From: an uncultured Agathobacter sp.
Lineage (GTDB): Bacteria > Bacillota > Clostridia > Lachnospirales > Lachnospiraceae
Length of the DNA stretch: 64,000 nt
Reading direction: 5' to 3'
Assembly (NCBI GenBank): GCA_934316545.1
Contig: CAKRDT010000008.1
Span: forward strand, 1-64,000
Shown piece after piece: positions 1 to 64,000 of this stretch. The position numbers and the translations under genes were made by a program. The notes beneath the pieces are model-generated. The model searched no databases and was not told where the DNA came from. It saw only the letters and a program-made list of their open reading frames with translations. Position 1 is the stretch's first letter; each line of letters begins with the position of its first letter.

Positions 1-150
1 TAGGAGAAGGTATTTTTACTATGGGGTATAGCAAAAACTATATAATGTATTGGGGGGTTTTTACGGTTATTATAATAGCATGGTTTCCAAAAGAAGTGTG
101 CACAAACTTCACAAAAGTTCATGTCCGTTTTTGTGCAATGTGTACAATGC

Positions 151-189
151 GAATTCGTTCGCACACAAATTACATGTACGAACGAATTC
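151..189. repeat. Inverted repeat downstream of ftsH
   Basis: Two perfect 11-base arms, GAATTCGTTCG at 151-161 and CGAACGAATTC at 179-189, flank a 17-base loop in the gene-free stretch beyond the ftsH stop. No U-rich run follows on the minus strand, so it is not a standard intrinsic terminator. It may be an RNA 3'-end structure or a protein-binding dyad. Nothing else was recognised in bases 1-215. Confidence 0.5.
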
Positions 190-215
190 CATTTTCGCTA
201 TTCTTAATCCAATTT

Positions 216-2033
216 TTAAAACAGCGCCTCAAATTCTTCTCTTGTTATTTTTTCTTTTTCCAAAAGAAGATCCGCGCAACGATCAAGCACATCCCTGTGT
301 TCGCCAATGATGCGCTTAGCCTCTTCATAGGCATGATCAATCATATTCTTAACTTCCGCATCAATCGCAGACGCAACTCCCTCGCTGTAGTTGTGCGCAT
401 GTGCAAGATCACGTCCAATGAACACTTCGTCATCATCCTCTTTGTAGCAGATAAGTCCAATGTTTTCCGACATTCCGTAACGTGTCACCATATCACGCGC
501 CATCTGTGTCGCCTGCTTGATGTCCTGGGAAGCACCGGTTGTGATATCGTCAAAGACAAGTTCTTCCGCAACACGACCGCCAAGATCCACAATAATTTCC
601 TGTAACATACGTCCCTTGGAATTAAACATCTCATCTTTCTCCGGAAGCGGCATCGTATAGCCGGCAGCGCCGGTTCCGGTCGGAATAATGGATACGGTGT
701 GTACCGGTCCGACATCCGGAAGTACATGGAAGAGTATCGCATGTCCGGCTTCATGGAACGCCGTAATCTTCTTTTCCTTCTCGGAAATGATACGGCTGCG
801 CTTCTCCGCACCGATTCCAACCTTAATAAAAGATTTCTGAATATCCGCCTGCATAATAAATCCGCGGTTTTCCTTCGCGGCAAGAATTGCCGCCTCGTTC
901 AGCAGATTCTCAAGATCCGCACCTGTAAATCCTGCTGTAGTCTGAGCAACCTGCTTTAAATCGACATCTTCACCAAGAGGTTTATTCTTTGCATGCACAG
1001 CCAGAATTTCCTCGCGCCCCTTAACATCCGGTCTTCCGACTACAATCTTACGGTCAAATCGTCCCGGACGCATGATGGCCGGATCAAGTATATCCACACG
1101 GTTGGTTGCAGCCATAACAATGATTCCCTCATTGACACCAAATCCATCCATTTCAACAAGCATCTGATTGAGTGTCTGTTCACGTTCATCATGACCTCCG
1201 CCCATACCGGTTCCACGTCGTCTTGCGACTGCATCAATCTCATCGATAAACACGATACATGGTGCATTCTTTTTTGCATCCTCAAAAAGATCTCTCACAC
1301 GGGATGCACCGACACCGACAAACATCTCAACAAAATCCGAACCGGAAATGCTAAAAAACGGTACTCCCGCTTCTCCGGCAACCGCCTTTGCAAGTAATGT
1401 CTTACCGGTTCCCGGAGGTCCGACAAGAAGCACTCCCTTCGGGATACGCGCACCGAGTTTTGTATATTTTTTCGGATCTCGCAGGAAATCCACAAGTTCT
1501 TCAAGCTCTTCTTTTTCCTCACGCAGTCCTGCGACATTGGCAAACGAAGTCTTATTGTCCTCCTCCGTAGATAACTTTGCGCGGCTCTTGCCAAAGCTCA
1601 TCATCTTGCCGCCTCCGCTATTGGCTGCCGCATTATTGTTCATAATCACAAACAGGATAAAGAACGCCCCGAAAATCAGCAAATACGGCAAAAGTGTCAT
1701 GATCCAGCTTTCTGCCGGCACATCCTCAAGCGTATAGTTATCAAACTTTTCATCGTCCATCATGCTTTGCATCTCGTTGATATCCGATGCATACAAATAC
1801 TGCTGCGCTCCATCTTTTAGTTTAATCCGCAGACTACCGGTTGGCACTTCACGATTCTGAACAACCTTGACATAAGTCACATCCCCTTTGCCTAATGCCT
1901 TCTGAAAATCTGATTTCGTGTAAGAACTCGTTGTCGTATTCCCGCTTAGTCCATACCAGATCAGTATCACTACGAGAATCAACACCGCATAAAAACCAAA
2001 TCCACGAAATCCATTCCTATTTCTTGTATTCAC
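216..2033 (-). CDS. ftsH: ATP-dependent zinc metalloprotease FtsH
   Basis: Membrane-anchored AAA+ protease that degrades misfolded and regulatory membrane proteins as a hexamer on the cytoplasmic face. The 605-residue protein has an N-terminal membrane segment (about 14-29), an extracytoplasmic domain, and a second membrane segment (about 112-131). Walker A GPPGTGKT is at about 205-212, followed by a Walker B with FIDEIDA, and the zinc site HEAGH is near residue 430. Length is normal for the family, slightly short at the C-terminus. The start is GTG at 2033 with AGGAG seven bases upstream. It is the last gene of the block spoIIE-tilS-hpt-ftsH, the same order as in Bacillus. In that genus FtsH supports sporulation; that is family knowledge. 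Confidence 0.97.
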
Positions 2034-2085
2034 TCTGCAACTCCTTTTCTGTTACGCAATTGCTGTTTCATCCGCAATCACTCTA

Positions 2086-2628
2086 TTATTCCGCATCTTC
2101 CACAAAACCAATATAAGGAAGATTACGGTATCTCTGATCATAATCAAGACCAAATCCGACAACGAACTTATCAGGAATTACAAATCCTGTATAATCCACT
2201 TTCAGATCATTCACCACGCGGCGCTCCGGCTTATCGAGAAGCGTGCAGATTGTCAGTGTCTTCGGCTTACGGCTCTCAAACAAGGAAACCAGACGGCTTA
2301 ATGTATGACCGGAATCCACAATATCTTCCACGATAATGACATTCTCTCCCTCGATGGACTGTTCGAGATCCTTCTTGACATTGACAACTCCGGACGAACT
2401 TGTTGCTGCACCGTAGCTTGACACCGACATAAAATCAATGGTCATCGGTAATTCAATTCGTTTTGCAAGTTCCGTTGTAAAGAAAATAGATCCCTTCAGA
2501 ATACAGACAAGATATACGGACTCTCCCTCAAATTTTTTGGTAATCTCTGCACCCATCTGTGCAATTCGCTCATTGAGCTGCTCTTCTGTCAAATGAACTG
2601 ATATGTTATGCTTCTTACTATAATCCAT
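2086..2628 (-). CDS. hpt: Hypoxanthine phosphoribosyltransferase
   Basis: Purine salvage enzyme that converts hypoxanthine or guanine plus PRPP to IMP or GMP. The 180-residue protein shows the PRPP-binding loop VIIVEDIVDSGHTLS in the middle, the flexible-loop MSVSSYG segment, and a C-terminal VGFGLDYDQRYRNLPYIG typical of bacterial Hpt. An in-frame GTG lies just upstream, but the ATG at 2628 sits eight bases after AAGGAGG and is the better start. Its 5' end overlaps the 3' end of tilS by 11 bases, so the two are probably translationally coupled. The neighbours tilS and ftsH match the conserved Firmicutes order. Confidence 0.96.
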   Translation of the reverse strand: MDYSKKHNISVHLTEEQLNERIAQMGAEITKKFEGESVYLVCILKGSIFFTTELAKRIELPMTIDFMSVSSYGAATSSSGVVNVKKDLEQSIEGENVIIVEDIVDSGHTLSRLVSLFESRKPKTLTICTLLDKPERRVVNDLKVDYTGFVIPDKFVVGFGLDYDQRYRNLPYIGFVEDAE

Positions 2629-4066
2629 CACTTGTTCCTCCTTCGTAACTAAGTTCCAAAATCATGCGGCTTGTACGCTCAAGCTGCGCTCCCCGTCCCA
2701 TTCTGCCTCCTACAACCCATAGAATCTGGGAGCCGTCGGCAACAAGAAGCGTCGTATCCCGCTCCTTTGACGGAATCTTTTGATCAATAAAATAATCGGA
2801 TAGCTTCTTGCGATGCCCTTTATCGTCCATCACAAAATAATCCTGATTTCTTCTGGTTCTGATAGAAAAACCAAATTTAATTTTATCATAGTCAAACCAT
2901 TTCGTATATATTTTTTGCGGAATTTCCGACAAATCCCCCTCAAATTTAAAAACACGCATGGAAAAACATGCCGCTCCATCTGTTCCCGACACATATTTTT
3001 TTTCTTTTGAAGCTGCTATCTCAGCCAAAACTTCTGCCGTTATCTTTGTTTCTGCATCCGCGACCGGCTTTTGTATGTCCCCTCGATGCCGAATCCATAT
3101 GACATCATAACTTCGTTCCGCAGTCAGTTGATAGGGAAGATTCACGCTTCGCCCGGTCTGCTTTTGGGCAAGTTCAAGCACGGAAAAAATGTGACTGGCC
3201 TGTATATCCCTCCTGGCTCCCGCCGCCTGCGCGACCGCATGATGTATCAGTCTCGTCCGCATAATTTCCGGAAGCTCCAAAAGCGGTTTTACCTTGATCA
3301 CAGTATCCTCATCTTCCTGCACAACGATCTGATCCGATGCCTGTGCAAGCTGTATATCCATGTAATCACGAACCTGATTCATCTGCTCCGCGAGCCTGTT
3401 CAGATGCATGACAGCCTGTGCATTGACTTCACACAGCTGCGGAAGAACTTTATGGCGGATACGGTTGCGGCTGTAAACAAGTTCATGATTGGTTGCATCC
3501 GTACAATAATCCTGATCCCGCACATGCAGCTCCTGTTCAATCTGGGCACGACTGCACCCGAGAAGAGGACGTATATAAGTTACATTCTGCCCATCGCTTC
3601 GCACCGGCCGGATGCCACACAATCCATCAAGACCACTTCCTCTTGCCATCTGAAAAAGCATCGTCTCTGCATTATCTTCCATGTGATGGGCCAGTGCAAT
3701 CCTGCTCGCAGGATATTTCCCCGCTTCCCGCTTAAGAGCTTCATACCGCAAAAAGCGGGCTGCTTCCTCCTCACCCATTCGATACTCTCTGGCATATGCC
3801 GGCACATCAACCGGATGAATCACACAGTCAATTCCTTTTGCCGCACAAAACTTCTGTACAAACTTTGCATCTGCCACGCTCTCTCCACCCCGGATTCCAT
3901 GTTCCACATGCACAACACGAAGGGTAAAGTCGAAGCGTTCGGACAAATCCGCCAGCACACAGCACATGCAGACCGAGTCTGCGCCTCCCGACACCCCGGC
4001 AATCACACAGTCTCCGGGGCTGATCATATTCCATTGTCTGATAAACGCTGCAACCTCTTCAATCAT
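2618..4066 (-). CDS. tilS: tRNA(Ile)-lysidine synthetase TilS
   Basis: Modifies C34 of the CAU-anticodon tRNA-Ile to lysidine using ATP and lysine, which changes the codon read from AUG to AUA. The 482-residue protein carries the N-type ATP pyrophosphatase motif SGGADSVCM at about 26-34, the LAHHMEDNAET motif near residue 125, and a C-terminal TilS domain ending in an MGRGAQLERTSR-like stretch. ATG at 4066 is preceded by GGGAG, which lies inside the end of spoIIE; the spoIIE stop and tilS start overlap as TAATG. Length is within the family range. It is essential in most bacteria. Confidence 0.96.
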   Translation of the reverse strand: MIEEVAAFIRQWNMISPGDCVIAGVSGGADSVCMCCVLADLSERFDFTLRVVHVEHGIRGGESVADAKFVQKFCAAKGIDCVIHPVDVPAYAREYRMGEEEAARFLRYEALKREAGKYPASRIALAHHMEDNAETMLFQMARGSGLDGLCGIRPVRSDGQNVTYIRPLLGCSRAQIEQELHVRDQDYCTDATNHELVYSRNRIRHKVLPQLCEVNAQAVMHLNRLAEQMNQVRDYMDIQLAQASDQIVVQEDEDTVIKVKPLLELPEIMRTRLIHHAVAQAAGARRDIQASHIFSVLELAQKQTGRSVNLPYQLTAERSYDVIWIRHRGDIQKPVADAETKITAEVLAEIAASKEKKYVSGTDGAACFSMRVFKFEGDLSEIPQKIYTKWFDYDKIKFGFSIRTRRNQDYFVMDDKGHRKKLSDYFIDQKIPSKERDTTLLVADGSQILWVVGGRMGRGAQLERTSRMILELSYEGGTSDGL

Positions 4067-5934
4067 TACTTCTCCCAGATGCCGGTGACTACGATTGTCA
4101 TATCGTCAGGCACATGTCCACCCGTGTAGCTTACCACACGCTCCATCAGTGTATCGGCACACACGCCGGCATTCTCTGTTTTCATCTCCTGTATCATATC
4201 CGCAAAAATGACTTCCGGATTCTTAACATGTAGATATTCTAACACACCATCTGTAACCATTACAAGGAAATCCCCATTGGTGAGCTTCTCCTTTTGTACC
4301 GCAGGGATCTGATCGGTTTCGACTCCCGCCGGAAGCGATGCCCCGCTTATGCAGCGCACCTCTTTGGAAGTTCGCACAAACGAAGCCGCCGCGCCGATCT
4401 TCGTAACCATAAGCTCTCCCGTATATAAATCAATCCCGGCAAAATCAAGCGTGGAATAGGACTCGTTATCGCCTTTTAATACCATTGTAGAATTCATCAT
4501 CCGGATCGCAGTCTCCCTCGGGAATCCTGCTTCCATCAGTTTTTCAATCAGTTCCACAACCATCTCGCTTTCTTTGCTCGCCGCAGTTCCGCTGCCCATT
4601 CCATCCGACAGGCAAATGTGGTAGCTTCCGGTGTCCAATGCAAAAAGTGAAAAATTATCACCATTTGCGGCAGAATGTTCTTTCGCTCTGGTCGCAATCG
4701 CAGACATCGCATAATATGCGGTATCTTCATATACCGTTACCATAACCGGATCCTTTGTAAAAATAGATCTGGCATCTTTCTGCAGGCGGAGTGTAAGCCC
4801 TGTGGCACGCTCCAGTGCACGAAGATAGTTTTTCGCCGGAATCCCTCCGCCCCACTTGCTTGCAACCATCGCGGTCACAAATTTTCGTTTGTTTTCATCT
4901 TCATACAAATGGATCTGTTCCGCAACAAGCCCCCGTTCTTTTACCTCATATGCAATCTTTGCCAACAATACTTTCGACTGCGCATCCAGATTTGTCGGTT
5001 CCTTTGTCCAATCCTGCATGACAAGTGCCATTGCATCCAGTTGATCCGCAATCACGCGGCGATTGCTGCGAAGCCTTTGATACCATGCTTCATTTAATTC
5101 CATTCGGGAAAAAGCCCATATCGCCTCCTCGACCATCCATAAATAACGCGGACATTCCTGCACATAATTTTTCTCGATGATCTCCTCCCTTGGATGGTGT
5201 GCGATCACCGCCAACAGCATGCTTTTGAGCCGCTGCGACAATTCATTCTCCTTTTGTTCCCAGCAGACCGCACATCCATCACACGCCGCACATAATTTCC
5301 CTGTGATCTCCTGCTGAAGCAATTCCACACTCTCATGCCCGCTCTTTTCTGTCCTTTTATCCATTGCAAGAAACGCAACCGACAATTCATCTACCGCTTC
5401 CGCAAGTGCATAGATCCTGCCGTCACGATGATAAGCCGGCTGCGCCATAGCGGGATGTTCTTTCCTTGTCCATGAATGGTTCAGCTCCGCTGCCATATGA
5501 TACAGATAATGAATCAATACCGTCGCCCCCATAACGAATATGCCTTCACAGATACCAAGGATCAACGCCCTGGTATCCATTACGGAAAAAAGCACCCCCG
5601 AACAGTTCATAACTGTTACTGCAAGTCCCGTAAGAAATCCTGCTACCCATCCGCCGCAACGATGATTCGCCCAACGGTAAAAATGAATTCCCACTCCACT
5701 GACAAGCAGAATAAACACATACTTCACCGTTGTGCCGATTGGCATCCCCCAGCCCATTCCGGCAAGAATTCCTATGTAAAGCAATACATTTTTCCTTTGA
5801 TCCAGACAACAGCCGGCATAGAAAGCCGGCACAAGCGGATAATAACCGAGAATGCACAACAGACTGCTGCATGCCCCCAGAATTGCACACACGACTTTAC
5901 CCAGACCTTCCACGATTTTATTTTGTGTACTCAT
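4066..5934 (-). CDS. spoIIE: Stage II sporulation protein E (PP2C phosphatase)
   Basis: In Bacillus this membrane phosphatase dephosphorylates SpoIIAA to activate sigma-F in the forespore and also interacts with FtsZ. The 622-residue protein has an N-terminal membrane region (about 13-147, five or six hydrophobic segments), a central linker with a CAACDGCAVCWEQ cysteine cluster near 190-205, and a C-terminal PP2C domain. PP2C landmarks are LSDGMGSG and VTDGVLEY. It is much shorter than the roughly 800-residue Bacillus protein, and the loss is mainly in the membrane part, where Bacillus has about ten segments. The start has AGGAGGTG upstream. It heads spoIIE-tilS-hpt-ftsH and has its own promoter (see 6019-6051). 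Confidence 0.95.
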   Translation of the reverse strand: MSTQNKIVEGLGKVVCAILGACSSLLCILGYYPLVPAFYAGCCLDQRKNVLLYIGILAGMGWGMPIGTTVKYVFILLVSGVGIHFYRWANHRCGGWVAGFLTGLAVTVMNCSGVLFSVMDTRALILGICEGIFVMGATVLIHYLYHMAAELNHSWTRKEHPAMAQPAYHRDGRIYALAEAVDELSVAFLAMDKRTEKSGHESVELLQQEITGKLCAACDGCAVCWEQKENELSQRLKSMLLAVIAHHPREEIIEKNYVQECPRYLWMVEEAIWAFSRMELNEAWYQRLRSNRRVIADQLDAMALVMQDWTKEPTNLDAQSKVLLAKIAYEVKERGLVAEQIHLYEDENKRKFVTAMVASKWGGGIPAKNYLRALERATGLTLRLQKDARSIFTKDPVMVTVYEDTAYYAMSAIATRAKEHSAANGDNFSLFALDTGSYHICLSDGMGSGTAASKESEMVVELIEKLMEAGFPRETAIRMMNSTMVLKGDNESYSTLDFAGIDLYTGELMVTKIGAAASFVRTSKEVRCISGASLPAGVETDQIPAVQKEKLTNGDFLVMVTDGVLEYLHVKNPEVIFADMIQEMKTENAGVCADTLMERVVSYTGGHVPDDMTIVVTGIWEK

Positions 5935-6018
5935 AGCACACCTCCTATCCCAGTTTTTAAACAGGTAATTGCAAAACCGGTACGGCAGCGATCCCCATTA
6001 CCTGATTTTCAACCATGG

Positions 6019-6083
6019 ATTATACATAAGAGGGTGTAAAATACTTGTCACAATTTCTACGTGTTTTCAAAAACTTATCGGCA
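6019..6083 (-). promoter_or_regulatory. spoIIE promoter, long-spacer sigma-A type with a possible 0A box
   Basis: On the minus strand TATAAT (6024-6019) is preceded by GTGACA (6051-6046), a 5/6 match to TTGACA, with a 21-base spacer. In Bacillus subtilis the spoIIE promoter is also a sigma-A promoter with an abnormal 21-base spacer that needs Spo0A. A TGCCGAT sequence at 6083-6077 matches 6 of 7 positions of the Spo0A box TGTCGAA. The assignment rests on this resemblance. The 244-base gap upstream of spoIIE holds nothing else recognised. Confidence 0.55.
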
Positions 6084-6178
6084 AAACCTCTCTTTACACT
6101 CGATTCGAGGGAATTCATGCTTGATTCATATATTATGCTTTGACATAAAAAGAAGCACAAGGCTTCCACCTCATGCTT

Positions 6179-6475
6179 CTAATCATCGCTCTCCTTGAAG
6201 ATAATCTCATTCTTATAAGTAAGCCCCAGCTTACTCTTTGCGATATCTTCATAATATTCGCTCGACTGCATGTACTTTTCAAGATCATCGATCTCAGAAG
6301 AACGCTGCGTCTCCTGCTCATATTGCTCCTTAAGTTCATTCTCACGCACCATGTAGTCCGCGTCTTTTTGCTTTAACTGATAAATCTGTATCGCCATAAC
6401 CGCAACAAACACCACAACGATCATGCTGATACACACAGTACCCGTACTACGGCGTCTTCTTTTTCTTTTCTTCAT
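6179..6475 (-). CDS. divIC: Septum formation initiator, DivIC/FtsB type
   Basis: Small bitopic division protein that in other Firmicutes joins FtsL and DivIB at the septum. The 98-residue product begins with a basic cytoplasmic stretch (KKRKRRRRS), has one membrane segment at about 12-31 and a coiled-coil extracellular region rich in E, Q and K, and ends with the SKLGLTYKNEIIFKE motif typical of DivIC/FtsB. The start is ATG at 6475, which has GGAG seven to nine bases upstream. A longer open frame exists, but its extra N-terminus overlaps yabQ and has no ribosome site. ATG overlaps the yabQ stop by four bases. Confidence 0.9.
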   Translation of the reverse strand: MKKRKRRRRSTGTVCISMIVVVFVAVMAIQIYQLKQKDADYMVRENELKEQYEQETQRSSEIDDLEKYMQSSEYYEDIAKSKLGLTYKNEIIFKESDD

Positions 6476-6870
6476 TCTTCCGTCTCCTGATTCCTGTGAA
6501 GTTTCTTTAATTCTATTGTAACGGCTTTTGTCACTCTTTTCAATCGCTTTTTGGCAGCAAGAATCCATTTTGTAGCGATCCTCATAAACCACCGCCCGAA
6601 CAAAATGCCATAGACCAGCGCCCCGGCACCGATTCCCAGCAGCATATACCCCCGAATGATTCCATTATTTACCTGACATGCTTTCAGAAAAAGCCACCCT
6701 CCGGCTGCAACCCAATACACCAGATCCTCAATTGAAACCAGAATGATTCCATGTGGAGCAATGCGTCGAATCACGCGAATCATGTCATATACAAGGGAAA
6801 GTCCTGCCCCAGAAAGAAATGCCTGCCCCAACAGAATGAGTTCCTGTTCAAGTCCTTCAACCGGGTTCAT
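6472..6870 (-). CDS. yabQ: Spore cortex biosynthesis protein YabQ
   Basis: Membrane protein required for spore cortex formation in Bacillus. The 132-residue protein has hydrophobic segments at about 8-25, 40-66 and 72-95 and a basic tail, with the YDMIRVIRR motif of the YabQ family after the first segment. It overlaps yabP upstream and divIC downstream by four bases each (ATGA junctions), so yabP-yabQ-divIC is a tightly coupled operon in the same order as Bacillus. Family function is established only in a few species; the call rests on sequence resemblance plus gene order. Confidence 0.9.
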   Translation of the reverse strand: MNPVEGLEQELILLGQAFLSGAGLSLVYDMIRVIRRIAPHGIILVSIEDLVYWVAAGGWLFLKACQVNNGIIRGYMLLGIGAGALVYGILFGRWFMRIATKWILAAKKRLKRVTKAVTIELKKLHRNQETEE

Positions 6871-7145
6871 GAGGAAAGCAGCTTTCCGAAAAAGGAGTCT
6901 TTTCGTCCGGGCATCTGTGAATAATTCAGCGAATCGACCTGTCCGTCGATATCCACTTCGCCCTTATCGAGATCCAGACGATTCACATGAAGATCTTTAC
7001 CTTTGACATGAAGCATTCCCTGCTCCGTCTCAAGCAGAAGTTCGTTCAGATCAAAGGAATGTACATCAATAACCCCTGTAAAACTTGCAGCTTTGCGATC
7101 ATTCAATATAAGTTTGTGCTGTCGGGTAACGGTTTTGTCTTCCAT
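6867..7145 (-). CDS. yabP: Sporulation protein YabP
   Basis: YabP family protein needed for spore cortex assembly, related to YqfC. The 92-residue product starts MEDKTVTRQHKL and shows the family pattern: HKLILNDRKAASFTGVIDV, then two beta-rich blocks with LLLETEQGMLHVKGKDLHV and LDLDKGEVDIDGQVDSL. The open frame runs further upstream to 7226, but ATG at 7145 has GGAGG ten bases before it, so that start is chosen. It sits between rqcP and yabQ as in Bacillus. Low molecular weight and lack of a signal peptide agree with a cytoplasmic or mother-cell location. Confidence 0.9.
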   Translation of the reverse strand: MEDKTVTRQHKLILNDRKAASFTGVIDVHSFDLNELLLETEQGMLHVKGKDLHVNRLDLDKGEVDIDGQVDSLNYSQMPGRKDSFFGKLLSS

Positions 7146-7239
7146 TCCACTATTGCCTCCCAATGTATTTCTACATTCAGTATATGAAACAATTTCCGAA
7201 ATATCCCATACAACAACATGGATCAAACATCATGATGCT

Positions 7240-7479
7240 TTAAATATATTCAAACAGATCCTTTGCTTCTTCTTTCTTGGTGGTATCCTGAATATTCAGT
7301 ACACGTACCTTAACCGATTTCTGTCCAAAAAGAATCTCGATTTCGTCACCAACCTTAACGTTGGTCGATGCCTTAGCAGGCTTTCCGTTTACCATGACTC
7401 GTCCCGCATCACAGGCCTCATTCGCAACGGTTCTTCTCTTGATCAGGCGGGATACCTTTAAAAACTTATCCAATCTCAT
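7240..7479 (-). CDS. rqcP: S4-domain RNA-binding protein RqcP (YabO/Hsp15-like)
   Basis: A 79-residue protein that is almost entirely an S4 RNA-binding domain: MRLDKFLKVSRLIKRRT at the N-terminus and the loop GRVMVNGKPAKASTNVKVGD. In Bacillus the equivalent YabO/RqcP binds the 50S subunit with RqcH and helps add poly-alanine tails to stalled nascent chains; that is family knowledge. The position between hup and yabP matches the Bacillus order (yabO-yabP-yabQ-divIC) and supports RqcP over other S4 proteins. The ATG at 7479 follows a GGGAAAG-like ribosome site. Confidence 0.9.
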   Translation of the reverse strand: MRLDKFLKVSRLIKRRTVANEACDAGRVMVNGKPAKASTNVKVGDEIEILFGQKSVKVRVLNIQDTTKKEEAKDLFEYI

Positions 7480-7490
7480 TTCTTTCCCTC

Positions 7491-7523
7491 AAAAAAAGTG
7501 GAGCCCCTCAAAGGTGCTCCACT
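7491..7523 (-). terminator. Intrinsic terminator of hup
   Basis: On the minus strand an 8-base-pair stem (AGTGGAGC / GCTCCACT) is followed by seven U residues (7497-7491). It lies 14 bases beyond the hup stop codon, between hup and rqcP, so hup is probably a separate unit. Confidence 0.9.
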
Positions 7524-7537
7524 GACAATTAGCAAAA

Positions 7538-7810
7538 CTAGTTTAAAGAATCCTTTAAAGCCTTACCAGCTTTAAACTTAGGTGCCTTAGAAGCCGGGAT
7601 TGTGATCTCCTGCTTAGTCTGTGGGTTTCTGCCTACTCTTGCAGCTCTCTCAGATACTTCGAATGTACCGAAGCCAACTAACTGAACCTTCTCACCCTTC
7701 TTAAGTTCTTCAGCAACAACGTCTGTAAATGCCTTTACTGCTGCCTCTGCATCCTTCTTTGAAATCTCAGCCTTCTCAGCTACAGCTGCGACTAACTCTG
7801 CTTTGTTCAT
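7538..7810 (-). CDS. hup: HU family DNA-binding protein
   Basis: Nucleoid-associated dimer that bends DNA. The 90-residue product begins [22 protein letters not shown] and carries the HU signature [20 protein letters not shown] with the beta-arm residues RNPQT and a [15 protein letters not shown] tail. The ORF extends eight codons upstream, but ATG at 7810 has AGGAGG nine bases before it and matches HU N-termini. It has its own promoter (7837-7864) and terminator (7491-7523). In this position many Clostridia keep an HU gene next to the yabO-yabP block. Confidence 0.97.
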
Positions 7811-7836
7811 GTCAAAATTCCTCCTATGGGTCATTT

Positions 7837-7864
7837 ATTATATAATTCGAGTTCCTTCTCTCAA
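7837..7864 (-). promoter_or_regulatory. Promoter of hup
   Basis: TTGAGA (7864-7859) and TATAAT (7842-7837) on the minus strand with a 16-base spacer, about 27 bases before the hup ATG. It resembles a sigma-A promoter. Confidence 0.7.
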
Positions 7865-7975
7865 ATTACTTACAAATCTATTTATACTTGTTTTCCTAAT
7901 ATTTGTCAAGGAGAAATGCCTATTTTTGGGGATTTCTCATTCTTAAAAACAACCAAAAATAAGGAGCAAAAATCA

Positions 7976-9250
7976 TCAATTTGACACAATTGAGCTCGAC
8001 TTTGTCATACTTGAAAGCAGATCCTTAATCAGATCGAGTTCTTCCTGCCTCTTTGTGCTTTCCGAATTCTCATTTCCGGAAGTTCCCGATTCTGTAGTAC
8101 CTGACGCTTCGGAAGTCGTTGCGGAGGAACGGCTTTCTTCCGCAGTCGTCTGCGAACTGTCCTCTGTATTTGTCGAATCCCCTGTCACATCTGTCTCTGT
8201 AGAAGCTTCCTCATCCATGAGATTGATGATAATCGTTGATTTCTTGGAGTTGACATAAAGATTTCGCCTCCATACATCATAACCATCCGCATAGACAGCA
8301 ATGGTATGTTGCCCATAAGTAAGCTTGACCGGATTGCTGTAATCCACTTCCTTATCATCAATCAGCAGCACGGATCCCGTTACATCGATCAGGAAACTGA
8401 CCTTGCCGGACTTCGGGCCTTTGCCTTTGATCTTATCCAGATCCACTGTCGTCGTCTGCCCTCGTGCGATCGTAACTTCCGTACTTCCACCCCATCCGTT
8501 ATTTGCAACTGTAAGTTCGTAAGTTCCTTCTTCGACCTGCATCGTAAGATTTTTCGTCACTTCCGTAAAAATCCTGCTTCCAAGCTGCAAAAAGCTTCCC
8601 TCGAAAAGTTTCGTATTGGTAAGCGCAAGTGTCCCCTGCGCCGTCGTAATACGCACAGAGATAATCTGCTTATCCACACCTGTCACGGAAAGGGTATCGC
8701 CTTTGGCAATATCGTCCATCGTCACCCTCTCATCCCCGGAGAATACATACGTACTGTCATCATAGCGATACTTTGAATCCCCAATCTGCAGCATGCCAAG
8801 CTCCGGCGACACATGAAACCGCTTCACATCATCGTACACCCAGGCATCATCCGAAAGCTGCGCATCGCAAAGAATTCCTTCCGCATTGACATTTCCAATC
8901 GTAATCAGCATTCCCTGTACGAACGAAGCAACCGTCGTCCGCTGACCATACTCATCAAGAAAACGCGTTCCTGTTCCATAATAATAACGATATTCCATAC
9001 GATTTTCATAGCGATACAAGCGAAGCGTTTCCTCGATCTGGTCCACAGCCACAACAAGATAAAGATCCTGTTGCCAGATTCCTTCCGGCTCTGTCTGCGC
9101 AGTTGAACGATCCTGCGTTTCCAATGCGATCGAATGATGAAAATAAGTTCCGTTTCCAAGACTTTCCTGCTTGCCGCATCCTGCAAATGCAAGAAGCAGC
9201 CCGACAATGAGTATATATGTAATTATCTGTGATCCATTTACTTTCTTCAT
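7976..9250 (-). CDS. Lipoprotein with PEGA-type domain, unknown function
   Basis: A 424-residue predicted lipoprotein. The N-terminus is MKKVNG, followed by a hydrophobic stretch and the lipobox LAFAGC (Cys near residue 25), so the mature protein is probably anchored outside the membrane. The middle is beta-rich with no family recognised. Residues about 290-360 look like a PEGA surface domain (GSVLLIDDKEVDY, then YGQHTIAVYADGYDVW). The last 75 residues are Ser/Thr/Glu-rich and low complexity. The ATG at 9250 is chosen because it gives a normal signal sequence; an ATG five codons upstream is possible. The next gene upstream is a CotS-like protein 20 bases away, so they may be co-transcribed. 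Substrate or partner unknown. Confidence 0.75.
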   Translation of the reverse strand: MKKVNGSQIITYILIVGLLLAFAGCGKQESLGNGTYFHHSIALETQDRSTAQTEPEGIWQQDLYLVVAVDQIEETLRLYRYENRMEYRYYYGTGTRFLDEYGQRTTVASFVQGMLITIGNVNAEGILCDAQLSDDAWVYDDVKRFHVSPELGMLQIGDSKYRYDDSTYVFSGDERVTMDDIAKGDTLSVTGVDKQIISVRITTAQGTLALTNTKLFEGSFLQLGSRIFTEVTKNLTMQVEEGTYELTVANNGWGGSTEVTIARGQTTTVDLDKIKGKGPKSGKVSFLIDVTGSVLLIDDKEVDYSNPVKLTYGQHTIAVYADGYDVWRRNLYVNSKKSTIIINLMDEEASTETDVTGDSTNTEDSSQTTAEESRSSATTSEASGTTESGTSGNENSESTKRQEELDLIKDLLSSMTKSSSIVSN

Positions 9251-9270
9251 AGCTTTAGTATACATGATTT

Positions 9271-10242
9271 TTATAAGAATAAAAACATATTTTCCAAAAA
9301 AGCGTGCCTTTGTTCCTCAAGCGCATCCATCCGTTCCAGCTTTTCAATCTCCCGTTCCGATCCCCATGTTTTCCGTGAATTGCTATAATGGTTCGAAATT
9401 TTCCAGAATTTTTCCGGGAAAAGCAATACCAGATACAAAAGCGTTCTTTCATCCGTGCTCATCGTGCGTTCTCTGTCATATTGCTCCACAAGCTGCATTC
9501 CAAGATTTTTCTGCCACCCGTTTTTTTCAAGCATTTTGCGCACAAAATTTGCAAGATCCAATACCGGCATTGCATAACTCATATTCTCGAAATTCACAAT
9601 GCGAAATCCATCTGCCGTCCTTAGCACATTGTGCTGATTAAAGTCACCATGGCATAATCCTTTCATCGGATGAAGTTCCTTCTCATTGATCATGCGGATC
9701 ACTTCACCGGCATCCTGCATATAATGTTCGTACTGCATGAGAAACCGGCGTTCAAACTCATTGCGTCCGTGTCTTGCGAGCACATAATTTTTGACTTTGA
9801 TCAGTTCCCGGTAATGCCTGCGGTATGTATTTGCCGGGTCATTGCGATCCGTCCGGATAAAATCCGGGATTTCAGGAGCATAAGCAAGAAGCGCACTGTG
9901 GAGTCTGGCCAGCTGCGTGACCGCGCGCATCATATCCGGCTCACGGCTCGTACTGCACTCTCCACCGGAAATCATATCCTTCAGCCAATAACGCGTGCCC
10001 ATATCATCCAAAGCCACCGCCCCGCCTTCCTTCGTAAGCATAATCTGCTCCGTTTCATATCCATTCTCGGCAAGCCGTATCAATACCTCCCGAAGGAACA
10101 TCGCCCTCTCCTTCGATCCCCGAAACGGCATAAGCAGCTTCTTTCCTTCGTTCGTTTCACAAATATATGCACCTCTTCCCCGACTGATCTGTTTTATTTC
10201 CAAGTCGTACTGTTGCAGAATTGCTTCCGACTGATTATACAC
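9271..10242 (-). CDS. CotS-family spore-coat protein, kinase-like fold
   Basis: About 323 residues with the bacterial spore kinase / aminoglycoside phosphotransferase fold. Landmarks are the N-lobe ISRGRGAYICETNEGKKLLM, the catalytic loop LCHGDFNQHNVL (HGD and N retained) and a metal-binding position that reads IVNFENM, where active kinases usually have DFD. The DFD aspartate is therefore Asn, which raises doubt about activity. CotS proteins are spore-coat components in Bacillus. The chosen start is GTG at 10242, with GGGAGG seven bases upstream. The alternative ATG at 10281 overlaps the cca stop by four bases but has no ribosome site. Confidence 0.8.
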   Translation of the reverse strand: MYNQSEAILQQYDLEIKQISRGRGAYICETNEGKKLLMPFRGSKERAMFLREVLIRLAENGYETEQIMLTKEGGAVALDDMGTRYWLKDMISGGECSTSREPDMMRAVTQLARLHSALLAYAPEIPDFIRTDRNDPANTYRRHYRELIKVKNYVLARHGRNEFERRFLMQYEHYMQDAGEVIRMINEKELHPMKGLCHGDFNQHNVLRTADGFRIVNFENMSYAMPVLDLANFVRKMLEKNGWQKNLGMQLVEQYDRERTMSTDERTLLYLVLLFPEKFWKISNHYSNSRKTWGSEREIEKLERMDALEEQRHAFLENMFLFL

Positions 10243-10277
10243 AAAAAACCCTCCCATATGACATCCGTTGTGTTCTA

Positions 10278-11618
10278 TCATATGAGACGGGTCTTCAAAT
10301 TATGCGCCAGTTCCAGCAGCTTATCCCTCTGATTCAATTCCGGTTCGTCAAGTACACGTTCAAACAATTCATTGAGCAGCAGCCCAATCTCCCTGCCCGG
10401 CTTCATTCCCATCGCGATCAGATCCGATCCGCCGATTGCAAGCATTTTTTTCTCTACACATTGCTGCGCCTCGCAGATTTCTGTAAAAAGGCGTTCATAT
10501 GTATCCACATAGGCCAGTTTTTCCTCTCTGTGATACATACTCTGCCCAAGTGTATCTGCTCTCTTTACCGCAAACAATGCCGGCATATTCTCCACGCCGA
10601 TTCTGTTCATTGCCCGCCGGACCGTGCGTTCGGAAAGTTCCGGCCGGTCATCATGGTAACGGATCAGCCTGCATACGCGATCCGTTGTATCATTGTCAAA
10701 CTTCAGCCGGTGCAAAATCTCCTTTGCCATATCCGCGCCCTTGGCAGGATGCCCCTTAAAATGGTTTTGTCCGGCTTCATCCGTTGTGATACACACCGGC
10801 TTTGCGACATCGTGAAGCAGCATCGTAAGCCGGAGAATCTTGTCCGCCTCCACATGTAACAATGTGTGTAGCGTGTGCTCTCCGACCGAATAACAATGAT
10901 GCTTATTCTGCTGCTCCGTCATCATCATCGCATCAAACTCCGGCATAAAGATACGCGTCAGTCCTGTCTGATAAACCGTCCGCATCTCATCCGGATGCGC
11001 AGACGTCAGAAGTTTCACCAATTCCATCTGAATTCGTTCTGCACTTACCGCACGAAGATTTTCTGCCAGATTGGTGATCGCCGTCAGGGTCTCCGGCTCA
11101 ATTGCAAATCCGAGCTGTGCTGCAAACCGCACTGCACGAAGCATGCGGAGCGCATCCTCTCCGAAACGGTCATGAGGCTTTCCTACGCAGCGGATGATCC
11201 CGGCCGCCAGATCTTTCTCTCCGTCAAAGGCATCCACCAATCCGGTTTCATCATTATAGGCCATAGCATTGATCGTAAAGTCACGTCTTTTTAAGTCTTC
11301 CACCAGATTGCCGGTAAAAATGACTTCCTTCGGGTGGCGACTGTCCTCATATTCCCCGTCGATCCGGTAGGTCGTAACCTCGTATCCTGTATGATCAAGC
11401 ATAACCGTAACCGTTCCATGCTGAATTCCAGTATCAATCGTATGGCAAAACAGAGACTTTACCACCTCCGGGCGCGCCGATGTCGTAATGTCCCAATCCT
11501 GTGGCTTGCGTCCAAGCAGAGTATCCCGCACGCACCCGCCCACAGCATATGCATCATAACCTTCCTTTTGCAGGCGATGAATGATTTGTTTCACATGTTC
11601 CGGTAAATTTATTTTCAT
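10278..11618 (-). CDS. cca: CCA tRNA nucleotidyltransferase
   Basis: Adds or repairs the 3'-terminal CCA of tRNA. The 446-residue protein has the class II nucleotidyltransferase head with YAVGGCVRDTLLGRKPQDWD, where the DxD metal motif is DWD, the RRDFTINAMAYN motif, and the template motif EDALRMLRAVRFAAQLGF. A C-terminal HD domain (LLHDVAKP, about residue 255) follows. The HD-fused form is common in Firmicutes. The ATG overlaps the stop of the upstream GGDEF gene by four bases (ATGA at 11615-11618) and so is translationally coupled to it. There is no obvious separate ribosome site. Confidence 0.95.
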   Translation of the reverse strand: MKINLPEHVKQIIHRLQKEGYDAYAVGGCVRDTLLGRKPQDWDITTSARPEVVKSLFCHTIDTGIQHGTVTVMLDHTGYEVTTYRIDGEYEDSRHPKEVIFTGNLVEDLKRRDFTINAMAYNDETGLVDAFDGEKDLAAGIIRCVGKPHDRFGEDALRMLRAVRFAAQLGFAIEPETLTAITNLAENLRAVSAERIQMELVKLLTSAHPDEMRTVYQTGLTRIFMPEFDAMMMTEQQNKHHCYSVGEHTLHTLLHVEADKILRLTMLLHDVAKPVCITTDEAGQNHFKGHPAKGADMAKEILHRLKFDNDTTDRVCRLIRYHDDRPELSERTVRRAMNRIGVENMPALFAVKRADTLGQSMYHREEKLAYVDTYERLFTEICEAQQCVEKKMLAIGGSDLIAMGMKPGREIGLLLNELFERVLDEPELNQRDKLLELAHNLKTRLI

Positions 11619-14600
11619 AAAAATTTGTAGTGTCCTTTTTCTCCAGTTTTTACAATATATAACAGATCATCTGCCTGTTTGATCAGTTCTCCGACCTCAT
11701 CCTCATTATGCACATCTGCAGCGTAAACAATACCCATGGAGCATGTGATCAGCCTTTCGGCATCCACCGTGATCGGATGTCCGAGATGCTCCTCGATCTG
11801 CTTTCGAAAGCCGGATGTCGCCTGAATCCGCAAGTAGATTTCTTTTGCCATCTGCTCCAATTCCCGGCGATCGTTTGTCTCCAGAATGATAATGAACTCA
11901 TCGCCGCCGTATCGGCTGACAAAGCCTTTTCCGGTCGTCACCTCCCGAAAGATGGCTGCCATCTCTATCAGGATCAGATCTCCGATATCATGTCCGTATG
12001 TATCATTGTAATGTTTAAAATTGTCCAGATCGATAAACATCAGCCCCATATCGAATCCCCTCGGGCTGCCTTTTAACTGTTCTTCCATCTGTGCAATCTG
12101 CCGGTACATACCCGCACGATTGTATACGCCGGTCAGCATATCCGTTTCTGCTGCCGCCTGTAACCGCCGATTCATCTCATAAACTTTCTCATAGGCTTCC
12201 ATTCGGTTGATCGAATATTCCATCTCACGGAACAAAAGACGATAAATATGCAGATCATCCTCGTTAAGCATATAACGTTCGATGGATCCATGCCAATTAT
12301 CCTTCATGCGCACATAAGTGATCAGTAAGCTGGTCAGTGTACCATTCTTCATAAATGGCACCGCAACAAAAGAACACACTTCATCCTCTCCAAAGTAAGC
12401 AATCACATCCTGATGCTCCTGAAATCCATCACCGATTTTGGACACTGCAAAACCCTGCGGATATTCTTTCATTGCGCGCTGAATGCCAATCAGTACCTCT
12501 TTCGTCATGCTGCATCCGCTATCATTATAAAGAACGTTCGGTCTGCCGTCCTGATAATAAATATACAACGCACAATCCAGATTGAAATAATTGATAAAAC
12601 TGCTGACAGCATTCTGCACCATTACCGGAATCTTCTGATCCGTAATATCGATCATTTTCTGCCAGGAGACCATAAAATCCATCTGTCTCTTATTCGTCTG
12701 ATAATCTCTCATCAGCCCCTCCTGCTTAACCAATGCCTCGATATCCGCCTCGCTTGCGCGTTTTCCGACGCTTTCTATATCCGGCGTGATTTCCTTCAAT
12801 AACTCCATCGGAACAGACGCAGCCGTTTCCGCGCACAACACCTCATGTTGTTCCAGCAGTTCCTTTTCACGTTCGCACAACTCCGTTCGCCCCATCTGCC
12901 GGAACAATTCCATTCGTGCCTGACGGAAAATGCGATAGCTGAAAAATTCATTTCCCTCTGCCCTCGCAAGGAATTTCTCTGCATTTGCAAAATAATTGTA
13001 TGCGACTTCAAGATCTCCATCCATTCTCTTTAGCATAGCCTGCGCGAACATATACAGAAACATATCGTCGTCGCATTTTGCATAATCATGAATGATCTCT
13101 TCGTTTTTGTTATTCTTTTCCTTTTCAATAATATAATTCAAGAACTGACGACAGCTCAAAAGATAGCGTTCACATGTAAAACGATCCTTTTGCATAATAC
13201 CGGTCAATGCCAGTAATGCATATAGCTTCGACAAATTACATACACGCAGACTGTTCAAGTGAAGTTTCTCGATCACTTTCATTACCAAAAGCAGATCATG
13301 CTCCGCCTCTTTAAACAACTCCAGCATCACATGATTCAGCGCCCTGTTATAATATACTTCCGCGATATCTTCCGATCTGCCTAATTCATAAAAAGCCTGA
13401 ATCGCATGATCATAATATTGCTCCGCCAATGCATTCTTTCCCATTGCGCTCAGATTATAACCAATTCCGGAGAACATTCTTCCTTCGTAGAAACTTTCTT
13501 CGTTCTTCATGAACTCGTATGTGCGCACCGAATATAACAATGCGATCTCATTCATACCATTTGTCGAAGCAAGCATAATATTCTTTTGGTATGCATCATA
13601 AACAAGCTGCGTATTACCTATCTTCTTGGCCAAAGCAACACCTTTGCCAAAATGAAAGAGCTCAGCTTCCGACCGGTATGCCTTGGCAACAACATTCGGC
13701 TGATTGTCATAGGCATAGACATAAATATGTGCCAGATGATTCTGATAATTGTACTTCATCAGTTTTTCGATCAGTTCCGGCTCAATCGGAATATCCTGCA
13801 CACAGAAAAAGATGTTGTACCATCCGGACATCTGTGCCATCACCTTAAGAAGCTGCGCAAGAAATACCTGTCGGTCATCTTCACTCTCCACCGCTCTCTC
13901 ATATGCACGATCCGCATATTTTCCGGCACGGTCAAGTTTTCCCTGATACATATAGCACACTCCACGAAGGAAATCCAGCTGCGAGCGGTAGAGAAATTCT
14001 TCCTCCATCGGGACAAAACCGGATGCCTCAGCAATCAGTTCCAAAGCCTTCGACAACTCGCCCAGAAGAATGGATGTTCTTGCATATAACAAGTAGAATT
14101 CCCGCCTGCTCGAATCCTTCATTCGCGCATCTTCGAATTTAATCTTATATTCTACTTCGCAGAAATAGCGTTTCGCCTGATCATAGTCAAGGAAGTCCAT
14201 TATGTTGGCAACTTTGCGGATACTTTTCTCATAGTCTTCATCAACGTCCACATTGTCCGCATAGCCTTCGCCCAACGGATGCTCTTTCATCTGTCCCGTT
14301 CTCCGGCTATCTGAGGAGCCTATATGATACAACAGACTTTGATCCTTAATGCTTTCAACAATCTCATCCCACACGTCGACAATCGACTCTTTGCGGCCAA
14401 TAGAATCATTGACACCCAAAACCAATCCGATTCCTGCATCCGGATGAACAATCAGTTCGCGGACAAGCTCCAGTGTACTTCTGCCTGCCATCTGAAAACG
14501 ATTGATCACGATCACAACGGGGTGTTCTTTTGCCAATTCCTTCAGCATCGATGCAATGCCTTCCGTCATGCGGCGCTGCTCATAAGCGACTTCATTGAGC

Positions 14601-14956
14601 AGAACGTTCTCATTACGTGTGCAGATTCCATTCTCATAATAACCTCGCAGGGTTTCTTTGTGTAATTCATACACCCCGCATGCATCCATAAATGCATCGA
14701 AATCTCCCGTACCATATTCCCGAAACATATCACAGATTGTGTCCAGAAACGGGTCATATGCTCCGGTCAATTCCCGATACCCAAACTCACGCGAGGCAAA
14801 AAAAACGCTATCCATCTGCTTCCGATAACGTTTTACAGTCTCTAATTTTTCAATTGAGAAATCATTGTTATAACTAGCCATAACAATGTTCTTCTCGGTT
14901 GTGCCGACATGGTTATAAACCTGCTCGATCACCCCATTATAATACTTATCAATCAT
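11615..14956 (-). CDS. Large diguanylate cyclase: STAND-like ATPase, TPR, GAF and GGDEF domains
   Basis: A 1113-residue predicted soluble protein. Residues 1-230 resemble the ATPase part of MalT/STAND regulators: a Walker-B-like VVIVINRFQMAGRSTLE is seen, but no Walker A, so the domain looks degenerate. Residues about 240-720 are helical and TPR-like. Residues about 750-920 resemble a GAF sensor domain. The C-terminus (about 950-1113) is a GGDEF domain with DLDNFKHYND and an intact RYGGDEF, so c-di-GMP synthesis is likely. The inhibitory RxxD I-site before GGDEF is absent (TGKG). No membrane segment was seen. It is the first gene of an operon with cca. Confidence 0.88.
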   Translation of the reverse strand: MIDKYYNGVIEQVYNHVGTTEKNIVMASYNNDFSIEKLETVKRYRKQMDSVFFASREFGYRELTGAYDPFLDTICDMFREYGTGDFDAFMDACGVYELHKETLRGYYENGICTRNENVLLNEVAYEQRRMTEGIASMLKELAKEHPVVIVINRFQMAGRSTLELVRELIVHPDAGIGLVLGVNDSIGRKESIVDVWDEIVESIKDQSLLYHIGSSDSRRTGQMKEHPLGEGYADNVDVDEDYEKSIRKVANIMDFLDYDQAKRYFCEVEYKIKFEDARMKDSSRREFYLLYARTSILLGELSKALELIAEASGFVPMEEEFLYRSQLDFLRGVCYMYQGKLDRAGKYADRAYERAVESEDDRQVFLAQLLKVMAQMSGWYNIFFCVQDIPIEPELIEKLMKYNYQNHLAHIYVYAYDNQPNVVAKAYRSEAELFHFGKGVALAKKIGNTQLVYDAYQKNIMLASTNGMNEIALLYSVRTYEFMKNEESFYEGRMFSGIGYNLSAMGKNALAEQYYDHAIQAFYELGRSEDIAEVYYNRALNHVMLELFKEAEHDLLLVMKVIEKLHLNSLRVCNLSKLYALLALTGIMQKDRFTCERYLLSCRQFLNYIIEKEKNNKNEEIIHDYAKCDDDMFLYMFAQAMLKRMDGDLEVAYNYFANAEKFLARAEGNEFFSYRIFRQARMELFRQMGRTELCEREKELLEQHEVLCAETAASVPMELLKEITPDIESVGKRASEADIEALVKQEGLMRDYQTNKRQMDFMVSWQKMIDITDQKIPVMVQNAVSSFINYFNLDCALYIYYQDGRPNVLYNDSGCSMTKEVLIGIQRAMKEYPQGFAVSKIGDGFQEHQDVIAYFGEDEVCSFVAVPFMKNGTLTSLLITYVRMKDNWHGSIERYMLNEDDLHIYRLLFREMEYSINRMEAYEKVYEMNRRLQAAAETDMLTGVYNRAGMYRQIAQMEEQLKGSPRGFDMGLMFIDLDNFKHYNDTYGHDIGDLILIEMAAIFREVTTGKGFVSRYGGDEFIIILETNDRRELEQMAKEIYLRIQATSGFRKQIEEHLGHPITVDAERLITCSMGIVYAADVHNEDEVGELIKQADDLLYIVKTGEKGHYKFL

Positions 14957-15066
14957 GGATTACGCCCCCTGCAATCCAAGTCTGTCCTAACAGACTTTTA
15001 TACTCCTTTATAGTAAGACAATCCCCTGTTATTGTCAAGATTTACGCCTTCTGCACCTCTGCCATT

Positions 15067-15780
15067 TTACGCCTGTTTCTGTTCCAGGAGCTCACAGATG
15101 ACGCTGTTTTTAGGCTTTATTTGATACACGTTTTCTTTTCCGTCAGCCGGATTGGCAAAAGCAATACGATAGGAGCAGAGTCCCAGCTGTGCAGCCTCGC
15201 TTTTTCCATATTTTTTATCCCCGGTAATCGGCGTCCCCATACCCGCCAGTTGCAGCCGGATCTGATGGTGTCTGCCCGTATGCAGCGTGATATCAAGCAG
15301 TGCTCTGCCTTGTTCTTCCGCTATCACCTTATAATCAAGAATCGCCTTCTTAGCATCTTTCGTTCCTTTGGGAACAAGCTTCGAGATGTTCGTCCTGCGA
15401 TCAAACACCATATAATCTTCTTTCGTTCCTTCTTGGGGTAATCCCGTTGTTTCCACAAAGGTTTTATTCTCTGGAAGCTGCACCAATGCATAATAGCTCT
15501 TCCCAATGGAGCGTTCCTGCACCTGCTTCGAGAGCGCGGCGGCAGCCTTAGGGTTCTTCGCATAAACCATCACACCCTCGACCGGCTGATCGAGCCGGTG
15601 CACCACACCGATATAGGGTTGTGCATTCTTATTCTGTTTGCGCAGCTTGTCCGCCACATAGTTTTTGAGGATGCTCTCCATATCCTGCTGCCCGAGCCGT
15701 TTCGTCTGTGTTGCGACACCAGCCGGCTTGTAGCAGACAATGAGATTGTCATCTTCGTATAAAATTTCCGGTGAATTCAC
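15067..15780 (-). CDS. RluA-family RNA pseudouridine synthase
   Basis: Converts uridine to pseudouridine in RNA. The product has ILYEDDNLIVCYKPAGVAT at its N-terminus and the catalytic motif VVHRLDQPVEGVMVYAKN, where Asp of HRLD is the nucleophile. The RLU motif LHTGRHHQIRLQLA follows. No S4 domain precedes the catalytic domain, which separates it from the RluC/RluD type and puts it with the small single-domain members. The start is placed at GTG 15780 after AGAGGGAG, giving 237 residues. The frame extends to GTG at 15843, which adds 21 residues and lacks a good ribosome site. RNA target not known. Confidence 0.88.
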   Translation of the reverse strand: MNSPEILYEDDNLIVCYKPAGVATQTKRLGQQDMESILKNYVADKLRKQNKNAQPYIGVVHRLDQPVEGVMVYAKNPKAAAALSKQVQERSIGKSYYALVQLPENKTFVETTGLPQEGTKEDYMVFDRRTNISKLVPKGTKDAKKAILDYKVIAEEQGRALLDITLHTGRHHQIRLQLAGMGTPITGDKKYGKSEAAQLGLCSYRIAFANPADGKENVYQIKPKNSVICELLEQKQA

Positions 15781-15905
15781 GATACCGCTCCCTCTATACT
15801 GTAATGATAACTTTGACTTTCCTACCACAATTTTCCTGTTCACGGTACTATTTTGATATTTTCATCTTTTTAGTACCTTGAATCTTATTTTTCTATACGA
15901 TTGCA

Positions 15906-16634
15906 TCACGCCTCGCATCCAAGGATTTCTTTCGCGCGTGCAACGCTCTCTGCTGTCGGCGGATCGACATCTTCAAGCGCGTACGGAATTCCGAGTTCTT
16001 TCCACTTGAACACCCCAAGTGTATGATATGGTAATACTTCCACACGCTCTACCGTATCGAGTGTATCGATAAACGCACGAAGCCGCGTGAGCTGTCCTTC
16101 ATCATCCGTGATTCCCGGCACAAGTACGTGGCGGATCCACATTTTCTTTCCATGCCCAGACAGGCAGCGTGCCATATCAAGAATGTTTTCGTTCGTCTGT
16201 CCGGTCAGTTTGCGGTGCTCCTCCTCATCAATCTCCTTGATGTCGAGCATAAACAGATCCGTCACTTCCATCAGTTTTTCAAACTTGGAGTAGAATGGTT
16301 CCTCCCTTGTAAATGGGTTGCCCGATGTGTCCAGACAGGTATTGACGCCTTTTTCTTTGGCGAGTGTAAACAGTTCGGTCACAAAGTCGATCTGCAGCAA
16401 TGCCTCACCGCCGCTGACCGTGATACCGCCCTTTTTGCCCCAGTAGTTTTTGTAGCGGAGTGCCTGCTTTAAGATCTCCTCCGGTGTCTTCATCTCACCT
16501 TCTGTCTTCGCCCATGTGTCCGGGTTGTGACAGTATTTGCAACGCATGTTGCACCCTTTCAAAAAAATCAGATAGCGCACGCCCGGTCCGTCCGCCGAAC
16601 CAAATGTCTCGATTGAATGTATATTTCCTAACAT
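15906..16634 (-). CDS. pflA: Pyruvate formate-lyase activating enzyme
   Basis: Radical SAM enzyme that makes the glycyl radical on PflB. The 242-residue product has the CX3CX2C cluster motif as CNMRCKYC near residue 30 and the downstream VSGGEALLQ (GGE motif). The N-terminus IHSIETFGSADGPGVRY is typical of PflA. ATG at 16634 is chosen over an upstream start at 16673 because GAGGTGAAACA precedes it. It lies on the same strand just after pflB; a terminator-like hairpin (16684-16733) separates them, and a TATAAT sequence within that gap may give pflA its own transcript. Confidence 0.95.
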   Translation of the reverse strand: MLGNIHSIETFGSADGPGVRYLIFLKGCNMRCKYCHNPDTWAKTEGEMKTPEEILKQALRYKNYWGKKGGITVSGGEALLQIDFVTELFTLAKEKGVNTCLDTSGNPFTREEPFYSKFEKLMEVTDLFMLDIKEIDEEEHRKLTGQTNENILDMARCLSGHGKKMWIRHVLVPGITDDEGQLTRLRAFIDTLDTVERVEVLPYHTLGVFKWKELGIPYALEDVDPPTAESVARAKEILGCEA

Positions 16635-16683
16635 TGTTTCACCTCGTTTATAACCCTCAAATAATATATGCAAATTATATCAT

Positions 16684-16733
16684 AAAAATAGGGCTAATAC
16701 ACAAATATTCATTCATGTATTAACCCTATTTTC
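16684..16733 (-). terminator. Terminator-like hairpin between pflB and pflA
   Basis: Arms AATAGGGCTAATACA and TGTATTAACCCTATT can pair over about 14 bases with one bulge. On the minus strand the hairpin is followed by a short U run (CCCTATTTTT). It would terminate pflB transcripts, at least in part. A TATAAT immediately beyond it (around 16680) may start pflA transcription. Confidence 0.7.
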
Positions 16734-16855
16734 TTATTCATTACTTTACATATGATCTACGAATTGCTCTGTTGCTCCGCAACTCCCGCAATTCTACAAA
16801 CATTCGCATTCCGCTGATTTTCTTCCAAAATCGCTGCATGCTCATGTTTGTTCGG

Positions 16856-16909
16856 GTCACGAAATCACAATCCACTTCCTGCAAGCAGGAGTGTTCTGTG
16901 ATTTGTGAC
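16856..16909. repeat. Nested long inverted repeat after pflB
   Basis: A 54-base structure starts 12 bases beyond the pflB stop. Outer arms GTCACGAAATCACA and TGTGATTTGTGAC pair with one mismatch, and an inner stem TCCTGC / GCAGGA sits at the tip. A smaller hairpin, GTTGC / GCAAC, lies nearby at about 16770-16782. No U run follows, so it is probably an mRNA 3' structure or stabiliser and not a terminator. The remaining bases of the 16635-16920 gap hold the terminator at 16684-16733. Confidence 0.55.
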
Positions 16910-16920
16910 ACCTTAGATCA

Positions 16921-19173
16921 TTACATGCTCTCGTGGCAGGTACGTGCGATTACATCCATCTGCTGCTCCTTGGTCAGATCGATGAACTTAACAGCGTATC
17001 CTGATACACGGATCGTGAAGTTTGCGTACTCTTCCTTCTCCGGATGCTCCATAGCATCGATGAGTTTCTCCTTACCGAATACGTTAACGTTCAGGTGATG
17101 CGCTCCCTGATCGAAGTAACCGTCCATAACGTTTACAAGATTCTCAACACGCTCATCCTCGTTGTTTCCGAGTGCACCCGGGTTGATGGTCTGTGTATTT
17201 GAGATACCGTCAAGTGCCCACTCATATGGGAGCTTTGTCAGAGAGTTGAGAGAAGCAAGAAGTCCGCTCTGCTCTGCTCCGTAGCTTGGGTTAGCTCCCG
17301 GTGAAAGTGGTTCGCCGGCCTTACGTCCGTCAGGCATTGCGCCTGTAGCCTTACCGTATACAACATTTGACGTAATGGTAAGAATGGATGTTGTAGGCTC
17401 GGAATCACGGTATGTGTGATGCTTCTTTAACTTATCCATGAATGTCTTAAGGAGCCATACTCCGATTTCATCGGCACGGTCATCATCGTTTCCATATTTA
17501 GGGAAGTCTCCCTCGATCTCAAAGTCTTTTGCAAGACCGGTCTCATCACGAACAACCTTAACCTTTGCATACTTGATAGCAGAAAGGGAATCGATGACAT
17601 GAGAGAATCCTGCGATACCGGTTGCGAATGTTCTCTTTAAGTCGGTATCCATGAGCGCAAGCTCAGCAGCCTCATAATAATATTTATCATGCATGTACTG
17701 GATCAGGTTTAATGTATTAACATAAATGTCAACTAACCAATCCATCATCTTGTCATACTTAGCCATTACTTCATCGTAGTCTAAGTACTCAGAAGTAATC
17801 GGTGCGTAGTTTGGTCCAACCTGCTCGCCGGACTTCTCATCAACGCCACCGTTGATTGCGTAAAGTAAGCATTTTGCAAGGTTAGCACGAGCGCCGAAGA
17901 ACTGCATCTCCTTACCGGTCTGTGTAGCGGATACACAGCAGCAGATCGCATAATCATCGCCCCATACAGGCTTCATAGCATCATCGTTCTCGTACTGGAT
18001 GGAACTTGTCTCAATTGAAATTCTTGCTGCATAATCCTTGAATGCCTGTGGCAGTCTTGATGAATAGAATACCGTAAGGTTTGGCTCCGGAGCCGGTCCC
18101 ATGTTCTCTAATGTGTGTAAGAAACGGAAGTCCGTCTTCGTTACCATAGAACGTCCGTCCACACCTGTTCCGGCCACATCAAGTGTTGCCCATACCGGAT
18201 CACCGGAGAACAACTGATTATAAGAAGGAATACGGGCAAACTTCACCATACGAAGCTTCATGGTAAAGTGGTCGATCAACTCCTGTGCCTGCTGCTCAGT
18301 CAGGATTCCCTTGTCCATATCTCTCTTGATATAGATATCAAGGAAGGTAGAGACACGTCCAACGGACATTGCTGCACCGTTCTGTGTCTTGATTGCTGCA
18401 AGGTATCCGAAGTATAACCACTGTACGGCTTCCTTTGCGTTTGTCGCAGGTCTTGAGATATCGTATCCGTAGATCTCTGCCAGCTTCTTCATATCCTCTA
18501 AGCACTTGATCTGCTCAGCGATCTCTTCTCTTAAACGGATGACATCATCTGTCATCTGACCGCATCCACAGTTTGCTTTGTCTTTCTTCTTCTCCTCGAT
18601 GAGGTAATCAAGACCATAGAGCGCAACACGACGGTAATCACCAACGATACGTCCGCGTCCGTATGTATCCGGAAGACCTGTTAAGATTTTCGCGTGACGA
18701 ACCTTCATCATCTCAGGTGTGTAGGCATCAAATACTGCTGTATTATGCGTCTTATGATACTTTGTGAAGATCTCCTTTAAGTCGGAGCTTACTTCGTATC
18801 CGTAAGTCTCACATGCCTGTACAGCCATCTTGATTCCACCGTAAGGCATGAATGCACGTTTCAGTGGCTTGTCCGTCTGTAAACCAACGATCTGCTCTAA
18901 ATCCTTTAAAGACTCATCAATATATCCCGGACCATAAGCTGTAATACTTGTTACAACCTCTGTTTCCATATCAAGAACGCCGCCTTTTGCGCGCTCCTCT
19001 TTCTGTAGCTTCTGTAATGCGCCCCAAAGCTTATCCGTTGCTTCAGTCGGGTCTGCGAGAAAGTCCTCGTTTCCGTCATATGGGGTGTAGTTGTCCTGAA
19101 TGAACTGGCGAACGTTGATTTCTTCTTTCCAAAGACGTCCTTCGAATCCATCCCATTCCTTCATTTCTAACAT
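16921..19173 (-). CDS. pflB: Formate C-acetyltransferase (pyruvate formate-lyase)
   Basis: Glycyl-radical enzyme that cleaves pyruvate with CoA to acetyl-CoA and formate in anaerobic fermentation. The 750-residue product has the active-site cysteine pair in [11 protein letters not shown] near the middle and the C-terminal glycyl-radical motif RVSGYAVKF, in which Gly carries the radical. Its activase pflA is downstream. The ATG at 19173 is used because GGAGG lies seven bases before it; the frame extends further without a ribosome site. A ZTP riboswitch and promoter lie directly upstream. Formate feeds one-carbon folate chemistry, which explains ZTP control. Length is normal for PflB. Confidence 0.97.
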
Positions 19174-19303
19174 GATGTTCCTCCTTATATAAAATGATTT
19201 CTTGTTGCCATACATTAGTTTTATCTAACCATTGATAGGCTATCCTAACGTATGTAATTTGTCAAGTCTTGGGGGATATGTTTTCGATTTGATACAATCA
19301 GAT

Positions 19304-19475
19304 AAAAAAAGACCCTCCAGGCTTCTTTTGTTGCCCAGACGGTCGGCCATTGCGGTGCCTGCGAAGCAGGTATCGCTTGCGATGTCCCGAAGAGACATTG
19401 CTTCTATCGGCAGCCAATACACTGCCTGTTATACTCCACGTGGTTCTCCACTCATTCCGTCAGTCATATAACGAC
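19304..19475 (-). promoter_or_regulatory. ZTP (pfl-motif) riboswitch of pflB with overlapping terminator
   Basis: Read on the minus strand, a 5' subdomain has the P1 arms GTTAT (19472-19468) and ATAAC (19432-19428), the ATGACTGACGG segment and the hairpin GTGGAGAACCAC followed by GTGGAG. After a variable linker with two hairpins comes the conserved 3' segment CCGACCGTCTGGGC (19346-19333). These match the pfl/ZTP consensus. The same GACCGTCTGGGC is the 5' arm of a terminator whose 3' arm is GCCTGGAGGGTC (19322-19311), followed by seven U (19310-19304). Binding of ZTP or ZMP, which build up when 10-formyl-THF is short, should block the terminator and raise pflB expression. The small reading frame over this element is not a gene. 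Confidence 0.93.
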
Positions 19476-19478
19476 TGT

Positions 19479-19507
19479 ATTATAACGTACGCATTTCATT
19501 TACGCAA
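19479..19507 (-). promoter_or_regulatory. Promoter of the ZTP riboswitch-pflB transcript
   Basis: TATAAT (19484-19479) and a weak TTGCGT (19507-19502) on the minus strand, 17-base spacer. The expected start, about seven bases downstream of TATAAT, falls on the first base of the riboswitch P1 stem (19472), so the transcript would begin with the aptamer. Confidence 0.75.
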
Positions 19508-19539
19508 GCCCTAATTTACTCGATTCGAATTCCACTTTC

Positions 19540-19624
19540 TTCCTATCTCCGGGTCAAGCCTCACCGGCGGTTCTCTTGACCCAGATTTCTTTTTCCTTCT
19601 CCGGATCATGCCTCACCGGCGGTT
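19540..19624. repeat. Imperfect tandem repeat downstream of rsmH
   Basis: A 32-33 base unit occurs at 19540-19572 and again at 19593-19624, differing by two substitutions and one single-base gap. Both contain CCTCACCGGCGGTT. The spacing is 53 bases. The copies lie just after the rsmH stop codon; the first copy is also bounded by GTCAAG and CTTGAC, which could form a hairpin. Function unknown. Confidence 0.7.
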
Positions 19625-19638
19625 TCCCCGAAATAGAT

Positions 19639-20688
19639 TTACGCGCGCACAGCCCAGCGCATCTTTGTAGAATGTGCACGTGCATTCTGCGCACATTCCT
19701 GTGCCGAAGGACGTACAATATCCTTCGAATACGCACGGTAGATTCCGTCACGGAATCCTTCTTTTAATGCACGTTTGACCAATTTATCCTCACCGGAATG
19801 GAATGTCAGGATGGCAACACGTCCACCCGGACGAAGCGCATCCGGCAGCTTCTCCATGAATTCATATAACACTTCAAATTCGTGGTTCACATCAATACGA
19901 AGCGCCTGAAATACTCTCTGGCAGGTTTTCTTGATCGTATCTTTCTTCTCCTTCTCCGGAAGAAAATCAAGAGTCTTTTCAATAACCTGGCGAAGCTTCG
20001 TTGTCGTGTCGATCCGGTTTCCTTTACGGATCTCATCCGTGATCGCCTTGGCAAGTTCCTCACAGTATGGTTCGTCCGAATTCTCGTAGAGCATTCCCGC
20101 AAGCTCGTCCCTTGAGATCGTATCGAGGCGTTCCGCCGCACTGATTCCGCTTTGCTGATTCAACCGCAGATCCAGCGGTCCTTCCGTCTTAAATGAGAAG
20201 CCTCGTTCCGGATTATCAATCTGCATCGAGGATACGCCGAGATCCGCAAGGATAAAATCGAATCCTCCGACTTCTTTTGCGATCTCATCGATCGTACAGA
20301 AATTCTGCAGACGAACCGTGAGAATGTCCTCTCCGAATCCCTGATCCGCAAGACGCTTCTTCGTCTTTTCCGATTCCACGGGATCGACATCCGTCGCATA
20401 GATGTGCCCCTGCCCATTTAAGCACTGCAGCATCGCCTTGGTATGTCCGCCATATCCGAGTGTTGCATCGAATCCGGTCTCGCCCGGCTGGATCTTCAGA
20501 AAATCCAATATTTCATTGACCATGATTGAGATATGCATACCTGCCGGGGTGTTTCCCTTACTGATCACATGCTCGATTGTGTCCTTGTACTTCTCCGGCT
20601 GTAATTCCTTATATTTTTCTTCAAAACGCCTCGGGTATTTGCCCTTGTAGCGCGGGCGACGCTTATGTACAGTCGTCTCCTGTTCCAT
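19639..20688 (-). CDS. rsmH: 16S rRNA (cytosine(1402)-N4)-methyltransferase RsmH
   Basis: SAM-dependent methyltransferase acting on C1402 in 16S rRNA of the 30S subunit. The 349-residue product has a basic, tyrosine-rich extension of about 45 residues before the usual start, then HISIMVNEILDFL, the SAM-binding FDATLGYGGHTKAML, the VGGFDFILADLGVSSMQID block and the C-terminal LTFHSGEDKLVKRALK. ATG at 20688 is chosen because GAGGAG precedes it by seven bases; ATGs upstream at 20709/20706 lack this. Usually the gene heads the mraZ-mraW-ftsL cell-division cluster. Here no mraZ or ftsL neighbours are seen, so it is detached from that cluster. Confidence 0.95.
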   Translation of the reverse strand: MEQETTVHKRRPRYKGKYPRRFEEKYKELQPEKYKDTIEHVISKGNTPAGMHISIMVNEILDFLKIQPGETGFDATLGYGGHTKAMLQCLNGQGHIYATDVDPVESEKTKKRLADQGFGEDILTVRLQNFCTIDEIAKEVGGFDFILADLGVSSMQIDNPERGFSFKTEGPLDLRLNQQSGISAAERLDTISRDELAGMLYENSDEPYCEELAKAITDEIRKGNRIDTTTKLRQVIEKTLDFLPEKEKKDTIKKTCQRVFQALRIDVNHEFEVLYEFMEKLPDALRPGGRVAILTFHSGEDKLVKRALKEGFRDGIYRAYSKDIVRPSAQECAQNARAHSTKMRWAVRA

Positions 20689-20800
20689 TGTTTTCTCCTC
20701 TATCATCAATGCTTACTCTCACTGCTTTTCTGCTTACATCCATTGCCGCCCATTTATACCATAATGCAACGACCCGTCTGCAAGTTTCTTTCCATACGCG

Positions 20801-21862
20801 TCAGACTTCCGCTAATGGCAGCTCCAACACAACCGCATCATCCTCATCCACGCGGAAAACCGGCTGCCATACGACATCCTCCACCGGCTCAAAATGCAGC
20901 GCAGAACAAGCGATACGTCCTTCCATTTTCTCTTCCAGCTTTCCTGCAAGAAAGATGGAAGTCGGACCATCTGCATGACCGATCACACTGACACTTGCAA
21001 CTACCTTATCATCTTTCATAACCGGTTGATCCCCTTGCGCACAATCATTGAAATATAAATTTTCCTGTGCGATCTCCGGCTCTATCCGATAGCTCATCTG
21101 CATACAGCATCTCGGATATTCCATTTTACGCATCGTAACCGGAAATTTCGGTAGCTCGATCGGATCTAATCCCAATACCGTAAGCTTATATTGTTCCTTG
21201 GTCTTAGGATTTACGATTTCCACACTCTCGCCCGGTTTCAGTGGTCCGAACGTTTCGCCGCATACCTGATGTGGTCCTGTTTTTAATCGAAGCTGCATCG
21301 AAGAAATCTTCGGCTTGCGCATCGTTGCCCACGCAAAGTTGATCCTATGAAACGACCACACTTTCGAGGCATCCAGATTGTAATGTCTGGTCCACGCATA
21401 CGCTTCCGCATCCCCACAGATTTCCGGTTCCGATTCCTCTTCCGGACAATCGGTAGCCGGCACGGGAACACTTCCGGCAGACACTCCGCTCATAACAGAT
21501 GCCGGAAGATCGGTCATTCCGCTGCTGCCTGACCACTTCAGCGGCTTTCCGTTAATACTCAGTTCCGGAACCAGATCCACATTCACCGGATTCTCCTCGA
21601 GAATCTGATTTTCAAGTGCCTGCGGCAGATCATCGCGATCCTCATAATCCTTCCACTTATCGACAAACGCGCGCATCACATCCGGTTCCACGCATTTCCC
21701 CACATCAAGCACAAGTCCCTTGCCGCAGAGATAGACAGACAACACCACCCACGTATCTCCATTCCATGTAAACTTATGATTCAGCGGTAATTCTTCCCCT
21801 GCGCGCGACCTGAACGGACGGCTGAAATCGTTGTAGCGTACCTTCCATTCCTGTTCTGTCAT
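20801..21862 (-). CDS. Hypothetical protein, Lachnospiraceae-type
   Basis: A 353-residue protein that I do not recognise. It starts MTEQEWKVRYNDFSRPF and has no signal peptide or membrane segment, so it is probably cytoplasmic. Two parts are visible: residues 1-100 and a C-terminal half (about 145-350) rich in beta strands, with cysteines CCMQMSY and the phrase FLAGKLEEKMEGRIACSALHFEP. A low-complexity link (about 115-150) joins them. The gene lies between the DUF362 gene (15 bases away, probably the same operon) and rsmH. Ribosome site AGGAGG-type GGAGGC is present before ATG 21862. No catalytic motif was found. Confidence 0.7.
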   Translation of the reverse strand: MTEQEWKVRYNDFSRPFRSRAGEELPLNHKFTWNGDTWVVLSVYLCGKGLVLDVGKCVEPDVMRAFVDKWKDYEDRDDLPQALENQILEENPVNVDLVPELSINGKPLKWSGSSGMTDLPASVMSGVSAGSVPVPATDCPEEESEPEICGDAEAYAWTRHYNLDASKVWSFHRINFAWATMRKPKISSMQLRLKTGPHQVCGETFGPLKPGESVEIVNPKTKEQYKLTVLGLDPIELPKFPVTMRKMEYPRCCMQMSYRIEPEIAQENLYFNDCAQGDQPVMKDDKVVASVSVIGHADGPTSIFLAGKLEEKMEGRIACSALHFEPVEDVVWQPVFRVDEDDAVVLELPLAEV

Positions 21863-21877
21863 AGAGATTACAGCCTC

Positions 21878-23005
21878 CTAGATCGTAATCAATTCGTATT
21901 CGTTCGTTCCAAGCCCGATCTTGACCGCATGCTCGATGCATGTCTTCCACTCGGTATCCGGATGCGTCATATGGAAATGATCCGCATGTTCCTCATGATG
22001 GTCATGGTCACATTTTTCCAGATTGTGACCAAGCACACTATCCTTGACCGGAGTCATCCGGTTGCACAAATCCGCACACGCCTGATCCAAAGCGACCGGA
22101 TCAAACGATGCCAGCATTCCGACATTCGGGATGATCGGGATATCGTTTTCAGGGTGGCAGTCACAGTTCGGCGAGACATCACAGATCAGCGAAACATGGA
22201 AGCAAGGGCGATCCTTACATACCGCATACGCATACTCTGCCATCTTGTAATTGAGCATCGCCACCGAATCATTATAGTCCGCAGCGATCGCATCCTTCGG
22301 GCAGACAGCCAGGCAACGTCCGCAACCGACACACTTGTCATGATCGATATGTACCTTGTGGTTCTCCATGATCGGCGCTCCATGTGCACAGATTTTCTGA
22401 CAGGAACCGCATCCCACACACTGCGCCTCATTAACGCTTGGCTTACCGTCACAATGCTGCTCCATCTTTCCGGCACGGGATCCGCATCCCATACCGATAT
22501 TCTTGATTGCGCCACCGAATCCTGCCATCTCATGTCCCTTGAAATGAGTCAGTGAAATAAATACATCCGCATCCATGATCGCATGTCCGATCTTGGCTTC
22601 CTTTACATACTCTCCGTTGATCGGAACGATCGTCTCATCGGTTCCTTTGAGTCCATCCGCGATCAATACATGGCACCCCGTCTGCAGCGGCGAAAATCCG
22701 TTTACATATGCGGTATCCAGATGATCCAACGCATTCTTACGGCTGCCGACATAAAGCGTGTTACAATCCGTCAGGAATGGCTTTCCCCCCAGTTCCTTAC
22801 AGTAATCCGCAACAACTTTTGCGTAATTCGGACGTAAAAAAGCGAGATTTCCATACTCTCCGAAATGAATCTTGATTGCTGCATATTTGTCTTTCATGTC
22901 AATCGTTTCAAAACCGGCTTTCTTCATCAGCCGGTGCAGCTTCTGCAAAAGATTCTCGCTTCCTGTTGTCTTAAATGTTGTAAAATATACGTTCTGTTTC
23001 TCCAT
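21878..23005 (-). CDS. DUF362 domain protein with two 4Fe-4S ferredoxin clusters
   Basis: A 375-residue protein with a DUF362 domain in residues 1-180 (IHFGEYGNLAFLRP, ISLTHFKGHEMAGFGGAIKNIGMGC) and two ferredoxin motifs, CVGCGSCQKIC and CVGCGRCLAVC, both followed by distant Pro/Cys pairs as expected for 4Fe-4S clusters. A tail with a His-rich segment (CDHDHHEEHADHFHMTH) ends the protein and may bind metal. DUF362 proteins are widespread in anaerobes and their function is unknown; an electron-transfer role is inferred from the clusters. ATG at 23005 follows CAGGAGGTAATT. The gene at 20801 follows 15 bases later. Confidence 0.9.
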   Translation of the reverse strand: MEKQNVYFTTFKTTGSENLLQKLHRLMKKAGFETIDMKDKYAAIKIHFGEYGNLAFLRPNYAKVVADYCKELGGKPFLTDCNTLYVGSRKNALDHLDTAYVNGFSPLQTGCHVLIADGLKGTDETIVPINGEYVKEAKIGHAIMDADVFISLTHFKGHEMAGFGGAIKNIGMGCGSRAGKMEQHCDGKPSVNEAQCVGCGSCQKICAHGAPIMENHKVHIDHDKCVGCGRCLAVCPKDAIAADYNDSVAMLNYKMAEYAYAVCKDRPCFHVSLICDVSPNCDCHPENDIPIIPNVGMLASFDPVALDQACADLCNRMTPVKDSVLGHNLEKCDHDHHEEHADHFHMTHPDTEWKTCIEHAVKIGLGTNEYELITI

Positions 23006-23093
23006 AATTACCTCCTGTGTATCCTGGCTCTCTGTTATTGCGCAATCCATTTTGCGCATCTGCCCTTTGGACTTCTCTTTCCACTGAACTTTT

Positions 23094-23789
23094 TTAATCG
23101 GTCTTCATGCGCTGGCGCTGCTTTTCATTAATAAATTTGCGAAGCTGCGGATTGTCAAACTTCATTTTACATCCATACAGAAAACGGCCATCCGATACGG
23201 TTGTCTTGCGCACACATGCCCCAACAAGCATGATTGCCGTATCCTTATCAAGCATCTCCGCGCGGACTTCCTCTCCACCTCGAATATCTTCCTTTGTGGT
23301 GACAATTGCAAATCCGTTTAAAGACACATCACGCACCATTCCCTGCACCTGCACCCGGTCTCTTCCGACCGTAATGTTGGCCGGCGCATGCACATCCAGG
23401 CGATACGCATGTCTACGGTTCATTTTAATGCCTTCTTTGCTCGGCATAATAACGTGGCACGGACCGTTATCCCCTCTGGCATGTTTGATGATCACATTCT
23501 CCCACACGATCGGCGGGGTATCTGCTTCCACCAAATACAGATCAATAAATACATTAGGGGATTGAAAACTAACGGTTGCCATCCCTTTTTCTTTTTTTGC
23601 GCCCGCTTTATCTCCTGATGCCGCAGCGGTCTTAATTTCATCTACAACGACCGCCGCCGCATACACGTTTTGTACCTTTACCGAAAAGTCCAACGAGCGC
23701 GTACCCCGTATCTCCACGCCGTCTTTCATCACCTTGGGAAAGACTTTGACAACGAGATTGCTTCCCTTCTCAATTTCCGAAATTTTCAT
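23094..23789 (-). CDS. PilZ-domain protein, probable c-di-GMP receptor
   Basis: A 231-residue protein with an N-terminal YcgR-like region (beta-rich, about 1-115) and a C-terminal PilZ domain. The c-di-GMP contacts are visible: RRHAYRL (RxxxR) and DVSLNGFAI (D/NxSxxG). The CKMKFDNPQLRKFINEKQRQR tail is typical of flagellar-brake type proteins. Two-domain YcgR proteins usually slow the flagellar motor when c-di-GMP is high; no flagellar gene is near, so the partner is unknown. It lies 15 bases downstream of the response regulator and may be part of its operon. No signal peptide. Confidence 0.88.
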   Translation of the reverse strand: MKISEIEKGSNLVVKVFPKVMKDGVEIRGTRSLDFSVKVQNVYAAAVVVDEIKTAAASGDKAGAKKEKGMATVSFQSPNVFIDLYLVEADTPPIVWENVIIKHARGDNGPCHVIMPSKEGIKMNRRHAYRLDVHAPANITVGRDRVQVQGMVRDVSLNGFAIVTTKEDIRGGEEVRAEMLDKDTAIMLVGACVRKTTVSDGRFLYGCKMKFDNPQLRKFINEKQRQRMKTD

Positions 23790-23804
23790 AAACTAATTAT
23801 CCCT

Positions 23805-24494
23805 TTATAGTTTAAATCTGTACCCTACGCCCCATATCGTCTCAATGTATTGCGGTTTGGTAGTATTAAGTTCAATTTTCTCGCGAATCTTTTTAATATG
23901 CACGGTTACCGTTGCAATATCTCCAATGGATTCCATATCCCAGATCTCACGGAACAATTCTTCCTTCGTAAATACATGATTCGGATGCTCCGCAAGAAAG
24001 GTAAGGAGATCAAACTCCTTCGTCGTAAATGGTTTTTCCTCGCCGTTAACCCATACGCGCCGCGCCGTCTTATCAATTCGGATTCCGCGGATTTCCACAA
24101 TATCGTTCTCCGGCATATTGCTTCCGATCAAGCGCTCGTAACGTGCAAGATGAGCCTTTACCCGTGCAACCAGCTCACTTGGCGAAAACGGCTTTGTCAC
24201 ATAATCATCTGCTCCAAGTCCCAATCCACGGATTTTGTCAATATCATCCTTCTTCGCCGATACCATCAGAATCGGGGTGTTTTTCTTCTCACGGATCTGG
24301 CGGCAGATTTCAAATCCATCCACTTCCGGAAGCATCAGATCCAGAATGAACAGATCAAAATCTTCCTTCAAAGCCCGATCCAATCCGCTTTTACCATCAT
24401 TCTCGATTTCGACTTCAAAACCGCTAAGTTCCAGATAATCCTTCTCCAGATCTGCAATCGCGACCTCGTCTTCCACGATCAAAATTTTACTCAT
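23805..24494 (-). CDS. OmpR/PhoB-family response regulator
   Basis: A 229-residue two-component regulator. The receiver has acidic residues E8/D9 (VEDEVAIADLE), the phospho-acceptor Asp in DLFILDLMLPEVDG (about residue 53), and K near 105 (YVTKPF). The C-terminal winged helix has TKEFDLLTFLAEHPNHVFT and VTVHIKKIREKIE, ending in TIWGVGYRF. It overlaps the sensor kinase by eight bases, so the pair is translationally coupled. The target genes are unknown. An uncharacterised PilZ gene follows 15 bases later. Confidence 0.95.
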   Translation of the reverse strand: MSKILIVEDEVAIADLEKDYLELSGFEVEIENDGKSGLDRALKEDFDLFILDLMLPEVDGFEICRQIREKKNTPILMVSAKKDDIDKIRGLGLGADDYVTKPFSPSELVARVKAHLARYERLIGSNMPENDIVEIRGIRIDKTARRVWVNGEEKPFTTKEFDLLTFLAEHPNHVFTKEELFREIWDMESIGDIATVTVHIKKIREKIELNTTKPQYIETIWGVGYRFKL

Positions 24495-25977
24495 CTACTT
24501 TTACCTCCTGATACTTACGAATTACAAAATACATCGTTGTTCCGCAATCTTCCTTGCTGGTAGCCCAGATTTTACCACCATGATCCTCGATAATCTTCTT
24601 TACAATTGACAAACCGATACCACTTCCGCCCGTTGCTGAATTTCTCGACGCATCCGCACGGTAAAACCGGTCGAAAATATAAGGCAGATCCTTCTGGGCA
24701 ATTCCCCGTCCGTTATCTTCAATCTCAACCTGAATAAAGTCTCCGACGTCCTTGATCCGGATATTAATGTATTTGTCGGTCTTGTTCATATACTTGACCG
24801 AATTGCCGATAATATTATTCACGACACGCCTAAGCTGCTCCGGATCCGCAATAATAAGCGTTTCTGCCGTAGCATAATTAAAATACGACAAACCGATGCC
24901 CTTTGCTTCAAGATCCAGACCGATTTCCTCAATGCAGTCCTTAAAATACTCATAGACATTTAACTTTGTAAAATTGTACGGAATACGGTTCGTATCAATC
25001 TTGGAATAAAGTGTCAGCTCATTGATAAGCATGTCCATCTCATTAGCTTTATTGTATATGGTTCGCACATATTTATCAACTTTTTCCGGTGTATTGGCCA
25101 CCCCATCCATAATTCCTTCCGAGTATCCCTTGACCGCTGTAATCGGAGTCTTGAGATCATGCGCGATATTGCTGATCAACGCTTTATTCTCACGTTCGCT
25201 ATTGATTTTTTCTTCCGCATTGTCTTTCAGGCGTTGGCGCATCTCTTCAAAGGTAACACATAATTCGCCGATTTCGTCATCTCCGCGGACATCCATCTCA
25301 AAATCCAGATTGCCTTCCTTTATGCTTTCTGCCGCTGCCCGGAGCTTCTTGATCGGAGTGATCATACTCTGGTAGATCCAGATGATCATCATGAACGCTG
25401 TCATAAGCAGGATCAGAACGACCGCAACCACGCCGCCAAAAACAAGCTGACGCACTTCCGGCACACTCTCATCCATCGATGTGATAATAAATACACTCGT
25501 ATTTTTCCCGGCATCATTCTTAAAATCAACCTGTTTCACGAGCACATCCTCTTCGCTGTCGATGTAGATTCCCTCACCGGATTTTGATCCGGTTTTGCCA
25601 TACTTCGGCAGCGAATCAAGCATCGATTCATTGTCCGTTCCTCCATTGTAATAATAACGCTCTCCAACACGCACAATCAAATAGGAATACTTCGTCAACA
25701 GATCCGCATTCATATCCTGCAGATAACTTGTATCTAGCAACTCCTCCGAATGATTGCGGGCAGCCCTCTTGATCTTCTCAAAATCTGCAACGGTATATTT
25801 ATTTAACAGCTGTACCGAATTCATAATGCTATACGCATTGGCATTCTTAATTCCGTATGTTTCCTCCATCACATGTGTCTGAAAATTGCAAAAACCTATG
25901 ATGGTGATTGCCGCAAGAAACACCGGTACAAAAATAATGATGCAAAAAGAAATGATCAGTTTCGTCTTGATCTTCAT
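24487..25977 (-). CDS. Sensor histidine kinase
   Basis: A 496-residue membrane kinase. Membrane segments lie at about 7-28 and 170-200, flanking an extracellular sensor domain of about 140 residues. HAMP (about 200-250) and the dimerisation box ALISNIAHDLKTPITAVKGYSEG (phospho-His) follow. The ATPase part has N (NNIIGNSVKYM), DNGRG, FDRFYRAD and GGSGIGLSIVKKI. It partners the response regulator downstream. The extracellular domain has no family I can name, so the stimulus is unknown. The neighbouring metK gene is a separate unit: metK ends 132 bases further downstream and has its own terminator. Confidence 0.95.
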   Translation of the reverse strand: MKIKTKLIISFCIIIFVPVFLAAITIIGFCNFQTHVMEETYGIKNANAYSIMNSVQLLNKYTVADFEKIKRAARNHSEELLDTSYLQDMNADLLTKYSYLIVRVGERYYYNGGTDNESMLDSLPKYGKTGSKSGEGIYIDSEEDVLVKQVDFKNDAGKNTSVFIITSMDESVPEVRQLVFGGVVAVVLILLMTAFMMIIWIYQSMITPIKKLRAAAESIKEGNLDFEMDVRGDDEIGELCVTFEEMRQRLKDNAEEKINSERENKALISNIAHDLKTPITAVKGYSEGIMDGVANTPEKVDKYVRTIYNKANEMDMLINELTLYSKIDTNRIPYNFTKLNVYEYFKDCIEEIGLDLEAKGIGLSYFNYATAETLIIADPEQLRRVVNNIIGNSVKYMNKTDKYINIRIKDVGDFIQVEIEDNGRGIAQKDLPYIFDRFYRADASRNSATGGSGIGLSIVKKIIEDHGGKIWATSKEDCGTTMYFVIRKYQEVKVDE

Positions 25978-26008
25978 AATGATTTCTTCATCCTCCGTTC
26001 AACCCACT

Positions 26009-26042
26009 AAAAAAGCACAGAGATCAAATTCCCTGTGCTTTA
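26009..26042 (-). terminator. Intrinsic terminator of metK
   Basis: Arms AAAAGCACAG and CTGTGCTTTT (26011-26020 and 26033-26042) form a stem; on the minus strand it is followed by a U run (GCTTTTTTAG). It lies between metK and the sensor kinase. Confidence 0.85.
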
Positions 26043-26108
26043 TTATAACATTGTTTATTTGGAAAGTATGTAAACTTTTCATAAACATACGAAAGCTGCA
26101 AAACCAAA

Positions 26109-27290
26109 TTAAAGATACTTCTTTAATGCCTCGGCCTTGTCAATTGCTTCCCACGGAAGATCCAGATCCGTGCGTCCGAAATGTCCATACGCTGCTGTGC
26201 CGCGATAGATCGGTCTGCGCAGATCAAGCATCTTGATGATTCCGGCCGGACGCAGATCAAAGTTTTCTCTTACAATCTCAACAAGCCTGTCATCGGCGAT
26301 CTTTCCGGTTCCGAATGTATCAACCATAACCGATGTAGGTTCTGCCACACCGATTGCATAAGACAACTGGATCTCACATTTCTCCGCAAGTCCTGCTGCT
26401 ACAATGTTCTTTGCAACATAGCGGGCAGCGTATGCTGCAGAACGATCAACCTTGGTGCAATCCTTTCCGGAAAAAGCGCCACCGCCGTGGCGGGCATATC
26501 CACCGTAGGTATCTACAATAATCTTACGTCCTGTCAGACCTGCGTCCCCGTGCGGTCCACCGATCACAAAACGTCCGGTAGGATTGATAAAGAACTTTGT
26601 ATGCTCATCGATCATATCCTGCGGAAGAACCGGATCGAATACATATTTTTTGATATCCGCATGAATCTGTTCCTGAGTGACATCCTCATCATGCTGCGTA
26701 GATAATACAACCGCTTCAAGTCTCTTTGGTTTTCCTGCTTCATCATACTCTACGGAAACCTGTGTCTTTCCGTCCGGACGAAGGTAGGTTAAAGTTCCGT
26801 CCTTGCGAACCTTTGTCAACTGTAAAGCAAGCTTATGTGCAAGAGAGATTGGGTAAGGCATTAACTCCGGTGTCTCATTGGTTGCGTAACCAAACATCAT
26901 ACCCTGATCGCCGGCTCCGGTATCAAGCTCATCGGTCAGCTCACCTTCCTTAGCCTCCAGCGCCTTATCAACCCCCATAGCGATATCGCTTGACTGCTGA
27001 TCCAATGCTACCATAACTGCACATGTATGACCGTCAAAGCCGGTTCTGGCATCATTGTATCCGATCTCGTTAACCGTCTTTCTTACGATTGAAGGAATAT
27101 CAAGCTGAGCCTTTGTTGTAATCTCACCTGTTACAAGCACGAATCCTGTACAGCTGGCTGCCTCGCACGCAACACGGCTCATCGGATCCTGTTCCATACA
27201 GGCATCAAGGATGGCATCTGAAATCGCATCACACATTTTGTCAGGATGTCCTTCGGTTACGGACTCTGATGTAAATAATAATTTTTCCAT
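26109..27290 (-). CDS. metK: S-adenosylmethionine synthetase
   Basis: Makes SAM from methionine and ATP. The 393-residue product starts [26 protein letters not shown] (the ATP-binding GHPDK is present). It has the [13 protein letters not shown] hexapeptide-type motif and the later [23 protein letters not shown] motif. ATG at 27290 has AGGAG eight bases upstream and matches known N-termini; 27 further in-frame residues upstream belong to the leader. Transcription is probably controlled by the SAM-I riboswitch immediately upstream, giving feedback by the product. Confidence 0.97.
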
Positions 27291-27325
27291 CGATTTCTCC
27301 TTTCGTTTAAAACGCATTGTACAAT

Positions 27326-27480
27326 AAAAAAATCCGCATGTAAGCGGACTGACTGAATTTAAGATCATCAAATCCTCTTATTGTTCGATTACTCGCTCAG
27401 GTTGGCACCTTCCTGTTGTACAAAACGGGGTTGCCGTGACTTCACAGATCCTATGTATCTCCATCACTCTGAATAAGAGA
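27326..27480 (-). promoter_or_regulatory. SAM-I (S-box) riboswitch of metK
   Basis: On the minus strand the aptamer runs from 27480 to 27374. P1 arms TCTCTTATT and AATAAGAGG pair. The S-box core is present: AGAGTGATGGAGA, GATCTGTGAAGTCACGGCAACC and AGGAAGGTGCCAACCTGAGC. A terminator hairpin AGTCCGC / GCGGATT (27350-27331) with U residues (27332-27326) follows at about 25 bases. Bound SAM should permit the terminator and lower metK. A TTTAAT -10-like element (27497-27492) lies just upstream. Confidence 0.95.
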
Positions 27481-27556
27481 AAAGCTACAATATTAAATTT
27501 GAAATCTCTATCCGCTACAATACGCCAAAATATTGTATCTGTCAAGTCCTATTTTA

Positions 27557-27585
27557 TTGACTTTTTGTGTCGAATTCTTTATACT
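27557..27585 (+). promoter_or_regulatory. Promoter of the HD-GYP gene
   Basis: TTGACT (27557-27562), 17-base spacer, TATACT (27580-27585), 36 bases before the start codon. It diverges from the SAM riboswitch leader of metK. Confidence 0.85.
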
Positions 27586-27621
27586 TTAGATTATGTAGTA
27601 CTTCATTTGGGAGGGCTGATT

Positions 27622-28764
27622 ATGCGTACCTTAGAGCCAAAAGAATTAGAGATTGGAATGATAACTGCCGAACCGGTCAAGACCCCGGTAGGACAAATTC
27701 TTGCGTCTGCCAACACGACCATCACCAGACAGTTGATCAACCGTATGAAATTATATAGAGTGGAAAAGGTTTGTGTCCATAGCGATGCTTTGCAGCCTGC
27801 CCCTCAGCCGGCGGCGAAACCGGATAACCCAAAACCGGTCGAGCAGCCAAGGCAGCCAAAAACATACGCAGAGGAAAGCCAAACACATTCTCAAAAAGTC
27901 GCAGCCTCTCCGGAGTTTCGCGATTTCCAATTTGCATATTTTGCATGCATCCAAAAAATGAAGGAGTCTTTTACCTCCGCTGCCGATCACAATGAACCCA
28001 TTGACACAAATGATCTGCTTGCAAGCGTATCCGAGCTTTTTCTCTCCCGTAACACCATCATTGAATTGTTTGACATGCTTTATAACATGCGAACGATTGC
28101 CGATTCGGTCTACGCACATTGTCTGAATGTTTCATTGATTTCAAGAATGATCGGACGATGGTTAAAATTGCAGACACATGATTTGGATATTTTAACGATT
28201 GCCGGACTTCTTCACGATATCGGCAAACTCAAAATTCCGGAAGAAATTCTCAACAAACCGGGAGCTCTGTCCGATCAAGAATTTGATCTGGTCCGCCAAC
28301 ATCCAAAATACGGGTATGATATCTTAAAACATCAGTCGAATATGGATCCACGTATCAAAAAGACTGCTTTGATGCACCATGAGCGTTGCGACGGCAGCGG
28401 CTATCCAACCGGACTCAGCGAAGACTTCATCGAAAACTTTGCAATGATCGTTGCAATTGCCGATGTCTACGATGCGATGACAGCTGCGCGATCCTACCGG
28501 GCTCCGCTCTGTCCGTTTCAGGTAATCAGCAGCTTCGAAAAAGAAGGGTATCAGAAATATTACACCCGCTACATTCTGACCTTCTTAAAACAGATTGCCG
28601 TAACCTACCAGAGTAACCGGGTAATTTTGAGCGATGGCAGAGGTTGCAATATTGTTATGCTCAATCAAAACGATCTGTCTCGTCCGATCGTTCAGCTGGA
28701 TGACAAAAGCTGTATTGATCTGTCCACCGCAGACAAAGATTTGTATATTAAAGCTGTATTATAG
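27622..28764 (+). CDS. HD-GYP domain protein, probable c-di-GMP phosphodiesterase
   Basis: A 380-residue protein with an N-terminal region ([21 protein letters not shown]...) shared by many HD-GYP proteins, a proline/glutamine-rich linker at about 55-90, and an HD-GYP domain. Landmarks are [19 protein letters not shown] (HD) and [11 protein letters not shown] (HHExxDGxGYP with GYP). It should hydrolyse c-di-GMP. There is no membrane segment. ATG at 27622 follows GGGAGG by about eight bases; the frame continues upstream into the promoter region. It is transcribed alone and ends in the bidirectional terminator shared with murA. Confidence 0.9.
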
Positions 28765-28772
28765 CAATTCGC

Positions 28773-28808
28773 AAAAGATGCCGCACATCCAACTGTGCGG
28801 CATCTTTT
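28773..28808. terminator. Bidirectional terminator between the HD-GYP gene and murA
   Basis: Perfect 14-base arms AAAAGATGCCGCAC and GTGCGGCATCTTTT with an 8-base loop (28773-28786 and 28795-28808). The genes on either side converge here, and both strands gain a U-rich run. Confidence 0.95.
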
Positions 28809-28813
28809 GTCTT

Positions 28814-30106
28814 CTATGAAACTTTCAAAATAAACTTTTGCAATTCTTTCTCATCGCTGACCTTCTCGATCTGGGCTCCGATTCCTCTGAGTTTACGTTC
28901 AAACTCCTCGTATCCACGCTCGATATAATAAATATCATCAATAATGGTAATCCCCTCCGCAACAAGACCTGCGATCACAAGTGCAGCTCCGGCACGAAGA
29001 TCCGGCGCGTTCACATGAGCTCCGGTGTACTGCTTCACACCGTTGATGATTGCGATATTACTCTCTACTTTGATGTTGGCTCCCATACGGGTAAGCTCAT
29101 CAACATATTTAAAACGATTCTCAAAAATGCTCTCGGTTACCGTACTTGTTCCCTCAGCGATTCCCAAAAGCACAGCCATCTGCGGCTGCATATCGGTCGG
29201 GAATCCCGGATACGGAAGAGTCGTCACCTGTGTATGATGAAGCTTTCCGTCCGAAACAATGCGCACCGCATCATCGAATTCCTCCACTCTGCATCCTGCC
29301 TCAACAAGTTTGGCGGTAGTCGCTTCCAGATGTTTCGGAATCACATCCTTTACCAGTACATCCCCACCGGTTGCCGCAACTGCAAACATAAAGGTTCCAG
29401 CCTCGATCTGATCCGGAATAATCGAGTACTCTGTCTTGTGAAGCTTCTCCACACCGACAATACGAATCACATCGGTTCCGGCTCCACGGATGTTCGCTCC
29501 CATGCTGTTTAAGAAGTTTGCCACATCCACAACATGCGGCTCCTTTGCCGCATTCTCGATTACGGTCTTGCCTTCCGCCATAGAGGCAGCCATCATGATA
29601 TTAATGGTAGCTCCTACCGATACTTTATCCAGATAAATATGTGTTCCGCTTAACTTTTCTGCCTCAGCAACGACAAGTCCATGTGCGATATCCACATTGG
29701 CTCCCATCGCACGAAATCCTTTCATGTGAAGGTCGATCGGGCGACTTCCAATATCGCATCCGCCCGGCAGCGCAACCTGCGCTTTCTTGTACTTGCCAAG
29801 CAACGCACCAATCAGATAATACGATGCGCGGATTCTGCGGATAAATGCATTGTCCACATTCACATCACGAATAAAAGATCCGTTAATCTTAACCTTGTGT
29901 GCATGAATGCGTTCTACTTTTGCACCAATTTCCTGAATTGCCTGCAGCAAAACATTGATATCCCTAACATTTGGTAAATTCTCTATTGTAACGGTCTCAT
30001 CGGTCATAATGGAGGCTGCAAGAATTGCAAGTGCCGCATTCTTTGCACCACCGATCTCAACCTCACCATTCAGCGGATTACCGCCTTTGATCACGTACTG
30101 TTCCAT
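28814..30106 (-). CDS. murA: UDP-N-acetylglucosamine 1-carboxyvinyltransferase MurA
   Basis: First committed step of peptidoglycan synthesis: transfers enolpyruvyl from PEP to UDP-GlcNAc. The 430-residue protein has the N-terminal GGAKNAALAILAA motif (active Lys), and the loop with the catalytic Cys, LPGGCDIGSRPIDLHM, near residue 115. Cys there predicts fosfomycin sensitivity by family rule. Downstream landmarks PYPGFPTDMQPQMA and DDIYYIERGYE are present. aroK and the foldase-like lipoprotein gene lie upstream on the same strand, 38 bases from murA to aroK. Confidence 0.95.
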   Translation of the reverse strand: MEQYVIKGGNPLNGEVEIGGAKNAALAILAASIMTDETVTIENLPNVRDINVLLQAIQEIGAKVERIHAHKVKINGSFIRDVNVDNAFIRRIRASYYLIGALLGKYKKAQVALPGGCDIGSRPIDLHMKGFRAMGANVDIAHGLVVAEAEKLSGTHIYLDKVSVGATINIMMAASMAEGKTVIENAAKEPHVVDVANFLNSMGANIRGAGTDVIRIVGVEKLHKTEYSIIPDQIEAGTFMFAVAATGGDVLVKDVIPKHLEATTAKLVEAGCRVEEFDDAVRIVSDGKLHHTQVTTLPYPGFPTDMQPQMAVLLGIAEGTSTVTESIFENRFKYVDELTRMGANIKVESNIAIINGVKQYTGAHVNAPDLRAGAALVIAGLVAEGITIIDDIYYIERGYEEFERKLRGIGAQIEKVSDEKELQKFILKVS

Positions 30107-30144
30107 ATCTCACCTCAAAAAATGAAATGCCCCTACTAAATATA

Positions 30145-30675
30145 CTATTCGTTACTTTTCTGTTTGCTATTCATCAAATTCAATTTCTCTACGACCTGAT
30201 CGACGGTCTGTTCTACGCCAAGCCCCGTCTCACAGATGCAGAGATCTGCATACTTCTCATAGAGAGGGGTACGCTCCTCAAACAGATCGCGGAGTGTCTG
30301 GTCATCCCGCAGGACAACACCTCTTCCTTTGATATCTTCCAGTCTCTTTGCTAATACATCATACGGAACCTGCAAATAGATCACCGTTCCGATTTCACAA
30401 AGATGTTTCATTGCTTCCCTGCCGTACACAACGCTGCCGCCAGTAGCAATGATGGCATGCTTCGCCTCAATGGATGCATTTACGCGGTTCTCAACTTCAA
30501 TAAAACCACTTGTGCCTTCCTGCTCAATAATCTCACAGAGAAGTCTTCCTTCCTGTTCCTGAATCACAAGATCTGCATCTATAAACTGGTAGCCTAATAC
30601 TTTAGCAAGGATAACGCCGACGGTGCTCTTACCCACCCCCGGCATTCCAATTAAAACAATATTATCTTTCAACAT
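30145..30675 (-). CDS. aroK: Shikimate kinase
   Basis: Phosphorylates shikimate with ATP in aromatic amino-acid synthesis. The 176-residue product has Walker A LIGMPGVGKSTVG at 8-20, the shikimate-binding FIDADLVIQEQEG, and the GGSVVYG and RPLYEKYADLCI-like (ERTPLYEKYAD) motifs. Length is normal for AroK. The ATG overlaps the stop codon of the lipoprotein gene upstream (TAATG at 30675), suggesting translational coupling. No other shikimate genes are nearby. Confidence 0.93.
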   Translation of the reverse strand: MLKDNIVLIGMPGVGKSTVGVILAKVLGYQFIDADLVIQEQEGRLLCEIIEQEGTSGFIEVENRVNASIEAKHAIIATGGSVVYGREAMKHLCEIGTVIYLQVPYDVLAKRLEDIKGRGVVLRDDQTLRDLFEERTPLYEKYADLCICETGLGVEQTVDQVVEKLNLMNSKQKSNE

Positions 30676-31721
30676 TATTGTGTACTCTCTACGTTTTCGG
30701 TACTTGCAGCACTTTCCGTGCTTTCTGTAGATGCATTCGGATCCTGATGCGTAAGGGAGTTCTTAAATTCAATTTTCTTGACTTGCTTCTGATCTACCTT
30801 CCAATTATCATTCTCCTGCCATCCACTTAAAACTTTCTGGTACAAGTCATCTTTGCGCTGGTTAATAATAGACGTCCGATTCTTTTCCGTAGCGTCCTCA
30901 TCCGTATCCTTATCAATGCGTACAAAGTATGCTTTATCATCGGTCTCGATCAGTCCGGAAGTTTCTCCTTCTTTCAAGCCATCCAAAGCCTTCTTGACTT
31001 CTTCGTCAAGTGTATCATTATCCGCATCATAGGTGCCTGTTGTTACCTTTTGGCCATGATCCTCAGCAACCTTATCCAATGTTGCACCATCTTCTTTCAG
31101 TGCTTCTTCCATCTGGTCTGCGGTCTTCTTATTGGCATCCGCATCCTCGCTGCCCTCGCTGATGTCCAATGACACCATGCTATAGGCACGCATATTGGCT
31201 TCTTCATCCGACACATTGGTATCTGCATCAGCCTCAATTACCATCTTCATCTTGCTCTTGATGGTATACAAGGTCAGAATTTCTTCTACGATATCCTCTG
31301 TTGCGCCCAGCTCATCAAGTGCCTCGTGGGAATTCGCAGACATAAACTTTTCTGCCGCCTCTTTGATCGCTGCCTGATCATCCGCAGTAAGCTCAACCTT
31401 GTAATCGCTCATATGCTGCTGCAGCGTGTACATTTCATGCAATTCTTCGAGAGCTTGACTCTTTGTACTTTCCTCAAGCGTGGTTCCGTTTCCGGTCATA
31501 TCTCTTGCCCAGATATTATCCGAAGAATCTCCAAGATACATCTTGTACAGATCCTCCATAGATGCCTGCTCAAAACGGCACAGGAAATTGGCAACTCCCA
31601 TGGTAACCGTCTGATCCTTCATGGTCGCTGCAGCTGCGTTCTTATTTATACCGCATCCGGTAAACGCGGATGCACAAAGGGCACATGCTAAAATAAGTGC
31701 CAATACTTTCTTTGCTTTCAT
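30675..31721 (-). CDS. PrsA/SurA-like foldase lipoprotein
   Basis: A 348-residue predicted lipoprotein: MKAKKVLALILACALCASAFTGC, lipobox FTGC at about 20-23. The remainder is acidic and helical, with a SurA_N-like segment (about 40-180) and a C-terminal part (about 190-300) that resembles a parvulin-type prolyl isomerase in shape (LDKVAEDHGQKVT, GLKEGETSGLIETDDKAYFVRI). The parvulin active residues are not clearly conserved, so activity is uncertain. The tail is Ser/Thr/Glu-rich. It lies upstream of aroK with an overlapping stop/start. Confidence 0.78.
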   Translation of the reverse strand: MKAKKVLALILACALCASAFTGCGINKNAAAATMKDQTVTMGVANFLCRFEQASMEDLYKMYLGDSSDNIWARDMTGNGTTLEESTKSQALEELHEMYTLQQHMSDYKVELTADDQAAIKEAAEKFMSANSHEALDELGATEDIVEEILTLYTIKSKMKMVIEADADTNVSDEEANMRAYSMVSLDISEGSEDADANKKTADQMEEALKEDGATLDKVAEDHGQKVTTGTYDADNDTLDEEVKKALDGLKEGETSGLIETDDKAYFVRIDKDTDEDATEKNRTSIINQRKDDLYQKVLSGWQENDNWKVDQKQVKKIEFKNSLTHQDPNASTESTESAASTENVESTQ

Positions 31722-31798
31722 AATTCCTCCTAAGTAAACTCTACCTTAGAGCATTTGCTCATATATTATAGAGCTTTTTTTTTCAACTATCAAGCTTT

Positions 31799-34700
31799 TT
31801 ATGCATTTTGCACGCCCAGAAATGTCTTCATACATTCCAGCAGCTGCTTCAACACATCCAGAATATCCCTTGCAGCCTCTCTTGAGTTTACCTTCAGTGC
31901 ATACGAAAAAGATGGATTTTGCGCGTCTGCAGTGAACCTGAGTGCCGGCGCGCAGGCCTCGATCAGCTCCGGAATCTTTGCCGGATCAATACAGGCCTTC
32001 TCGTACATGGTAAGTTTTAGGACTTCGTCCTTTTGTACAATTTCCCTGATATACAACTTATGTGCAAACGCTTTCAAACGCGCGATCACCAGAAGATTCT
32101 GTACGGACTTTGGCGGTTCTCCGAAACGATCGATCAATTCTTCTAACATTTCCTCCGCTTCTTCATCGGTCTCGATGCCCGCAATACGCTTATAGATATC
32201 CAGCTTCTGCGACTCGTTCGCAATATAGGCTGCCGGAATAAACGCATCCGTCCGGATATCAACCGAAGTATCAAAGTCCGCCTCCGGCGCATCCCCTTTG
32301 GCTTCCTTGACCGCTTCATGAAGCATCTTGCAGTACAGATCGTAACCGACCGCCTCCATATGACCGCTCTGCTGGGCTCCAAGCAGATTTCCCGCGCCGC
32401 GGATTTCAAGATCTCTCATCGCAATCTTAAATCCACTGCCCAGATCCGAGTATTCCTTGATCGCCGCAAGTCGTTTCTCCGCAACTTCTTTTAGCATCTT
32501 GTTCCTGCGATACATCAGAAATGCATAGGCGGTACGGTTCGATCGTCCGACACGCCCCCTGAGCTGATAAAGCTGCGAGAGCCCCATGTTGTCGGCATCA
32601 TGGATGATCATCGTATTGACATTGGAGATATCCAGTCCCGTCTCAATGATCGTGGTTGAAACAAGCACATCAATCTCACCGTTGATAAACCGGTACATGA
32701 TATCCTCCAGCTGCTTCTCATGCATCTGTCCATGTGCAAAAGCCACATTTGCATCTGGCACAAGCGCCTGAATCTTCGCCGTCACCTCATCAATATCCCT
32801 GACTTTATTGTACACGTAATAAACCTGTCCCTGTCGCGCAAGTTCACGCGAGATTGCTTCACGGACAAGTTCCTCGTTATATTCCATGACATAGGTCTGA
32901 ATCGGCACGCGGTCCATCGGCGGCTCCTCAAGCACGCTCATATCACGGATTCCGATCAGGCTCATATGAAGCGTTCTCGGAATCGGAGTCGCAGTCAGTG
33001 TCAGCACATCCACGTTTGTCTTCAACTGCTTGATCTTCTCCTTGTGTGCCACGCCGAAACGCTGCTCCTCATCCACGATCAAAAGTCCGAGATCTTTAAA
33101 CTGTACATCTTTTGAGAGAATACGATGAGTTCCCACAAGAATGTCCACCTGCCCCTTGCGCAGATCATCGATCGACTTTTTCTGCTCGCCCGCCGTGCGG
33201 AAGCGGCATAACAAGTCGACTCTTACCGGAAAATCCTTCATCCTCTGTGAAAACGTGTTGTAAATCTGCTGTGCAAGAATCGTAGTCGGAGCAAGATAAG
33301 CGACCTGCTTATTCTCCTGCACTGCCTTAAATGCCGCACGGATTGCAATTTCCGTCTTGCCATATCCGACATCCCCACAGATCAGCCGGTCCATGATTTT
33401 GTGGCTCTCCATATCCTTCTTGGTTGCCTCGATGGCAAGCACCTGATCCTCGGTTTCCTCAAACGGGAACAATTCCTCAAACTCCCTTTGCCATACCGTA
33501 TCCGGTCCATAGACATATCCGTCCTGCTCCTCCCTGGCCGCATACAGCTTCACCAGATCCTGCGCGATTTCTTTGACCGCTCCCCGGACTTTATTCTTCG
33601 TTCTGCCCCATTCCTGTCCACCAAGTTTATTCAGTTTCGGCTTTCTTGCATCCTTGCCCGCATATTTCTGGATCAGTTCCAGCTGTGTGGCAAGAATATA
33701 CAGATTAGAACCTCCCGCATATTCAATTTTAATATAATCCTTGACCTTGTGGTCAACTTCAATCTTCTCGATTCCCTTGTATACACCCAGACCATGATTT
33801 TCATGCACCACATAGTCGCCAATGTTGAGTGCCGTAAAACTCTGGATTTTTTCTCCCTCATATGTGCGGTGACGCTTTTTCTTCTTGCGCTCCGCACCAA
33901 AGATATCCGATTCCGTAATGACCGCAAACTGCAGGATCGGATATTCGTAACCCTTGTGCACTTTGCCGTAGCAGACCATGATCTGTCCCGGGAGAAGTTC
34001 GTGGTCATAATCGTCCGTATAGAAGCAGTTCAGCCCCTCATTCATGATGTCCTCGGCAAGCCGCGCAGCACGCGTTTTCGATCCTGACAGCAAAATAATG
34101 CGGTAGCCGTTCTTCTTATAATGCTGCAGATCCCTGATCAGAAGTTCAAAGCTGTTGTTGTACGCATTTACACTCTTTACATGGATACCGTACTGACCAT
34201 TGGACTTCAAACCGTTTGTCCTGACATCAAGTGCTGCCACCGCAATGCAGGAGTAGCGCTCCAGTCTGCCCATCACTTCTTTGAACCCGAACAACTCTTT
34301 CATCTGTCCCGGCAGAATATAACCTTTCTCCAGACGCTGCTTCATGCTCTCCGCAAACTCCACCTCCGTCTGTTTCCCCCGCTCCGTACATCGGCTCAGT
34401 TCATCAAAAAACAGGTAGGTTTCCTCCGGATCCATATAATCCAAAAGCCCTACCCGCTCACTGCAAAAATAGGACAAAAAGGCATCCATTCCGGCCGTCA
34501 CAGACAATTCTCCCCACTCTTCCGCAAGTTCCTGCGCAGTGGACAGCGCACGGTGCGCTTCTTCCGTTTTCATTTCTTTTCTTAATTTGGAAGAAAATGC
34601 TTCGGCTTCCTTTAAAAAGCGTTCGATTCCCGTCTGCTTCTGCTCATCACTGAGTACCAGTTCGCATGCCGGGTAAATGACAAGTTCCTCCAGATTCTCG

Positions 34701-35332
34701 ATCGACTTCTGGCTCTCCACATCAAAAGAACGAATCGTATCGACCTCGTCCCCCCACATCTCGATACGCACCGGATTGTCCTCCGTCAGCGGAAACACAT
34801 CTAAAATTCCGCCGCGAAGCGCAAACTGCCCCATCGTATCCACCTGATATTCCTTTTCGTACCCCATCTGCACAAGGCACTTCACAAGCTCGTCAAGAAC
34901 GACGGTATCTCCCGGTTCGATTCGCCGGATGCTGTCCCAGAGCGTCTGTGGCGGAGCCATCGTATTCATCAGCGCATCAAAAGTGGTGATCACCGTAACC
35001 TCCTGCTGCTCATGAATCGCGCGAAGCGCACGGATACGTTCCGCCGTCAGCAGATTACCGCGGATATCCGACTGGTAAAACAGAACATCCTTTGCAGGAT
35101 AATAGACCACATTCGGATCAAAGAAGCGATAATCGTCATACAATTCTTTCGCTTTCTGCTCATGAAAAGTGACAATGACTTTCTGCTTGCGGTCATTGCC
35201 AATTCCATAAATCATATGTGATTTCTGCGCATCAATGCAGCCACTGATCGTAATCAGTCCTGCTTTTTGTGCCTCCCGCGTCATCTCCTCGAATCCGCTC
35301 AATTCCTGTAAGGGTTCTGTAAATGCTCTCAC
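31799..35332 (-). CDS. mfd: Transcription-repair coupling factor Mfd
   Basis: Removes RNA polymerase stalled at DNA damage and recruits UvrA. The 1177-residue protein has the N-terminal UvrB-like modules, the RNA-polymerase-interacting domain ([16 protein letters not shown]), the ATPase motifs [18 protein letters not shown] (Walker A), [12 protein letters not shown] (DEEQ box), [12 protein letters not shown] and the translocation motif, and the C-terminal TRCF domain. The length is normal. It sits between pth upstream and the foldase lipoprotein gene downstream; pth and mfd are neighbours in many Firmicutes. Confidence 0.97.
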
Positions 35333-35367
35333 TTTATTTCTCCTGCTAATGAATGATATCTTTCTTA

Positions 35368-35943
35368 TTATGCCTGCTTCTTCGCATTAAAACGATTCAT
35401 CGCACCGTCCACATCGCCCTGCATCATCATGACCGCTGCGCAGCACGCATCCTCGATCGCATCCTCGACCAGTGCACGATCCTCATTCGAAAACCGTCCC
35501 AGCACATGATCCGCAAGATCCCAGCCCTGCGGCTTTTCGCCCACTCCGATTTTGATGCGCATGAAATTCTGTGTGCCGCACCGTGCAATAATGCTTTTGA
35601 TACCATTATGCCCGCCCGCACTTCCTTTCTTCCGCACACGGATATTGCCCGGCGCAAGGGAGATATCGTCAAAGATCACGATCATCTCATCCTCCGGATC
35701 TAATTTATAAAAATTGACAATCTCCGCTACGCTGTCACCGCTTAAATTCATGTACGTCAAAGGCTTTGCGAGAAGCACCTTGACGCCCTCGATCGCGCCG
35801 GAGCCGCACAACGCTTTATGCTTGTGATCCTTCATGGTAATGTGATACCGGTCTGCAAGCGCATCCACCGTATCAAATCCAATGTTGTGTCTTGTTTTCT
35901 CGTACTTTTTATCCGGGTTTCCCAGACCGACAATTAAAAACAT
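35368..35943 (-). CDS. pth: Peptidyl-tRNA hydrolase
   Basis: Cleaves the ester bond of drop-off peptidyl-tRNA to recycle tRNA. The 191-residue protein shows GLGNPDKKYEKTRHNIGFDTV (catalytic His in RHNIGF), TYMNLSGDSV (Asn of the active site) and the HNGIKSIIA motif. The neighbouring mfd and spoVG genes agree with clostridial gene order. A terminator (35973-36002) separates it from spoVG. Confidence 0.95.
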   Translation of the reverse strand: MFLIVGLGNPDKKYEKTRHNIGFDTVDALADRYHITMKDHKHKALCGSGAIEGVKVLLAKPLTYMNLSGDSVAEIVNFYKLDPEDEMIVIFDDISLAPGNIRVRKKGSAGGHNGIKSIIARCGTQNFMRIKIGVGEKPQGWDLADHVLGRFSNEDRALVEDAIEDACCAAVMMMQGDVDGAMNRFNAKKQA

Positions 35944-35972
35944 GGTAAATCTCCTACTCTTTCTTTTCGCTC

Positions 35973-36002
35973 AAAAAGGGCTATGGATTGCTCCACAGCC
36001 CT
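35973..36002 (-). terminator. Intrinsic terminator of spoVG
   Basis: Arms AGGGCTATGGA and TCCACAGCCCT (35977-36002) form a stem with one mismatch, followed on the minus strand by five U. It lies seven bases beyond the spoVG stop. Confidence 0.9.
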
Positions 36003-36008
36003 GATTCT

Positions 36009-36278
36009 TTACTCTGCCGTCTCACTTAAGACTTCGTCGTACTTATCTAAGATCATCTTCTGAATCTTTTCTCTTGTTCCCGAATTGATCGGATGAGCGA
36101 TGTCACGGTATTCACCGTCACTTGCCTTCCGGCTCGGCATTGCGATAAACAAGCCTTTCTCACCCTCTATGATCTTGATATCATGTACCACGAATGCATC
36201 ATCAATGGTGATGGATACTACGGCTTTCATTTTACCATCTTTGTCAACCTTTCGTATCCGGATATCTGTAATTTGCAT
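36009..36278 (-). CDS. spoVG: Septation/RNA-binding regulator SpoVG
   Basis: SpoVG is a small nucleic-acid-binding protein involved in asymmetric septation and cortex formation in sporulating Firmicutes. The 89-residue product begins [20 protein letters not shown] and contains [20 protein letters not shown] and [20 protein letters not shown], all hallmark segments. The start ATG follows AGAAGGGGG. It lies between glgD and pth and ends in its own terminator. Length is typical (84-100 residues). Confidence 0.96.
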
Positions 36279-36318
36279 ATAAACCCCCTTCTCTTGCCGA
36301 TCGTCCGCCCGCTTTCAT

Positions 36319-37437
36319 CTAGAGCATATAGCGCTCATTGTTTTCAGAGACAATCCGGACTTCGTCTTCCCCACAATAGTATGTATTTGCCTTCAGCGTT
36401 CCGCGGCTCTCCACGATGCAGTTCTCAATATGCGTATTGTCGCCAATATAGGCATCATTCAGAATAATAGAATTCCTGATCACGCAATTTTTACCGATAA
36501 ATACCTTCTTAAACAGAACCGAATTCTCAACACGGCTGTTGATGATACAGCCGCTTGAAATCAAGCTGTTGGTAATATCGGATCCCGCGTTGTATTTTGC
36601 CGGTGGGAGATCATCCACCTTAGAATAAATCTTCGGATCCTGACGGAAGAAATAATCTCTGACATCCTGCTTTAAGAAATCCATATTGGTGCGGAAGTAA
36701 TCATCCACACTGGCGATATTGCTCCAATACTCTTTCATCTTGTAGCCATAGATACGCTTAATATTTTTGTAACGGATCAAAACATCCGCAACAAAATCAA
36801 AACGATTCTCCTCAGCCGATTTTTCAAGAATTTCAATCAACTGTCTTCTTCGAATCACATAGACTCCGGTCGAGATCGTGTTCGACTGTGCAATGATCGG
36901 TTTCTCTTCAAATTCCACAATTCTGGAGTCCTCATTCATTCGAAGCACGCCAAAACGATTAATCTTTGCATCTACCGGCATATCTTTGCAGACAACCGTG
37001 ATATCTGCTTTCTTGGCGATATGGTAATCCAATACCTTATTGTAATCCATCTTGTATACACAGTCACCGCTTGAGATGATCACATACGGCTCATGGCGTC
37101 TCTTAAGGAAATCAATATTCTGGTACATCGCATCTGCCGTACCGCGATACCAGTCACTGTTTTCAGCCGTAACAGTCGGTGTAAACAAATACATGCCACC
37201 CTGTTTACGTCCAAAATCCCACCATTTTGAAGAGCTCAGATGCTCGTTTAACGAACGTGCATTATACTGTGTCAATACCGCAACGGTCTGTACATGTGAG
37301 TTGCTCATATTGCTTAACGCAAAATCAATGCATCGAAAGCTTCCTCCGACCGGCATCGCTGGAATTGCACGTTTTTTCGACAATTCGCCCATGCGGTTGT
37401 TGTTGCCTCCGGCTAAAATAATACCTACTGCTTTCAT
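36319..37437 (-). CDS. glgD: Glucose-1-phosphate adenylyltransferase subunit GlgD
   Basis: GlgD is the second, usually regulatory or poorly active subunit of ADP-glucose pyrophosphorylase in Firmicutes. The 372-residue protein has a nucleotidyltransferase N-terminus with [27 protein letters not shown], a modified pyrophosphorylase loop compared with GlgC, and a left-handed beta-helix C-terminus ([25 protein letters not shown]). It overlaps glgC by four bases and is translated second. Together they make ADP-glucose for glycogen synthesis. Confidence 0.93.
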
Positions 37438-38708
37438 GATCTGTCACCTGCCTTAATGATTACTTCTCCACTCGCCAACTGTCCGTCCGGATAATCATCC
37501 TTATCGGTCACTCCGGATATTGCAGTATTCTTTCCGATGGTCACATTCTCCGGAATTACGGAATCATCACCAACCGTCACCAGATCAAAGGAATAAATAC
37601 TTGCATTCAGTTTATTCGGTGCCGATTCACCGGTGCCAAGTGTCACACCGTCTTCAATACGACAGTTTTCTGCCACAATCGACTTCGTCATTGTAACATT
37701 TCTGCCAATGCAGGTGTCCTTCATGATAATGGAATCACGAATAACCGATCCCTCTCCAATATATACATTCGGTCCGATCACCGAATTGATAACCTCACCG
37801 TGGATCTCTGACGATTCACCGATAATGCATCGTTCTACATGAGCTCCCGGTGCAATATACTGTGGCTCGATCGTATCACATTTCGTATAGATCTTCCAAT
37901 ATTCCTCATAGAGATTAAACTCCGGAATCAGGTCGATCAATTCCATATTGGCTTCCCAATAAGATCCGAGTGTTCCGACATCTTTCCAATATCCGTTAAA
38001 TTCGTATGCGAAAAGGCGCATATTCTTCTCAAAGCAGTATGGAATAATGTGCTTACCGAAGTCGCATCCCGGCTGTTCCTGCATTTCGATCAATGCTTCT
38101 TTTAATACCTTCCATGAGAAAATATAGATACCCATAGATGCCAGATTGCTCTTTGGCTCTGCCGGTTTCTCCTGAAAATCCTCAATCCGCTTATTCTCAT
38201 CTGCGATCACAATACCAAATCGGCTTGCCTCCTCTAACGGAACCGGCATGGTTGCGATCGTGACATCTGCATGATTGGCCTTATGAAAATCAAGCATAAC
38301 CTCATAATCCATCTTATAAATATGATCACCCGAAAGAATCAGAACATACTCCGGATTATAGCTTTCCATATACCGCAGATTCTGGTAGATTGCATTCGCC
38401 GTACCGGAATACCACTCACTATTATCGCTTCTCTCATACGGAGGAAGCACCGTTACTCCACCATTGTTACGATCCAGATCCCACGGAATACCGATTCCAA
38501 TGTGTGTGTTCAATCGCAGTGGCTGATACTGGGTCAATACACCTACCGTGTCAATCCCTGAATTAATACAGTTGCTCAGCGGGAAATCAATAATCCGGTA
38601 CTTTCCGCCGAATGCCACTGCCGGCTTTGCAACATCCGCTGTCAGAACTCCAAGTCTGCTGCCCTGACCGCCTGCTAAAAGCATAGCTATCATTTCTTTT
38701 TTAATCAC
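37434..38708 (-). CDS. glgC: Glucose-1-phosphate adenylyltransferase GlgC
   Basis: Catalytic subunit of ADP-glucose pyrophosphorylase for glycogen synthesis. The 424-residue protein starts [20 protein letters not shown] (loop GGxGxRLxPLT variant), has the glucose-1-phosphate site [25 protein letters not shown], and the C-terminal beta-helix. GlgD follows with a four-base overlap. Other glycogen genes (glgA, glgB, glgP) are not in the window. A clear promoter lies about 78 bases upstream (38787-38815). Confidence 0.95.
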
Positions 38709-38786
38709 GTAATCACTCCTCGTCTGTTCTTATTTTTACAAATTTCAATCTTTCATCAACAGATGTTTCTGTTTTCTGATTTATCC

Positions 38787-38815
38787 ATTATAGCATATTG
38801 GCTCTTTATATACAA
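38787..38815 (-). promoter_or_regulatory. Promoter of glgC-glgD
   Basis: TTGTAT (38815-38810), 17-base spacer, TATAAT (38792-38787) on the minus strand. The divergent murC promoter lies on the other side. Confidence 0.8.
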
Positions 38816-38899
38816 CATATTTCACAAATCGTTGTAATATTTCGGTTGTTTTTTGGCATTTTGCACAATGCTTTTCTAGATGCGTCAACACTGACAGAG

Positions 38900-38908
38900 T
38901 GGTATAAT
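38900..38908 (+). promoter_or_regulatory. Extended -10 promoter of murC
   Basis: TGGTATAAT at 38900-38908 is an extended -10 (TGnTATAAT) without a good -35 hexamer. It is 36 bases before the murC ATG. Confidence 0.65.
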
Positions 38909-38944
38909 AAAATAAAACTTTTATAATATAGGTAGGTAATCTTT

Positions 38945-40324
38945 ATGTATAAATTAAACTTTAACGAGCCGATTCACATACACTTTATCGGAATCGGCGG
39001 CATCAGCATGAGCGGGCTTGCAGAAATACTGCTTGAAGAGGGATTTACAATTTCCGGATCCGACTCCAAAGAATCCGACCTTACCCGTGCTCTTGCCTCC
39101 AAAGGTGCAACCATTTTTTATGGTCAGAAAGCATCCAACCTCATTCCCGGAATCAAGGTTGTCGTCTATACCGCTGCGATCCATGAGGATAATCCGGAAT
39201 ATGCCGAAGCGGTTGCCCGGAATCTTCCAATGCTTTCGCGTGCCGAGCTGCTCGGACAGATCATGGACAATTACGATGAATCTGTAGCCGTTGCCGGAAC
39301 CCATGGTAAAACCACGACCACTTCCATGATTTCCGAGATCATGCTTGCCGCTCATGCAGATCCAACCATCAGTGTCGGAGGGATTCTTCCTTCCATCGGT
39401 GGCAATCTGCGCGTCGGAGGCTCCGAGATGTTTGTTTCCGAAGCCTGTGAATACACAAACAGCTTTCTGAATTTCCGTCCGAAGTACAGCATTATCTTAA
39501 ATGTAGAGGCAGAACACCTTGATTTCTTTAAAGATCTTGATGATATCCGCCATTCGTTCCGCAAATTTGCCGGCAATACGCTTCCCGGCGGTGCAACCAT
39601 TATCAACGGAGAGATAAACAACTATCAGGCTCTCACCGATGGTCTTCCACAGAAAATTATCACTTACGGATTTGACCCATCCTTTGATTTTTACGCCGAG
39701 GACTTAAGCTACGATGAGAAAGCGTGTCCGCATTTTACCGCAATGCATGCTGGCAGAAAACTTGCAGAAATCAAACTTTCCGTTCCCGGTCGTCATAATG
39801 CGAGCAACGCCCTCGCAGCAATTGCCCTCGCAGTTACCATGGGACTCGATACCGATGCAATCATCCGGGGACTTGATGCATTTTCCGGAGCCAACCGTCG
39901 TTTCCAATACAAAGGATGTATCGACGGAGTCACTGTCATTGATGATTATGCACATCATCCAACCGAAATCCGCGCGACACTGACGGCTGCAGAGAACTAT
40001 CCTCATGAGAGACTTGTACTTGTATTCCAGCCTCATACCTATTCCAGAACCAAGGCATTCCTTGATGACTTTGCCGATGTTTTGTCTATGGCTGATCTTG
40101 TTGTACTTGCAGATATCTTTGCCGCACGCGAGCAGAACACGTTCGGTGTCAGCTCCAAAGATATCCTGGACCGTCTCAAAGCCAAAGGAACCGAATGCTA
40201 TTATTTTCCTTCCTTTGAAGAAATCGAAAAATTTTTATTAAAAAAATGTATGCACGGCGACCTGTTGATAACTATGGGCGCCGGAAATGTCGTAGAAATC
40301 GGCGAAGCGATTCTCGGCAAATAA
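38945..40324 (+). CDS. murC: UDP-N-acetylmuramate-L-alanine ligase MurC
   Basis: ATP-dependent ligase that adds L-Ala to UDP-MurNAc in the cytoplasm. The 459-residue product has the N-terminal GIGGISMSGLAEIL, the ATP loop AGTHGKTTTTSMI at about 117-129, the ACEYTNSFLNF segment, and the DDYAHHPTEIRATL motif of Mur ligases. ATG at 38945 follows AGGTAGGTAATCTTT, with the AGGTAGG ribosome site. A terminator (40337-40383) ends the unit. Confidence 0.97.
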   Translation: MYKLNFNEPIHIHFIGIGGISMSGLAEILLEEGFTISGSDSKESDLTRALASKGATIFYGQKASNLIPGIKVVVYTAAIHEDNPEYAEAVARNLPMLSRAELLGQIMDNYDESVAVAGTHGKTTTTSMISEIMLAAHADPTISVGGILPSIGGNLRVGGSEMFVSEACEYTNSFLNFRPKYSIILNVEAEHLDFFKDLDDIRHSFRKFAGNTLPGGATIINGEINNYQALTDGLPQKIITYGFDPSFDFYAEDLSYDEKACPHFTAMHAGRKLAEIKLSVPGRHNASNALAAIALAVTMGLDTDAIIRGLDAFSGANRRFQYKGCIDGVTVIDDYAHHPTEIRATLTAAENYPHERLVLVFQPHTYSRTKAFLDDFADVLSMADLVVLADIFAAREQNTFGVSSKDILDRLKAKGTECYYFPSFEEIEKFLLKKCMHGDLLITMGAGNVVEIGEAILGK

Positions 40325-40325
40325 G

Positions 40326-40497
40326 TTATCCACATTATCCACATAGTTTTGTTGATTGATCAATTTTGCTATGTGGATTTTTTGTTGCTAACCTATTTGT
40401 TTTTTTGCACTCTTTACACTGCTCCATTTTACGGCATTTGAGGATTATCGATCGATTTTATCCCGCTATTTCGACAAAATTATCCACATTATCCACG
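40326..40497 (+). promoter_or_regulatory. DnaA-box cluster, two tandem pairs
   Basis: Three perfect TTATCCACA boxes (40326-40334, 40335-40343, 40480-40488) and one TTATCCACG (40489-40497). Each pair is directly abutting and in the same orientation, and the pairs are 136 bases apart in the murC-dnaD gap. The cluster lies upstream of a DnaD/DnaC-type replication operon. Four copies of a 9-base consensus in 172 bases is far beyond chance. DnaA could regulate the operon, or the site could titrate DnaA. The second box overlaps one arm of the murC terminator. Confidence 0.8.
40337..40383 (+). terminator. Intrinsic terminator of murC
   Basis: Arms ATCCACATAG (40337-40346) and CTATGTGGAT (40369-40378), an inner TTGAT / ATCAA pairing, then six T residues. 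It is 12 bases beyond the murC stop. Confidence 0.9.
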
Positions 40498-40573
40498 TTT
40501 TCCTCATCGCTTGTAATCCCTTGATTTTCGCGGATTTGCGGACCTTTTTCTTCTTCCATTTGCAAAATGATTG

Positions 40574-40582
40574 TGCTATAAT
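40574..40582 (+). promoter_or_regulatory. Extended -10 promoter of the dnaD-dnaC operon
   Basis: TGCTATAAT at 40574-40582 is an extended -10 element 29 bases before the dnaD ATG. No convincing -35 hexamer. The DnaA boxes lie 77-248 bases upstream. Confidence 0.65.
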
Positions 40583-40611
40583 CACAAATGCACTAAAGGA
40601 AAGGGAATACT

Positions 40612-41799
40612 ATGGTTCAGATTCAGTTACATAATGATTGTCCAATTACAGATACCTTAATTTCGAATCGTTTCATCGACGATTTTATGCCACAGGCAAA
40701 CGGTGAATTTGTTAAGGTATATTTATATTTATTACGTTGCATGCAATCTCATGCATACAATTTTACGATTACTGCAGTTGCAGACAAATTTAATAACACA
40801 GAAATGGACGTCATCCGCGCGCTGCGCTATTGGCAGAAAACAGGACTTCTGCGTCTGGACGAAACTACGCAGGGAGAGATCTGTGGGATCCATATGCTTC
40901 CTTATGATGGCAGCGATCGCAATCCAGCCACAGACAACCGTTCCATGATGGTTGATTCCCCACAAGCAAAAAATTTATCGCCTTCGGACAACCAGACCAA
41001 TCCGGATTCTTCGATTGATGCAGTTTCCGCTTCCGAGAAAGCCGAAAAGGTAAAAGCAATCCTTGAAGCGGCTTCCACGCCTGGCGATTCAGTCAGCGAT
41101 ACCGGTGCGACACCGGCAAAGCGCAAATACACTCTCGATGAGATTGCCGCCTTTCGCAAGGACGAATCGATTTCCGAATTATTCTTTATTGTAGAAACTT
41201 ACATCCGCCATCCACTCAGCGAATCGGATGTCAACACCGTGCTCTACTGGCGCGAAGAGCTTCATTTCTCCAACGACCTGATCGTCTACTTGCTGGAGTA
41301 TTGTATCAGCAAGGGACATTCGAGCATGCGTTATCTGGACAGGGTTGCAATCGGATGGCACGCCAACCATATTACAACGGTTGAACAAGCCAAGGAGGAT
41401 GCCGCGATTCATTCGCAGGCATACTACGGTGTCATGAAAGCACTTGGCATTACCGGACGAAGTCTCGTGGAATCCGAGACTGCATTCATTCGCAAATGGA
41501 CGAAGGAATATGCTTTTGATCTTGCGCTGATCCAGGAAGCGTGCAGCCGCACGATTTCTGCGACGCATCAGCCAAGTTTCGAATATACCGACTCCATCCT
41601 TACCAACTGGCACAAGAATCAGGTGCATACGCTTGAAGATGTGAAACGCATCGATGCTTCGTATTCCAAGGCGAAGAAGACTTCTTCGAAAGCGGTCAAT
41701 TCCGCAAGCATTAAGCGGAACAGCTTTAACAACTTTAATCCACGCAACTATGACTACGAGAATCTTGAGGGTGCACTTCTATCCTCAACCATTCGTTAA
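40612..41799 (+). CDS. dnaD: DnaD-domain replication initiation protein
   Basis: A 395-residue protein with a winged-helix N-terminal domain (about 1-95) and two copies of the DnaD/DnaB C-terminal fold. The first copy is at about 170-260 (YTLDEIAAFRKD, then MRYLDRVAIGWHANHI). The second is at about 275-345 (YYGVMKALGI, then YTDSILTNWHKNQV). The tandem arrangement resembles the DnaB protein of Bacillus and phage replisome organisers as well as DnaD. It probably loads the replicative helicase with the DnaC-like ATPase encoded next, 14 bases downstream. A linker at about 100-165 is Ser/Thr/Asp-rich. Assignment to DnaD versus DnaB is not certain. Confidence 0.85.
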   Translation: MVQIQLHNDCPITDTLISNRFIDDFMPQANGEFVKVYLYLLRCMQSHAYNFTITAVADKFNNTEMDVIRALRYWQKTGLLRLDETTQGEICGIHMLPYDGSDRNPATDNRSMMVDSPQAKNLSPSDNQTNPDSSIDAVSASEKAEKVKAILEAASTPGDSVSDTGATPAKRKYTLDEIAAFRKDESISELFFIVETYIRHPLSESDVNTVLYWREELHFSNDLIVYLLEYCISKGHSSMRYLDRVAIGWHANHITTVEQAKEDAAIHSQAYYGVMKALGITGRSLVESETAFIRKWTKEYAFDLALIQEACSRTISATHQPSFEYTDSILTNWHKNQVHTLEDVKRIDASYSKAKKTSSKAVNSASIKRNSFNNFNPRNYDYENLEGALLSSTIR

Positions 41800-41813
41800 T
41801 CCCGGAGGAAACT

Positions 41814-42806
41814 ATGGCACTGTCAAATTCCCAATATGATGAAATCATGCGAGACTACGACCGTCAGCAGCTTGAGGACCGCCGTATTCTCGATGAGCGC
41901 CGCCTGTCTGTCTACGCACGCGTTCCGCGTCTGCAGGAAATCGATGCTGCAGTTGCGTCCAGCGCCGTTCACAAGGCTCGTCTTTTATTGGATGGCGATT
42001 CGTCCGCGATTTCTTCGTTAAAAGATGAATTGAATGCTTTGCGGGAGGAACGGGTGATTCTTTTGAAAGAGAACGGATACACTCCGCAATATTTAGATCC
42101 GGTCTATCGATGCCGGGACTGCAAAGATACCGGATATATAAACGGTCAGAAATGTCACTGTTTTAAGCAGGCGATCATCAATACCGTTTACGCCCAGTCC
42201 AATCTCCAGACGATTCTGGAGCGCGAGAATTTTGAGCACTTTTCTTTTGATTTCTATTCCGACGATGACATCAGCACCACTACCGGATTATCCGCTTTAA
42301 CGACCGCGAAACAGGCAGTGGAATCATGCCATCAGTTTATTGATGATTTTGACAACAAACCGAAGAATTTATTTTTCTACGGCGATACCGGAGTGGGAAA
42401 GACGTTCCTCTCAAACTGCATCGCCAAAGAATTATTGGATAAAGGCTATTCGGTGATCTACTTTACAGCTTTTCAATTATTTGATATATTAAGCAAAGGT
42501 GTGTTTGAAAAAGATGCCGACGCGATTGCGGCGCATCAGAACATATTTGACTGCGATCTGCTTGTAATCGATGATTTAGGTACCGAACTGTCCAATTCCT
42601 TTACAACTTCGCAGCTTTTTCTATGTGTCAATGAGCGCCTGCTCCGACACAAATCAACAATTATTTCGACCAATCTGAATTTCAACCAGATTGTAGATAT
42701 TTATTCGGAGAGAACCTTCTCCCGGATCTGCGGCGACTATACGATGATCAAGCTTTTTTCAAAAACTGATATCCGTATCCAAAAGCAGCAGCGGTCAAAC
42801 CGTTAA
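41814..42806 (+). CDS. dnaC: DnaC/DnaI-type helicase loader
   Basis: A 330-residue AAA+ ATPase. An N-terminal helical region is followed by a zinc-finger-like CRDCKDTGYINGQKCHC (about 101-117), Walker A FYGDTGVGKTFL near 185-196 and Walker B LLVIDDLGTELS near 248-259, plus an arginine finger region SERTFSRICGDY. This matches the helicase loader DnaI/DnaC family. It follows dnaD by 14 bases with a ribosome site CCGGAGG and so probably forms one operon. In Bacillus, DnaD, DnaB and DnaI load the helicase at oriC; here the roles would match. Confidence 0.93.
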   Translation: MALSNSQYDEIMRDYDRQQLEDRRILDERRLSVYARVPRLQEIDAAVASSAVHKARLLLDGDSSAISSLKDELNALREERVILLKENGYTPQYLDPVYRCRDCKDTGYINGQKCHCFKQAIINTVYAQSNLQTILERENFEHFSFDFYSDDDISTTTGLSALTTAKQAVESCHQFIDDFDNKPKNLFFYGDTGVGKTFLSNCIAKELLDKGYSVIYFTAFQLFDILSKGVFEKDADAIAAHQNIFDCDLLVIDDLGTELSNSFTTSQLFLCVNERLLRHKSTIISTNLNFNQIVDIYSERTFSRICGDYTMIKLFSKTDIRIQKQQRSNR

Positions 42807-42870
42807 TATCCTGTTTATCTCGCAGGTTATTACATATAAATATTGTTACACATTTAATGGAGGACAAATC

Positions 42871-44055
42871 ATGCCAAACGATGAAAGAATTCTGGAAACC
42901 ATGCCAACCGGTACTTTGGGACTGATCCCAACCGCCAGCTGCGCCGAACTCGGAAAAAAAGTAAACAACTATCTTGCGACCTGGAGAGAGCACCGCGAAC
43001 ATGAGCATCACAATGACATCGCTTTCAAAGATTATCACAAAAACAGCTACATTATTGAGCCATACATCCCACGATTCGGTTCCGGCGAAGCCAAATGTGT
43101 GATCAACCAGTCCGTGCGTGGCTATGATCTCTATATTATGGTCGATGTAACCAATTACAGCCTGACTTACTCTCTGTGTGGACAGACGAACCATATGTCT
43201 CCGGATGACCACTTTGCAGACTTAAAGCGTGTTATCGCGGCGGTCGGCGGAAAGGCCCGCAGAATTACAGTTATCCTGCCATTCCTGTATGAGAGCCGTC
43301 AGCACAGAAGAACCGCCCGCGAATCGCTCGACTGTCCGTTAGCATTACAGGAGCTTTACAATATGGGAATCGACAACATCATTACTTTTGATGCTCACGA
43401 TCCTCGTGTCGTAAATGCGATCCCACTCAACGGATTCGAGAACGTAATGCCTTCTTACCAGTTCATCAAGGGTATCTTAAAGAATGTTAAGGATCTTACC
43501 ATCGATTCGGATCACTTAATGATCATCAGCCCGGATGAAGGTGCTACCAACCGTGCGATCTATCTTGCAAACGTACTCGGTGTCGATATGGGTATGTTCT
43601 ACAAGAGACGCGATTACAGTAAGATTGTTGACGGACGTAACCCGATCGTTGCTCATGAGTTCTTAGGTTCCAATGTGGAAGGCAAAGATGTATTTATTAT
43701 CGATGATATGATTTCTTCCGGCGAAAGTATGATCGATACCGCAAGAGAATTAAAAAAGCGTAAAGCAAACCGTATCTTCGTGGTTTCTACGTTCGGTCTG
43801 TTCACAAACGGACTTGCTTCTTTCGATAAGGCATACGAAGAAGGTCTGATCTACCGTGTTGTTACCACCAACCTGATCTACCAGACTCCGGAACTCTTAA
43901 GCAGAGAATACTACATCAGCTGCGATATGAGTAAGTATATTGCTTATATCATTGATACTTTGAATCATGATTCTTCGATCAGCGATCTTCTTAATCCATA
44001 CGATCGCATCAAGAATTATGTGCAGAAGTACAATGATGCACAGAAGAATGCATAA
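42871..44055 (+). CDS. prs: Ribose-phosphate pyrophosphokinase (PRPP synthetase)
   Basis: Makes PRPP from ribose-5-phosphate and ATP. The 394-residue protein is longer than the usual 310-320 residues. It keeps the pyrophosphokinase fold with LPFLYESRQHRRTARESL, DAHDPRV, and a PRPP site VFIIDDMISSGESMIDTAREL. The N-terminal extension of about 60 residues includes a His-rich HREHEHHND stretch. This class II-like long form occurs beside a second short Prs in Lachnospiraceae; only this copy is in view. The ATG follows TGGAGG. It lies 64 bases after the dnaC gene and may be part of that operon. A strong terminator follows. Confidence 0.92.
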   Translation: MPNDERILETMPTGTLGLIPTASCAELGKKVNNYLATWREHREHEHHNDIAFKDYHKNSYIIEPYIPRFGSGEAKCVINQSVRGYDLYIMVDVTNYSLTYSLCGQTNHMSPDDHFADLKRVIAAVGGKARRITVILPFLYESRQHRRTARESLDCPLALQELYNMGIDNIITFDAHDPRVVNAIPLNGFENVMPSYQFIKGILKNVKDLTIDSDHLMIISPDEGATNRAIYLANVLGVDMGMFYKRRDYSKIVDGRNPIVAHEFLGSNVEGKDVFIIDDMISSGESMIDTARELKKRKANRIFVVSTFGLFTNGLASFDKAYEEGLIYRVVTTNLIYQTPELLSREYYISCDMSKYIAYIIDTLNHDSSISDLLNPYDRIKNYVQKYNDAQKNA

Positions 44056-44077
44056 TTTGACATGATTTTATAGAGAT

Positions 44078-44115
44078 AAAAATGACGGGTATGAATCTCA
44101 TGCCCGTCATTTTTC
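44078..44115. terminator. Bidirectional terminator after prs
   Basis: Arms AAAAATGACGGG and CCCGTCATTTTT, with an inner ATGA / TCAT pairing. It separates prs from the HD-domain gene. The rest of 44056-44296 shows nothing recognised. Confidence 0.9.
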
Positions 44116-44296
44116 TTATACTTTCTCATATCAAACATTCTCCCTCATATCGTAAATCAAAACAATTTCATCTCTTGAATTGCTCTCTCAATACGTTTTA
44201 TTATAAAACACGTTCCGTGCGTGTCAATATTATTTTTTCTTGAAAATTTGCAAATTTTACTCTTAAGGACAAAATCCCGGTAATCGATCCGAATGA

Positions 44297-44902
44297 TCAG
44301 GCTTCACGAATGTGTCCCTGATCCAGATGTGGCTGAATAAAATTCTCGCGCGCATATTCCCACAATGTTTCCGAGCCTTCTGCCGTATGTGCGTTTCGTC
44401 CGAGGATCTGGCTTAGCTGTACACTGTGTTCTACCCACGCCTTGCCGTCTGTAGCGGCATTCAGCATCATAGGCTGTATATTGTCCATCGTCCTTGCAAA
44501 TTTGGCTTCCGGAGTCTCCTGTGCCTCAAATTCCAGCCACAGATCATACATCTTCTTTCCCTGTTCCTCCGGCAGCATTCCATAGATGCGATCCGCCGCC
44601 TTGCGTTCGCGCGCAGCCTGTGTCTTTTTGCCTTCCTCATCATAGGCATAAGTATCCCCGGCATCGATCTCAACCAGATCATGAATGAGAAGCATACTGA
44701 TCGTATGGAGCACATCGATCTCCTGATTCGCATATTCACTGAGTAAAAGTGTCATGATTGCCATATGCCACGCATGCTCCGCATCATCTTCTTTGCGCGT
44801 CCCACCGGTCAGATACGTCTGCCTTCCGATAAACTTCTCCTTGTCGATCTCGCGGATGAAATCAAATTGTTTGTCCAGACGCTGCTTTGTTTCTTTGTTC
44901 AT
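44297..44902 (-). CDS. HD-domain hydrolase, HDDC2/YfbR type
   Basis: A 201-residue single-domain HD hydrolase. Metal-binding residues are visible as EHAWHMAIMTLLL (H), LLIHDLVEIDAGD (HD), and a later D in RTMDNIQPMML. This pattern fits COG1896 (5'-deoxynucleotidase YfbR / HDDC2). Substrate is inferred to be a deoxynucleoside monophosphate, but this has not been shown. It starts at the border of the accessory region and is transcribed alone. A TATGATAG sequence upstream of its ATG (44957-44950) may be a -10, and it overlaps the mscL remnant. Confidence 0.85.
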   Translation of the reverse strand: MNKETKQRLDKQFDFIREIDKEKFIGRQTYLTGGTRKEDDAEHAWHMAIMTLLLSEYANQEIDVLHTISMLLIHDLVEIDAGDTYAYDEEGKKTQAARERKAADRIYGMLPEEQGKKMYDLWLEFEAQETPEAKFARTMDNIQPMMLNAATDGKAWVEHSVQLSQILGRNAHTAEGSETLWEYARENFIQPHLDQGHIREA

Positions 44903-44927
44903 CTCTATTCTTTGGCTCCTTCTCGAC

Positions 44928-45050
44928 TTACCATTCTCTTTCTTCTATCATAGCACATCCAGAAATAAAGTGTGTGATTGCCGTATCCATAACATTGCCT
45001 CTTAAAATAAATTTCTTGAACTCCTCCATAAACTTACTTTTCTTCTTCAT
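44928..45050 (-). pseudogene. mscL: Truncated mscL fragment
   Basis: A 40-codon frame encodes MKKKSKFMEEFKKFILRGNV then MDTAITHF, which matches the N-terminus of the large-conductance mechanosensitive channel MscL (family pattern FKEFxxRGNVMDxAV). After about residue 28 the similarity stops, and the frame ends at a TAA (44930-44928). MscL is about 130-150 residues, so this is a remnant. The truncated end lies next to the promoter region of the HD hydrolase gene. The rest of 44903-45192 holds nothing recognised. Confidence 0.6.
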
Positions 45051-45192
45051 CGTGTCATATTCTCCCTTTTTTCTTTTGTAAGTTATTTATGGATTTATTT
45101 TATCACAGAACTTCTACACTTGCTAAATCCATCGTATAGCATTATTTGTTTTATTTTGTTGTGTTGGAGCAGCAAACGTTTTTGCGCTTACA

Positions 45193-46185
45193 TTAAATTC
45201 GCACATATCTCTGATTCCTGCTATTCGGTTTGTCCGGTATCGTCATCTGAACCAGGTTCATCGCAATCGCCGGTTGAAGATAATTCCTTCGGAATCCTTC
45301 TTTCGCTTTTAGTCCCAGCCGTTCCATCAAAACATTACTCGTGTAAGGAACATCATACTCCATAATATCCAGTAGCTTTTGGATCGATTCCGGAAGATAT
45401 TCATTTTTCTCACTGAACTGAACCGATATCTCCTCTAGAATTTTATCGATCTGAGACAGCATAAATTCGATAAACATCGTAGATTCTCCGGCAACGTGGC
45501 ACTGTGAAATCACCGCATAATAATCATCCTGAAATTTTTCAATCTGACTTTCAATAGGGATGTATTCAAACACCGATTTCCATTTCGATAAAATAGCCGT
45601 ATGCCATAATCTCGCCATTCTGCCGTTACCATCCGAAAAAGGATGAATAAATACGAACTCATAATGAAATACACTACTTAAAATCAATGGATGAACATCA
45701 TTCTGAACTTCTTTCATCCAGGCAAACAAATCTTCCATAAGCTGCGGCACAATCCGCGCCGGCGGTGCCATAAAAATACATTCATCGCCATTGAAGACAC
45801 CTTCCTCACCGGAACGAAACTGCCCCGACTCATCCACAAGATACTTTGTCATAATTCCATGAAACTGCTTCAACTGCCCAATATTATATGGATCAATCTC
45901 TGAAAGATGTTCATACGCGGCATAGGCGTTTTTTACTTCCTGAATTTCTTTACGTTCCCCCAACACCGTCTTACCATTTATCAAATCCCGAACCTGTCCC
46001 AACGTCAACGAATTCGCTTCAATTTTCAAAGAAGAATGAATCGACTTGATCCTATTATTGCGTCTTAAATGTGGTTTTGCTTCCAAATTACTGGTTGCGG
46101 TTATTTGGCCGATTTTCTCGGAAATTGATGATACATATGATAATATCTTATTTGTTATCGTAAAAGGCGGTCTGTATTCTCCCAT
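45193..46185 (-). CDS. Fic family protein, probable AMP transferase
   Basis: Fic proteins transfer AMP or another nucleotide moiety to a target protein. The 330-residue protein has the complete active motif HPFSDGNGRMARLW near residue 195-208. The N-terminal part contains SSLKIEANSLT, which resembles the (S/T)xxxE(G/N) inhibitory helix of class II Fic, where the Glu blocks ATP binding. A C-terminal winged-helix-like region (PESIQKLLDIMEYDV onward) may bind DNA. No antitoxin gene is beside it. It is in the AT-rich accessory region with defence-like remnants, so a stress or phage-related role is possible. Confidence 0.9.
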   Translation of the reverse strand: MGEYRPPFTITNKILSYVSSISEKIGQITATSNLEAKPHLRRNNRIKSIHSSLKIEANSLTLGQVRDLINGKTVLGERKEIQEVKNAYAAYEHLSEIDPYNIGQLKQFHGIMTKYLVDESGQFRSGEEGVFNGDECIFMAPPARIVPQLMEDLFAWMKEVQNDVHPLILSSVFHYEFVFIHPFSDGNGRMARLWHTAILSKWKSVFEYIPIESQIEKFQDDYYAVISQCHVAGESTMFIEFMLSQIDKILEEISVQFSEKNEYLPESIQKLLDIMEYDVPYTSNVLMERLGLKAKEGFRRNYLQPAIAMNLVQMTIPDKPNSRNQRYVRI

Positions 46186-46222
46186 ATAAATACCTCCGTT
46201 ATCTTGCGTATTATCTTACGCA

Positions 46223-46642
46223 TTATCTTCCTCTATTATACGATTTTTCATCCAAAAATACCATCTTTTCCTTCACCTGACCCGGCACATCAATGAGGCC
46301 GAATCGATAGAACAGTGCATAGATATACGTCACTCCGCGGATATCTCCGAGTGCCTTCGGCCGCTCCACCACACTACCGGTTTCCCCGATATGGGAAAAA
46401 GCCAGCATCACCGAACTCCACACCAGACTCTTGCTGCAGCCGCGGCGATCGTTCCACAGCTCCTTCGTGTACGCTCCGCTTCGCCCTCTTCGCAGTTCAT
46501 ACGTAAACTCTAATCCCGAGTATGTCTTAAAAACAGTTCCCTGAAAAAGGCATACCGCATCCCACAGATTTTCCTCGGTCGGCTCCGCCTGTAAAACCGC
46601 AAGCATATTCTGTTCCCGATTTATATTATGTTCGTTCACCAT
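46223..46642 (-). CDS. Hypothetical protein
   Basis: A 139-residue protein with no family I recognise. It is soluble, contains RRGRSGAYTKELWNDRRGCSK and a hydrophobic LVWSSVMLAFSHIG segment, and ends in a basic SYNRGR. The ATG at 46642 is chosen because AAGGAG lies just before it; the frame extends 16 codons upstream. It is 37 bases upstream of the Fic gene and could be co-transcribed with it, as some Fic genes have a small partner, but no antitoxin motif is seen. Confidence 0.55.
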   Translation of the reverse strand: MVNEHNINREQNMLAVLQAEPTEENLWDAVCLFQGTVFKTYSGLEFTYELRRGRSGAYTKELWNDRRGCSKSLVWSSVMLAFSHIGETGSVVERPKALGDIRGVTYIYALFYRFGLIDVPGQVKEKMVFLDEKSYNRGR

Positions 46643-46695
46643 TGTACTCCTTGCTTCCGATTCCGATTCGCCATTTCTTCGTATAACCACTATAA

Positions 46696-46957
46696 TTATT
46701 TTATGTTCTTCTTTATCTCCTCTGCCGCATTCACAATTCCCTTATATCTTTCTTCATCCTGCCTACACCAAAACTACAGCGGTTCCGTCTTTTAACGTCA
46801 TGAGTTTGAGCGCGGTCAATTTTTCCTTAACACAATTGAAAACCTGAACCTTTCCAGGTTTGATCAGCCCCATATCGCTCTTCAACGTATTAATAATTTT
46901 TCTTTCGTCCTCACCCTCAACAAAATATTGGTAGTACCTTGTCCTTTTTCCCTGCAT
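46696..46957 (-). pseudogene. TOPRIM-like protein remnant, paired with ATPase remnant
   Basis: A 64-residue frame starts MQGKRTRYYQYFVEGEDERK, resembling the N-terminus (EGEDE) of TOPRIM-like proteins that pair with ABC-type ATPases. It ends early in TAVVLV, just where a Toprim D-x-D motif would follow. Beyond the stop, in a shifted frame, lies about 20 codons reading DEERYKGIVNAAEEIKNIK before a stop at 46696. The pattern fits an internal deletion leaving the two ends joined out of frame. That reading is inference. Confidence 0.5.
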
Positions 46958-47679
46958 TAACTTTCCTCTTTTGCGAACTCATCGATTTCTGCAATCTTAT
47001 AAACCAATTCTATGTTAGGTGTTGTAGAAAATAAATCATTATCAACTGCTCTCCTTACAGAGTCCGTACTGCGCTTCAAATAATCAGATGCATAAACGCA
47101 CTTAATCAATTGCTCATTCTCATATAACTCTTTCTTCAAGAAAGTATAAGAATGCTTAGGCAAAGGCAAATCTAAAATATCTGAATTGTGCGTTGTAAAA
47201 AAAAGTTGTTCATTGTCACGCAATCCGGCGATCATAATTGTTAAAAATGCCTTTTCCAATTCACTATGTATATATGAAAATTTCTCATCACAATAATAAA
47301 ATCCACATTCTCCCTGATATATAGAATAAATTAAAGAAGCAATATCGATTCCAGCGTTCGTTCCACTCGACAATATGTTTTTACGTATAATTTCACCGTC
47401 TTGTACTAACAAATCTCCCGACTTCATGTGAATGATATATGTGTTTTTAACTTCCGTAGATTGACTTACATTTATGATTGCAGGATCCAATGATTTTAAT
47501 GTATAATCTAGAACCTCCGCAAACACCTTTCCCCACGGTAAGCTCATCTTTCCCACTCCCATATCAGAAGGATAGGTAAACATCCATCCGATCGGCTCAA
47601 TATCGAACAACTCATCCGCATAATCACTCGTATATTTTAAAGGCAGACTATCGATTTTCTTTTCAGCTATACAAAAAGA
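46957..47679 (-). pseudogene. ABC-type AAA ATPase remnant (defence-like)
   Basis: A 217-residue frame from 47610 (TTG) with no usable ATG; the frame is open to 47679. It keeps the C-terminal half of an ABC/OLD-type ATPase: signature-like SSGTNAGIDIASLI, Walker-B-like FYYCDEKFSYIHSELE and an H-loop FFTTHNSDIL. The N-terminal half with Walker A is missing; upstream sequence runs into a terminator. Together with the neighbouring TOPRIM-like remnant it resembles the ATPase plus TOPRIM-like pairs of defence systems. It should be non-functional. Confidence 0.65.
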
Positions 47680-47710
47680 TTATAGCACAATAGACATATC
47701 GCCGCGAAAC

Positions 47711-47757
47711 AAAAAACGGCTGTAAGCCCTAATTTTACTAGCCTACAACCGTTTTTT
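47711..47757. terminator. Bidirectional terminator-like hairpin
   Basis: Arms AAAAAACGG and CCGTTTTTT close a stem that continues through TGTAxGC / GCxTACA with mismatches. It lies between the 47856-48731 gene and the ATPase remnant. Confidence 0.8.
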
Positions 47758-47855
47758 GCTTTTCAACTGTCAAAGACGGGATTTTATCACAGTGATCCTA
47801 TCAATGTAAAATGCAGATTATTTTTCCTCATTTGTTTGTTACAATACGCTTTTTC

Positions 47856-48731
47856 TCATTTCAGTGGAAACTTTTTCGGATATTTCACACATTGACTAAT
47901 CGACTTATGTATAACGCCTTCACTTGTAGCTTTCTCAAACTTCGTTTGTCCATACGCTCCCTTACTAACATAATACGACAATACACCATCTTTTAGTTTT
48001 AATGAAACATTCAAATTCTGTCCATCTGCTACATAATTTACAAAAACCATTCCATTTGCACGATAGTATATATTTCCTACTTTACCTTGCTTCTTTATCT
48101 GCTTAAGAATTTTAGCACCATTTTTCGCTTTCTTCAACTGTGCTTGTGTAATTTTCAATCCACCATATTCAACTAATTTCTTTCCATCCCATTTGGAATA
48201 ATATTTATTCCAGGTATGTCCTGTCCCATCTACGAGTGCATCAAATTGGCTATCTATAACTTCAAATTGGTTTTTTCCTAAATAGGTAATCCCTTCTCCA
48301 ATATTTTTTACTTCATTTGCCTGATTACCATTAAAGGTATATGCATACGTAAGCCATCCGCTGCCGCCGGCACCCGCATGAAATGTAACCATTCTTGTTT
48401 TCTTCAATTTATATACATTAAATGAGTCAGGATACAATTCCCAGCCTTCACATGCCACGATCTTTTTACATGCTGCCGACGTCACATACCATACTTTTGC
48501 ATCTGTATATCCGAAATCTCCTTCACTCTTTGCGGTAATTGCGATAGCCTCTTTCTTACCATCTCCATTCATATCCGCATATACAAATTCACGAATCGTT
48601 TCCGAAGTATTTTCTTTCAGCTTATTTCTAAGTGTATTCTCGGTTGCAGCTTTCGTATAAGTAGGACAGATAAATAATATTGTAATCAACATTATAAGCA
48701 TGATAACGATACTCTTACATTTTCTTTTCAT
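47856..48731 (-). CDS. Secreted protein with EF-hand-like loop, unknown function
   Basis: A 291-residue secreted protein: a signal peptide at about 1-29 (KSIVIMLIMLITILFICPTY, then TKAA), then a region with YADMNGDGKKEAIAITA, a DxNGDG calcium-binding (FG-GAP/dockerin-like) loop near 52-61. The C-terminal part is Lys/Tyr-rich with no named domain. It is the third gene of a probable operon with the 49400 and 49867 genes (24 and 5 bases apart) and shares the DxDGD loop with the gene at 48756. The region is AT-rich compared with the core. Confidence 0.65.
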   Translation of the reverse strand: MKRKCKSIVIMLIMLITILFICPTYTKAATENTLRNKLKENTSETIREFVYADMNGDGKKEAIAITAKSEGDFGYTDAKVWYVTSAACKKIVACEGWELYPDSFNVYKLKKTRMVTFHAGAGGSGWLTYAYTFNGNQANEVKNIGEGITYLGKNQFEVIDSQFDALVDGTGHTWNKYYSKWDGKKLVEYGGLKITQAQLKKAKNGAKILKQIKKQGKVGNIYYRANGMVFVNYVADGQNLNVSLKLKDGVLSYYVSKGAYGQTKFEKATSEGVIHKSISQCVKYPKKFPLK

Positions 48732-48755
48732 TTATGCTATCTCCTTTGCCCCAAA

Positions 48756-49400
48756 TTATCTGATCAACTGATCTCTTTCCGTTTGATTATTTGTTCTCCA
48801 CGCGTCATCTTGTGCTTTACATTTCTTTATTAAAGAATTGTACTTCTTTTGCGATATCTTTTTTCCATTTTTCTTACAAACGATTTTATTCGTTATAAAT
48901 GACTCTTGATAATCCAGATATTTTGAAAGTTTTCCCTTTCTATTTAACTTGTATGCAGTATCATCTTCTTCTAATAAACTATAGAAGAAATGATTGTGCA
49001 AATGATTTTGGGAGCATAAATAGACATATGCATAACCTCCCACTTGATTCGCGCAACTAACTCCATTTTTAGATACCGGAACAACTTTATTCTTTTTATA
49101 TGTATATACATATATTTGACTTGAGTTATACTCATTTGGATGCAATGTTATAAGCTCTGGGACTTTATCTCCATCCATATCTTTTACCATAAATAGAGAG
49201 CAAAATTTATAGTTTTCCGTATTCTGCATCTCCCAATCGCCCTCTCTAACCGTAAACGATGATTCATACTTTTCTAAAAATTTCTGATACGCCTCCAATG
49301 CCTTTTCTCTTTTTGTCTTTGCAGACACATTGCATGGCAAAGATGTCAGCAGTAATGTAACAACCAAAACAAAAATAATACTGAAATATCTTTTCTTCAT
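48756..49400 (-). CDS. Secreted protein with DxDGD loop, unknown function
   Basis: A 214-residue secreted protein: signal peptide at about 1-28 (SIIFVLVVTLLLTSLPC, then NVSA), then a helical segment and a VKDMDGDKVPELITLH loop resembling a calcium-binding DxDGDG motif, although its last Gly is Lys. The C-terminal half is Lys/Asn-rich. The protein at 47856 carries a similar loop (MNGDGKKEA), which suggests two members of one family. Five bases separate it from the zinc-ribbon gene upstream. Function unknown. Confidence 0.6.
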   Translation of the reverse strand: MKKRYFSIIFVLVVTLLLTSLPCNVSAKTKREKALEAYQKFLEKYESSFTVREGDWEMQNTENYKFCSLFMVKDMDGDKVPELITLHPNEYNSSQIYVYTYKKNKVVPVSKNGVSCANQVGGYAYVYLCSQNHLHNHFFYSLLEEDDTAYKLNRKGKLSKYLDYQESFITNKIVCKKNGKKISQKKYNSLIKKCKAQDDAWRTNNQTERDQLIR

Positions 49401-49405
49401 GAAAA

Positions 49406-49867
49406 TTACTCCTTATTCATCTTTCCATTTATCTCACTTAACAAGGTAATTATATGCCCCACACCATTCGTAATCAAGCCAATTGCTGCGCCATTCAAAA
49501 AATATTCCAAAAATATTATAGAAGAAAAATCACTGTATGTATTTCTCCCGTGATCATATGCAACCAATATACTTGAGAAGATTATAATATCCCCCATAAT
49601 CTGCAATATCTTACCTACGACAAGACTATCCGTTAAAAATACTGCAAGCGAAGTATTTGATTCTGTTGTATGAACTTCTTCTTGCATTATTTGTTCCCCT
49701 GCAATTGCCTTTTCAACATATTCCTGTTGTTCTATAGGTGACAATTTTTCAAAAAACATATCCGTATATTCTGTTACAATCAGTGTTTCGCCACAATTTC
49801 CGCAAAATTCTCCGCTTCCAACAGTCCACTTTTTACACTGTGGACAAATTTTAATCTTCTTTACCAT
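49406..49867 (-). CDS. Zinc-ribbon membrane protein, unknown function
   Basis: A 153-residue protein with an N-terminal zinc ribbon, CPQCKKWTVGSGEFCGNC (CxxC-x10-CxxC), and two hydrophobic stretches at about 85-105 and 118-145. The N-terminus is likely cytoplasmic. It starts the operon that includes two secreted proteins (48756 and 47856). Such small zinc-ribbon membrane proteins often accompany secretion or signal functions, but no specific role can be assigned. Confidence 0.55.
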   Translation of the reverse strand: MVKKIKICPQCKKWTVGSGEFCGNCGETLIVTEYTDMFFEKLSPIEQQEYVEKAIAGEQIMQEEVHTTESNTSLAVFLTDSLVVGKILQIMGDIIIFSSILVAYDHGRNTYSDFSSIIFLEYFLNGAAIGLITNGVGHIITLLSEINGKMNKE

Positions 49868-49989
49868 GTCGGTTCCTCTCTCCTCATTTCATATTCTTGG
49901 TATATTATATTTTTTCTGTAACATACTTCTATTTTACTCTCATAAAATTTTCGGCACTCCAACTATTTTCTTTTCATTTTACAAACTCC

Positions 49990-50859
49990 TTATTCTTCAT
50001 ATTTCCTTGAAAAATCATCGGCTCGCGAGGATAATTTTTCTATGTATAATTGGTAATAATAATCATCATATTCTTCATGATATGGATGTGCATAACACGC
50101 CTCACACAATTTCTTCCATCCATATGGAGCCACTGTTAACTCACCCGAAAAGGTCATATCTGAATTCTCATATTCTCCATTTGTATCTTTTATTATAGCT
50201 CCTTCCTCATCGTAGACACACTCATATACCATCTCGCCTTCATCTTCCTTATTTTCCCGATATTCTATTCTTTCTATCTTTCCGTCCGCATTATATTCAT
50301 ATGAATAAAAACCAGGACTCCCCGCCGGACAATCTTCACTTATGTATTTCTCGCTAATTCTATCTTCGTTGTCATACTCATATGTTATCTCTTAAATTCG
50401 ACCGGTCAAATATTTCTCTGTCCACTCATACCATATCCGTATCGGATTTTCATCTTCATACTCAAAGTTTTTTCGTATGTACGATATATAATTTCCACCA
50501 GCATCACAATTATAGTTTGCATCTTCACTGATAATATGATCTACATCATCATATTTATAATTTACAACATTATGCTCTTCACCGTCCTTTGTCGTTTTAA
50601 TGCAAATACAATTACCTGTTTTATCATATTTAAATTCATGCTTTAATTCTGCTAGTTTACTTCCATCCTCACCGTACTGCATCTCCTTTATCCATTTCCC
50701 ATTAGGATCGTATTGATACTCAATACGATTTCCCGTTTTCGAATCAACAAAAACTGTACAGATCTTTATGGTAGTGTATTTATCTGATTTAGATTCAGTT
50801 TGCGCACCGCAACCACATAGCATTAAGTTTGCAAGTATTAGCACCAATACAATTTTCAT
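49990..50859 (-). pseudogene. YD-repeat lipoprotein split by an in-frame stop
   Basis: Two frames, 50859-50392 and 50391-49990, are in the same register and separated by one TAA codon (50394-50392). Together they would be about 289 residues. The first part has a lipobox (LANLMLCGCG) and both parts have YD-type repeats: YQYDPNGK, FKYDKTGN, YKYDDVDH, YEYDNEDR and YEYNADGK. No frameshift is needed to join them. The second part has no own start with a ribosome site near the break; its first ATG is at 50232. A true nonsense mutation, a suppressed stop and a sequencing error are possible. Confidence 0.8.
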
Positions 50860-50907
50860 TCAATGAATTTTTTATTCGTGTCTTGCATAAATATTATCCT
50901 CTTTTAT

Positions 50908-50940
50908 GCCGTCAAAATATACCAAGCATATTTTGACGGC
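50908..50940. repeat. Perfect 13-base inverted repeat downstream of the CHAP gene
   Basis: GCCGTCAAAATAT (50908-50920) and its exact complement ATATTTTGACGGC (50928-50940) with a 7-base loop, located between the CHAP gene stop and the YD lipoprotein. No U run follows on the minus strand, so the terminator function is uncertain. Confidence 0.75.
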
Positions 50941-50956
50941 TCTCCCTTCCTTGTTT

Positions 50957-52477
50957 TTAATAGGACGGTATCGCATATCCATATACATAAGATGAATCAA
51001 CCCGCCTTCTAGTATTTCTTGTAAACTTCTGAACGGTATAATTTCCATTCCCAGCCCTTACATTGCCTTCTACGACCTGTAAATACCCGTTTACTGGTGC
51101 AGCAATAATCATACCCACGTGAGAAGAACCGTTTGAACCATAAAACACCAGATCGCCAGCTTTTGGCGTATAATTGCCTCCATGCGAAGCTGAAAGTTGG
51201 AACTGGTCTCTCTGTCGATACCAGCTTACAGCCGATGCACAACTTGCAGTCTTTGGAATTGCACTGTCCAGCACTCCAATCTGATTTGCACAATATGACT
51301 GAAATGCCATACACCATGCCTTTCCACTTCCAGATACAGTCCTTCCATAATACCAGGTGTTGTACACGACATTGTTATTACCACGATAATCTCCAACTCC
51401 AAGCTGTGACAACTCATAATTTACAATCTGTTGAATTTTAACAGATGAATTTGATGATTCTGAATCAGAATTCTGGTTATATTCTTGTCCATTTACAGAC
51501 ACCCCTACAAGTACGAATTTCTGGGCAATGGTATTATTTCCTTCATATACCTGCATATGTGTTTGGTTTTTAAAAACAGCTCCTCCAACATCTAGGTACA
51601 GCCCATTGCACTTGGAAATAAAACTATAAAAATTATCTGATGTTTTAACAATTTCCCATTTCTGATTATCTCCATTATGTGCTGTCCACTGCAGAACTTT
51701 TGTTTCGTTATTCTTTCCGCTGTTTGCTACATCAAGATTCTTTCCACTATGAATTGCAGTAATAGTATAATATCCATCACCACAGTTCTTGATCAAAAAT
51801 CCCTGATTTGTTTGATAAGCATTCTGATAGATCTGAATTGTTGCACCATCTTCTGTACTTGCTCCACGAACATCTAACACCATATTTTGATCTGCCGCAC
51901 ACTTAATCTGATAATATCCATTCTTAATATTAGCATTTTCTACGTTATCTGATTGTGTACTATATTTTCCAGATACCCACCCCATTTTATATCCGCCACT
52001 TACTGGATAGATAACCTGTGTTTTATTCCCAGAATAGCCTACAACTATAACTTGATCATTTGCATAAACAGTTCCAAGCGTTTGTGACAAGTTACTACGG
52101 CGATAAGCCGTCTTTGAGGTTCCAAGCTGTGTTTTTTGTGTAGAAAAATCTGTATTTACAAAAAATGCACTGTTTTTGGCATATGCAGTCCGAAATCTCC
52201 CCCCTGAAACTGGATACTTCACACGCACATACCCATCTGATTTAACTTCAAGAATTGTACAGCAATCTGTTGCACCATCAATATAACCTGTGTATGTATA
52301 TCTTCCATTACTCAAGTTATATGTATTGGTACGTCCTGTCGGTATTGTGTAACATATAATTGGAACACACCCCGTTGTTGTTGCCGCTTGTACCTGCATT
52401 TTTTCCATTGGTAAAAATGTAACTATCATTGCCATTACAAGCAATGCCATTACAACCTTTTTGAAATAATTTCTCAT
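50957..52477 (-). CDS. Secreted CHAP-domain cell-wall hydrolase with ricin-type lectin domain
   Basis: A 506-residue secreted protein. The signal peptide is at about 1-31 (LLVMAMIVTFLPMEKMQVQA). Residues about 50-185 look like SH3-like repeats (VKYPVSGGRFRTAYAK, YPVSGGYKMGWVSGKY). Residues about 188-330 are a ricin-B/RICIN-type fold (QxW-like DNQKWEI, KNLDVANSG). The C-terminus (about 360-506) is a CHAP amidase with the catalytic Cys in KAWCMAFQSYC and the His in SSHVGMII, followed by VVEGN. It probably cuts peptidoglycan. It lies 33 bases after the RCC1-like gene and should share the c-di-GMP riboswitch transcript. ATG 52477 follows AAAAAGGAGGA. Confidence 0.9.
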   Translation of the reverse strand: MRNYFKKVVMALLVMAMIVTFLPMEKMQVQAATTTGCVPIICYTIPTGRTNTYNLSNGRYTYTGYIDGATDCCTILEVKSDGYVRVKYPVSGGRFRTAYAKNSAFFVNTDFSTQKTQLGTSKTAYRRSNLSQTLGTVYANDQVIVVGYSGNKTQVIYPVSGGYKMGWVSGKYSTQSDNVENANIKNGYYQIKCAADQNMVLDVRGASTEDGATIQIYQNAYQTNQGFLIKNCGDGYYTITAIHSGKNLDVANSGKNNETKVLQWTAHNGDNQKWEIVKTSDNFYSFISKCNGLYLDVGGAVFKNQTHMQVYEGNNTIAQKFVLVGVSVNGQEYNQNSDSESSNSSVKIQQIVNYELSQLGVGDYRGNNNVVYNTWYYGRTVSGSGKAWCMAFQSYCANQIGVLDSAIPKTASCASAVSWYRQRDQFQLSASHGGNYTPKAGDLVFYGSNGSSHVGMIIAAPVNGYLQVVEGNVRAGNGNYTVQKFTRNTRRRVDSSYVYGYAIPSY

Positions 52478-52510
52478 AGACTTTTCCTCCTTTTTGCATT
52501 TCAGATTTGT

Positions 52511-53647
52511 TTAGTTACTATAAAATTCTTCTGCCGCAATAATTACGCTTGGCTCGTTTCCAAATCCATTCCCCCATCCCCACACATTATTATCATAATC
52601 AATTGCGACAATCCTTCCATATCGAAAAAACATCTCCTTAAAACAGTAATCTCTTATCTCCCATGATGTTTTCCATAAATCCTCGTATGTTCCATCGCCT
52701 AATTGACCATACTTATTTTCTCCACGAGTATAAATTGTTCCATTTTTAAACAAATAATATTCATTATATTTCCCCCACTTTACATAATTTTTTATATTCT
52801 TTCCGCCTTGATTAATAAGCTCCAAATTTTTTTGATCTAATTTGTATAGTTCACCAGAATCAATACCAATAAAATAACTTTCAGAATATCCCAAACCTTC
52901 AATCAAAAGTTCACTACACGGAATTTTCTTCAAATCATACACCTCCTGAAAGCTCTTTTCGCATATATTACTATCTTCGTACAAAAATTTAACATCTTTT
53001 TTCTGACTATATACATATAATTCCCCATCTAGTAATATTGTTTTATCACTAGTTACACGAATATCTTTTTTATTATCAAAGTCCAACGGTATAAAATATT
53101 CATAAAAATTGTCCACTATCATTTCAACATATTGTTGTCCATCTTCACAAGTAACAATCATTTTCTCAAACGGCTCTACATTGGGAGATATGTTAATATC
53201 CATTACATCAGAAAATCCATCTACTACCTCTGGTACAAAAATATTTTTTCCCCAATGATACAATTTTCCATCTTGTGTAAGTGCATAAAACCGATATTCA
53301 TCTTGATATATTTTTACTGCATCATAAATACCTTCAACTTGAGTCCAATCATCACTGTCAATTCTTTGTCCGTTTCCTAATTGCCCCTCATCATTAACTC
53401 CATACCCCCAAATCGTACCATCTGACTTTAAATATAAGATATTATCATCTGTAACAATAACATCACCACTAAATGAAATAACACGATCCGATTCTGTTAT
53501 TTCATCTTCAGATTCTTCCTCTTCATAATCATCCGCCCAATTCTCAGTCTCATCTTCCATAGTATTCTCAGTCATTCCACTATTCCCGCAACTTGCTAAG
53601 CACATTGCCAGGCTCATTGCCCAAAACATTGTAAACACTTTTTTCAT
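52511..53647 (-). CDS. RCC1-like beta-propeller lipoprotein
   Basis: A 378-residue predicted lipoprotein: MKKVFTMFWAMSLAMCLASC with the lipobox near Cys 20. An acidic linker (about 25-50) precedes repeats that resemble RCC1 blades: IWGYGVNDEGQLGNGQ, YHWGKN, YTRGENKYGQLGDGTYED and VWGWGNGFGNE. It is probably a surface-exposed beta-propeller. The ATG at 53647 gives the signal peptide; an ATG four codons upstream lies nearer to AAGGG and is possible. A c-di-GMP-I riboswitch lies 100 bases upstream, and the CHAP gene follows. Confidence 0.82.
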   Translation of the reverse strand: MKKVFTMFWAMSLAMCLASCGNSGMTENTMEDETENWADDYEEEESEDEITESDRVISFSGDVIVTDDNILYLKSDGTIWGYGVNDEGQLGNGQRIDSDDWTQVEGIYDAVKIYQDEYRFYALTQDGKLYHWGKNIFVPEVVDGFSDVMDINISPNVEPFEKMIVTCEDGQQYVEMIVDNFYEYFIPLDFDNKKDIRVTSDKTILLDGELYVYSQKKDVKFLYEDSNICEKSFQEVYDLKKIPCSELLIEGLGYSESYFIGIDSGELYKLDQKNLELINQGGKNIKNYVKWGKYNEYYLFKNGTIYTRGENKYGQLGDGTYEDLWKTSWEIRDYCFKEMFFRYGRIVAIDYDNNVWGWGNGFGNEPSVIIAAEEFYSN

Positions 53648-53746
53648 AATTCTTATCATTCCCTTCTTTCGATCAAAACACACAAAATTTCTCGAACCAA
53701 AATTTTTTATTACCCCACTATTTATTCTTATTTAATTACTTCTTTA

Positions 53747-53880
53747 GAAAAGAAAAGACATTACAACTGATTTACATTCAGTGTAATGCCTTACTTCATG
53801 CACATTAGTTGGTAACTGGCTATCATTTTACAGACCCTATAGCTTTGCGTCGCAGCCTTTCAACTGCTTTGCTTTTTTCA
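53747..53880 (-). promoter_or_regulatory. Cyclic-di-GMP-I (GEMM-I) riboswitch with terminator
   Basis: On the minus strand the aptamer (about 53880-53795) has GCAAAGC (53872-53866), the tetraloop stem CAGTTGAAAGGCTG, then CGACGCAAAGC, TATAGGGTCTG and GATAGCCAGTTACC. This order and spacing match the GEMM-I consensus (P2 stem with GAAA, ACGCAAAGC, tetraloop receptor, and the P3 arms GCTAT / ATAGC). A hairpin CATTACACTGA / TCAGTTGTAATG (53788-53759) with a U-rich tail follows, consistent with transcription termination. It controls the RCC1-like gene and probably the CHAP gene. It begins 26 bases after the previous gene's stop, so that gene is not the target. Whether ligand turns it on or off cannot be told from sequence. 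Confidence 0.93.
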
Positions 53881-53905
53881 ATTTATATATATCTATATCA
53901 TTTTT

Positions 53906-54958
53906 CTACGGCCATACTGTATATACGTTTCCGTAGTCGCTATAATATGTTTTTCCGTTACACTTCTTATAGCGTTTTACTCTTAAGTAATATTGTTTAT
54001 TTTTATTTAATCCCTTTAATTTTACTGTTGTTCCTTTGATGGTCTTGGACTTTGTGCTTTTCTTGCCAAATTTGTCGGATGTTGAATATTGCAATATATA
54101 TCCTGTTGCCTCATCGGATTTTTCCAAACGAACCGTTGCCTTTGTTTTCGTTCTTGTTACGGACTCAATGCCTCCAGCTTCCGGCTTAACACTCATTACA
54201 AAATGATATGATCCATGATTACCACAAACTTTTATGTAATATCTTCCCTTGTCCAAGTCAACATATCGTTTGCTATATGCATATCCTTTATTATTGTCGT
54301 AATAAGATTCAAAATAACCAATGTTGTTTCCTTCACTGTTTAATATCTCATACCTTGCATAACTACTCTCAATATAATTAGTATGAGAAATCACAAGTTT
54401 TCCTGAAAATGGCATATCAAAAATGTAAAAATCTTGCGCATCTTCATTTCCAATCATTCCATACACTTTTTGACCTAATGAAATCTTCTTGGCTTGTGAT
54501 AAAATGTCATTTCGATCACTCTGTGATTCTGGGAATGTCTCTTTTTCCTTTTGACTACTCAATCTAAAAGAATATGTTGCGTTTTCGCTGGCATTTAACT
54601 TAATGTAATGGCTTCCCGAACATAAATATAAATTCACCTTTTTGTATGCCGCATTTCTGTTTTCATCATGACCAACATACCAAGAATCTATTTCTTCATA
54701 TTCATTATCATACAGTGTAATATAAGCGCTGTATGTCTGATAAGCCTCCAATGTCAATGTGACAACTTCAGCCTGCTTGATATCCAAGCGATAATAAGCT
54801 TCGCCCTCTGGTGCGGATCCACTGTAAGTTCCGTTCTCGCTGATCAGCATTGCATTTTGGATTGTATTATCCGTAGATGCCTGCGTAGTCACCGGATAGC
54901 ATCCACTCAATCCCACAACAATTGCCAAAAATAAGATTATTTTATTCTTTAGTTTCAT
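53906..54958 (-). CDS. Lipoprotein with PPC-like and fibronectin type III domains
   Basis: A 350-residue predicted lipoprotein: KNKIILFLAIVVGLSGC, lipobox Cys near 20. Two beta-rich PPC/pre-peptidase-like domains lie at about 45-135 and 155-255 (AYYRLDIKQAEVVTLTLEA, AQDFYIFDMPFSGKLVISH). A C-terminal fibronectin type III-like domain lies at about 260-350 (ATVRLEKSDEATGYILQYS, YYLRVKRYKKCNGKTYYS). It is probably surface-exposed. An upstream 30-base element (55011-55040) matches one upstream of the HTH regulator gene at 55102-56574, which suggests control by that regulator. The terminator for the regulator lies in between. Confidence 0.8.
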   Translation of the reverse strand: MKLKNKIILFLAIVVGLSGCYPVTTQASTDNTIQNAMLISENGTYSGSAPEGEAYYRLDIKQAEVVTLTLEAYQTYSAYITLYDNEYEEIDSWYVGHDENRNAAYKKVNLYLCSGSHYIKLNASENATYSFRLSSQKEKETFPESQSDRNDILSQAKKISLGQKVYGMIGNEDAQDFYIFDMPFSGKLVISHTNYIESSYARYEILNSEGNNIGYFESYYDNNKGYAYSKRYVDLDKGRYYIKVCGNHGSYHFVMSVKPEAGGIESVTRTKTKATVRLEKSDEATGYILQYSTSDKFGKKSTKSKTIKGTTVKLKGLNKNKQYYLRVKRYKKCNGKTYYSDYGNVYTVWP

Positions 54959-55010
54959 ATAACATACCCCCCTTTGTAATTATAAATATTTTATCAACTA
55001 TACATATTAT

Positions 55011-55040
55011 TTCAATATGTGCCTCTCATTGCGCCTTTTA
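55011..55040 (-). promoter_or_regulatory. Operator-like element upstream of the PPC/Fn3 lipoprotein gene
   Basis: Bases 55011-55040 match 56631-56660 at 24 of 30 positions with no gap. Read on the minus strand both have GGCRCA followed by a second GGCACA 12 bases later, then TATTGAA. The first half-site here is GGCGCA. It is 53-82 bases before the lipoprotein ATG, just beyond the regulator's terminator. Confidence 0.65.
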
Positions 55041-55050
55041 CGTTCATCTA

Positions 55051-55085
55051 AAAAAAGAGTCATTCCCTAGGGATATGACTCTTTT
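55051..55085 (-). terminator. Intrinsic terminator of the HTH regulator gene
   Basis: Arms AAAAGAGTCAT and ATGACTCTTTT with an inner TCCC / GGGA; on the minus strand a run of U follows. It lies about 17 bases past the regulator's stop at 55102. Confidence 0.9.
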
Positions 55086-55101
55086 GGCATATTATTGTTC
55101 C

Positions 55102-56574
55102 TTATTCACTTAATTCTTCAAAACATCGTCGTACAATTTCTTCATATTTCTTTATTGACTCTTCTATAGAATACACATAATTAGATTGAATAAAATTGTC
55201 AAAATAGCTTGCAAAAATATCGCAGATTCCCGGCTCATCAATGGAAATAAATCCAAATGGATATTCTGCAGAGCAGGAATAAAACACAACACGATTTCTC
55301 CCAAACATCTCAATTCCAAACGAAGTACCTTCGTCATACTCATCCTCATTGATCATATAAAAACGTCTCGGAGCCGTAACCAACTGTTCATAAAACGATG
55401 TCAGCATGCACTTCCGCATCTCGATCGTCTCTGCAACAAAATAGGAATCGAACATGCCAGGAAGATGTCCTGTTTCAATAAACTTTTTTATACCCTTCAT
55501 TCCAAATATATTAATATATTGATTACTTGAAATTTTGGGGATTTCAAAGAAAGCCGATGCATAGGCTTTCAGATCAGGGTCCGCTAAAATTTGTCGGCGT
55601 ATTTCCAGAGGGCACATAAGCGCTATACAAGGAAACGGTTCATACGTTATGCGTGTCTCATAATTATTCATCATTTTACGATAGCGTTGGATTCCCTCTC
55701 CTGAAAAACCTTGATAATCAAGCAACGCCCTATATGCCTTTGCCATTTCCATTACTTCACTCTTATAGACTTCCGCAATCTGTTTATTGGAAATCACTAC
55801 CATATTGTGTTTTTCATTCGAGCAAAGAAGAACATGCTGATGCGTTATAACATAATGTGCCCATAAATGATATCTCTGTTCTTCATTTGTTTCATTTATA
55901 TAAGTATATCTCACATCATATTCATTTTGCGGCGCTAAAGCATATGGAACAATCTGTCGAAGCATCTTGATATTTTCTAATACGCCGTCCTTCGCTTGTT
56001 CTGTATTTCTTAGATTTACCAATTGGTGACAGACTAATCGCTTTGATTCCGGTCTTTTTGCATTAGGCTTTAATGCACATTGTTCTAAAGCAAACCGACT
56101 CGCCCATGATACATCCATAAATACTTCCGGACTATCCTGTTCTAATATTTCCTGTTCAATCATGCACATGATTGCCTTAATGCATTCACTTTCGGATGTA
56201 TATGTATGTTGAATTTGCTCATTAAAACAGACTATACTCTGCTCATCTATATGAATAGAATCCATAGGATTACTTGCTTTCTGTTCATATACTTTTTGAA
56301 CATCATTCAAGCATGCATCAATTTCTTTCCATGAATCTACTGTCTCATATCCCAATTTTTCACTCTGGTATAAGGTGACTAACTCCTCCTCTTGCTTTTT
56401 AGAAATCTTTATATAGCGACAAATATCTTTTATATAGTCTAATGAAGGTAAACGTTGTCCCCTTGTTGTTTTCTGCAATGTTGTGCGATCCAAAGAAGCT
56501 TCTTTCGCTAATTGGTATACATTATATCCACTTGCGGTAATATAACCGGACAATTTCTCGCTAAATTTTGACAT
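55102..56574 (-). CDS. Large XRE-family HTH regulator
   Basis: A 490-residue protein with an N-terminal XRE HTH domain at about 5-65 (GYNVYQLAKEASLDRTTLQK, RLPSLDYIKDICRYI). The remaining 420 residues have no named domain; they are mainly helical, contain AKAYRALLDYQGFSGEG and FPFGFISIDEPGIC-like (YPFGFISIDEPGIC) segments, and do not show clear TPR repeats. This size suggests a ligand- or peptide-sensing C-terminal domain. Start ATG follows GGAGGGAAAC. Operator-like repeats lie upstream of it and of the neighbouring lipoprotein gene, so autoregulation and control of that lipoprotein gene are inferred. Confidence 0.75.
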   Translation of the reverse strand: MSKFSEKLSGYITASGYNVYQLAKEASLDRTTLQKTTRGQRLPSLDYIKDICRYIKISKKQEEELVTLYQSEKLGYETVDSWKEIDACLNDVQKVYEQKASNPMDSIHIDEQSIVCFNEQIQHTYTSESECIKAIMCMIEQEILEQDSPEVFMDVSWASRFALEQCALKPNAKRPESKRLVCHQLVNLRNTEQAKDGVLENIKMLRQIVPYALAPQNEYDVRYTYINETNEEQRYHLWAHYVITHQHVLLCSNEKHNMVVISNKQIAEVYKSEVMEMAKAYRALLDYQGFSGEGIQRYRKMMNNYETRITYEPFPCIALMCPLEIRRQILADPDLKAYASAFFEIPKISSNQYINIFGMKGIKKFIETGHLPGMFDSYFVAETIEMRKCMLTSFYEQLVTAPRRFYMINEDEYDEGTSFGIEMFGRNRVVFYSCSAEYPFGFISIDEPGICDIFASYFDNFIQSNYVYSIEESIKKYEEIVRRCFEELSE

Positions 56575-56630
56575 GTTTCCCTCCGTATTATTTACTACAA
56601 TTCTTATAATTTACCAATTTTCTAAAATAG

Positions 56631-56660
56631 TTCAATATGTGCCCTCCATTGTGCCTTATC
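56631..56660 (-). promoter_or_regulatory. Operator-like element upstream of the HTH regulator gene
   Basis: Same element as at 55011-55040 (24/30 identical). Read on the minus strand it contains two GGCACA half-sites with 12-base periodicity, followed by TATTGAA. It lies 57-86 bases before the ATG of the regulator. Confidence 0.65.
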
Positions 56661-56669
56661 ACACAATCT

Positions 56670-56710
56670 TAGTCCATATCGGTCTAAATAGCAATAGTCC
56701 AATTTGGTCT
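56670..56710 (+). promoter_or_regulatory. Two dyad-like repeats upstream of the small HTH gene
   Basis: TAGTCCATATCGGTCT (56670-56685) and TAGTCCAATTTGGTCT (56695-56710) differ at four positions. Both are near-palindromes (AGTCC...GG(A/T)CT), 25 bases apart, about 42-82 bases before the TTG start of the HTH gene at 56752. This resembles paired repressor sites. The gap 56575-56751 holds these and the element at 56631-56660. Confidence 0.5.
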
Positions 56711-56751
56711 CACATATACTAATATCAATAAAAATGGGGAGGTACAACATT

Positions 56752-56988
56752 TTGATTTATAGACGAATACGAGATTTACGGGAAGATAAAGACCTTACCC
56801 AACAAGAACTTGCTAATATTCTAAATATTACGCAGCGAACCTATTCCAGGTATGAAAATGATGATCGTGGAATTCCGCTTGAAACGATCTGTGCATTAGC
56901 TGACTTTCATAACACAAGTGTTGATTATCTGCTCGGAAGAACCGATCAGAAAAAGCCTTATCCCAAGGCTCTTAGACATGACACATGA
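56752..56988 (+). CDS. Small XRE-family HTH regulator
   Basis: A 78-residue protein that is mainly an XRE HTH domain: RRIRDLREDKDLTQQELANI with recognition helix NITQRTYSRYENDDRGIPLE, then ALADFHNTSVDYLLGRTD. The start is TTG at 56752, with GGGGAGG nine bases before it. The frame runs upstream to 56704 through codons that look unlike coding sequence. The domain ends in a KKPYPKALRHDT tail. It is divergent from the large HTH regulator and may be autoregulated through 56670-56710. Confidence 0.8.
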   Translation: MIYRRIRDLREDKDLTQQELANILNITQRTYSRYENDDRGIPLETICALADFHNTSVDYLLGRTDQKKPYPKALRHDT

Positions 56989-57010
56989 ATTTAAATACAT
57001 TTTCTACTAC

Positions 57011-57039
57011 AAAACCCCACCTGCAAAGCAGATGGGGTC
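57011..57039 (-). terminator. Terminator of the rplQ-end ribosomal operon
   Basis: Arms ACCCCACCTGC and GCAGATGGGGT, with a loop between, followed on the minus strand by TTTTG. It lies 18 bases beyond the rplQ stop and also faces the end of the small HTH gene. Confidence 0.85.
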
Positions 57040-57056
57040 TCATGGTCTAATCGATA

Positions 57057-57581
57057 TTAAACTAACTCAAGAAGTACTTCAAGAGCTCCGTCACCCTTAC
57101 GCTGACCAATCTTTACGATTCTTGTGTAACCACCGTTACGGTCTGCGTACTTAGGAGCGATCTCATCGAATAACTTAGCAACAAGATCAACTTCCTTTGT
57201 GCCCTTCTTTGTTCCGTCTGTAGTCTTTACAGAGTAGAGAACCTTGAGCATCTCTCTTCTTGCATGAAGACGTGAAGGCTGATCCTTCTTGATTGTCTTC
57301 TGTACTTCGTCGTATACAGTAACTTTCTTACCGTCAACAACTTCTTTCACTCTCTTGCCATCCTTGTCCTTACGGGCAACCTTAGCTGTTACAGTTACTT
57401 CATCAAAGTTGTCTTTCTCACGTACAGCAGCTGCGATAAGACCTTCAGCGATCTTGCGAACTTCCTTAGCCTTAGCTTCTGTTGTTACGATCTTACCGTT
57501 AGCGATAAGAGCTGTTACCTGACCTCTTAATAAAGCCTTTCTCTGGCTAGAGGTTCTGCTTAACTTACGATACTTTGCCAT
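57057..57581 (-). CDS. rplQ: 50S ribosomal protein L17
   Basis: L17 binds the large subunit near the exit tunnel. The 174-residue protein starts [21 protein letters not shown] and ends [12 protein letters not shown], as normal. Between about residues 65 and 135 it has a basic Lys-rich insertion ([33 protein letters not shown]) that makes it longer than the 112-130 residues common in other bacteria. The ATG at 57581 is chosen because GGAGG precedes it; five codons upstream are in frame. rpoA lies upstream on the same strand. Confidence 0.96.
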
Positions 57582-57612
57582 TGTTTTTTCCTCCATTTGT
57601 GGGGTATCCGGC

Positions 57613-57720
57613 CACGCTCATCGGACTTACTTACCGAACCCATTCTTAATTGTTGTACAATGCATTTCACACATTGCATTAGCCACAAAGAGTAGACAGT
57701 CACGCTCCTTCGGACTTACT
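57613..57720 (-). repeat. Repeated element in the rpoA-rplQ gap
   Basis: CACGCTCATCGGACTTACT (57613-57631) and CACGCTCCTTCGGACTTACT (57701-57720) are near-identical direct repeats 88 bases apart. Between them ATGCA and TGCAT arms at about 57660-57680 could form a hairpin. Together they may act as an RNA element between rpoA and rplQ. Function unknown. Confidence 0.5.
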
Positions 57721-57769
57721 GATCTGCCATCTCTTATATCATCAAAGAAGATTGTAATTCCCAAACGAA

Positions 57770-58729
57770 TTATTCCTCTCCCTGATTTAACTGTAATCCT
57801 AATTCTTTCAGCTTCGCCAATACTTCCTCTAAAGACTTGCGACCAAGGTTACGAACCTTCATCATGTCTTCCGGAGTACGATTGATCAGTTCAGCAACTG
57901 TATTGATTCCTGCTCTCTTCAGACAGTTATAAGAACGAACGGACAGTTCCAGCTCATCGATGTTCATCTCAAGAACCTTCTCCTGTGCATCGTTCTCTTT
58001 CTCAACCATAACCTCAGCCTGCTGCGCAGCATCGGACAAGTCGATGAAAAGATTCAGGTGCTCGCTTAATACCTTGGCAGCAAGGCTGACAGCCTCGTCC
58101 GGCTCTAAGGTTCCATTGGTATATACATCCAATGTAAGCTTATCAAAATCGGTAACCTGACCAACACGGGTATTCTCGATGGTTACGTTTACACGGTCAA
58201 CCGGTGTATAGATAGAATCGATAGCGAGCACACCGATCGGTGTATCCTCTGTCTTATTCTTATCTGCACTAATGTAGCCTCTGCCCTTCGTGATTGTCAG
58301 TTCCATATATAACTTGCAATCTGCGCCACCGTTTAAGTGTGCGATTACCAACTCAGGATTCATGATCTCGATATCCGAATCTACCTGAATATCAGCCGCA
58401 GTAACAACGCCTTCACCTTCGAATTCAATGTAAGCAACTTTTGGTTCATTTGTAGAACTATTATTGCGGATAGCGAGGTTCTTGATGTTCATGATAATTT
58501 CAGTAACATCTTCCTTAACACCTGGGATTGAGCTAAACTCATGGAGAACTCCGTCAATCTTAACCTGACTAACAGCTGCTCCCGGTAATGAAGAAAGCAT
58601 AATTCTTCTTAAAGAATTACCAAGTGTCGTACCATATCCTCTTTCCAAAGGTTCTACAACAAATTTGCCATATGTCTTGTCTTCTGAAATTTCAGCGATC
58701 TCAATTTTTGGTTTTTCAAAATCGAACAC
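57770..58729 (-). CDS. rpoA: RNA polymerase subunit alpha
   Basis: Alpha subunit, scaffold of RNA polymerase. The 319-residue product has the N-terminal assembly domain ([25 protein letters not shown]) and the C-terminal domain ([38 protein letters not shown]) that binds UP elements and activators. The start is GTG at 58729 with GGAGGGACTTTGTA upstream. Order rpsM-rpsK-rpsD-rpoA-rplQ is the conserved bacterial alpha operon. Confidence 0.98.
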
Positions 58730-58770
58730 TACAAAGTCCCTCCTTCTCGGGTTTCGTTCGGCATTTAATG

Positions 58771-58817
58771 AGACGCACCCCGTAGGGGTGCATCTCTAAT
58801 AGTGCAGCGCCTGCACT
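58771..58817. repeat. Two stable hairpins between rpsD and rpoA
   Basis: AGACGCACCCC / GGGGTGCATCT (58771-58795) and AGTGCAG / CTGCACT (58801-58817) form strong stems. They lie in the 100-base gap between rpsD and rpoA, without U runs. An attenuator or processing site for the operon is possible. Confidence 0.6.
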
Positions 58818-58829
58818 ACATCACACTAA

Positions 58830-59423
58830 TTACTTAGAGTATAACTCGACGATTAACATCTCGTTTACAGGTACATCGATCTGCTCACGTGAAGGTAATT
58901 CCTTAACAGTTCCCTGAAGCTTCTCAGCATCAATGTCTAACCACTCCGGAACGATTCTTCCACCGGCAACCTCAACGATGTCCTTCATACGCTGAATGTT
59001 CTTTTTGCTCTCTTTGATCTCGATTACATCGCCAGCCTTAACTAAGTAAGAAGGAATATTTACAACCTTACCGTTAACGGTTACGAACTTGTGATCTACG
59101 ATCTGTCTAGCTTCCTTTCTTGTTCTTGCGAAACCAAGACGGAATACTACGTTATCAAGTCTTGACTCAAGGATTGTCATAAGGTTCGGACCTGTTAATC
59201 CTCTCATCTTATCTGCTTTCTTATAGTAGTTACGGAAAGGCTTCTCTAATACACCATAGATGAATTTAGCTTTCTGCTTCTCACGTAACTGAAGTCCGTA
59301 CTCAGATACCTTACGGTTTGCTCTCTGAAGATTTCTTTTGGACTTCTTATCATATCCTAAATAACTTGGCTCTAAACCAAGGGATCTACATCTTTTCAGT
59401 ACAGGTACTTTATTAACTGCCAT
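58830..59423 (-). CDS. rpsD: 30S ribosomal protein S4
   Basis: S4 starts 30S assembly by binding 16S rRNA and often represses its own operon. The 197-residue protein begins MAVNKVPVLKRCRSLGLEPSYL and has the S4 RNA-binding loop LESRLDNVVFRLGFARTRKEARQ and a C-terminal DVPVNEMLIVELYSK. This is the zinc-free short form: the N-terminus has no four-Cys cluster, only a single Cys. It sits 100 bases before rpoA and 19 bases after rpsK. Confidence 0.97.
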   Translation of the reverse strand: MAVNKVPVLKRCRSLGLEPSYLGYDKKSKRNLQRANRKVSEYGLQLREKQKAKFIYGVLEKPFRNYYKKADKMRGLTGPNLMTILESRLDNVVFRLGFARTRKEARQIVDHKFVTVNGKVVNIPSYLVKAGDVIEIKESKKNIQRMKDIVEVAGGRIVPEWLDIDAEKLQGTVKELPSREQIDVPVNEMLIVELYSK

Positions 59424-59442
59424 CTTAATCGATACCTCCTAA

Positions 59443-59838
59443 TTAAACTCTTCTGCGCTTTGGTGGACGGCATCCGTTATGAGGAACTGGAGTTACGTCT
59501 CTGATGGATGTAACTTCAAGACCGCAAGCGGAAAGGGCACGAATAGCTGCCTCACGTCCTGATCCCGGACCTTTTACGAATACATCAACTGTCTTTAATC
59601 CGTGAATTAATGCTGCCTTTGTAGCAGTTTCTGCTGCCATCTGTGCAGCATATGGAGTAGATTTCTTTGAACCTCTAAATCCAAGACCACCAGCACTTGC
59701 CCATGATAAAGCGTTTCCTTCAGTATCTGTAAGAGTTACAATTGTATTGTTGAAAGATGCCTGAATGTGTGCCTGTCCGCGTTCAACGTTTTTCTTTACG
59801 CGCTTTTTTGTTGTTTTCTTTGCAACGTTCTTAGCCAT
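59443..59838 (-). CDS. rpsK: 30S ribosomal protein S11
   Basis: S11 helps form the mRNA exit platform. The 131-residue product shows [36 protein letters not shown] and the C-terminal [18 protein letters not shown]. The N-terminus is Lys-rich as in other Firmicutes. Gene order rpsM-rpsK-rpsD is conserved. Confidence 0.98.
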
Positions 59839-59868
59839 ATCTAAACTAACCTACTTTCTCAAAATTAA

Positions 59869-60237
59869 TTATTTCTTCTTGTTTGCTACAGTTCTCTTAG
59901 GACCTTTTCTTGTTCTGGCGTTTGTCTTTGTCTTCTGTCCACGAACAGGAAGTCCTTTTCTGTGACGGATTCCACGATAGCATCCGATTTCCTGAAGTCT
60001 CTTAATATTAAGAGCGATCTCTCTTCTTAAATCACCTTCTACAGTCTGTGTCTCATCGATGACTGCACTGATTCTCTTAACCTCGTCGTCAGTTAAATCT
60101 CTAACACGTGTGCTAGGATCTACGTTAGCTGCTTCAAGGATACGGTTGGAACTTGTTCTACCAATTCCGTAGATGTAAGTTAAACCGATTTCTACACGTT
60201 TTTCTCTTGGTAAATCTACACCTGCAATACGAGCCAT
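59869..60237 (-). CDS. rpsM: 30S ribosomal protein S13
   Basis: S13 sits in the head of the 30S subunit and contacts the large subunit and P-site tRNA. The 122-residue product starts [21 protein letters not shown], has the [14 protein letters not shown] and [19 protein letters not shown] motifs and a basic tail. Strong ribosome site GGAGGTG. rpmJ is 323 bases upstream, a long gap for this operon (see 60238-60560). Confidence 0.98.
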
Positions 60238-60560
60238 GTGTGTTTACACCTCCATAAAATTTTCCTGATTATTAGTAGTCATATGTATATCTGCAACAAT
60301 ATACCTTCTCCGTCCCGGATCCGTATGCAGCTACGGTTGCACGTCCTGAAATGTGTGCATACAGATGAGGGTTCCATATTTGCATATTTGATGGGCACCA
60401 CTCGGTATAATGATACGCATCCAGATATGCCTCTGTTTATTATGAACAGCGCAAATGGTCTGCGCTGCAGCCGCACATAATGAATTGAAATCCAAACGGA
60501 TTCCCATTGTGAAAAGGATATCACAACGCACAAAAGCAGGGTTATAACTTACTTTCGTAA
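60238..60560. other. 323-base gene-free gap between rpmJ and rpsM
   Basis: No known RNA motif was recognised. It holds a ribosome site for rpsM, a GCGCAGACCATTTGCGC hairpin (about 60447-60463) and a GTATAT / ATATAC pairing near 60282-60302. A minus-strand reading frame of 84 codons exists but lacks a ribosome site and does not resemble a protein. It may be a leader for the rpsM part of the operon. Confidence 0.5.
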
Positions 60561-60674
60561 TTAACCCTGTCTCTGCTTATGCTTTGGATTCTCACAGATA
60601 ATTCTGATGCTTCCTTTTCTCTTGATGACTTTGCATTTCTCGCAAATAGGCTTAACTGATGATCTTACCTTCAC
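60561..60674 (-). CDS. rpmJ: 50S ribosomal protein L36
   Basis: L36 is a 37-residue zinc-ribbon protein of the 50S subunit. The frame encodes [20 protein letters not shown] and then [17 protein letters not shown]. The zinc ligands are visible as CEKC, then C and H in ICENPKH. The start is GTG at 60674 with AGGAGG seven bases upstream. It was too short to appear as a long reading frame. A promoter with near-consensus elements lies upstream (60760-60788). Confidence 0.96.
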
Positions 60675-60759
60675 AGCAAATCCTCCTTTCTCTATAAAAG
60701 CCCTATTTCAACGGATTTCCGCCAATCTTTAGGTACTTTTCCAAAAGTGTCCGTATAAC

Positions 60760-60788
60760 ATTATACACAGACACTTCATGGAAGTCAA
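60760..60788 (-). promoter_or_regulatory. Internal promoter between infA and rpmJ
   Basis: TTGACT (60788-60783), 17-base spacer, TATAAT (60765-60760) on the minus strand. It lies within and before an inverted repeat (AAGTGTC / GACACTT at 60745-60776). It could drive rpmJ-rpsM-rpsK-rpsD-rpoA-rplQ separately from the secY-adk-map-infA unit. Confidence 0.75.
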
Positions 60789-60795
60789 TAATTTT

Positions 60796-61014
60796 TTATT
60801 TATCTCTCCAAATAATTCTTCCCTTGGTCAAATCATATGGGGACATCTCAATTGTCACCTTATCTCCCGGCAGGATACGGATAAAATTCATACGAAGTTT
60901 TCCGCTGATGGTTGCCAGAATCTGATGTCCATTCTCGAGTTCTACCTTAAAAAATGCGTTTGGAAGTTTCTCAACTACTACGCCTTCTACTTCAATAACG
61001 TCTGCCTTTGACAT
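60796..61014 (-). CDS. infA: Translation initiation factor IF-1
   Basis: IF-1 blocks the ribosomal A site during initiation. The 72-residue product is a complete OB-fold: [20 protein letters not shown], then [20 protein letters not shown], then [20 protein letters not shown]. Length is canonical (72). It lies between map and rpmJ as in most Firmicutes, after AGGAGG. No L14e/KOW-like gene lies between map and infA here. Confidence 0.98.
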
Positions 61015-61052
61015 AACTTTCTTTCCTCCTGAATTGAATCAATTGATTGTTG

Positions 61053-61841
61053 TTAAATGAGATCCGGCAATCCGGCTTCCTTTTCCTCCTCTGTCAGAGA
61101 AAGGATCTCCGGTCTGCCCTCCGTAATAAGAATCGTGTTCTCATAATGAGCAGATAATGAATGGTCTCCTGTAACGACGGTCCATTCATCATCCATCCAG
61201 AACACTTCGTGTGTTCCGATGTTGATCATCGGCTCTACCGCAAGCGTCATTCCGGCACGAAGCTTAGGGCCTCTGCGCCACTGTCTGAAATTTGGAATCT
61301 CCGGTTCTTCATGCAGATGGCTTCCGATTCCGTGTCCACACAGATCACGCACAACACCATATCCGAATTTTTCCGCATAATCGCCAACCGCTCTTGAAAT
61401 ATCATGAAGATGCCGGCCTGCTGTCGCCATCTTCATTCCTTCAAAAAAGGACTGTCTTGTTCGCTCAATCAGTAAACGGGCTTCCTGGCTTACCTCTCCC
61501 ACTGCAACGGTTCTCGCCGCATCGGAATGATATCCCTTGTAAATAACTCCCGCGTCCAGACTTACGATATCGCCTTCCTGTATAATCCGTTTGTCCGTCG
61601 GTATGCCGTGTACGACCTCGTCATTCACGGACACACAGATGGATGCCGGATATCCACAGTAATTTTTAAAGGAAGGAATACATCCAAAGCTACGGATCAT
61701 CTCTTCTCCCAATCGATCAATGTCCAACGTTGACATCCCTGGCTTAACTTCTTTTCCAAGATCCTGATGCACCTTTGCGAGAATTTTTCCCGCTTCGCGC
61801 ATCAATTCGATTTCTTCGGAAGATTTAATCGTTATCGTCAT
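61053..61841 (-). CDS. map: Type I methionine aminopeptidase
   Basis: Removes N-terminal Met from nascent proteins. The 262-residue product starts MTITIKSSEEIELMREAGKI. Metal ligands are visible as VSLDAGVIYKGYHSDAART (two Asp), GHGIGSHLHEEPEIPN (His), VEPMINIG (Glu) and a final E. It is a single-domain type Ib form. ATG at 61841 lies one base after the adk stop, with AGGTGA before it. An upstream GTG (61850) is in frame but overlaps the ribosome site. Confidence 0.96.
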   Translation of the reverse strand: MTITIKSSEEIELMREAGKILAKVHQDLGKEVKPGMSTLDIDRLGEEMIRSFGCIPSFKNYCGYPASICVSVNDEVVHGIPTDKRIIQEGDIVSLDAGVIYKGYHSDAARTVAVGEVSQEARLLIERTRQSFFEGMKMATAGRHLHDISRAVGDYAEKFGYGVVRDLCGHGIGSHLHEEPEIPNFRQWRRGPKLRAGMTLAVEPMINIGTHEVFWMDDEWTVVTGDHSLSAHYENTILITEGRPEILSLTEEEKEAGLPDLI

Positions 61842-61842
61842 T

Positions 61843-62487
61843 TTATTCACCTAAAATTGCGACGATATCGGTGAATACCTTATCCATCGGCTGTGTTCCA
61901 TCTACAGACTTTAAAATTCCCTGTGCCTTATAGTAATCAATGAGAGGCTGTGTCTGCTCATGGTATACGCTCAGACGCTTCTGAACGGTTTCCGGTTTAT
62001 CATCATCACGAAGTACCGTATCGCTGCCGCATGCATCACACTTGCCTTCAACCTTTGTAGGATTGAATACGATATGGTAGGTTGCGCCACAATTTAAGCA
62101 CGCACGACGTCCTCCCATACGATTGACAATGTTCTCATCCGGAACATCCACATCGATTGCATAGTCCATGGATTCATTGATCTTCTTGAGTGCTGCATCA
62201 AGTGCCTCTGCCTGAGGAATCGTTCTTGGGAATCCATCGAGTACAAATCCGTTTTTGCAGTCCTCCTGCTGAATGCGGTCCATAACAAGATCGCATGTCA
62301 GTTCATCCGGAACAAGAGCGCCCTGATCCATATATGTTTTTGCTTTCTTTCCTAATTCCGTACCGTTTTTAATATTGGCACGGAAAATATCTCCTGTTGA
62401 GATGTGCGGAATCTGATACTTAGCCGCGATCTGCTTTGCCTGTGTTCCCTTACCAGCTCCCGGAGCCCCTAACATAATAATCTTCAT
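61843..62487 (-). CDS. adk: Adenylate kinase
   Basis: Interconverts ATP + AMP and 2 ADP. The 214-residue product has Walker [18 protein letters not shown] at 1-17, the [16 protein letters not shown] motif, and a lid with four zinc ligands CLNC...CDAC near 126-150. The zinc lid is typical for Gram-positive Adk. ATG at 62487 follows GGAG; four codons upstream are in frame. It lies between secY and map. Confidence 0.97.
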
Positions 62488-62560
62488 TCTTTTCTCCATT
62501 CTTTGAAATGTGCATTATATTATGAATGGAGATACTGTAGACAGTATCTCCAAAACATAA

Positions 62561-63877
62561 TTAATCGTTCAAAAATCCCTTATAATAACGAACTCTCATC
62601 TGTGACTCAATCTGCTTTAATGTCTCGATGATTACACCAACAATAATGATGATGGATGTTCCACCGAATGATACGTCAGCATTGAATACACCGTTGAAGA
62701 AAATCGGAATCACTGCAACGATGGCAAGACCAACGGCTCCAATAAAGACAATATAATTGAGTATTTGACTTAAGTAATCGCTGGTTGGCTTTCCAGGTCT
62801 GATACCCGGAATAAATCCGCCTGCTTTCTTCATGTTGTTTGCAATCTCTAATGGATTAAAGGTAATCTCTGTATAGAAATATGCAAAAGCAATAAGCAGT
62901 AACAGATATACAACAAGTCCGATTGAGTAAATCGGCTGCTCTGGATTACACCAGTTTGACTGAGATAATCCCTTTAAAATCTTGCTGCCAATACCAGTTC
63001 CGTTTCCTTTTCCAAGTACACTTGCGATAATTACCGGAGTCTGCATCAATGACTGAGCAAAGATAACCGGAATTACGCCGCCCGTGTTAACCTTAAGCGG
63101 AATATGGGTCTGCTGACCACCAACCTGCTTGCGGCCCTGAATCTTCTTGGAATACTGAACAGGAATTCTTCGCTCAGCATCCTGAAGGAATACTACGAAT
63201 ACAACCATCGCTACGATGATCGCGCAGATGATCAGTGCTGCAACGATTCCTTTCGGAATGGATTTGTTTGCAATAAACTGACTCCAAAGAGTTCCAAGAT
63301 CCTGTGGAATACGGGAAATAATATTGATTGTCAAAACAATTGAAATACCATTTCCGACACCCTTCTCAGTAATACGCTCACCAATCCACATCAATACAGT
63401 AGAACCTGCAGTCAAACCAGTGACAACCATGATGAATGTCAGAGGACTGCTTGATGTCAGCTGCTCTCCACGGTAGAAAAAGATTGTCATTGCAACAGCC
63501 TGAATCAGTGCAAGTGCAACTGTCAGGTAACGTGTAATTGCAGTCATTTTCTTTCTTCCCTCTTCACCGTCACGCTGCATTTCCTCAAGCTTCGGAATTG
63601 CAATCGTAAGCAGCTGAATGATGATGGAAGATGTAATGTATGGAGTAATGTTCAATGCAAAAACAGACATATTCAGGAATGAACCACCTGTGATTGCATT
63701 AAAAAATCCAAATCCATCCGCGGACTGACTCTCAAACCACTGTTTAAAAACCTCACCGTTGACACCCGGAGCCGGAAGCTCACTTCCGATCCGGATAACA
63801 ACTAACATAAAAAATGTAAAGAGAATTCTGTTACGAATATCTTTAATTTTAAACGCATTACGAAGTGTCTCAAGCAT
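62561..63877 (-). CDS. secY: Preprotein translocase subunit SecY
   Basis: Pore subunit of the Sec translocon in the membrane. The 438-residue product begins [18 protein letters not shown] and has ten hydrophobic segments, the plug region GGSFLNMSVFALNITPYITSS (20 residues of it: GGSFLNMSVFALNITPYITS), and the C-terminal FNADVSFGGTSIIIIVGVII. Its ATG overlaps the rplO stop (TAATG at 63877). secY-adk-map order is conserved. Confidence 0.97.
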   Translation of the reverse strand: MLETLRNAFKIKDIRNRILFTFFMLVVIRIGSELPAPGVNGEVFKQWFESQSADGFGFFNAITGGSFLNMSVFALNITPYITSSIIIQLLTIAIPKLEEMQRDGEEGRKKMTAITRYLTVALALIQAVAMTIFFYRGEQLTSSSPLTFIMVVTGLTAGSTVLMWIGERITEKGVGNGISIVLTINIISRIPQDLGTLWSQFIANKSIPKGIVAALIICAIIVAMVVFVVFLQDAERRIPVQYSKKIQGRKQVGGQQTHIPLKVNTGGVIPVIFAQSLMQTPVIIASVLGKGNGTGIGSKILKGLSQSNWCNPEQPIYSIGLVVYLLLLIAFAYFYTEITFNPLEIANNMKKAGGFIPGIRPGKPTSDYLSQILNYIVFIGAVGLAIVAVIPIFFNGVFNADVSFGGTSIIIIVGVIIETLKQIESQMRVRYYKGFLND

Positions 63878-64000
63878 TAGATCACCTCTGCTTTTCCACC
63901 AAGAGCTTCAATCTTTTCTTTTGCGCTAGCGCTGAATGCATTAGCCTGGACTGTCAGCTTCTTAGTAAGCTCTCCATTACCGAGAATCTTAACTCCGTCT
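63877..64000 (-). CDS. rplO: 50S ribosomal protein L15 (3' end only)
   Basis: Partial gene running off the right edge. The last 41 codons encode [20 protein letters not shown] and [20 protein letters not shown], the C-terminus of L15. The stop TAA overlaps the secY start (TAATG). The rest lies outside the window. Confidence 0.93.

What the first reader, a model, noticed from the sequence alone, without database searches (positions are those of the whole stretch)
50957..53880. A c-di-GMP-I riboswitch controls a surface RCC1-like lipoprotein and a secreted CHAP/ricin wall hydrolase
Seen: a GEMM-I aptamer and terminator on the minus strand at 53880-53747, then two secreted genes with only 33 bases between them. 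Established: GEMM-I riboswitches bind c-di-GMP and often control surface proteins. Inference: a c-di-GMP-gated cell-wall hydrolase plus an RCC1-like surface protein, a pairing I do not know from the literature.
Basis: partly seen in the sequence, partly recalled or inferred. Interest (0 to 1): 0.75.

Follow-up and report, generated by a model that had tools for sequence, protein, structure and literature searches.

The report
Riboswitch before surface-protein and wall-hydrolase genes
A bacterium, probably of a gut family, carries a well-known kind of RNA switch, probably read by the signal molecule c-di-GMP, in front of a surface lipoprotein gene and a secreted wall-cutting enzyme gene; the switch is ordinary except for one changed base in its ligand pocket.

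Summary
Observation confirmed: an RF01051 aptamer at 53883-53808 (-), 63.5 bits against a cut-off of 35, a strong terminator hairpin, then two exported genes 33 bases apart. One is an RCC1-repeat lipoprotein (start more likely 53647). The other is a ricin/CHAP protein with invariant Cys, His, Glu and Asn, whose relatives carry other wall-hydrolase domains instead of CHAP. New here: (1) the ligand-selectivity base (Vc2 G20, here 53873) is A, as in cGAMP-type GEMM-Ib aptamers, so c-di-GMP should not be taken for granted. Yet the window encodes a GGDEF protein with the canonical Asp, a PilZ and an HD-GYP-like protein; 38 of 38 further GGDEF domains read (of 144 listed) have that Asp, and SMODS cyclases are in 0 of 31 A20-pattern genomes. 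c-di-GMP remains the better guess. (2) The aptamer starts 22 bases after an fn3-like gene, so it may be an attenuator inside an operon. ON or OFF is open: layout favours OFF, but antiterminator pairing is no better than chance. The gene pair was not seen in 83 other fetched loci, most with short flanks. Known kind, modest interest.

The parts
53808..53883 (-). c-di-GMP-I / GEMM-I aptamer; pocket bases by alignment: A at 53873 (Vc2 G20 position), A at 53846 (A47), C at 53812 (C92); GAAA tetraloop on P2; short P3b
   Evidence: cmscan RF01051 63.5 bits, E 4.4e-10. Vc2 numbering partly recalled; agrees with PMC9262584 passages (G11 of Cd1 equivalent to G20 of Vc2).
53746..53792 (-). intrinsic terminator: stem 53790-53779 with 53769-53757 (extended to 53792), U-rich tail 53756-53746
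   Evidence: sequence; hairpin dG -15.5, 19 nt after the ligand-pairing C
53760..53816 (-). candidate antiterminator: GUUACCAACU (53816-53807, holds the ligand-pairing C) with AGUUGUAAU (53768-53760), 9 pairs and one bulge
   Evidence: energy -5.5, reached by 31 percent of shuffles, so not supported statistically
52511..53647 (-). RCC1-repeat lipoprotein, 378 aa, lipobox LASC (by eye)
   Evidence: Pfam PF13540, PF00415; homologues P0001-P0005
50957..52477 (-). secreted protein with ricin-lectin and CHAP domains, 506 aa (signal peptide and SH3-like N-terminal part by eye); C389, H453, E470, N472 invariant in 11 aligned sequences
   Evidence: Pfam PF14200, PF05257; alignment A2; relatives with PF01551, PF00877, PF00246 or PF01183 in place of CHAP
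53906..54958 (-). fn3-like, exported-looking protein gene directly upstream; possible first gene of the operon
   Evidence: PF00041 E 7.3e-5, 23.3 bits, below its cut-off of 25; its homologue stands two genes before an SH3-like/ricin gene in L001
54988..55015 (-). promoter-like site (TTGAAA-16-TAAAAT, TG) before the fn3-like gene; the only minus-strand match listed between 55200 and the aptamer
   Evidence: such matches are no commoner than in shuffles (17 found, mean 24.0)
50908..50940 (-). long hairpin after the CHAP gene, without a U-tract
   Evidence: sequence, by eye

Best explanation
A GEMM-I riboswitch with an A at the Vc2-20 position works as a transcription attenuator in front of (and perhaps inside an operon with the fn3-like gene before) an RCC1-repeat lipoprotein gene and a secreted CHAP peptidoglycan hydrolase gene. 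Shown by sequence: aptamer, terminator, gene order, protein domains. Inferred: the ligand in the cell is c-di-GMP; binding holds the aptamer's 3' strand, lets the terminator form and lowers expression of both genes (OFF), so that hydrolase and lipoprotein are made when c-di-GMP is low, as with PPEP-1 in C. difficile; the two genes share a transcript; the CHAP protein cuts peptidoglycan.
For: RF01051 match. Terminator hairpin dG -15.5 placed 19 nt past the ligand-pairing C and not overlapping it; 5 of 46 rows overlap it (L033, L038 twice, L067, L093), the layout of the ON switch pilM. The same 64 kb encodes a GGDEF protein with canonical Asp and GGDEF motif, a PilZ protein and an HD_5 (HD-GYP-like) protein. 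11 of 12 C. [quoted passage not shown] In Cd1, changing the G20-equivalent to A did not abolish c-di-GMP binding (PMC9262584, passages). PG hydrolase: interchangeable hydrolase domains on the same N-terminal module.
Against: Minimum-energy folds show no strong antiterminator at any transcript length tried, and the candidate pairings are reached by 29 to 31 percent of shuffles; in the 16 loci, 6 of 32 tests, in 5 loci, were under 0.05, the window's not among them. A at position 20 is the cGAMP-type base. No genome of this organism is held, so its other cyclases are unknown. No shared transcript was measured. No homologous locus with the same riboswitch could be fetched, so conservation of the arrangement is untested.
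Confidence: 0.52

Rival explanations
1. Same riboswitch, opposite sign: c-di-GMP binding prevents the terminator (ON), so lipoprotein and hydrolase are made in the sessile, high c-di-GMP state.
For: The terminator is in the minimum-energy fold of every truncation from 53758 on; one of 12 C. difficile type I switches was induced by c-di-GMP (PMC3649979, passages); the cGAMP-type pilM switch is ON (PMC9262584, passages).
Against: In pilM and in L033, L038, L067 and L093 the terminator takes in the ligand-pairing strand; here it lies 19 nt downstream.
Confidence: 0.22
2. The aptamer senses 3',3'-cGAMP, or both cGAMP and c-di-GMP, because of A at position 20.
For: A at 53873. A G20A change lets a c-di-GMP-I aptamer bind cGAMP (PMC7288161 and PMC11352751, table passages). 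The A20 pattern occurs in 34 of 397 genomes of the family sample, against 2 of 397 for the reversed pattern by my reading of the table; 31 of the 34 also have an RF01051 match. In 4 loci (L029/L066, L080, L088, L089) A20 and G20 aptamers stand in tandem.
Against: All 39 distinct GGDEF domains read, 38 from 10 A20-pattern genomes (of 144 listed) plus the window's, have Asp where cGAMP-making Hypr enzymes have Ser (Ser348 from PMC6456294, passages). SMODS (PF18144) is in 0 of 31 A20-pattern genomes (31 of the 34 were given) and in 2 of 30 RF01051 genomes without the pattern. The introduction of PMC9262584 places cGAMP switches in several Gram-negative bacteria.
Confidence: 0.12
3. Not exclusive of the above: the pair is a secreted lytic effector with its immunity lipoprotein, used against neighbouring cells, rather than an autolysin with a surface protein.
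For: Two SH3-like/ricin genes in G001 are also preceded by small exported-looking proteins of other kinds (L205 and L203, by eye); RCC1-lipoprotein homologues stand without the CHAP or fn3-like gene in G386 and G356; catalytic domains are swapped on a fixed N-terminal module.
Against: Only three loci; no toxicity or protection evidence; an autolysin family could also swap domains.
Confidence: 0.15
4. A weakened aptamer that no longer switches; the terminator simply lowers expression.
For: A20; no supported antiterminator.
Against: 63.5 bits over the whole model with the tetraloop intact; A20 recurs in strong RF01051 hits of other genomes: 18 of the 38 pattern matches fall in places listed.
Confidence: 0.1

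Closest known systems
C. difficile Cdi1_12 type I riboswitch before CD2830 (PPEP-1/Zmp1)
   Same: GEMM-I aptamer with a terminator before a secreted enzyme acting at the cell surface; OFF with c-di-GMP (PMC3649979, PMC7865049, passages)
   Different: metalloprotease that cuts adhesins, not a peptidoglycan hydrolase; pocket base there not checked here
C. difficile Cdi1_4 / Cdi1_5 at a prophage lysis module
   Same: GEMM-I aptamers linked to host-lysis genes (PMC3649979, passages)
   Different: prophage genes; relatives of the two proteins here were not found in IMG/VR by pattern scan
Geobacter GEMM-Ib (cGAMP) riboswitches
   Same: A at the Vc2-20 position (recalled; for A14 and selectivity); control of surface proteins, including an operon of lipoprotein transpeptidases (PMC6456294, passages)
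   Different: no Hypr-type Ser in the 38 GGDEF domains read from A20-pattern relatives; other bacterial family
Corynebacterium glutamicum c-di-AMP riboswitch controlling a cell-wall peptidase
   Same: a cyclic-dinucleotide riboswitch controlling a cell-wall-related peptidase (PMC9960051, title and start of abstract only)
   Different: another ligand and another riboswitch class
Other GEMM-I loci of the same family sample (L011-L093)
   Same: aptamer often followed by a terminator hairpin and by exported-looking proteins (by eye) or GGDEF/EAL proteins; among 59 downstream proteins CAP 6, GGDEF 4, transglutaminase 3, EAL 3
   Different: neither this RCC1 lipoprotein nor this CHAP type found in the DNA fetched

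Membership tests
c-di-GMP-I riboswitch class (RF01051) | covariance match over the gathering score | tested here: met
   63.5 against 35 bits, whole model
c-di-GMP-I riboswitch class (RF01051) | G at the Vc2-20 ligand-contact position | tested here: not met
   A at 53873 in the alignment; described as a selectivity factor rather than a hard filter (PMC9262584, passages)
c-di-GMP-I riboswitch class (RF01051) | binds c-di-GMP and changes expression | not testable with these tools
   needs in-line probing and transcription assays
GEMM-Ib (cGAMP) subclass | A at position 20 with C at 92 (definition recalled) | tested here: met
   A at 53873, C at 53812
GEMM-Ib (cGAMP) subclass | cGAMP-making enzyme (Hypr GGDEF with Ser, or CD-NTase) in the genome | tested here: inconclusive
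   own genome not held; window's GGDEF has Asp; 0 Ser among 38 domains read of 144 listed in 10 relatives; SMODS in 0 of 31
OFF-type transcriptional riboswitch | antiterminator using the ligand-pairing strand | tested here: inconclusive
   9-pair candidate, reached by 31 percent of shuffles
CHAP peptidoglycan hydrolase | CHAP domain with Cys-His-Glu/Asn (catalytic assignment recalled) | tested here: met
   PF05257 41.4 bits against 26; C389, H453, E470, N472 invariant in 11
CHAP peptidoglycan hydrolase | cleaves peptidoglycan | not testable with these tools
   needs an enzyme assay
bacterial lipoprotein | signal peptide with lipobox | tested here: met
   MKKVFTMFWAMSLAMCLASC, read by eye; no signal-peptide program was run

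The most novel reading that the evidence does not exclude
The A20 GEMM-I aptamers of this Gram-positive family, this one among them, form a cGAMP-sensing or dual-ligand subclass, with A20/G20 tandems reading two cyclic dinucleotides, and here couple it to a secreted wall hydrolase and its partner lipoprotein.
Probability: 0.1. Interest if true: 0.65.

Novelty: new member of a known kind. Interest (0 to 1): 0.3.

Why it matters
If the switch works as proposed, this bacterium ties wall cutting at its surface to its motile/sessile signal. More generally, about one in twelve sampled genomes of the family (34 of 397; 31 of these with an RF01051 match) matches a pattern for GEMM-I aptamers with the cGAMP-type pocket base, while no cGAMP-type enzyme was seen among the domains read. 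Calling these c-di-GMP switches by Rfam name alone is untested, and a simple binding assay would settle it.

Tried and rejected
Phage origin of the pair: IMG/VR pattern scans with both proteins found no relatives. Own-genome search: none held. Orthologous loci with the riboswitch: the best relative, L001/G001, has an fn3-like gene, a different lipoprotein and an SH3-like/ricin gene, and no RF01051 match. The RCC1 homologues in G386 and G356 have no RF01051 match nearby at E up to 5 (the G356 contig ends close by). Polarity from folding: not decisive. For some searches I picked 16 loci by hand. Dropped rows: for A3 I left out loci whose first frame was masked, missing, a repeat of one gene, or a probable chance pattern match, leaving 59 proteins. 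The Pfam tally shows only 25 of 72 families, so the absence of CHAP and RCC1 was tested with my own models of these two types on 84 sources, window included; some of these overlap or are chance pattern matches, most have about 1.5 kb of flank, and other hydrolase types were not tested there. In one search, 7 of 46 sources gave no readable motif and L165 repeats L103. In one search three of the 34 pattern genomes were not given. Primary cGAMP-riboswitch papers were not held.

Full report
What is there. The minus strand of 55015-50900 holds, in order: an fn3-like gene (54958-53906), a GEMM-I aptamer (53883-53808), a terminator (53792-53746), an RCC1-repeat lipoprotein gene (53647-52511) and, 33 bases on, a ricin/CHAP protein gene (52477-50957). 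The aptamer match is far over threshold (63.5 against 35 bits, E 4.4e-10). The window fits the family Lachnospiraceae: its rpoA and ribosomal-protein stretch matches 17 of 18 genomes given, mostly from the family sample centred on G003, at 67-83 percent DNA identity, and G003 comes from a record titled Lachnospiraceae (L004). This is not a formal placement. No whole genome of the organism is held.

The proteins. The hydrolase has PF14200 and PF05257 domains over their cut-offs. Among 11 aligned sequences C389, H453, E470 and N472 do not vary. In the homologue list the same N-terminal and ricin part is joined to PF01551 (M23), PF00877 (NlpC/P60), PF00246 (M14) or PF01183 (GH25) in place of CHAP (family nicknames recalled), which fits a wall hydrolase with exchangeable blades. 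The PDB sequence search matched only the lectin part (14 sequences at E up to 0.01, all within residues 183-324). The RCC1 protein has a lipobox (by eye) and close homologues (P0001-P0004). In a 397-genome family sample, with at most 4 candidates scored per genome, only G386 and G356 show long matches in the list; neither has a GEMM-I aptamer in the DNA fetched. G001 has an fn3-like gene, another lipoprotein and an SH3-like/ricin gene side by side, with no RF01051 match in the genome, so the gene neighbourhood does not depend on the riboswitch.

The pocket base. In the alignment, model position 11 is A, not G. By numbering worked out partly from memory, and consistent with PMC9262584 (G11 of Cd1 equivalent to G20 of Vc2, passages), this is the base that guides selectivity between cyclic dinucleotides. 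A pattern for A20 aptamers matched 34 of 397 genomes (38 matches; reversed control 2 of 397 by my reading). RF01051 is found in 135 of 397, among them 31 of those 34; 18 of the 38 pattern matches fall in RF01051 places listed, so some of the rest may be chance. Four loci hold A20 and G20 aptamers in tandem. Tests for cGAMP makers were negative as far as they went: 39 distinct GGDEF domains (38 from 10 A20-pattern genomes, of 144 listed, plus the window's own) have Asp where Hypr enzymes have Ser (Ser348 from PMC6456294, passages), and SMODS is in 0 of 31 A20-pattern genomes against 2 of 30 RF01051 genomes without the pattern. The window itself encodes GGDEF, PilZ and HD_5 proteins. The changed Cd1 aptamer G11A keeps c-di-GMP binding, though with less preformed structure (PMC9262584, passages). 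I therefore keep c-di-GMP as clearly the likelier ligand.

Sign of control. The terminator hairpin starts 19 nt after the ligand-pairing C. In one search, 41 of 46 rows have the hairpin downstream of that C and 5 have it overlapping (L033, L038 twice, L067, L093); a few of the called hairpins are too weak to be real. By the Cd1 and pilM schemes (PMC9262584, passages) the separated layout favours OFF, and 11 of 12 C. difficile type I switches showed negative control (PMC3649979, passages). But the folds show no strong antiterminator, and the window's candidate pairings are reached by about 30 percent of shuffles. Of 32 such tests in 16 loci, 6 in 5 loci were under 0.05, little above chance. I give OFF about two to one over ON.

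Operon. The aptamer begins 22 bases after the fn3-like stop codon. The only minus-strand promoter-like site listed between 55200 and the aptamer is before the fn3-like gene, though such sites are no commoner than chance. The switch may therefore cut the distal two genes out of a longer transcript; this is inference.

Novelty. Class, topology and kind of target are known. Searches of the held library for c-di-GMP riboswitches with Lachnospiraceae, cell wall hydrolase and RCC1 listed no paper whose title or abstract start reports this pairing. Of the 14 papers listed I read passages of two (PMC3649979, PMC7865049); the rest, the two RCC1 papers and the single Lachnospiraceae paper were seen in listings only, and the library lacks most subscription journals. 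The pairing is not seen in 83 other fetched loci, with the limits given under Tried and rejected. I rate it a new member of a known kind.

Noticed in passing
L080, L088, L089, L029/L066: Tandem GEMM-I aptamers that mix A20 and G20 pocket bases before one gene.
   Followed up: partly
window 52511-53647: P0001 matches the window's RCC1 protein almost exactly after about residue 50, but its first 60 or so residues are those of P0002, so the gene looks mosaic (by eye).
   Followed up: no
window 11615-14956: 1113-aa protein with a weak AAA_16 match, a TPR match below its cut-off and a C-terminal GGDEF domain: a possible signal-dependent diguanylate cyclase.
   Followed up: partly
window 16753-16920: Clostridiales-1 RNA (118.2 bits) directly downstream of a gene that looks like pyruvate formate-lyase (16921-19215; name by eye).
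   Followed up: no
window 19326-19477: ZMP/ZTP riboswitch match just over threshold (40.1 against 39) with a long insert, before the same gene.
   Followed up: no
window 27375-27479: SAM riboswitch before a gene that looks like metK (26109-27371, name by eye); ordinary.
   Followed up: no
window 47856-50859: Run of small, partly exported-looking proteins with few or no Pfam matches after the hydrolase gene.
   Followed up: no
L033, L038, L067, L093: GEMM-I aptamers whose ligand-pairing strand lies in the called terminator stem, the layout expected of ON switches.
   Followed up: no
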